Under the pieces are notes generated by a model. That model did not search any database and was not told where the DNA came from. It saw only the letters and a program-made list of their open reading frames with translations. A stretch of 32,194 nt of DNA from Synechococcus sp. UW140 (GTDB taxonomy: Bacteria > Cyanobacteriota > Cyanobacteriia > PCC-6307 > Cyanobiaceae): the NCBI GenBank assembly GCA_945861595.1, contig CAMAVE010000015.1, forward strand, positions 1 through 32,194, written 5' to 3'. Position 1 is the stretch's first letter, and each line of letters starts with the position of its first letter. The position numbers and the translations under genes are program-made. Shown one piece after another: positions 1 to 32,194 of the stretch.

Positions 1-414
1 AAGTTCTTGCCAGGCTTCCTTGGCGGGATTCTCCAGCGTCGTCGGGATTTGATTCTCGCCGACCTCAAAGAGGCTGAAGAGAGCCTGGCCCAGGCCACCA
101 CAGCCCTGGCTGTCGCCCAGCAGGACCTGAGCACTGCCCAGGCCAAGGCCGACCAGATTCGCGTCGATGGCAAGGCCCGGGCCCAGGCGATTCGCCTCGA
201 GGGCGACCGCCGCACAATCGAGGAAATGGCCCTGTTGAAAGAGGGTGCTGACTCCGATGTCAACGCCGAGGTTTCCAGGGTTCGCGACCAACTGCGTCGC
301 GAGGCCGCCCGGCTCGCGATCGAGAAGGCCCTTGCCAGTTTGCCTAAAAAGCTGGATGCCGAATCCCAGGCCCGCCTGATCGACCAGTCCATTTCGAATC
401 TGGGGAACGCCTGA
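1..414 (+). CDS. atpF: ATP synthase F0 subunit b (3' part)
   Basis: This is the C-terminal 137 residues of subunit b of the F0F1 ATP synthase, part of the peripheral stalk that holds the alpha/beta head to the membrane sector. The frame is open through the left edge, so the true start and the N-terminal membrane helix lie outside the window. The visible part is a long, charged, alanine-rich helix with heptad character (residues such as LKEAEESLAQA), as expected for the b dimer stalk. It precedes the delta subunit, which fits subunit b rather than b' given the usual cyanobacterial order (c, b', b, delta, alpha, gamma). Its TGA shares one base with the delta-subunit ATG (TGATG at 412-416), suggesting translational coupling. 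Confidence 0.93.
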   Translation, partial: KFLPGFLGGILQRRRDLILADLKEAEESLAQATTALAVAQQDLSTAQAKADQIRVDGKARAQAIRLEGDRRTIEEMALLKEGADSDVNAEVSRVRDQLRREAARLAIEKALASLPKKLDAESQARLIDQSISNLGNA

Positions 415-962
415 TGCCACTCCTCAACTCCATCACCACCCCCTACGCCGAGGCGTTCCTGCAGGTGGCCGATGGCCGCAATGAAACCGACGAGATTGTT
501 GACCAAGCCCGCCAGGTCTTGGCCCTGTGGCAAGAGTCCCCGGAACTCCGGGAGGCGATGGCCTCGCCCATCCTTGAGGTAGGCGCCAAGAAGGCAGCCC
601 TGCAGGCCCTGTTCACTGACCAAGTCACCCCGTCCTTCTTGAATTTGCTGAAGTTGCTGGCCGATCGCCAGCGCATCGGCTTCCTGGATGCGGTGCTGGA
701 GCGCCTGCTGGAGCTTTACCGCGAGCAGCGCCATATCTCCCTGGCCCAGGTCACCTCGGCCACGGCCCTGAACGAAACCCAGCAGGCCGAGATTGCCCTC
801 AAGATCCAGGCCGTTGTCGGCTCCGACAAGCTGGAGATCCAGCACCAGGTCGATCCGGCCCTGATTGGCGGCTTCATTGTTTCTGTGGGTTCCCAGGTGA
901 TCGACGCCAGCCTGTCCGGTCAGGTACGCCGCCTTGGACTGGCCCTGGCCAAGGTGACCTAA
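414..962 (+). CDS. atpH: ATP synthase F1 subunit delta
   Basis: This is the 182-residue delta (OSCP-type) subunit that joins the top of the F1 head to the b/b' stalk; cyanobacterial literature often calls the gene atpD. The N-terminal half is helical (TPYAEAFLQVADGR, then repeated LL/KLL patterns). The C-terminal part carries the family's typical VDPALIGGFIVSVGSQVID segment near residues 144-162. Full family length. It starts at the ATG fused to the atpF stop and ends 66 bp before atpA, so it is inside the same operon. That 66-bp gap is C-rich and contains no convincing promoter or terminator. Confidence 0.95.
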   Translation: MPLLNSITTPYAEAFLQVADGRNETDEIVDQARQVLALWQESPELREAMASPILEVGAKKAALQALFTDQVTPSFLNLLKLLADRQRIGFLDAVLERLLELYREQRHISLAQVTSATALNETQQAEIALKIQAVVGSDKLEIQHQVDPALIGGFIVSVGSQVIDASLSGQVRRLGLALAKVT

Positions 963-2546
<1,584 letters not shown>

Positions 2547-2556
2547 GCCCTAATCC

Positions 2557-3510
2557 ATGGCGAACCTCAAGGACATCCGCGACCGCATCAGTTCGGTCAA
2601 GAACACCCGCAAGATCACCGAGGCCATGCGCCTGGTGGCCGCCGCCAAGGTGCGCCGTGCCCAGGAACAGGTGCTGCGCAGCCGCCCCTTTGCTGACCGC
2701 CTGGCCCGGGTGCTGGAAAATCTCCAGACTCACATGGGTTCTGGTGAATCGGAATCGCCGCTTTTGCAGCTGCGCGATGTGGCCAACATCACCCTGATGG
2801 CGGTCACGGGCGACCGGGGCCTGTGTGGGGGCTATAACGCCAACATCATCAAGCGCACCGAACAACGCTTTGCCCAGTTGAAGGCCCAGGGCTTCAATGT
2901 GGATCTGGTGTTGATCGGCCGCAAGGCGATCACCTACTTCCAGAACCGCGCCCATCTCTATACGATTCGCGCCACGTTTACTGGTTTGGAGCAGGTGCCG
3001 AATGCCGATGAGGCCGGCGCTATTGCCAACGAAATTCTGGCTGAGTTCCTCTCTGGTAGCACCGACCGGGTTGAGATCATCTTCACCAAGTTCATCAACC
3101 TGGTGAGCTCTTCTCCCGTTGTTCAAACGCTTCTGCCCCTTGACCCCCAGGGCATCGCCACCCCGGATGATGAGATTTTCCGTCTCACCACTCGCGATGG
3201 TCGCCTTGGGGTTGAGCTCGGCAAGCGGGAGAATCCCCAGCCGGCTCTGAAGCCCGACTTTGTGTTTGAACAGAGTCCCGACCAGCTGCTCGATGTGCTG
3301 CTGCCCCTCTACCTGCAGAACCAGCTGCTGCGCTCCCTCCAGGAAGCGGCGGCTAGTGAACTGGCGAGCCGCATGACGGCCATGAATAACGCCAGCGACA
3401 ACGCCAAGGCCCTGGCCAAGAGCCTCACGCTCGATTACAACAAGGCCCGTCAGGCGGCCATCACCCAGGAAATTCTTGAGGTGGTTGGTGGTGCTGCCGC
3501 CATGGCCTGA
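2557..3510 (+). CDS. atpG: ATP synthase F1 subunit gamma
   Basis: This is the 317-residue gamma subunit, the rotating central shaft of F1 (called atpC in cyanobacterial papers). The N-terminal coiled-coil helix ([18 protein letters not shown]) and the C-terminal helix ending near [11 protein letters not shown] are both intact. Compared with the roughly 285-residue E. coli protein it carries the extra central segment found in cyanobacteria and chloroplasts, around residues 195-235. No cysteine pair is present there, so the thiol switch of plant chloroplast gamma is absent, as is usual in cyanobacteria. It is the last gene of the operon and is followed by a strong hairpin terminator at 3564-3587. 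Confidence 0.97.
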
Positions 3511-3563
3511 ATTGGGCGCTTTGTTTTAACGACTCCAAGGACCGTTGTTGTCCCTGTTTCCCG

Positions 3564-3587
3564 AGCCGGCCCCTGGGCCGGCTTTTT
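3564..3587 (+). terminator. Rho-independent terminator after the atp operon
   Basis: Perfect 8-bp GC-rich stem AGCCGGCC / GGCCGGCT (3564-3571 with 3576-3583) with a 4-nt loop, followed directly by TTTT. It lies 54 bp after the gamma stop and 15 bp before the next ATG, so it probably ends the atp operon, although some read-through into the oxygenase gene is possible. Confidence 0.85.
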
Positions 3588-3601
3588 GTTGACCATCTTC
3601 C

Positions 3602-4423
3602 ATGGCCCCTCCCGTTCCCGAGCTCCAGCTGCGCGAGCTGTTTCCCTTGGCCCTAGCCCAGGTGCAGCTGCGGCCCGATCCGCTCGATTCGGCAGTGATG
3701 CTGCAGGCTTTACTGCAGCTGCGGGGCGAGCAGGAGGGCAATCCCAACCCCGGCTATGCCTGGACCGGCGACCTCCATGGCGTCGCCCAGATCCACCGGT
3801 TGCCCCCCTTTGGCTGGCTGAGCGACCAGCTGCAGCAGCAGGTCTGGGCCTACCTGCTGGCCCTGGGCTTCGATCCGTCCCAGCTGGCCGTGCACATCCA
3901 GCGCTCCTGGCCCGTGGTTAGTGCCCCGGGCCAGGGGGTGGGGCGCCACCACCATCCCAACGCCCACCTCAGTGCCGTGTACTACGTCAATGGCGATGGC
4001 ACTGGCCGCAGTGGCAGCCTGCGCCTCTACCCCCATCGCCAGGCCAATGAGCTGGTGCCGGGCCTGGCCGTGGGCCATGGCGGCCCGATTGCGGCCGGCC
4101 ATCCGCTCAATTCCGCCTGGGTCGACATCGCCCCGCAGGCTGGCCTGTTGGTGCTGTTCCCCTCCAGCACCGACCATGCCGTAACCTGCAACGACGAGGA
4201 TGAGGAGCTGCGCCTGTCGGTCAGCTTCGATCTGGTGATCACTGCCCCCGCCAGGGCTTCTGGGCCCGGGGCTGGTTCCGGTTCCCAGGCTGGCGTGGCG
4301 CCGGAATACCTCTCCCCCCACCCCAGCGACTGGACGGCGCTTCAGGCTCCGGCCGGTCTCGCCATCCGGGAAGATGGGGGCACCCAGATCGAGCGCCCCA
4401 GGGGCCCCCTTGCCGATGAGTGA
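3602..4423 (+). CDS. Putative 2-oxoglutarate/Fe(II)-dependent oxygenase
   Basis: This 273-residue protein resembles the 'putative 2OG-Fe(II) oxygenase' family (TIGR02466 type), members of the double-stranded beta-helix dioxygenases. The supporting signs are a histidine-rich motif HHHPNAHLSAVYYV at residues 116-129, the later FPSSTDHAV segment with His192 as a likely second metal-side ligand, and LRLSVSFD with Arg204 in the position where these enzymes bind the 2-oxoglutarate carboxylate. The substrate is unknown. The last 60 residues are a Pro/Gly/Ala-rich tail whose end overlaps the ferredoxin start by 8 bp. It opens a four-gene cassette whose members nearly all touch. Assignment to the fold is fairly firm from the motifs; exact ligand identity is inferred. 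Confidence 0.78.
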   Translation: MAPPVPELQLRELFPLALAQVQLRPDPLDSAVMLQALLQLRGEQEGNPNPGYAWTGDLHGVAQIHRLPPFGWLSDQLQQQVWAYLLALGFDPSQLAVHIQRSWPVVSAPGQGVGRHHHPNAHLSAVYYVNGDGTGRSGSLRLYPHRQANELVPGLAVGHGGPIAAGHPLNSAWVDIAPQAGLLVLFPSSTDHAVTCNDEDEELRLSVSFDLVITAPARASGPGAGSGSQAGVAPEYLSPHPSDWTALQAPAGLAIREDGGTQIERPRGPLADE

Positions 4424-4739
4424 CAGCTTCTCCGTGACCGTCGATCTGGATGGCACCTCCCACACCTTCGCCTGTCGCGCCGACCAAACCGTGCTCGCCG
4501 CGGGCGAAGCGGCCGGGGTGGCGTTGCCCACCTCCTGTGGCGCCGGGGTGTGCACCACCTGCGCGGCCCTGATCCAGAGCGGCACGGTGCACCAGAGCGA
4601 TGCCATGGGCGTGCGCGCCGACCTGCAGGAGCAAGGGTTCGCCCTGCTGTGCGTGTCCTATCCCCGCAGCGATCTCACCGTCCTGGCCCGCCAGGAGGAC
4701 AGCCTCTACGAGGCCCAGTTCGGCAAATTCCAGAAGTGA
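4416..4739 (+). CDS. [2Fe-2S] plant-type ferredoxin
   Basis: This is a 107-residue soluble ferredoxin. The four cluster ligands are in canonical spacing: Cys41-x4-Cys46-x2-Cys49-x29-Cys79. The core motif is SCGAGVCTTC, where photosynthetic PetF usually has an Arg after the first Cys, and the C-terminus ends YEAQFGKFQK. Both suggest a divergent ferredoxin rather than the main photosynthetic electron carrier. I chose the ATG at 4416 because the protein then begins like the family (MSDSFSVTVDL). An in-frame extension upstream would only duplicate coding sequence of the oxygenase. The overlap with the oxygenase (8 bp) implies coupled translation and suggests, without proof, that the two proteins work together. 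Confidence 0.92.
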   Translation: MSDSFSVTVDLDGTSHTFACRADQTVLAAGEAAGVALPTSCGAGVCTTCAALIQSGTVHQSDAMGVRADLQEQGFALLCVSYPRSDLTVLARQEDSLYEAQFGKFQK

Positions 4740-4749
4740 GGCGGCTTCG

Positions 4750-5091
4750 GTGAGGTTGGAGCCTTTGGAGCTCTGGTTGGAGCCGGTGCCTGGTCCGCTG
4801 CGCCCCCAGATCCTGGCCGCCCTGCGCCCGTACGGCGAGCCGTTGCGCTGGGCGATCACGGCGGTTGAGTCCAGCTCCTCGGCAACCCCGGCCATCGATG
4901 GGTGCCAGGAGCCGCCGCCCGCCCTTGCTCTTGATGCGGTGGTGGCTGGTGAGAGAAGCAGGCCCCAAGCGGGCGGGGATGTTGGCCCCGGGACCAGCTT
5001 TGGCTTAGGGGCCAGCGATGGCCGCGCCCAAGCGGATCCAAGGGGTGATGGTCCAGGCCGGCTCCGCCTGGAGGCGGTGATGCTGCGATGA
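4750..5091 (+). CDS. Small protein of unknown function between ferredoxin and DUF3326
   Basis: A 113-residue protein with a probable GTG start at 4750, 10 bp after the ferredoxin stop. I do not recognise a named domain. The N-terminal part (LEPLELWLEPVPGPLRPQ and PLRWAITAVE) and the short C-terminal strand RLRLEAVMLR look structured. The middle 55 residues are Gly/Pro/Ala/Ser-rich and probably disordered, and could be an insertion. Its stop overlaps the DUF3326 start as ATGA (5088-5091), which is good support that this frame is translated. No signal peptide or membrane segment is seen. It could be a small partner of the DUF3326 protein. Confidence 0.7.
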   Translation: MRLEPLELWLEPVPGPLRPQILAALRPYGEPLRWAITAVESSSSATPAIDGCQEPPPALALDAVVAGERSRPQAGGDVGPGTSFGLGASDGRAQADPRGDGPGRLRLEAVMLR

Positions 5092-6167
5092 CGACCGCCG
5101 CGCCGCTTCCCACCCTGCTGGTGATCCCCACCGGGATTGGCTGTGCCATTGGGGGCTATGCCGGCGACGGTCTGCCGGCGGCCCGGCTGCTGGCGGCCGC
5201 CAGCGGCTGTCTGGTGACCCACCCCAATGTCATGAATGGAGCCTCCCTTTATTGGAGTGATCCCCGCATCCACTACGTGGAAGGCTCGGCCCTGGATCGC
5301 TTTGCCGCTGGCGAGCTGGCCCTGCGGCCGGTGCGGCGCCAGCGGCTGGGGTTGTTGCTGGATGCCGGCATCGAGGAGAGCCTGCGGCTGCGGCACCTCC
5401 AGGTGGCTGAGGGCTGCCGCGCCAGCCTGGGCCTGGAGATTGGCCCCGTCGTCACGACGGACCGGCCCCTGGAGGTCAGTCTCAGCAGGGGGCCGAGCGG
5501 CATGAGCTGGGGCCGCCTGGGGCAGCCCGATTCCTTGTTGCGGGCGGGGGAGCGCCTCAAGGCCCTGGGCGCCACGGCGATTGCCGTAGTCAGCAGATTC
5601 CCCGATGACGACGGCAGTGAGGCCCTGCAGGCCTACCGCCAGGGCAGTGGGGTGGATGGGCTGGCTGGCGCCGAGGCGGTGATCAGCCACCTGCTCAGTG
5701 GCCACCTGGGCCTGCCCTGCGCCCACGCCCCGGCCCTGGCCCCCCTAGAGCCCGATCCCCAGCTTGATCCCCGCGCCGCAGGCGAAGAGCTGGGCTACAC
5801 GTTTTTGGCCTGTGTGCTGGTGGGCTTGAGTCGGGCCCCCGATCTGGTCAGCCTGGGGGCTGACCCGGACCACAGGCTGGCCCTGGCCGATCCTGGCCTG
5901 CTCTGGCCAGGGGCCATCGCTGCCGTGGTGGCCCCGGCTGGGGCCTTGGGGGGTGGGGCCGTGTTGGCTTGCGCTGAACGGGGTGTACCCCTCATTGCCG
6001 TGGCCAACCCTTGCCTGTTGGAGGTGACGGCCGGAGCCCTGGGATTGCCGGCCTTGCCGGCGTCGAGCTACGGCGAAGCAGCCGGGCTGCTGCTGGCCCT
6101 GCGCGAGGGGATCAGCCCCGCTGCCCTGACCAGGCCCCTAGCTCCCTTGGAGCCCCTGCTGAGCTGA
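5088..6167 (+). CDS. DUF3326 domain protein
   Basis: A 359-residue protein matching the DUF3326 family known mainly from cyanobacteria and plants; its function is unknown. Visible features are an N-terminal beta-strand/Gly loop (LLVIPTGIGCAIGGYAGD), the motif THPNVMNGASLYW near residues 44-56 and the segment YVEGSALDRF that follow it, and several hydrophobic strands later (AIAAVVAPAGALGGGAV, GVPLIAVANP), giving an alpha/beta, Rossmann-like impression. It is predicted soluble and cytoplasmic. It ends the oxygenase-ferredoxin cassette and converges on alanine dehydrogenase across a 96-bp gap in which I see no clear terminator. Confidence 0.9.
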   Translation: MTTAAPLPTLLVIPTGIGCAIGGYAGDGLPAARLLAAASGCLVTHPNVMNGASLYWSDPRIHYVEGSALDRFAAGELALRPVRRQRLGLLLDAGIEESLRLRHLQVAEGCRASLGLEIGPVVTTDRPLEVSLSRGPSGMSWGRLGQPDSLLRAGERLKALGATAIAVVSRFPDDDGSEALQAYRQGSGVDGLAGAEAVISHLLSGHLGLPCAHAPALAPLEPDPQLDPRAAGEELGYTFLACVLVGLSRAPDLVSLGADPDHRLALADPGLLWPGAIAAVVAPAGALGGGAVLACAERGVPLIAVANPCLLEVTAGALGLPALPASSYGEAAGLLLALREGISPAALTRPLAPLEPLLS

Positions 6168-6263
6168 GCCAGGCCGGTTCTGGGGGTAAGGCGTTTCCTG
6201 TCAGGCGTTGCACCGGGCCCAGGCCATCCAGCTCTGGCAAGCTGCTTCCTGGATCCAAGCCCT

Positions 6264-7424
6264 TCAGCGGAGGCAGGCCATCGGATGGCGGCTGGGCACC
6301 CCTAGGGCCTTGGCCACGCCGGGGTGGCAGACCGCCCCATCAATCGTGTTCAGCCCCGACGCCAGTTCGGGCCGATCCGTGATCGCTTCGGCCAGGCCCC
6401 TGCCGGCGATGGCGAGGATGTAGGGGAGGGTCACACTCACCAGGGCTTCGGTGGAGGTGAAGGGCACGGCTCCGGGCATGTTGCCGACGGCGTAGTGCTG
6501 CACCCCGTGGATGGTCACCACCGGATCGGTGTGGGTGGTTTCGCGGCTGGTGGCAATGCAGCCGCCCTGGTCGATCGCCACATCCACAATCACCGATCCG
6601 GGCCGCATCTGCTGCACCAGTTCCTCGCCCACCAGGGTGGGGGCCCGGTCCCCGGGGGTGAGCACGGCCCCAATCAGCAGGTCGGCGCTGGGCACGATCC
6701 GCTCGATCAGGCCCCGGCTGCTCACCAGGCTCACCAATCGCCCGATCCGCCTTGCCTCCAGGCCGCGCAGGCGCTGGGGTGAGCGGTCGAGTAGCACCAC
6801 CTCGGCATCCATGGCGGCTGCCACCCGGGCCGCATGCCAGCCGACGGTTCCTGCCCCTAGCACCACCACCCGGGCCGGCTGCACGCCGGTGCAGCCGCCC
6901 ATCAGCACGCCGCGTCCGCCATGGGGTTGTTCCAGCAGGTGGGCCCCCACCTGGGCTGCCAGCCTCCCGGCGATTTCGCTCATCGGCGCCAAGAGCGGCA
7001 GGCTGCCGTCATCGAGTTGCACGGTTTCGTAGGCCACCGCCGTGGTGCCCGCATCTAGCAGGGCCCGACCCACCTCGGGGTAGGCGGCGAGATGCAGGTA
7101 GGTGAACAGCACCTGGTCCTGGCGCAGGAAGCCAAATTCCTGGGGTTGGGGCTCCTTCACCTTCACCACCAGGCGGGCAGCCCAGGCCTCCTCGGCGCTC
7201 ACCAGTTGGGCGCCGGCGGCGGCGAAGGCCCCATCGCTGATGCCGGCGCCCGCGCCCGCCTGGCTCTGGATGCGCACCTCGAGCCCATGGCTCACCAGTT
7301 CGCGCACGCCGTCCGGGGTGAGGGCGACCCGCTGCTCATCCCGTTTGATCTCGGTCGGCACGCCGATGCTGGCGATCGGGGCGTTGGAACTGGCTCTCAA
7401 CGCGCTGGAGTTGGGGCTCGCCAT
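6264..7424 (-). CDS. ald: Alanine dehydrogenase
   Basis: NAD-dependent alanine dehydrogenase (L-alanine + NAD+ + H2O to pyruvate + NH4+ + NADH), 386 residues. The N-terminal substrate domain shows GVPTEIKRDEQRVALTP (from residue 21), VVKVKEP (86-92) and the TYLHLA segment with His111. The NAD-binding Rossmann fold has VVVLGAGTVG (186-195) followed by an acidic residue after the second strand (LLD, 211-213). The C-terminal signature NMPGAVPFTSTEAL is intact. It begins 57 bp after the nadE stop on the same strand, so it is likely the last gene of the NAD operon. The first 18 residues are low-complexity and longer than in most family members, so a later start is possible. Confidence 0.96.
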   Translation of the reverse strand: MASPNSSALRASSNAPIASIGVPTEIKRDEQRVALTPDGVRELVSHGLEVRIQSQAGAGAGISDGAFAAAGAQLVSAEEAWAARLVVKVKEPQPQEFGFLRQDQVLFTYLHLAAYPEVGRALLDAGTTAVAYETVQLDDGSLPLLAPMSEIAGRLAAQVGAHLLEQPHGGRGVLMGGCTGVQPARVVVLGAGTVGWHAARVAAAMDAEVVLLDRSPQRLRGLEARRIGRLVSLVSSRGLIERIVPSADLLIGAVLTPGDRAPTLVGEELVQQMRPGSVIVDVAIDQGGCIATSRETTHTDPVVTIHGVQHYAVGNMPGAVPFTSTEALVSVTLPYILAIAGRGLAEAITDRPELASGLNTIDGAVCHPGVAKALGVPSRHPMACLR

Positions 7425-7481
7425 GTCGCCATCCCGTTCCCCCCAGGGTGGCCCCGGCGGCGGCCCCTGGCCAGGATCCCG

Positions 7482-9194
7482 TTAGGGACCGACCGCAATC
7501 GGCATGCGCCAGCCGCTGCCAAAGGCCCGCGGGCTCACCTTGAGCACCGGAGCGGCCTGGCGCCGTTTGAATTCGGCTCGGCGCAGCAGGCCATCAACCC
7601 GTTGGGCCAGGGCCGGTTCCATGTCATCGAGTTCGGGGCCCAGGTCTTCGGGGCTGCGGTGCTGCTCGATGTAGGCCTGGAGTAAGGGGTCGAGGAGGGC
7701 GTAATCGGGCAGGGAATCGCTATCGCGTTGATCGGGGCGTAATTCGGCGCTGGGCGGCTTCAAGCGGATCGCCGCTCCGATCAGTTCGCCCGCTTCGGGA
7801 AGGCCCAGGTCGCGGCGGCAGGCCCGGGCGGTGTCGCTATCGAGCCAGGCGCAGAGCTGGAACACGGTGGTTTTGTAGAGATCGCCGATCACCGCCAGGC
7901 CGCCGTTCATGTCGCCGTAGAGGGTGCAATACCCCACGGCCAGTTCCGATTTGTTGCCGGTGGCGAGCAGCAGCTGGCCGCCCTGGTTGGCCAGGGCCAT
8001 CAGCAGGGTGCCGCGAATGCGGGATTGCAGATTTTCCGCCGTTAGTCCGGCCGGTGGGGCCCCCAGGGCCGGGGTCAGGGCATCGTCGAAGGCGCCCATC
8101 AGGGCCGTGATCGCCACGGTTTGCTGGCCAAACCCCAGCCGGGTCGCCAGGGCCTCGGCGTCGCTGCGGGAGCCGCTGGAGCTGTAGGGCGAGGGCATTA
8201 ACAGGGCTTGCACGGCCCCAGGACCGAGCGCCGCACAGGCGATCACGGCCACCAGAGCCGAATCGATACCGCCACTGAGGCCCAGCAGGGCCCGCCGGAA
8301 GCCGCACTTGCGGGCGTAGTCGGTCACCCCCAGCACCAGGGCCCGAAACAGCTGCTCCTCCGGGCCCGGTAGGACCGCCGGTGGCGGAAGCGGCGCCTGG
8401 GCGGCTGCAGGGGGAAGGCCCCCATCCCAGTAGGCCAGGGCCGTCTGGGAGCAGGGCAACTGCTGGCAGATCGCGCCGCTGGCGTCCACCACAAAACTGG
8501 CGCCATCGAACACCAATTCGTCATTGCCGCCCACCTGGTTCACGTACACCACGGGGCAACCCAGGCGCCGGGCGGCGGCGCCGGCGAGCTGCTGGCGCAG
8601 GGCAGCCTTTCCCTGGCTGAAGGGCGAGGCCGAGAGGTTGAGGAGGAGGTCGGGCTTGAGCGGTTCGAGGCTGGCGATCGGATCGGCTCCGGCGAGCCTG
8701 TGCCCCGCGATCCGTTCCTCCACCCAGAGGTCCTCGCAGAGGGTCAGGCCCAGGCTCCAGCGGCGTCCCTGGCGCTCGAGCTCAAGCACGCAGGGCCCTG
8801 AACCGGAGCGGAAGTAGCGCCGCTCATCGAATACGTCGTAGCTGGGCAGCAGCTGTTTGCGGGCCACCACTTGCCAGCGGCCGGCGTCCACCAGGGCAGC
8901 GGCGTTGCTGAGGTCGGGTTGGTTGCCGTCACTGATTGGCTCGGCGACGCCCAGCAACAGGCCCAGGCCCGCCGGCAGGGCGCTCGCCAGCTGATCGAGC
9001 ACGTCCCCCTGGAGCTGGCGCAGGGAGGGTCGCAGCAGCAGGTCCCGGGCCGGATAGCCCCAGAGGGCCAGCTCGGGGGCCACCACCAGGTCGGCGCCGT
9101 TAGCGGCCGCCCGCTGGCACTCGGCCAGCAGGAGCGCGCCATTGCCGCGCAGGTCGCCCACAAGCGGATTGAACTGGCAAAGGGCGAGGCGCAT
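7482..9194 (-). CDS. nadE: Glutamine-dependent NAD+ synthetase
   Basis: A 570-residue two-domain enzyme making NAD+ from nicotinic acid adenine dinucleotide, ATP and glutamine, the last step of NAD biosynthesis. Residues 1 to about 265 form the nitrilase-type glutaminase domain, with the catalytic triad visible as Glu41 (APELALWGYP), Lys113 (RKQLLPSY) and Cys153 (TLCEDLW). Residues from about 280 form the synthetase, with the ATP-pyrophosphatase loop SGGIDS at 307-312 and the later ATGNKSELAVGYCTLYGD motif. Its ATG overlaps the nadD stop by one base, so the enzymes of two consecutive NAD steps are translationally coupled. Confidence 0.97.
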   Translation of the reverse strand: MRLALCQFNPLVGDLRGNGALLLAECQRAAANGADLVVAPELALWGYPARDLLLRPSLRQLQGDVLDQLASALPAGLGLLLGVAEPISDGNQPDLSNAAALVDAGRWQVVARKQLLPSYDVFDERRYFRSGSGPCVLELERQGRRWSLGLTLCEDLWVEERIAGHRLAGADPIASLEPLKPDLLLNLSASPFSQGKAALRQQLAGAAARRLGCPVVYVNQVGGNDELVFDGASFVVDASGAICQQLPCSQTALAYWDGGLPPAAAQAPLPPPAVLPGPEEQLFRALVLGVTDYARKCGFRRALLGLSGGIDSALVAVIACAALGPGAVQALLMPSPYSSSGSRSDAEALATRLGFGQQTVAITALMGAFDDALTPALGAPPAGLTAENLQSRIRGTLLMALANQGGQLLLATGNKSELAVGYCTLYGDMNGGLAVIGDLYKTTVFQLCAWLDSDTARACRRDLGLPEAGELIGAAIRLKPPSAELRPDQRDSDSLPDYALLDPLLQAYIEQHRSPEDLGPELDDMEPALAQRVDGLLRRAEFKRRQAAPVLKVSPRAFGSGWRMPIAVGP

Positions 9195-9901
9195 CAGGGC
9201 CGGGGCTGGGGAACGGGCGAGGGCTGCAGGGGGGACTCAACGGAGGGCTGGAGCGGCGCTTGAGTCGCCGCTGGACTCGTTGGCTGGCCCGAGCCCGGGC
9301 CCGTTGGGCTGGCGCTGTTGGGGTCCAGGTGGCCGGCGCCGTAGAGGTTGTACTTAATCAATTCGGGCCAGAGGGCCGGTGGTACCAGTTCGGGACTGGG
9401 ATGGTGGCGGATCTGGGAACTGGCGCTGGCTGGAATCTCCAAGGGCAGCAGCTCAACGTGCCCACCGAGCTGGCGCAAGTGTTCTAGATCCGACTCCTGC
9501 AGGGGCCAGCCCTGGCGCGGGACCACCGCCAGCCGGCACTGGCCCAGGAGTTGCTGGGCCTGGTACCAGCGGGGGATCTGGGTGACCAGATCGCTGCCCA
9601 CCACAAACACCGGATCGGCCCCAGGCCAGAGGCGCTGGGCTCCGGCCAGGGTTTCGATCGCCCGGGGGCTGCTGAGCTGTTGCTCCAGGCGCAAGCGCGG
9701 ATTGGCCAGGTGCTCGACTAGGGCCTGCAGCAGGGCGGCCCGCAGCCCTAGGGGTGCCCCGTGCCGCTTGAAGGGATTGGAGCTCGCCCAGGTCACCACC
9801 TGGGGGTAGTGGTCGAGCAGCCCCTCCAGCAGCGCCCGGTGGCCGGTGCTGGGGGGATCGGCGCTGGTGCCGAACAGGGCGAGGGTCTGGCCGGTGCTCA
9901 T
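9194..9901 (-). CDS. nadD: Nicotinate-nucleotide adenylyltransferase
   Basis: A 235-residue nucleotidyltransferase that makes nicotinic acid adenine dinucleotide from NaMN and ATP, the substrate of the neighbouring NadE. The N-terminal motif GTSADPPSTGH (residues 11-21) is the cyanobacterial form of the usual GGSFDPxHxGH, with the TxGH signature retained. SNPFKRHGAP and VGSDLVTQIPRWYQA follow, and the C-terminal ASASSQIRHH replaces the typical ISSTxIR. The last 40 residues are a Ser/Pro-rich tail beyond the catalytic fold. The ATG at 9901 is preferred over an upstream in-frame start because it overlaps the stop of the preceding GTPase gene as ATGA. Confidence 0.93.
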   Translation of the reverse strand: MSTGQTLALFGTSADPPSTGHRALLEGLLDHYPQVVTWASSNPFKRHGAPLGLRAALLQALVEHLANPRLRLEQQLSSPRAIETLAGAQRLWPGADPVFVVGSDLVTQIPRWYQAQQLLGQCRLAVVPRQGWPLQESDLEHLRQLGGHVELLPLEIPASASSQIRHHPSPELVPPALWPELIKYNLYGAGHLDPNSASPTGPGSGQPTSPAATQAPLQPSVESPLQPSPVPQPRP

Positions 9902-11244
9902 GGCAGTAGGGCTTGGAGCGCCGGGGCTGAAGGGTCCCTGGTCGCGGGCCCGTCGAGCCCCCGCCATTGCACCAGCCAGGCCCGCACCTGGGGATCCTGG
10001 CGGGCCAGGCGCCGCATTAGGGAGCCTGGCCGCTGCTGACCCCGGTCGGCACTGCGCAGCAGTTCCGTCGCCGTGAGGCGGCCGGTGAGTCGGGTGGTGT
10101 GAACCGCCAATGCGGCCTGGGCAAGGGCCACCGGAGCGGCGGGGGCCAGGCTGAGCCCAGCCGTGAGCGGGGCGGCCAGCAGGAGCAGTGAGCGCATCCC
10201 CCCCAGCAGCAGCTGGATGGCCACCAGTAGGGCGTTCTGGGTCGAGAGCCGACCCAGAAGCTGGCGGGCGCCGGCGCCGCCCATGGGCAGGCCATAGAGC
10301 TGGCAGAGCTGCATCACCAGGGCCGTGTCGAGGGCCAAGCCACCGGCTAGATCAAGCGGCCACAGGGGGTTGATGGCCACGCCCGTGGCCTTCAGCGCGG
10401 CGAAACGACCAATCAGCCCCTGGGCGGCATCCCGTTGCTGGCCCAGGCGCCAGCGGTGCAAGGCCTGGCTGAAGCGATCCGCAGCCCGCAGGCCGTTGAG
10501 ACCGAGAAGCAGGGGGCCGTGCTCGCGCAGCAGGTCGAGCAGCTGGCGGCGCAGGGGCTCAACCTGGGGAGCGGCCGGCTGGCTGCGCACCCGTCCATCG
10601 GCCTTCAGGCTGGCCCGCCGGGGCGCTGAAGCGACCGTGACCAGCTCCAGTTGGCGCGCCTCCGGAGGCAGGCGGCTGCGGATGCTGGCGACCAGGGCCT
10701 GGCGCTCGCCTTCGGGCCAGCAATCGATGCGGTTGAGCACCAGCAGGATCGGTTTGCCCGCCTGCAGCATCGGCTCGAGGGCCTCGAGTTCGGGGCTGCT
10801 GAGGTCACCATCGAGCACGAACAGCAGCAGATCGGCGCCCATGGCCACCCGGGCCGCCAGGCGCTGGCGGGCCCGGGCGGCAATTTCATCAATGCCGGGC
10901 GTGTCCACCAGCTCGACCCCGCCGAGGCCAGGCACGGCCACGGGCCAGGCCACCCGCTGCTGGAGCCGGGTACAGCCATGGGCCACGTCGGTGGCGAAGT
11001 GGGGGGCGCCGAGGAGCGCATTGAGCAGGCTCGATTTGCCCACGCCCACCCTGCCGAACACGGCCACCCGAAGCCGCCGATCGGCTAGGGCCCCCAGCTG
11101 GCGATCAAGCCCCACCAACTCGGGCGCCAGCACCGACTCTTCCCGGCCACTGAGCTGCAGTTCGGCCCGCCAGCGCCGCAACAGCTGGTCACAGCGCTCG
11201 ACCACGGCGGGGGGCTCCTGAACCGGCCGCGGCGTGCTCCTCAT
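9898..11244 (-). CDS. Membrane-associated GTPase (Era/YcjF-like, DUF697 type)
   Basis: A 448-residue GTP-binding protein. From the ATG at 11244 the G1 loop GRVGVGKS is at residues 64-71, the G3 motif DTPG at 114-117 and the G4 motif NRID at 171-174. The C-terminal half carries hydrophobic stretches (NPLWPLDLAGGLALDTALVM, ALLVAIQLLLGG and LLLLAAPLTAGLSLAPAA) that may anchor it in or on a membrane, as in GTPases with a DUF697-like tail. The cellular role is not known. The start is set by an ATGA overlap with the upstream DUF21 gene (11241-11244), and its end overlaps nadD the same way. Confidence 0.87.
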   Translation of the reverse strand: MRSTPRPVQEPPAVVERCDQLLRRWRAELQLSGREESVLAPELVGLDRQLGALADRRLRVAVFGRVGVGKSSLLNALLGAPHFATDVAHGCTRLQQRVAWPVAVPGLGGVELVDTPGIDEIAARARQRLAARVAMGADLLLFVLDGDLSSPELEALEPMLQAGKPILLVLNRIDCWPEGERQALVASIRSRLPPEARQLELVTVASAPRRASLKADGRVRSQPAAPQVEPLRRQLLDLLREHGPLLLGLNGLRAADRFSQALHRWRLGQQRDAAQGLIGRFAALKATGVAINPLWPLDLAGGLALDTALVMQLCQLYGLPMGGAGARQLLGRLSTQNALLVAIQLLLGGMRSLLLLAAPLTAGLSLAPAAPVALAQAALAVHTTRLTGRLTATELLRSADRGQQRPGSLMRRLARQDPQVRAWLVQWRGLDGPATRDPSAPALQALLP

Positions 11245-12284
11245 CCCCGGTCGACCACGCTGTTGGTGGCCGGGGCGGGCTCGGCTTGCTGGGACTGGGG
11301 CCGGCGCCACCAGCCCGCCAATACCGCCAGCACCACATCGGAGCCAATCACGCCGACAAAGCCGCCAAATTCATCCACCACCACCCTGGGAGTCTGGCTG
11401 CGGCGGCGGAAGGCGGTGAGCAGGCGGTCGGCCCGAATCATCTCCGGCACGAACTCCACCGGCTCACTGAACTGGGCCACGGGGGTGGGACCCAGACCCT
11501 GCACCAAGGCGGCCAAGAGGCGATCACGGCTGGCCACCCCCAGCACCTCATCCACCCCTTCCCCCAGCACCACCCACCATCCGGCGCCCGTGCCCACCAA
11601 GGTGGCCTCCAGGCTGGCCAGTTCCGCCTGGCCCGGCAGGGTCGGCGCCGAGACCCGCGGCACCATCAGGTCGCGGGCGGTGAGGTCGTTGAGTTGGAAC
11701 ACCTTGGCGATCATGGCCGCCTCATCGGCCTCGATCTGGCCGGTCTGGGAGCCGAGCCTGGCCAACAGGCGGATTTCCTCTTCGTCGGTGGTCAGTTCGT
11801 TTTCGGCGGTGATGGCGGGCATCAACCGCTCCAGCAGCAGCACCATTGGCAGCATCAGCTTCAACAGCAGGCTCACCGAGCTGGCACTGGCCAGGGCCAC
11901 GGGCAGGGCAAAGCGGCTGCCGAGGGCCTTGGGCAGGATTTCGCCGAGCAGGATCACCAGCACGGTGAGGCTGATCGAAAACAGGGCTAGGGCGATCCCC
12001 TTGACCCCCTGGTTGTGGAACACCTGGGCGGCGTAGCCGCCCAGCATGAGGCTGCCGAAAATATTGAAGGCGTTGTTGGCGATCACCAGCACCGCCAGGG
12101 CCCGGCCCATGCGGGTTTTTAGCCGTTGCAGCGTCAGGGCGCCGCGGGGGGGCTGGGGCCGCCCGACCAGTTCATGCACCCGTAGCGGGTTGACCGTGAG
12201 TAGGGCCGCCTCCACGCCTGATGAGAGGGCTGATCCCACCAGGATCATCAGCACCAGACCAGCTAAACCAAGGAACTCGTTCAT
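11241..12284 (-). CDS. DUF21/CBS-domain membrane protein (HlyC/CorC/CNNM family)
   Basis: A 347-residue integral membrane protein of the CNNM/CorC class, linked in other organisms to Mg2+ or Co2+ export. Residues 1 to about 160 contain four hydrophobic segments, including GLAGLVLMILVGSALSSGVE, IANNAFNIFGSLML and a segment ending in the DUF21 motif GEILPKALGSRFA. Residues about 190-330 contain paired CBS-type motifs (ARDLMVPRVSAPTLP; PRVVVDEFGGFVGVIGSDV). The large C-terminal CorC/HlyC transporter-associated domain seems to be missing, so this is a short version. It is the first gene of the minus-strand operon and diverges from the aminopeptidase gene over 135 bp. Confidence 0.9.
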   Translation of the reverse strand: MNEFLGLAGLVLMILVGSALSSGVEAALLTVNPLRVHELVGRPQPPRGALTLQRLKTRMGRALAVLVIANNAFNIFGSLMLGGYAAQVFHNQGVKGIALALFSISLTVLVILLGEILPKALGSRFALPVALASASSVSLLLKLMLPMVLLLERLMPAITAENELTTDEEEIRLLARLGSQTGQIEADEAAMIAKVFQLNDLTARDLMVPRVSAPTLPGQAELASLEATLVGTGAGWWVVLGEGVDEVLGVASRDRLLAALVQGLGPTPVAQFSEPVEFVPEMIRADRLLTAFRRRSQTPRVVVDEFGGFVGVIGSDVVLAVLAGWWRRPQSQQAEPAPATNSVVDRG

Positions 12285-12419
12285 GCCGAGAGATCCTCTA
12301 GCCAGGCAGTGGGTCCGTTGGTGGGAGCTGGGTTTGGCGCAGGTCCCATGGGGAAGTCGGCTGCAATCGGATTCGGTTGTGCCATCGTCGCGCTGTCCCC
12401 GCCTGTTGGACAGGACCCC

Positions 12420-13739
12420 ATGGTGATTGCCCCTGAGCTGTATGCCCAGCGCCGCGAGCGTTTCCTGGCGAAGCTAGGCGGTGCGGCGGCGGTGATTCCG
12501 GCGGCCAGTTTGGTGAGCCACCACGCCGATGTGGAGTATCCCTTCCGCCAGGCCAGCGACTTCTGGTATCTCACCGGGTTCGACGAGCCCGAGGCGGTGG
12601 CCCTGTTCCTGCCCCACCGGCCCGAGACCCCCTTCGTGCTGTTCGTGGAGCCGAAGGAGCCCTCGGCCGAGGTCTGGGCCGGCCGGCGCTGGGGCTGTGA
12701 GGGGGCCGTGGCCCAGTTCGGCGCCAGCGTCGCCCACCCCCGCGAGGAGCTGGCCAAGCGGCTGCCGGAGTACCTCAAGGGGGCCGAAGGCATCGCCTTC
12801 CGGGTGGGTCGCCATGCGGCGGTGGAGCCCCTGGTGCTGAAGGCCTGGGCTGACCAGCTCGATCGGGCCCCCCGCAGCGGCCAGGCGGCCCTGGGCCTGG
12901 TGGCGCCCTGCGGCCTGCTGCATGAACTGCGCCTGCGCAAGTCGCCCGAGGAGCTCGATCGGCTCAGGGAGGCGGCCCGCATCTCCGCCCTGGCCCATGA
13001 GTTGGCGCGGGACGTGGTGCGGCCAGGGCTCAATGAGCGCCAGGTGCAGGGCGTGATCGACCAGGTGTTTCTTGAAAACGGCGCCCGCGGACCGGCCTAC
13101 GGCTCGATCGTCGCCGGCGGCGATAACGCCTGCGTGCTGCACTACACCAGCAACACTGCCCCCCTGCGCGATGGGGACCTGCTGTTGATTGATGCGGGCT
13201 GCAGCCTCAGTGATTACTACAACGGCGACATCACCCGCACTTTTCCGATCAATGGCCGCTTCAGCGGTGAGCAGCGGGCCCTTTACGAGCTGGTGCTGGC
13301 GGCCCAGGAGGCGGCCGTGGCCGCAGTGCGGCCGGGGGCCACGGCCGAGGCCATCCACGACATCGCCGTACGCACCCTGGTGGCGGGCCTGCTGGACCTG
13401 GGCCTGCTCAGCGGCTCGATCGATGCGGTGATTGAGCAGGGGGCCTACCGGCACCTCTACATGCACCGCACCGGCCACTGGCTGGGGCTCGATGTCCACG
13501 ATGTGGGCGCCTACCGCCTGGGTGAACATCCGGTGGTGCTGGAGCCGGGCATGGTGTTGACCGTGGAGCCGGGTCTCTATGTGAGTGATCGGCTGCCCGT
13601 GCCCGAGGGCCAACCCGCCATCGAGGAGCGCTGGAAGGGTATCGGCATCCGCATCGAGGATGACGTGGCCGTCACAGCGCACGGCCACGAGGTGCTCAGT
13701 GCCACTGCCCTCAAGGCGCCGGCAGCCATGGAGCGCTAG
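12420..13739 (+). CDS. pepP: Aminopeptidase P family Xaa-Pro peptidase
   Basis: A 439-residue metallopeptidase of the M24B family that removes the N-terminal residue from X-Pro peptides. The N-terminal domain (residues about 1-175) has the AMP_N motif FRQASDFWYLTGFDEPEAV. The pita-bread catalytic domain carries all five metal ligands: Asp258 (LLIDAGC), Asp270 (NGDITRTF), His353 (HRTGHWLGLDVHD), Glu383 (TVEPGLY) and Glu413 (RIEDD). I chose the ATG at 12420, which gives the typical MVIAPELYAQRRERF beginning. A longer in-frame start at 12309 would add an unconserved Gly-rich stretch. It converges on the HAD gene across an inverted repeat. Confidence 0.95.
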   Translation: MVIAPELYAQRRERFLAKLGGAAAVIPAASLVSHHADVEYPFRQASDFWYLTGFDEPEAVALFLPHRPETPFVLFVEPKEPSAEVWAGRRWGCEGAVAQFGASVAHPREELAKRLPEYLKGAEGIAFRVGRHAAVEPLVLKAWADQLDRAPRSGQAALGLVAPCGLLHELRLRKSPEELDRLREAARISALAHELARDVVRPGLNERQVQGVIDQVFLENGARGPAYGSIVAGGDNACVLHYTSNTAPLRDGDLLLIDAGCSLSDYYNGDITRTFPINGRFSGEQRALYELVLAAQEAAVAAVRPGATAEAIHDIAVRTLVAGLLDLGLLSGSIDAVIEQGAYRHLYMHRTGHWLGLDVHDVGAYRLGEHPVVLEPGMVLTVEPGLYVSDRLPVPEGQPAIEERWKGIGIRIEDDVAVTAHGHEVLSATALKAPAAMER

Positions 13740-13793
13740 GCCAGGCCCTAAGGGTTAAGGCTCCATGGGCTCAAGCGATGAAGCCAGCAGGGC

Positions 13794-13848
13794 CTGGAGG
13801 AAAGCCCCCAGGCCCCAGGCCCCTGGCGCCCTAGGGGCTTTCCTCCAG
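13794..13848. repeat. 15-bp perfect inverted repeat between convergent pepP and HAD genes
   Basis: Arms CTGGAGGAAAGCCCC (13794-13808) and GGGGCTTTCCTCCAG (13834-13848) are perfect complements around a 25-nt, GC-rich spacer that can itself fold. The right arm encodes the last residues LEESP of the HAD protein and its TAG lies just inside. Neither strand has a T tract after the hairpin, so a classical intrinsic terminator is not shown, but its place between convergent genes suggests a bidirectional transcript end or RNA stabiliser. Confidence 0.7.
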
Positions 13849-14619
13849 CCAATCAAGCAGCAGCGCCGGCGTCAGGCTGGCCGTGTGGCTGAGCAGCCGG
13901 TCAGCCCCGGCGTCCAGGAGGCCCTGTTCATAGGCCTGGCGCGCCTCCAGGTGCTCGGCTCCGTGCAGGTGGGGTGGGGCCACGGCGAGGCTCTGCCAGC
14001 GCTGCTGGGGCTGGGCTTGGCGGGCCCGCTGCACTGTCATCACGTCGGCCACCGTGTCGCCCAGGTAGGCGATCGGCGGGGCCTCCGGCCCGAGGGGGCA
14101 GCCGGCCAGGGCCTCGGCCAGGCGCAGGAGCCCCGTGGGATCGGGTTTGTCGGGGGCATCGCCCATGGCGATCAGGGGTGGATTGGTGAGGCCGAGCCGT
14201 TGCTGCAACACGTAGCGGGCCGAGGGCGGTTCGGCGCCACTAACGAACCCCCAGGCGATGGTCTGGTCCGAGAGCGCCTCAAAAAAGGCCTGGGACACCA
14301 GCAGGGGTTCGCTGCCGATGAAGCCCCGCCAGCGGGCCGGATCACCCTCGGGGTCGCCACCGAAATAGAAGGCGCTGAACACCGCCACCAGGGCGTCGAA
14401 CGCGGGCAGGGGGCTGTGGCCGCCGCGGCGCAACAGCTCTAGGGAGGCCTCCCAGTCGTTGTTCCAGCGCCCTTCGCCCTTGAGGGCATCGATGCTGGCC
14501 GGTTCCGGGCGCCAACCGCCGTAGTGGTGCACCGTTTCGCTGAGGGCGCGCCGGTAGCTACCGGCCACATCCCGCACCACCCCATCAATGTCGAACAGCA
14601 GAATGGCGCGCGGTCTCAG
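13831..14619 (-). CDS. HAD superfamily IA hydrolase, non-AUG start
   Basis: A haloacid-dehalogenase-type phosphatase of the cyanobacterial/archaeal HAD-IA hypothetical group (TIGR01548-like). The conserved N-terminal motif LLFDIDG, with catalytic Asp10 and Asp12, is encoded upstream of the first ATG (14580), which directly follows it. Between that ATG and the in-frame TAA at 14644-14646 there is no ATG, GTG or TTG. The best start is CTG at 14617-14619, with GGGAG 7 nt upstream; ATT at 14602-14604 is an alternative. This gives 262 residues. Later motifs fit: Lys158 in DKPDPTG and Asp188 in YLGDTVADV. The substrate is unknown. Starting at 14580 would delete the nucleophile, so I reject it. Confidence 0.82.
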   Translation of the reverse strand: MRPRAILLFDIDGVVRDVAGSYRRALSETVHHYGGWRPEPASIDALKGEGRWNNDWEASLELLRRGGHSPLPAFDALVAVFSAFYFGGDPEGDPARWRGFIGSEPLLVSQAFFEALSDQTIAWGFVSGAEPPSARYVLQQRLGLTNPPLIAMGDAPDKPDPTGLLRLAEALAGCPLGPEAPPIAYLGDTVADVMTVQRARQAQPQQRWQSLAVAPPHLHGAEHLEARQAYEQGLLDAGADRLLSHTASLTPALLLDWLEESP

Positions 14620-14661
14620 GTCAGGGCTCCCGGGGCTGGTAGGTTAGTTGTTTGTCCCTAA

Positions 14662-15171
<510 letters not shown>

Positions 15172-15245
15172 ATCTTGGGCTTTGGCTGAGTTGAGCTGAG
15201 AGGCCCAAGGGTCCAGGTTTGATCCGTTCCTTGTTTCGGATCGAT

Positions 15246-15269
15246 AGCGCCCTAGAAAGGGCGCTTTTT
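15246..15269 (+). terminator. Rho-independent terminator after PSRP-3
   Basis: Perfect 8-bp stem AGCGCCCT / AGGGCGCT (15246-15253 with 15258-15265), loop AGAA, followed by TTTT (15266-15269). It lies 75 bp after the PSRP-3 stop. Confidence 0.88.
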
Positions 15270-15616
15270 AATGGGCCCCAGGTGTTGGGCTCACCAATCC
15301 CTGGGAGGGGCAGGCTGCCCTTGGGAATGGATTGGGTGATTGGCGCAACCAACGCGCGTCGGAAGGATTCTTCAGCGGCACCTCCCTGCGCCGGGGGCGC
15401 ACCCCTCCAGCGCCCCCTCCGCTGACCACAGCGTTTGACACGATCGACAAAAAAATAAGCTGACAACCCCAGTGGTCGCCAGCTTGAAAGATGATTGTTG
15501 GCCCAAAGATGCTCCCCTTGTTTGACTCTTACTCCCTTGACATAGTGGTCATTGGATTAAGGGCCATCCCTGAGTTGGTTGCCAAGAGGGGTTGGGCCGA
15601 AGCGCTTCGCTTGCCC
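15270..15616. other. Intergenic region between PSRP-3 and atp epsilon
   Basis: Apart from the minus-strand terminator at 15448-15485 no RNA gene is recognised here. A 59-codon plus-strand frame (15491-15670) begins MIVGPKMLPLFDSYS but runs antisense into the epsilon gene and uses rare codons (ATA, TTA, AGG), so I do not call it a gene. On the minus strand, near 15593-15615, GGGC-AAGCG can pair with CGCTT-CG-GCCC just after the epsilon stop, but no T tract follows. Confidence 0.5.
15448..15485 (-). terminator. Rho-independent terminator of the atp beta/epsilon operon
   Basis: On the minus strand AAGCTGGCGACC pairs with GGTTGTCAGCTT (12 bp including two G-T wobbles, 15457-15485) around a 5-nt loop, followed by a run of seven T after one A. 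It lies about 130 bp beyond the epsilon stop, so the operon has a long 3' untranslated region. Confidence 0.82.
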
Positions 15617-16033
15617 TTAAAACGCCCCAGAGGCGCCGCTGGCTTGCTTGCGGGCCCGGGCCCGGGCTAGCTCCTGCTTGGCTTTCACCTGTTCGGTGCT
15701 ATTGGGCTGGCCTTGGAAGCTGGCGGCCACCTGTTCGGCGGCGGCCAGCTCTTCGCTGGCCTTGGCTGCATCGATACGGCTGCCCAGCTCGGCGCTGTTG
15801 ACCAGAACAGTTACCTCATCGGCTTCCACTTCGGCGAAACCGCCTAGAAGGGCAATGGCCTTCCAGTCCTTGCCTTCCCGTACCCGCAGGACCCCGGTAT
15901 CGAGGGCCGCGAGGATTGAGACGTGGCCGGGAAGAATTCCCATTTGGCCAGTGGTGCTGGGCAGGATCACTTCGTCGGCAGTGCCATCGAAGACGCTCTG
16001 ATCAGGGGAGAGAACGCGCAGTGTGAGAGGCAT
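15617..16033 (-). CDS. atpC: ATP synthase F1 subunit epsilon
   Basis: The 138-residue epsilon subunit (atpE in cyanobacterial naming), which sits on gamma and inhibits ATP hydrolysis. The N-terminal beta-sandwich shows [13 protein letters not shown] and the family signature [20 protein letters not shown]. The C-terminal alpha-hairpin ([21 protein letters not shown]) is present. It starts 55 bp after the beta stop on the same strand, so the two form the usual second atp cluster. The operon terminator lies at 15448-15485. Confidence 0.97.
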
Positions 16034-16088
16034 GGGCAGCAGGGATCAGGACGCAGAAGGTGGAGCTGGGCGTTGGGTTGCGCCAAAA

Positions 16089-17621
<1,533 letters not shown>

Positions 17622-17718
17622 TTACCACTGCGCATGCGTGCCCCCTGGGATCCCCCGCCAGGGCCGGGCCTGGTCAGGACTGGCTGAGTGCCGGCTGAAG
17701 GGCGTGGTGGCTGGCCGG

Positions 17719-17734
17719 GTTCGGTCACCCGCAC
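17719..17734 (+). promoter_or_regulatory. K-box-like element upstream of groES
   Basis: GTTCGGTCACCCGCAC fits the K-box consensus GTTCGG-NNAN-CCNNAC described for cyanobacterial groE promoters, a cis element for light- and heat-responsive control independent of HrcA (consensus recalled from memory). It lies 38 bp upstream of the CIRCE element. Confidence 0.72.
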
Positions 17735-17772
17735 AGACGGCCGGTTGTGGGCCAGGCAAGGGCGGACCTAGG

Positions 17773-17799
17773 TTGGCACTCAAGACGGGAGAGTGCTAA
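17773..17799 (+). promoter_or_regulatory. CIRCE operator (HrcA-binding site) of groESL
   Basis: The arms TTGGCACTC (17773-17781) and GAGTGCTAA (17791-17799) are separated by exactly 9 nt. They match the CIRCE consensus TTAGCACTC-N9-GAGTGCTAA with one change in the left arm. CIRCE is bound by the HrcA repressor, so groESL here should be derepressed by heat. It is 54 bp before the groES ATG. Confidence 0.95.
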
Positions 17800-17853
17800 C
17801 TCGACCGTTGATTGGCGTCATTGGCGCCATGCCGTTGCTCTCGCAATCCCTCC

Positions 17854-19864
<2,011 letters not shown>

Positions 19865-19900
19865 GTCCAGGCCCCTGTCGCCGGATTGAATAGCCAGCTG

Positions 19901-19931
19901 GGTTGGGGGGTTCGCTCCCCGGCCCTTTTTT
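19901..19931 (+). terminator. Rho-independent terminator after groEL
   Basis: A 10-bp stem (GGTTGGGGGG with CTCCCCGGCC, including three G-T wobbles) closes a stable TTCG tetraloop and is followed by CTTTTTT. It lies 36 bp after the groEL stop. Confidence 0.88.
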
Positions 19932-20109
19932 GTTGGTTTGCTCCGCTTTTATCAGCCGGGCCATGGTCAGCGAGACAAAGGTCAACCGGAGGGTCAACCG
20001 GGCCAAACCCCCTAGGTTGGAGGCCATGCATGGGTCCGCAGGTTTGGAGCTGGCTGGCCTTGGCCTGCCAACCCACCGGCCCCAACCCCAGATCTTGAAC
20101 CCGCCCAGC

Positions 20110-20358
20110 ATGTCGGATGTGCTTTTTCGGTTTGAGGATTTTGTGCATGCCCATGGCGAGATCTGCGACCAGCTCCAGCGGGTCCAATCGCCTGACGAGA
20201 TCCTGGCGTTGGCGGCTGCCTACGGCTTTGAGGTCTCCAAGCAGGAATTGATTGCCTACGCCGTGTCCCTCACCGCCGAATGCTGGGTCTGGTCGGGCAA
20301 ACCCAGTCAGTGGCGCCGCTACTTCCTCCATGAGGGGCGCCGACCGGAGGCTGACTAG
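20110..20358 (+). CDS. Nif11-like small protein
   Basis: An 82-residue protein whose first 55 residues resemble the Nif11 domain: an N-terminal helix with FEDFVHAHGEICDQLQ, then SPDEILALAAAYGFEVSKQE, the typical 'Gly-Phe-x-x-Ser/Thr' turn before the last helix. In picocyanobacteria Nif11 domains often act as leaders of ribosomally made peptides (prochlorosin type). This one has no Gly-Gly cleavage site and only two cysteines, and no modification or transport gene is nearby. It may therefore be a free-standing member of unknown role. I start at the ATG at 20110; the longer frame upstream overlaps the groEL terminator. Codon use matches the neighbours. Confidence 0.75.
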   Translation: MSDVLFRFEDFVHAHGEICDQLQRVQSPDEILALAAAYGFEVSKQELIAYAVSLTAECWVWSGKPSQWRRYFLHEGRRPEAD

Positions 20359-20507
20359 CCCTTGTCCTGGCGACGCTTGATCCGGGCCTCGGGGCAGGCG
20401 AGTGGGCAGGGCCAGGGCCGTTCCTTGGAGCTGGAACGATCGATGCATTGCTGAACGTAAAGGCGGTCTTGCGTTTGGGCCGAATGGCGCTTTACGGCTA
20501 AACTGGG
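20355..20507 (-). other. Possible short coding region without a normal start codon
   Basis: On the minus strand the frame from 20507 to the TAG at 20355-20357 is open for 50 codons and reads like a real protein, with YVQQCIDRSSSKERPWPCP and LACPEARIKRRQDKG, including a Cys-x4-Cys pair. No ATG, GTG, TTG or CTG occurs in frame before the upstream TAA at 20508-20510. It could start at a rare codon, be a decayed gene, or be coincidence. It meets the Nif11-like gene tail to tail with a short overlap. Confidence 0.35.
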
Positions 20508-20524
20508 TTATTCGCAAGCCAGCC

Positions 20525-20755
20525 GTGAAGGTTACCCACCTTGAGCGGGAGCACCTGCTTTGCCTGTCCTCCGAGGAGGTCGCCCTGTTGGTTGACCTCT
20601 GCCATGCGGCCACCTTCTCGGACATGCTGCCCACGGAAAAGGAAACCCAGCGCCGGCTGAAGCGGTTCATGGGCGAGGTTCAAACCTCCCTGCATGACAC
20701 GGCCCAGCTGTTGTGGAAGGAAAAACAGCGCCGCTCCAAGCAGCGCCAGTCCTGA
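20525..20755 (+). CDS. Small conserved-looking protein, unknown function
   Basis: A 76-residue, charged, mostly helical protein beginning at GTG 20525 (MKVTHLEREHLLCLSSEEVA if GTG is read as Met). The middle reads LVDLCHAATFSDMLPTEK, followed by a basic tail (KEKQRRSKQRQS). No domain recognised, no signal peptide and no membrane segment. The frame is open further upstream, but that part is not protein-like and would be antisense to the short minus-strand frame at 20355-20507. A GC-rich hairpin follows the stop. The function is not known; the basic tail could allow nucleic-acid contact, which is only a guess. Confidence 0.6.
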   Translation: MKVTHLEREHLLCLSSEEVALLVDLCHAATFSDMLPTEKETQRRLKRFMGEVQTSLHDTAQLLWKEKQRRSKQRQS

Positions 20756-20776
20756 CGGGTGCCCAGTTCCGCCCCG

Positions 20777-20796
20777 CCCCCCGCTTTGGTGGGGGG
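20777..20796 (+). terminator. GC hairpin after the 76-residue gene
   Basis: CCCCCCGC (20777-20784) pairs with GTGGGGGG (20789-20796, one wobble) around a TTTG loop, 21 bp after the stop. The following bases are GCCTCCCTTG, so there is no proper T tract. It is a likely transcript end but a weak intrinsic terminator. Confidence 0.5.
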
Positions 20797-20809
20797 GCCT
20801 CCCTTGAGC

Positions 20810-20985
20810 TTTTGATTGGTTGCAATAACGATCGCGATAATTCCCGATAATAATAAAAGTGAAATTGAAGATTTATTTTGTTTGCGCTAGATAGTCCGTA
20901 CTATTGATCTATTGGCATGGGATCCTCGCTGGCGACTCAAGCCACCGCATAAGAGCCCATCCCATGGCCTCTTATGCGGTGGGCC
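20810..20985. other. AT-rich island with large inverted repeat and possible pseudoknot
   Basis: About 115 bp (20815-20930) are strongly AT-rich in a GC-rich chromosome, including GATAATTCCCGATAATAATAA. Next to it CCACCGCATAAGAG (20942-20955) and CTCTTATGCGGTGG (20969-20982) form a perfect 14-bp inverted repeat with a 13-nt loop. Eight loop bases, ATCCCATG (20959-20966), are complementary to CATGGGAT at 20916-20923, so an H-type pseudoknot or an alternative hairpin could form. No ORF of note covers it. It could be a non-coding RNA, a binding site, or the remains of a mobile sequence. Confidence 0.5.
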
Positions 20986-21039
20986 ATAGGGGTGGCTAGT
21001 GGGGCTTCCCGTTTGAGATGGGCAGCAGCTTCAGTGGAA

Positions 21040-21071
21040 CAAAAAGAACGGGGCGATCCCAACGGGGATCG
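21040..21071 (-). terminator. Putative terminator of the small secreted-peptide gene
   Basis: On the minus strand CGATCCC (from 21071) pairs with GGGATCG (to 21054) around a CGTT loop. CCCCGTTC then precedes TTTTT at 21041-21045. It lies 37 bp after the stop of the minus-strand peptide gene at 21108. Confidence 0.6.
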
Positions 21072-21107
21072 GATCACGGCCCCTACAAAACAAGCAGCTA
21101 AGGCTGG

Positions 21108-21263
21108 TCAGTTTTTGGCGGCTTCGGCAGCGGTGTTCGAGCTGGTTTGGTGGCCTTGCAGGTGCTTTTCGCAGGCTTGGGCTCCGACGCCGAAGAGCAG
21201 CACAGTCGCCATCAGAGTTGAGGTGAAAAGGCGCTGCATGGCTGAAGTGTTATCTGTTTTCAT
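21108..21263 (-). CDS. Small secreted peptide with signal sequence
   Basis: A 51-residue product from the ATG at 21263, or 43 residues from the ATG at 21239. It contains a clear export signal: MQRLFTSTLMATVLLFGVGA followed by QA, then a likely cut before Cys. The mature part would be only about 21 residues, beginning CEKHLQGHQTSS. The AQAC site is not an ideal lipobox, so ordinary signal peptidase cleavage is at least as likely as lipid attachment. I do not know its function; the Cys/His pairs could bind metal. A hairpin with a T tract downstream supports a real transcription unit. It is divergent from the four-cysteine mini-protein. Confidence 0.6.
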   Translation of the reverse strand: MKTDNTSAMQRLFTSTLMATVLLFGVGAQACEKHLQGHQTSSNTAAEAAKN

Positions 21264-21352
21264 TTTAGGCAGGATAGGTTTAGTCAAGTCCCCTGGGATC
21301 GGCGGGTTGGGTCTTGATTTCGTTACCATCCGCTGGCGTTGCTGCCGCTTGC

Positions 21353-21517
21353 TTGCTCCCCATTCACGCCAAATGCAGCAGCTGCCGCTACTTTGATGCC
21401 CGCTCCCTCGGCGGCCTGGGTTACTGCCGCCTTTGGAGCACCGTGCTGAGTGCCGATTGGTCCCTGCCCAACCAGTGCCCCAGTTGGAGCGCCCAACCGT
21501 CCAAGCCCCGGGCTTGA
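21353..21517 (+). CDS. Four-cysteine mini-protein, TTG start
   Basis: A short protein of 54 residues from TTG 21353 (67 from TTG 21314; no ATG or GTG is available in frame). The convincing part is CSSCRYFDARSLGGLGYC followed by RLWSTVLSADWSLPNQCPSW. This gives Cys-x2-Cys-x13-Cys-x16-Cys, a pattern typical of a small zinc- or iron-sulfur-binding knuckle. No signal peptide is evident. Its neighbours give no function. The start is uncertain; the ordered Cys/aromatic pattern makes translation plausible, but I cannot name a family. Confidence 0.5.
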   Translation: MLPIHAKCSSCRYFDARSLGGLGYCRLWSTVLSADWSLPNQCPSWSAQPSKPRA

Positions 21518-21641
21518 ACAGACCCAGGGCTACATTCCATGCCCACCTTCAGTGGTTCAGCCAGGTCCCCATTTCAGGGACGATCTTCAGCATCGACTGA
21601 TTGGTCAGGATGGCAAAGCAAAGGCCAGGCTTTGTCCGTTC

Positions 21642-22127
21642 TCAGTTGCCCTTGGCCAGAAACACCAAGGCCACTCCGTTGTTGCAATAGCGCTTGCCCG
21701 TGGGCTTGGGGCCGTCATCGAAAACATGGCCCTGGTGCCCCCCACAGCGGCGGCAATGGTATTCAGTGCGGGGAATGATCAGCTTGAAGTCCACCTTGGT
21801 GGCGATGCCGTTGGCTAGGGGCTCGTAAAAACTTGGCCAGCCCGTGCCGCTGTCGTATTTCGCCTTCGAGCTGAACAGGGGCAGCTGGCAGCCGGCGCAG
21901 GCATAGGTCCCTTGGCGTTTTTCCTTGTTGAGGGGGCTGCTGAAGGGCCGTTCCGTGCCGTCCTGGCGCAGCACCGAGAAGGCCTCTGCACTCAGCCGGG
22001 AGCGCCATTGGCTTGGGCTCAGTTGCCATTGGGGATCCGCAGCCGTTGATGCTGCCTCGGCTGGCTTGGCCCCGAGCCAGGGAACTAGGGCCGATCCCAT
22101 CAGTCCAAACAGGCCGCGCCGCTTCAT
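21642..22127 (-). CDS. msrB: Exported peptide-methionine (R)-S-oxide reductase
   Basis: MsrB reduces methionine-R-sulfoxide in damaged proteins. The catalytic motif RYCNNGVAL holds the active Cys148. Two CxxC pairs, CAGC (77-80) and CRRC (125-128), form the structural zinc site, and GTGWPSFYEP and GGHQGHVFDDGP are typical. The 161-residue protein starts with MKRRGLFGLMGSALVPWLGA and a following AEA site. This is a signal peptide with twin arginines, so it is probably exported to the periplasm or lumen, perhaps by the Tat route. I prefer the ATG at 22127 because the signal then begins at the N-terminus. It follows secG at 8 bp. Confidence 0.93.
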   Translation of the reverse strand: MKRRGLFGLMGSALVPWLGAKPAEAASTAADPQWQLSPSQWRSRLSAEAFSVLRQDGTERPFSSPLNKEKRQGTYACAGCQLPLFSSKAKYDSGTGWPSFYEPLANGIATKVDFKLIIPRTEYHCRRCGGHQGHVFDDGPKPTGKRYCNNGVALVFLAKGN

Positions 22128-22134
22128 GGCCAAC

Positions 22135-22365
22135 CTAGTTGAGCCAGCCGGCACTCAACACCACCGCTAGCCCTAGGAAGAGGGACAACAGGGTCCAAGT
22201 GATGCGGTTGAGGGTGTCCTCGGCGCTCCGGGCGCTGCTGAACATGGAGCCGCCACTGCTGGCCAGGCCACCCATGCCGTCGCCCTTGGGGCTGTGCAGT
22301 AGCACGGTAACGATGAGCAGAACGCCGCTGGCGATCCAGACCCAGGAAAGAATGTTCTGAAGCAT
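22135..22365 (-). CDS. secG: Protein translocase subunit SecG
   Basis: A 76-residue inner/thylakoid membrane protein, the small accessory subunit of the SecYEG channel. There are two hydrophobic helices (residues about 7-24 and 55-73). The conserved loop between them reads LLHSPKGDGMGGLASSGGSM, the cyanobacterial counterpart of the LLQxGKGAG motif. It sits 48 bp after gpmI and just before msrB on the same strand, so the three probably share a transcript. Confidence 0.95.
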   Translation of the reverse strand: MLQNILSWVWIASGVLLIVTVLLHSPKGDGMGGLASSGGSMFSSARSAEDTLNRITWTLLSLFLGLAVVLSAGWLN

Positions 22366-22413
22366 GGGATCAGCCTAGGTCTTAGCGGCGGGGGGCGCTT
22401 GTGCCCGGGAGAA

Positions 22414-24015
22414 TCAGGCGCCCAGGCTAAGGGGCTGCCGGCTTTCGCTCACGGCCAGGGGGGCTGGCATCACTAGCGATTGGCCCGTCATCAGGCTCGG
22501 CTGGGGCAGGCCCAGGATCGCCAGCAGGGTGGGAGCAATGTCGGCCAAGCCACCGCCTTCGCGCAGCTGCACGTTGGTGCCATGGCCGGGCAGCTTGCGT
22601 TGCTCACCCTCCACCAGGATCACGGGAACCGGATTGGTGGTGTGGGCGGTCCAGGGCCGGCCATCCGGCCCCTCCATCACCTCGGCATTGCCGTGGTCGG
22701 CAGTGATCAAGAGGGTGCCGCCCATGCGATTGGTGGCTTCCATCAGGCGGCCGACGCAGTGGTCGACCGTGGCGATCGCCTGGGTGGTGGCCTCCATCTG
22801 GCCGGTGTGGCCCACCATGTCCGGGTTGGCGTAATTGATGACGACAAGGGAATAGATGCCCTTACGGATCGCCGCAATGCAATTGTCAGTGAGCTGCTCG
22901 GCGGACATGGCCGGCGATTGGTCGTAGGTGGCGACCCGGGGGGAGGGCACCAGATGGCGGTCTTCACCGGGGAAGGGTTTTTCGATGCCCCCATTGAGGA
23001 AGTAGGTGACGTGGGGGTATTTCTCCGTTTCGGCGGTTCGGAACTGGCGCAGGCCATGGCTGGACACCACCTCGCCCAGCAGGCCATCGAGGGATTCCGG
23101 CGGGAAGGCCACCTCGACAGGCAGGCCGCGCTCGTATTGGGTGAAGGTCACCACATGCAGGGGGCTGATCTGGACCCGCTCAAACGGCTCGAATTCGGGC
23201 ATCACCAGGGCCCGGATCAATTGCCGCACCCGGTCGGGGCGGAAGTTGAAACAGATCACGCCGTCATTGGGCTTGAGATGGCCTGGTCCCAGACGGGTGG
23301 GTTCGATGAATTCGTCGGTGATGCCCTCGGCGTAGGAGGCCTCCACCACCTGCAGGGCCGTCAGTCCACAGGCAGCGTCGTCCTGGCTGAGCAGTCGGTA
23401 GGCCTTTTCGGTCCGCTCCCAGCGGTTGTCCCGATCCATGGCCCAATAACGGCCGCAGATGGTGCTGAGCCGGCCCACGCCAGCCGCGGCGATCTGGGCC
23501 TCCAGGCTGGCAATGAAGCCAGGCGCACTTTGGGTGGGGGTGTCGCGTCCGTCGGTGGTGACATGGATGCAGATGTCTTTGAGGCCCCGCTCCGCCGCCC
23601 ACGTCAACAGCCCCCCCACGTGGTTCACATGGCTGTGCACGCCCCCGTTCGAACAAAGGCCGATCAGGTGCAGGGTGTTGCCGCTTTGAAGCAACTCGTC
23701 GGCGAGCTGGTTCAGGGCACCGTTACGGGCGATGCTGCCGTCGCGCACGGCCTGGCCGATGCGCACCAACTCCTGGCGAATGATCCGGCCGGAGCCAATC
23801 GTGAGGTGGCCCACTTCAGAATTGCCCATTTGTTGATCGGGCAGGCCCACATCGGCGCCACTGGCCTGGATCAGGGTGTGGGGATAGGCATGCCACAGGG
23901 CATCCATCACCGGTGTCTCGGCGTTGCGGATGGCGTTGTGTTCATGGGCAGGGCTATAACCCCAGCCATCAAGGATGGCCAGCACAACCGGCGCCACGGC
24001 CGCTTTGGAGGTCAT
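22414..24015 (-). CDS. gpmI: 2,3-bisphosphoglycerate-independent phosphoglycerate mutase
   Basis: A 533-residue Mn-dependent enzyme interconverting 3- and 2-phosphoglycerate in glycolysis. Motifs in order are [10 protein letters not shown] (metal Asp16), [16 protein letters not shown] with the phosphorylated Ser66, [33 protein letters not shown] and [13 protein letters not shown] chose the ATG at 24015, which gives the usual short lead before [12 protein letters not shown] start at 24126 would add 37 unconserved residues. It heads the gpmI-secG-msrB run. Confidence 0.97.
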
Positions 24016-24462
24016 CGGTTGGGCTGGTCTCCCAGCTCCGAGTTGGAGGAGCGGATCTGAAACAGGGGATTCAGCCATGCTGGGATCAAGGCCAGAGTTG
24101 CGATCGGAGGAAGGAGCTGCTTTCACCCGGACTTGCCCCTACCCTCAACAACTTCAACCACTTACAAACTTACCGCCTTATGGCCAAGGCCCCCACTAGG
24201 GCCCTGGGCGGGTCAGCTTTTGGTCACCAAGACCCCCTTGGGTCTGGCCTCCAGTCCCCTGATGGCCCTTTGGCCTGAACTGGGGCCATCGGTGGCGAGT
24301 TTGGCTGGATGGGCCCCTTGCCCTGGGCCGGGAGGCTGCCCCTCGCTCTGAGGGGCTGAATTTGAGGGGGCTGAATCGCCCGGGGCTCCCGTCCTGATGG
24401 GCGTCGGCTCTGCCAGGCTTTACCCAGTGCTTGTCCCGTCCCAGGGATCCCGTTGCGCCGTG
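24016..24462. other. Divergent intergenic region between gpmI and pyrR
   Basis: No gene is seen in these 447 bp. Two hairpins are present: AGACCC/GGGTCT (24230-24245, loop CCTT) and GCCCCTC/GAGGGGC (24338-24356, loop GCTCT). The second is followed by a near-duplicate, GAGGGGCTGAATT and GAGGGGGCTGAATC (from 24350 and 24364). Both could belong to the pyrR leader. Neither has a T tract. Promoters for both genes must lie here but are not obvious. Confidence 0.45.
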
Positions 24463-25080
24463 ATGTCGCCTTCTCCTCAGCAGGGTTTCGCGGGGCGATC
24501 GGAGCCCTTGGCCCCAGCCAGCGGCCCTGGGACCCAGGGGCGGGTTGAAATCCTGTCGCCCCTGGAGCTCTCCCGCACCCTGATCCGGTTGGCCTCCCAG
24601 GTGCTGGAGAGCGTCGCCGATAGCCGCGAGCTGGTGTTGCTGGGTATTCCCACCCGGGGGGTGGCCCTGGCCCAGGTGCTCGCCCACCAGATCGGCACCA
24701 TCGCTGGCCATGCCGTGGACCACGGCAGCCTCGATCCCACTTTCCACCGCGACGACCTGGGGCGCGTCGGCACCCGCCTGGGGATCCCCACGGAATTGCC
24801 GGCCGATTTGGAGGACCGCAGCGTGGTGTTGGTGGATGACGTGATCTTTACCGGTCGCACCGTGCGGGCGGCCCTCGAAGCCCTGCAGGCCTGGGGGCGG
24901 CCGCGCCGGGTCAGCCTGCTGGTGATGGTGGACCGGGGCCATCGCGAATTGCCGATCCAACCCGATTTTTGTGGCCGGGTGGTGCCCACCAGCCGCCAAG
25001 AAACCATTGCCCTCTGCCTGCAGGCCATCGACGGGGAGGAGGGGGTCTACCTGCTCAAGGGAGCGGATGGGGCCAGTTGA
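24463..25080 (+). CDS. pyrR: PyrR: pyrimidine regulatory protein / uracil phosphoribosyltransferase
   Basis: A 205-residue type I phosphoribosyltransferase. The PRPP-binding loop VVLVDDVIFTGRT is at residues 121-133. The N-terminal VEILSPLELSRTLIRLA, then ELVLLGIPTRGVALA and DPTFHRDDL, and the C-terminal PTSRQE place it with PyrR rather than Upp. In other bacteria PyrR binds RNA leaders of pyrimidine genes and responds to UMP; here it stands alone, so whether it regulates RNA is not shown. The ATG at 24463 gives about 25 residues more than the conserved core. A start further upstream (24397) is less likely. Confidence 0.92.
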   Translation: MSPSPQQGFAGRSEPLAPASGPGTQGRVEILSPLELSRTLIRLASQVLESVADSRELVLLGIPTRGVALAQVLAHQIGTIAGHAVDHGSLDPTFHRDDLGRVGTRLGIPTELPADLEDRSVVLVDDVIFTGRTVRAALEALQAWGRPRRVSLLVMVDRGHRELPIQPDFCGRVVPTSRQETIALCLQAIDGEEGVYLLKGADGAS

Positions 25081-25110
25081 GGGAGGCTTGCGGCCAGCCT
25101 GGCATCGGCT

Positions 25111-25332
25111 TCAGCTGGCGGGCTCGAGTTCGTCGCTGCGGAAATGGGCTTTGAAGCGGCCAAAGGCCACGATCACGGGCAGGGTTGGGCTGATCGGTCG
25201 GCCCTTCCAGTCGCCAAGAACCTCCTTGACCTCGCCCGTTTGCCCCTGTAGATCGAAGGCCTGGCCGCGGTGTTCAGGGTGGTGGAACACAACCACACTG
25301 GCGCTGACCTTGACCTGATCTCCCGCTTGCAT
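25111..25332 (-). CDS. ftrV: Ferredoxin-thioredoxin reductase, variable chain
   Basis: The 73-residue non-catalytic (alpha/variable) subunit of FTR, which with the FeS catalytic chain passes electrons from ferredoxin to thioredoxin in light regulation. It is a small SH3-like beta barrel: GDQVKVSASVVVFHHPEHRG, then FDLQGQTGEVKEVLGDW and PVIVAFGRFKAHFRSDELE. Full length for cyanobacteria. It converges on pyrR (30-bp gap) and follows the membrane-anchored gene by 42 bp on the same strand. Confidence 0.95.
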   Translation of the reverse strand: MQAGDQVKVSASVVVFHHPEHRGQAFDLQGQTGEVKEVLGDWKGRPISPTLPVIVAFGRFKAHFRSDELEPAS

Positions 25333-25374
25333 GAAGGCGCAACACTGCTATGGGAACCATCCTGCCATGGGCCC

Positions 25375-26220
25375 TTAGCGGCGACAGGTGCTCTCCGGAC
25401 CCGTTTCCACCACCTTGCCGCCCAGTTCCTTGCAGGCCCGTTCGAAGGCCTGGCCATCGTCCATGCCGGCGGCGATCTTGCGGGAGATCAGGGCATCGAG
25501 CGCAGCGATCGAGACATTCGAGGGGTTGGTGTCGCCGTGGCCTTCGTGTTCCTTGTCCTCTTGGTGGCGCAGGCTGGCGATGCCGGTCTGCACCTGCTGG
25601 CGCAGCACCTTGGTTTGATCTTTCCACCAGGGGTGATCGATGCGATTGAGGGCATCGAGGGCCTCCCACCAGCGCTGCTGCTTGATCAGGTGCTGACCCC
25701 GGTCCCGCAGCATCCGGTTGCGGGTCCAGCTCTCCCGCAGGTTGTCGCCCAGGGCGGCGCCATCGCTGCGGTGATCGGCGTTGATCGCCGCCAGCAGCAC
25801 TAGGGCCGCCTGCAGGTCCCCCTGTTGGAACAGGCCCAGGGCCCTGCTTTCCAGTTGCCGTTGCCATTGGACCAGTTGCTGTTGATCCGGCGGTTGGCTG
25901 GCGCCCGAATTGACCAGTTGCAGCTGCAGTTTCATCGCCGCTGACCATTGGCCCTGGTCCCAGAGCTGGGCGGCCTTGCGGCGGCGGCAGAGCCCCTGTT
26001 CCTGGGGGGCGGCGCCGCCGAGCCAGCGCAGGGCGGCCAGTTGGTCGGCGTAGCGGATGCAGGCATCCAGGCGACCGGCTCGGGCGGCCTCTTGGAGTTT
26101 TAAGGGAAGTTGCTGTTCCCACCAGTGCACCCCGCCCACGGCTGCGGCCACCAGTCCAAGGGTGAGACCCAGCCAGTAACGGGGGAGCCTGTGGTGGCGG
26201 AGGGCCAAGGCGGTGTGCAT
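25375..26220 (-). CDS. Membrane-anchored helical-repeat protein, unknown function
   Basis: A 281-residue protein with one N-terminal membrane helix (YWLGLTLGLVAAAVGGVHWW, about residues 15-34) and a soluble part of Trp- and Gln-rich helices with TPR-like spacing (KAAQLWDQGQWSAAMKLQLQ, ALGLFQQGDLQAALVLLAAI, LIKQQRWWEALDALNRI). The end, from about residue 238, resembles a small helical domain (ALDALISRKIAAGMDDGQAF) and finishes with a Cys near the terminus. I do not recognise a named family. It begins 83 bp downstream of the Hsp70-like gene, so it may serve as a partner or anchor for that chaperone. The ATG at 26220 places the basic residues before the helix. Confidence 0.8.
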   Translation of the reverse strand: MHTALALRHHRLPRYWLGLTLGLVAAAVGGVHWWEQQLPLKLQEAARAGRLDACIRYADQLAALRWLGGAAPQEQGLCRRRKAAQLWDQGQWSAAMKLQLQLVNSGASQPPDQQQLVQWQRQLESRALGLFQQGDLQAALVLLAAINADHRSDGAALGDNLRESWTRNRMLRDRGQHLIKQQRWWEALDALNRIDHPWWKDQTKVLRQQVQTGIASLRHQEDKEHEGHGDTNPSNVSIAALDALISRKIAAGMDDGQAFERACKELGGKVVETGPESTCRR

Positions 26221-26303
26221 GCGCCCCCCCGTTCTATGGATTGGGGCTGCCCGCCACCCGTCGTTGGGGGCAGCCCGGCTGTTGTCCACCGGCGGGGCTC
26301 AGC

Positions 26304-27920
26304 TCAGCGCACCCGCCCAAGCCGGCGTTGGGTCAGGGGCAGGCCCGTCAAGAGGTCGTCGCCCTCGAGCCGCAGGTCGCCTGTGCTGTCAATCGAAAAC
26401 CGCAGTTTCAGCCGGTCCACCCCCGCCTGGCCTGGGGGGTCGAGGGGCACAGGTGCCGGCGGTTCGGGCCAGGGATCCACGGGCGCCTCGCCGGCGGGCC
26501 GGCGGCGCAGGCGCGGCAATCCCGCCTCGAACACCACCTCACTGCGTTGCTCGGGCCTGGGTTCGCCCAGCACCAGTTCCAGGGCCCGTTGGCCGTCCTG
26601 GCTGCAGGCCAGCACCAGCTCGAAGGGGCGCTCACTTGGCCAACCCTGGCCGGCGCTGAATAGGGGGTGCCAGCGGTGCTCGCGGCTGCGCCGGTCCCAG
26701 CAGCGCAAGCTCAGGCCATGGCTGAGCAGGTCCTGGACCGTGACCCCCGGCGTCAGGCCCAGGGCCCCCAGGGCCACCGCTTCGATGGGCCGTTGATCGC
26801 GCAGGGGCACTCCAGCGCAGCGGCTCTGCAGCCAGTGACGCACGCTGGGCAGCTGGCTGGTGCCCCCCACCGGCAGGATCGCATCCACGTCCTTGAGGGC
26901 AACGCCCTGGGCCCGGGCCGAGGCCAGCACCGTTTCGAGTAAGTCGTCCAGCAGCTCCATGAGTCCTTTCTCCTGCAGGAGGCGATCGAGCTGGGGCCGG
27001 CTCAGGCGCAGTTCTTGGGGGCGGGTAGGGCCCGGGAGCCAGAGCCCCAGGGCCTGCTCCTGGCTGCTGAGGCTGCATTTCATCCGCTCCACCACCTCCA
27101 ACAGGCCTGGATCGTTGCCTTGGCCAGGACAGAGGACTTCGGCGATCCAGCGGTCGATGTCGCGGCCCCCCAGGGCCAGCCCCGCCTTGCCCAGCACCCG
27201 CGCGAGGCGCAGGGCCTGCCGGCTCTGGTCCAGGTCGCGACCGGCGAAGCGCAGCAACTGGGCGATCGGCGCCGGCCGGCCTTCGCCGCCCTCCAGCGCC
27301 ACGAGCGAGAGATCCATCGTGCCGCCGCCCAAGTCCACCACAAGCACCCGGCTGCCCGGCGGCAATCCGGCGCCGATGGCGGCGGCCGTGGGTTCATCCA
27401 CTAGGGCCACCTCGGCCACCGCCAGGGCCTCGCTGGCCGTGGCCAGCCAACGCCGGTAGTCCCGGTAGCCATCGATCGGGGCGGTGAGCACCAGCCGATC
27501 CGGCTCGATGCCAGCGGGCAGCTGGCGCCAGATCCGTTGCAGCAGCAAACTGCCGGCCTGCTCCGGGCTCAAGCTGTTGGCTGGCAGGGTGTGGGGTCCA
27601 GCCCCCGTTCCTGCCTCCGCTTGGTGGGCCAGGTCGGTGCCCGCTCCGCTCGGATCCTTCTGGCGTTGGCCGCCGATGGCCCGTTTGAAATCGCGGTGCA
27701 AGGCAGCTCCGCCCCGATGAAGCAGGCCGGCCTCCAGCACCTGGCGGCCAATTAGGGGCATGCCTGCTTCGGCATCGGCCAGCCAGATCACACTCGGCAC
27801 CACCGGCGGCTCGCCTAGGGCGAAGGGCTCGATCGTTAGCAGCCGCGGCGGCTGGCCTGGCTCCTGGAAGGCCACGACGGTGCTGGTGCTGCCCAGGTCG
27901 ATGGCGAGGGTGCCGGCCAT
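26304..27920 (-). CDS. Hsp70-like ATPase with shortened C-terminus
   Basis: A 538-residue Hsp70/actin-fold protein. The ATPase motifs are present: phosphate-1 AIDLGSTSTVVAF (residues 6-18), DEPTAAAIGAG (175-185), phosphate-2 VDLGGGTMDLSL (195-206) and the adenosine motif VGGTSQLP (351-358). After about residue 390 a beta-rich stretch partly resembles the substrate-binding domain, but it is divergent and the alpha-helical lid of DnaK (which is about 100 residues longer) is missing. It is therefore an atypical Hsp70, not the housekeeping DnaK. It is divergent from rpoZ and heads a group with the membrane-anchored protein and ftrV. Confidence 0.92.
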   Translation of the reverse strand: MAGTLAIDLGSTSTVVAFQEPGQPPRLLTIEPFALGEPPVVPSVIWLADAEAGMPLIGRQVLEAGLLHRGGAALHRDFKRAIGGQRQKDPSGAGTDLAHQAEAGTGAGPHTLPANSLSPEQAGSLLLQRIWRQLPAGIEPDRLVLTAPIDGYRDYRRWLATASEALAVAEVALVDEPTAAAIGAGLPPGSRVLVVDLGGGTMDLSLVALEGGEGRPAPIAQLLRFAGRDLDQSRQALRLARVLGKAGLALGGRDIDRWIAEVLCPGQGNDPGLLEVVERMKCSLSSQEQALGLWLPGPTRPQELRLSRPQLDRLLQEKGLMELLDDLLETVLASARAQGVALKDVDAILPVGGTSQLPSVRHWLQSRCAGVPLRDQRPIEAVALGALGLTPGVTVQDLLSHGLSLRCWDRRSREHRWHPLFSAGQGWPSERPFELVLACSQDGQRALELVLGEPRPEQRSEVVFEAGLPRLRRRPAGEAPVDPWPEPPAPVPLDPPGQAGVDRLKLRFSIDSTGDLRLEGDDLLTGLPLTQRRLGRVR

Positions 27921-28098
27921 GGAGTGCCTGAAAGGTGGGGGGGCGCGCCGCTGGATTGTGGCGCAGCTGGATCGCTCCCCCGGGCGGGACTCGATGGGAA
28001 GGCCCCTGGGCCGTGGTGCCTCCGCGCGCGTGCTGCGTCGCCAGGAGGACGGGGCCGGTTGGGCCCTGGCTTAAGGTGGAACTAATGGCTGGGTTTTC

Positions 28099-28329
28099 AT
28101 GTTCATCGGCGTCGATGTGAGTCCGAAGGAAGTGGCCCAGCGGGCCGAAAGCCTGATTCGCCACTCCAGCAACCGCTACCTGACCACGGTGCGCATTGCC
28201 TTTCGCGCCAAGCAACGCCGCTTCGATGATTTCGACGGCCTGCTCGAAGATTCGATGATCAAGCCCGTGCAGCGGGCCATCGTTGAACTCAGCGACGAGC
28301 AGGACCAGCCCGACTTGTTGCCCGGCTGA
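28099..28329 (+). CDS. rpoZ: RNA polymerase omega subunit
   Basis: The 76-residue omega subunit that helps assemble RNA polymerase. It shows [20 protein letters not shown], then [19 protein letters not shown] and [20 protein letters not shown], which fits cyanobacterial RpoZ. It is divergent from the Hsp70-like gene over 178 bp. It is followed after 25 bp by a small ORF and the DUF1818 gene, suggesting a short operon. Confidence 0.93.
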
Positions 28330-28354
28330 GCCTCGGCCCAGGCCCCTTCGGCCG

Positions 28355-28471
28355 ATGTCCTCTGAAGCCAGTCCCCGGTCGGCAGCTCCTGCGGATGGAG
28401 CGCTTGTTCGACTCGCTTATTTCGGCCTGGAAGGCTGGTTGTTAGATCCGCTTGAGCTTGGGCGGCCGTGA
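28355..28471 (+). CDS. Possible 38-residue protein coupled to DUF1818
   Basis: A short frame starting at ATG 28355: a Ser/Ala-rich lead followed by ALVRLAYFGLEGWLLDPLEL and GRP. Its TGA overlaps the GTG start of the DUF1818 gene (GTGA, 28468-28471), which suggests translational coupling or a leader role. No domain recognised and too short to judge by composition. It could also be a chance frame between rpoZ and DUF1818. Confidence 0.4.
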   Translation: MSSEASPRSAAPADGALVRLAYFGLEGWLLDPLELGRP

Positions 28472-28854
28472 TCCAGCTGGAAGGGCAGGGCTGGCGTTTG
28501 GCGTGGAGGGATGGTCACCAGCCCCTAGGGGCCCAGCCGTTTCCGGTGTTGATTGGCGGTCAGGGCTGGGCGGTGGAGCTCACCGCAGCCGAAGCGAAGG
28601 CCCTGGCCGCGGCGGTGGTTGACCTAACAGGGGAGCACCAGGCCCTGGTCGACCAGCTGCTGGCCGAGGAGGCCATCAGCCTGGAGCTAGAGCGGGGACC
28701 CTGGTGGCTGGCCCTGGAGGGGGATCGCCTCCAGTGGAGCCTCAAGGGGGTTTTGAGTCCCGAAGCTGGCCAGCGGGCCCTGGAGGTCTCCTGGTCGGTG
28801 GACGCGAGCCCGGCCCTCTGCCAGGCCCTGCAACGCCTGGGCGGCCAACCTTGA
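28468..28854 (+). CDS. DUF1818 family protein
   Basis: A 128-residue protein of DUF1818, a family of cyanobacteria and plastid-bearing eukaryotes with no assigned function. It starts at GTG 28468 and begins MIQLEGQGWRLAWRDGHQP. The later GQGWAVELTAAEAKALAAAV and a Trp-rich beta segment (ELERGPWWLALEGDRLQWSL) are typical. Predicted soluble. Its start overlaps the small upstream frame, and rpoZ lies 139 bp before it on the same strand. Confidence 0.88.
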   Translation: MIQLEGQGWRLAWRDGHQPLGAQPFPVLIGGQGWAVELTAAEAKALAAAVVDLTGEHQALVDQLLAEEAISLELERGPWWLALEGDRLQWSLKGVLSPEAGQRALEVSWSVDASPALCQALQRLGGQP

Positions 28855-29206
28855 GACTGGTCCAACGAGCCGGCTGCGATCAGCACTGCTGATGGCCCTG
28901 GCTTTGCCGGAAGTTCCAACGTTCTTTCCCCGTTTTTTTTCCCGTTTTCCCCAGGCTCTTTGACCGGAGTGCCGGGAGCCCCTCAAGCCTGGGGAAATCA
29001 CCAGCCATGGCCGACCCGCCTTGACAGGCCCGCAGGTCGAGGTCCCGGTGGCTCTACGGCCTGCGGATCACCGCAGCCAGGCCTGGTCGGGTGGGTTGTC
29101 TAGGGCTGAGAGGCCTGAGCCTGTGGGGCTTCCAGGCGATTTGACGCGAGTTCATTCCTGTGGGGAAGTAGGCCCCTGAACCGGTAGTTGGATGGACTCG
29201 ATGGCC
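28855..29206. other. Intergenic region with inverted repeats between DUF1818 and DUF2811
   Basis: There is no coding frame I trust here. A palindrome ATCAGCACTGCTGAT (28879-28893) and a T8 tract (28933-28940) follow DUF1818, too far apart for a simple terminator. TTTCCCCAGGCT (28946-28957) and AGCCTGGGGAAA (28986-28997) form a perfect 12-bp inverted repeat with a 28-nt loop. A third hairpin, GCCTGAGCC with GGCT-TC-CAGGC (29113-29137), precedes DUF2811. This may be an untranslated structured transcript. A TPP-riboswitch-like CTGAGAG was checked and rejected. Confidence 0.45.
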
Positions 29207-29473
29207 ATGGTGAGCCTGCAGGCCGATGTGCCCGAGCCCCTGTTGCAGTCGATGCGGGGCTTCATCGAAGCCCACCCCAATTGGGACCAGTACCGCCTCT
29301 TTCAGGCAGCCTTGGCCGGCTTCCTGGTGCAAAACGGGCTGGAGAGCCGGGAGGTGACCCGCTGCTACCTGGCCAACCTGTTTCCCCAGAAAGGGGGGTT
29401 TGGCCCCAGGTTGGTGATTGGTTTAGACGCCGGAGGGAGCGGCGATGACGCGGACCGCTCGGCGCTGGCCTAG
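29207..29473 (+). CDS. DUF2811 domain protein
   Basis: An 88-residue protein with the DUF2811 pattern found in cyanobacteria: VSLQADVPEPLLQSMRGFIE, then HPNWDQYRLFQAALAGFLVQ, NGLESREVTRCYLANLFPQ. Its function is unknown. Three in-frame ATGs (29192, 29201, 29207) are close together; I use the last because the domain begins right after it. The acidic C-terminal tail (LDAGGSGDDADRSALA) is probably disordered. It converges on the EVE gene with only 6 bp between the stops, so their transcripts must overlap. Confidence 0.87.
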   Translation: MVSLQADVPEPLLQSMRGFIEAHPNWDQYRLFQAALAGFLVQNGLESREVTRCYLANLFPQKGGFGPRLVIGLDAGGSGDDADRSALA

Positions 29474-29479
29474 GGGCCC

Positions 29480-29938
29480 TCAGGCCAGCTTGAGCAGGGC
29501 CAGGAGCTTTTGGGCACTGGCCTCACTAACGGGCAGGATTGAAAGCCGGTTGCCCTGGCGGACCACCGGCAGGTCTTCGGCGCTGAACTCTTGGCGCAAC
29601 TGATCGAGGCTCAGCAGGGCATCAAAGCGTTCGAGAAAGCCCAGGCGCACGCAATCCCAGCGCGGGGCTTCCGGTTTCGAGGCCCCATCGAAATACTTGG
29701 AAGCTGGATCGAATTGGCTTGGGTCGACCAGGCCCGTTTCCACCACCTGCATCAGGCCAATGATGCCGGGGGGCTTGGCATTGGAGTGATAGAAGAAGGC
29801 CCGATCGCCAATGGCCATCGTGCGCATGTAATTGCGGGCCTGATAGTTGCGAATGCCATCCCAGAGGGTCGTGCCTTCCCGTTCGAGATGGTCGATCCCG
29901 TAGACATCGGGCTCGCTTTTCATCAGCCAGTGGGCCAT
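29480..29938 (-). CDS. EVE domain protein (thymocyte nuclear protein 1-like)
   Basis: A 152-residue EVE-domain protein, a PUA-like fold thought to bind modified bases in DNA or RNA. Typical motifs are AHWLMKSEPDVYGIDHL at the start, LWDGIRNYQARNYMRTM, GDRAFFYHSNAKPPGIIGLM and the C-terminal LPVVRQGNRLSILPVSE. The ATG at 29938 gives the standard start; one codon cluster upstream (29950) is possible. The biological target is unknown. It lies downstream of murD on the same strand, separated by a short tandem repeat region. Confidence 0.93.
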   Translation of the reverse strand: MAHWLMKSEPDVYGIDHLEREGTTLWDGIRNYQARNYMRTMAIGDRAFFYHSNAKPPGIIGLMQVVETGLVDPSQFDPASKYFDGASKPEAPRWDCVRLGFLERFDALLSLDQLRQEFSAEDLPVVRQGNRLSILPVSEASAQKLLALLKLA

Positions 29939-30024
29939 CGCCTTGGGCATTGCGTTGGGCCGGAGAGTAGCCCGCTGGCAGTGCCCCCGGGGGCAGAACC
30001 ATTCAGGCCGAAGCCACTCAAGTC

Positions 30025-30060
30025 AAGACCAGGTAGGCCAAGACCAGGTAGGCCGAGACC
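30025..30060. repeat. 15-bp tandem repeat between murD and the EVE gene
   Basis: Two perfect adjacent copies of AAGACCAGGTAGGCC (30025-30039, 30040-30054) are followed by a decayed third (GAGACC). Related CAGGCCG words occur on both sides (30004, 30065). It lies just beyond the murD stop. Confidence 0.75.
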
Positions 30061-30062
30061 CC

Positions 30063-31520
30063 TCAGGCCGGGACGGAAGGACCCGGGGCCTGGGTGGATG
30101 GTCCGCTAGCCAAGGTTTGCACCAGCTGGCGAAAATGGTCGCCGCGGGCTTCGAAATCGCTGTATTGATCGAAGCTGGCGCAGGCTGGTGAGAGCAACAC
30201 TGCCTGACAGCCCTGGCTATCGGGCGCCTGGTTTAGGGCAGTTGCCCATGCGTTAGCCAGCGCCACGGCCTGCTCCAGGTCCGCCACAACGGCGACCCGT
30301 CCGCCGTAGCCGCCCTGCTGCAGGAGACCTTGAAAAAAGGGCCCGGCGGCGCCAAAGAGGACCACAGCCGCTGCTTGGCGCTTGATCTGCCCGACCCAGC
30401 CGCTGGCATCACCCTGCTTGGCTTCGCCGCCAGCAAGCAGCACCAACGGGCCTGGGAGGGCCTGGAGGGCCACTTCGGCGGCGTCGTAGTTGGTGGCCTT
30501 GCTGTCGTTGTAGTAGGGAATCCCCTGGTGGGCGCCGATCCGCTCGAGGCGATGGGGCACGCCAGGGAAGCGGCGGAAGGCGGCCTCCATCGTGGCCCCC
30601 GTGAGGCCCAGCTCCAGGCCCACGGCCGCTGCGAGCAGCAGGTTCTGGCGGTTGTGGGCTCCGGGCATGGCCAGGGCCCGGGCATCGAGCAGGGGACCAG
30701 CGGCAGAGGTCACCTGGTTGCCTTCGATCCAGAGCAGGGGATCGAGGCCCGGCGGCAGATCACTGCGATCGCCTGCCGTGACCCAATGGGCTCGTTGCCA
30801 GCTGGGGGCCTGGGAGCGCAGGTCCGGGTCATCGGCATTAAGGATTTGGCAGGCGCTGCGCTCCAGCAGGTTGCGTTTGATGGCCCGGTAGTTGTCGAGG
30901 GTGCCGTGGCGCTCCAGGTGGTCCGGGGTGAGGGTGGTCCAGAGGCCGATGCGGGGCGCCACCAGGGCGCAGGCTTCAATTTGATAGCTGCTCAGTTCCA
31001 CCACCAGCCAATCGGGGGGCTTCTGTCCAGGGGCCAGTCGCTCGAGGGCCAGCTCGGCCGCTGAGTTGCCCACATTGCCGCCCATGGGGGCATCGAGGCC
31101 GGCGTAGCCCAGCAGATGGTTGACCAGGTGGGTCACGGTGGTTTTGCCGTTGGTGCCCGTGATGCCGATCCAGGGGGTGGCTGGCAGGGCCTCCCAGGCC
31201 GCGGCCAGTTCCCCTTGCACGGCCACGCCCTGTTGACGCAGCTGTTCCAGCGTGGGGTGGTCCCAGCGGATTCCGGGGCTGACAATCACGCGCTCTAGGG
31301 GCTGGCCCAAGGCGGAGAAACTGCTCCCTTCCAGGGCTGTGCCCAGGCGCACCGCAATGCCTTGGGCCTCGAGCTCTTGGGCCCGTTGGCGGATGGGTTC
31401 AGCTGTGCTGCTTTCGAGCACCACCACCGCATGCCCGAGGTGATGGAGTAATCGGGCGGCGCCCAATCCGGAGCGGCCAAGGCCTAGGACAACGGTGCAG
31501 GGTTGCCTCGGCTCGGCCAT
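30063..31520 (-). CDS. murD: UDP-N-acetylmuramoyl-L-alanine:D-glutamate ligase
   Basis: MurD adds D-glutamate to UDP-MurNAc-L-Ala in peptidoglycan precursor synthesis, in the cytoplasm. The 485-residue protein has an N-terminal nucleotide-binding fold (VVLGLGRSGLGAARLL, residues 10-25), the ATP loop GTNGKTT (122-128), the central NDSKATNYDA and the C-terminal LLSPACASFDQYSDFEARGD. The ATG at 31520 is preferred over an in-frame TTG at 31535. The C-terminal 15 residues are Pro/Ser-rich and extend past the family core. tRNA-Val lies 38 bp upstream on the same strand. Confidence 0.97.
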   Translation of the reverse strand: MAEPRQPCTVVLGLGRSGLGAARLLHHLGHAVVVLESSTAEPIRQRAQELEAQGIAVRLGTALEGSSFSALGQPLERVIVSPGIRWDHPTLEQLRQQGVAVQGELAAAWEALPATPWIGITGTNGKTTVTHLVNHLLGYAGLDAPMGGNVGNSAAELALERLAPGQKPPDWLVVELSSYQIEACALVAPRIGLWTTLTPDHLERHGTLDNYRAIKRNLLERSACQILNADDPDLRSQAPSWQRAHWVTAGDRSDLPPGLDPLLWIEGNQVTSAAGPLLDARALAMPGAHNRQNLLLAAAVGLELGLTGATMEAAFRRFPGVPHRLERIGAHQGIPYYNDSKATNYDAAEVALQALPGPLVLLAGGEAKQGDASGWVGQIKRQAAAVVLFGAAGPFFQGLLQQGGYGGRVAVVADLEQAVALANAWATALNQAPDSQGCQAVLLSPACASFDQYSDFEARGDHFRQLVQTLASGPSTQAPGPSVPA

Positions 31521-31558
31521 CTCTGGGCGAATCAATAAAACGGTTGACTGAAAAAGAG

Positions 31559-31630
31559 TGGGCGATACTGGAATTGAACCAGTGACTCCTACCGTGTCAA
31601 GGTAGTGCTCTACCTCTGAGCTAATCGCCC
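31559..31630 (-). tRNA. tRNA-Val (anticodon GAC)
   Basis: The 72-nt cloverleaf is complete. Acceptor GGGCGAT pairs with ATCGCCC, followed by discriminator A. D stem GCTC/GAGC, anticodon stem CTACC/GGTAG with loop TTGACAC (anticodon GAC), and T stem ACTGG/CCAGT with loop TTCAATT. The CCA end is not encoded. A run of five T (minus strand, 31551-31555) follows closely. Confidence 0.97.
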
Positions 31631-31654
31631 GGCTTCACTCGCAATTTTGAATCC

Positions 31655-31680
31655 CATGCCCTGGGCAAACCAGTGGCATG
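31655..31680. repeat. Small imperfect hairpin upstream of tRNA-Val
   Basis: CATGCC-CTGG (31655-31664) pairs with CCAG-T-GGCATG (31670-31680) with one bulged T. It lies between the S4-domain gene and tRNA-Val on the minus strand. No T tract follows, so its role as a terminator is uncertain. Confidence 0.4.
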
Positions 31681-31765
31681 GACCCGAATCCGCGAATGTT
31701 GAAGCAACCTAGCAGCCAGCTCAGGCAGGCCCCGCCCGGGCCGGGTTCCATCCCCTGGGCCGCGG

Positions 31766-32194
31766 CTAGCGGCGCTGGAGCACCAGGCGCCAGCGGTCCC
31801 GTTTGGTGAGCTGCACCTCCAGCAGTTCCAGCTCGCCGCGCCCCTCGAGCCGCACCCGATCGCCCAGGACCAGCTCCCGGCTGGGACTACTTACCAGCTG
31901 CCAGTTGATTCGCACGGCCCCTGAGCGGACCAGTTCGGCCATGCGATTGCGGGAGAGGCCAAAGCCGGCCGAAGCCACCGCATCAAGGCGCAAGGAAGCC
32001 TCCACCGTGGTCAGTTGGCGGGGCAGGCGCTGGACCGGGATTTGCAGCTGGTCCAGGGGCAGGGCCTCCAGATGCACCTCGATGCTGCGCACCAGGGCCA
32101 AGCCCTGGTCGAGGGCCGCGGCTAGCTCGGGGGTTACCACCAACTGGGCGCCCCGATCCCCCTGGATCCAGATGTCGCCAAGGGCCCCAGGGGC
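31766..32194 (-). CDS. Photosystem II S4-domain protein (3' part)
   Basis: The C-terminal 142 residues of an S4 RNA-binding-domain protein annotated in cyanobacteria as photosystem II S4 domain protein. The frame is open to the right edge (GDIWIQGDRGAQLVVTPELA is in frame upstream of the first TTG), so the start is outside the window. The S4 domain is near the end: LDAVASAGFGLSRNRMAELV and RSGAVRINWQLVSSPSREL, followed by GDRVRLEGRGELELLEVQLT. It resembles the E. coli YlmH-type RNA-binding proteins. The role in photosystem II is known by annotation and some plant work, not shown here. Confidence 0.88.
   Translation of the reverse strand, partial: APGALGDIWIQGDRGAQLVVTPELAAALDQGLALVRSIEVHLEALPLDQLQIPVQRLPRQLTTVEASLRLDAVASAGFGLSRNRMAELVRSGAVRINWQLVSSPSRELVLGDRVRLEGRGELELLEVQLTKRDRWRLVLQRR

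Follow-up and report, generated by a model that had tools for sequence, protein, structure and literature searches.

The HAD hydrolase gene of the window (the whole 32,194-nucleotide stretch of Synechococcus sp. UW140 DNA analysed here) very probably starts at the CTG codon at 14619-14617 of the minus strand, a start that would keep the whole active site in the protein. Comparison of orthologues indicates that this CTG is the inherited start of the HAD gene in most picocyanobacteria (Synechococcus/Cyanobium and relatives) and not a lesion, and that other weak starts, namely ATC, TTG and rarely GTG, occupy the same place in some lineages. The gene, its candidate starts and its divergent neighbour lie as follows.

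13831..14619, minus strand: TIGR01548-family HAD-IA hydrolase gene, 262 codons plus a TAG stop, with a proposed CTG start (profile match and visible motifs)
14617..14619, minus strand: proposed CTG start codon (orthologue slot CTG/TTG/ATC/GTG, in frame, at a near-fixed distance to an upstream element)
14578..14580, minus strand: GTG, the first standard in-frame start, a false one which gene callers would pick with loss of FDIDG (sequence and ORF list)
14644..14646, minus strand: in-frame TAA, the upstream closure of the HAD frame (sequence)
14665..15171, plus strand: divergent ycf65/PSRP-3 ribosomal-protein gene, with a TTG start at 14665 or an ATG at 14680 (PF04839, 94 bits)

The HAD frame, on the minus strand, begins behind the TAA at 14646-14644 and reads PTSPGSPDLRPRAILLFDIDGVVRD..., in codons CCT ACC AGC CCC GGG AGC CCT GAC CTG AGA CCG CGC GCC ATT CTG CTG TTC GAC ATT GAT GGG GTG GTG. 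As the first-pass annotation had stated, there is no ATG, GTG or TTG between this TAA and position 14580. That annotation had placed a first ATG there, just after LLFDIDG; the codon at 14580-14578 is in fact a GTG, which leaves the conclusion unaffected. It is the first standard start in the frame and falls inside the catalytic motif (FDIDG|VVR). For HAD motif I to be part of the protein, a start upstream of 14580 is needed. The prediction that automatic callers would truncate the protein also held, in that a mechanical ORF call starts at the GTG at 14580 and gives 249 amino acids without FDIDG. The GGGAG reported 7 nt upstream of the CTG was found at 14631-14627, and both positions were confirmed.

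The HAD protein scored 170.5 bits against the TIGR01548 profile, above the curated cut-off of 140.2, and motifs I-IV (DxD, S/T, K, GDxxxD) are present as FDIDG, FVSG, DAPDKPDP and GDTVADV. It therefore belongs to the TIGR01548 (HAD-SF-IA-hyp1) sequence family, although the family name tells nothing about the start codon. A search of the PDB returned no sequence relative.

Orthologues were gathered by searches as 306 loci, 230 of them distinct. Just upstream of the HAD gene, 136 of the 230 distinct loci carry a conserved DNA element, ACTAACCTA[C/A]CAG[C/T], an element-bearing locus being one with at most 3 mismatches to it, and ycf65 adjoins the element in 135 of the 136. Most picocyanobacterial orthologues also have no standard start near FDIDG, and, of the 88 element-bearing orthologues that meet a frame-closing stop within 53 codons, 59 have no ATG, GTG or TTG at all before FDxDG. 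An in-frame CTG is found 14-22 nt past the element in 113/136 orthologues, against 0 and 3 for the other two frames, and an in-frame ATG in this interval in none of the 136. The loci without CTG have, at or near the slot, TTG (11), ATC (6) or GTG (1-2), and only 5 of the 136 have no start-like codon in the slot. One of these five, L154, is from another family and its element match is probably spurious; in the other four (L052, L060, L157 and L220), which are family loci with the element, a CTG is seen at 5 or 37 nt, or there is none.

Relative to the HAD frame, the element itself occurs in each of the three phases (40, 39 and 37 loci, counted among loci labelled CTG by an in-frame CTG, so that 113, 0 and 3 are the unbiased figures), with at least 25 phase changes on the protein tree, and the CTG stays in frame. 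Indels upstream of the CTG thus include non-triplet ones, whereas those downstream are all triplets. The codon at the slot is also restricted. Leucine is written there as CTG in 115 cases, TTG in 4 and other codons in 5, whereas in the adjacent Leu-Leu columns CTG and TTG together number 160 against 97 other leucine codons (Fisher p = 3.6e-14 against the 119/5 of the slot, the p-values being inflated by relatedness and the contrast being drawn within the same sequences). For downstream leucines the counts are 453 and 299.

From the slot to FDIDG the codons vary mostly synonymously (Pro, Arg and Ala columns), and upstream of the slot there is no peptide conservation. In 56 loci in-frame stops lie inside or at the edge of the stretch between element and start, in some directly before the slot (TAA CTG in L019, TGA TAT CTG in L112 and TGA TCT CTG in L104). 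What would mark a rare start is found on two counts: essential coding sequence with no ATG, GTG or TTG upstream of it, and a non-canonical start that is kept in orthologues and swapped only for start-like codons.

In the alignment of orthologous start codons, the check suggested by the first-pass annotation, the CTG slot was kept across most picocyanobacterial orthologues. In the window's family, CTG occurs behind the element in 18 genus-level groups, with all six genomes of the window's genus among them; the 5 congeners have the identical CTG and an identical intact frame. ATC is found at the slot in group g24 and in the Synechococcus lacustris group, and TTG in many Prochlorococcus-like groups; the homologous column in Prochlorococcus-like genera is TTG or ATG. 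Where a lineage lacks the element, this column or its vicinity mostly shows ATG or TTG. Most other families of the class have an ATG start in the HAD gene, and ATG was assigned in 13 of the 15 other-family loci that were given a start by the labelling rule.

The first-pass annotation had left the choice between a rare start and a sequence error. Orthologue comparison favours the rare CTG start, and a lost ATG or GTG in the assembly, or a pseudogene, can be set aside as practically negligible; the missing standard start would fit such a lesion, and nothing more does, while the 5 congeners and more than 100 other species share the CTG arrangement with intact frames. It is very unlikely that translation begins further downstream, at a CTG of the Leu-Leu pair (14601 or 14598) or at the ATT at 14604 that had also been proposed, giving a shorter protein with both aspartates. 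These are near-cognate codons upstream of FDIDG as well, but their columns freely use CTC, CTT, CTA, TTA and GTT in orthologues. Such codon usage disfavours the Leu-Leu CTGs, and the ATT was rejected as not conserved, being GTT in congener L007 and GTC, GTG, ATC or CTG elsewhere. Furthermore, the preceding Pro-Arg-Ala codons vary mostly synonymously and are therefore translated. Slightly less probable still is that the CTG owes its conservation solely to the ycf65 promoter, the complementary CAG lying near a would-be -35. The slot does lie 14-22 nt behind the proposed extended -10 of ycf65, but the spacing shifts by several nt with the HAD frame kept (the 113 in frame, 0 and 3 out, and at least 25 phase changes described above), and the replacement codons are start-like. 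It is this frame locking that disfavours a mere -35 role.

The conserved element may provide the promoter for both divergent genes.

14635..14648, minus strand: conserved element ACTAACCTACCAGC, core TAACCTA, with TANNNT on both strands; positions 4, 8, 9 and 11-13 are invariant in 131 loci
14637..14645, plus strand: proposed extended -10 (TGnTAGGTT) of the ycf65/PSRP-3 promoter, deduced from the consensus (AnnnTA and the CAG complement invariant)
14641..14646, minus strand: proposed overlapping -10 (TAACCT) towards the HAD gene, deduced from TANNNT in 130/136

TANNNT is found towards ycf65 in all 136 loci and towards the HAD gene in 130, so that overlapping -10 boxes lie on both strands, as in a bidirectional promoter. 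A sigma-70 scan for a -35/-10 pair at the locus found nothing. A search of the whole genome found a single copy of the element, which rules out a genome-wide regulatory motif. We infer that the element would act as a pseudo-symmetric promoter for ycf65 and the HAD gene, and, counted from the transcription start so predicted, the leader of the HAD mRNA would measure about 15-20 nt. Known bacterial promoters of the bidirectional, pseudo-symmetric type (PMC12825309, PMC10268837) likewise carry TANNNT boxes that overlap on the two strands in the space separating divergent genes; the promoter proposed here differs in having the TG of the extended -10 only towards ycf65. The start of ycf65/PSRP-3 is itself ambiguous (14665-14682), and may be the TTG at 14665, where there is a conserved CTTGAGCGCTG block on the strand of that gene, and not the ATG at 14680.

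Within the genus of the window the GGGAG is kept as a Shine-Dalgarno motif (GGAG/AGGAG). Since an SD-like motif is present in only 9/136 orthologues, the window's genus among them, initiation does not generally depend on it, and GGGAG as a general ribosome site was ruled out. The leader folded no better than its shuffles around the start. In this genome the initiator tRNA is of the ordinary kind with three G-C pairs, so that its discrimination is expected to be normal; a tRNA-fMet with relaxed discrimination was ruled out, and the tolerance of CUG is unexplained by it. In E. coli, initiation at CUG is 0.86% of that at AUG, and CUG makes up 0.024% of annotated bacterial starts and is held to be very inefficient (PMC11497404).

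We propose that the initiator tRNA probably decodes the CTG at 14619-14617 as fMet, yielding a protein of 262 aa. The HAD gene would be transcribed outward from the symmetric promoter of the divergent ycf65, with a short leader that in most species lacks a Shine-Dalgarno site, and the weak start would hold a low-demand phosphatase down despite a strong ribosomal-protein promoter shared with it. The transcription start, the bidirectionality of the promoter, the low expression and the selection for weakness are all deduced steps of this proposal. That a weak start without SD throttles a phosphatase driven by the ycf65 promoter is a tentative suggestion, and it is conceivable, though we would not call it probable, that a poor start (CTG, ATC or TTG, never ATG) is deliberately maintained across the family to hold phosphatase at a fixed, low proportion of ribosomal protein, perhaps with tuning through initiation fidelity (IF3).

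With slightly less than an even chance, the CTG would be a start without regulatory meaning, a near-neutral relic in a low-expression gene in which start mutations are rare. The codon changes at the slot are few (at least 9 on the tree, among element-bearing loci), and neither SD nor structure is generally conserved, as this explanation would have it. Against it, ATG is found at none of the 136 element-bearing loci although it is one substitution away from CTG, ATC, which takes two steps, is found in separate lineages, and ATG is used where the HAD gene does not stand directly behind the element. That no ATG occurs behind the element speaks for selection for weakness without proving it; with so few independent codon changes it may also reflect the rarity of change.

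The loci in which another gene intervenes bear on the throttle proposal. In several Cyanobium-like and Synechococcus lineages a transaldolase/fructose-6-phosphate aldolase-like gene, its identity assigned by eye from the gene product, separates the HAD gene from the element (L040, L042, L044, L045, L059, L069, L072, L073 and L084). At these loci the element remains beside ycf65. ATG is the start of the inserted gene and, mostly, of the HAD gene as well, whose ATG in some cases overlaps the upstream stop as TGATG. For the association of ATG with loss of the element there are two supported independent pairs on the tree, too few for independent-pairs statistics.

Conserved rare starts of this kind are known from two other bacterial genes. 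In Streptomyces, sigR has a GTC start in 32 of 34 species and GTT in 2, and is repressed by IF3, and infC, which encodes IF3, starts at ATT/ATC (PMC5472188). Like the HAD start, that of sigR is non-canonical across a clade, was overlooked by gene callers and is swapped only for another rare start; unlike most HAD orthologues, which have no SD-like motif, sigR has a strong conserved ribosome binding site and proven IF3 control. With infC the HAD gene shares a conserved weak start, ATC being found at the HAD slot too, whereas infC autoregulates and no link between the HAD gene and initiation is known. In outline the cases are similar, the HAD case being wider in taxa and without the strong ribosome binding site. 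The infC of the present genome appears to start at ATG, and a rare infC start was set aside here.

A search of open-licence papers returned no report of a CTG start in the HAD gene. A CUG start kept over 18 genera would rank among the best comparative cases of functional bacterial CUG initiation, and the hydrolase is likely to be mis-annotated without its catalytic aspartates in many Synechococcus/Cyanobium genomes. Looking for slots that are both frame-locked and restricted in codon choice, at a fixed distance from a promoter, would be a simple method to find other hidden starts.

Besides the divergent ycf65/PSRP-3, the HAD gene has an aminopeptidase P-like gene as its convergent neighbour. 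The 55 nt between these convergent genes (13794-13848) match their own reverse complement at 86%, and probably form a hairpin or bidirectional terminator.
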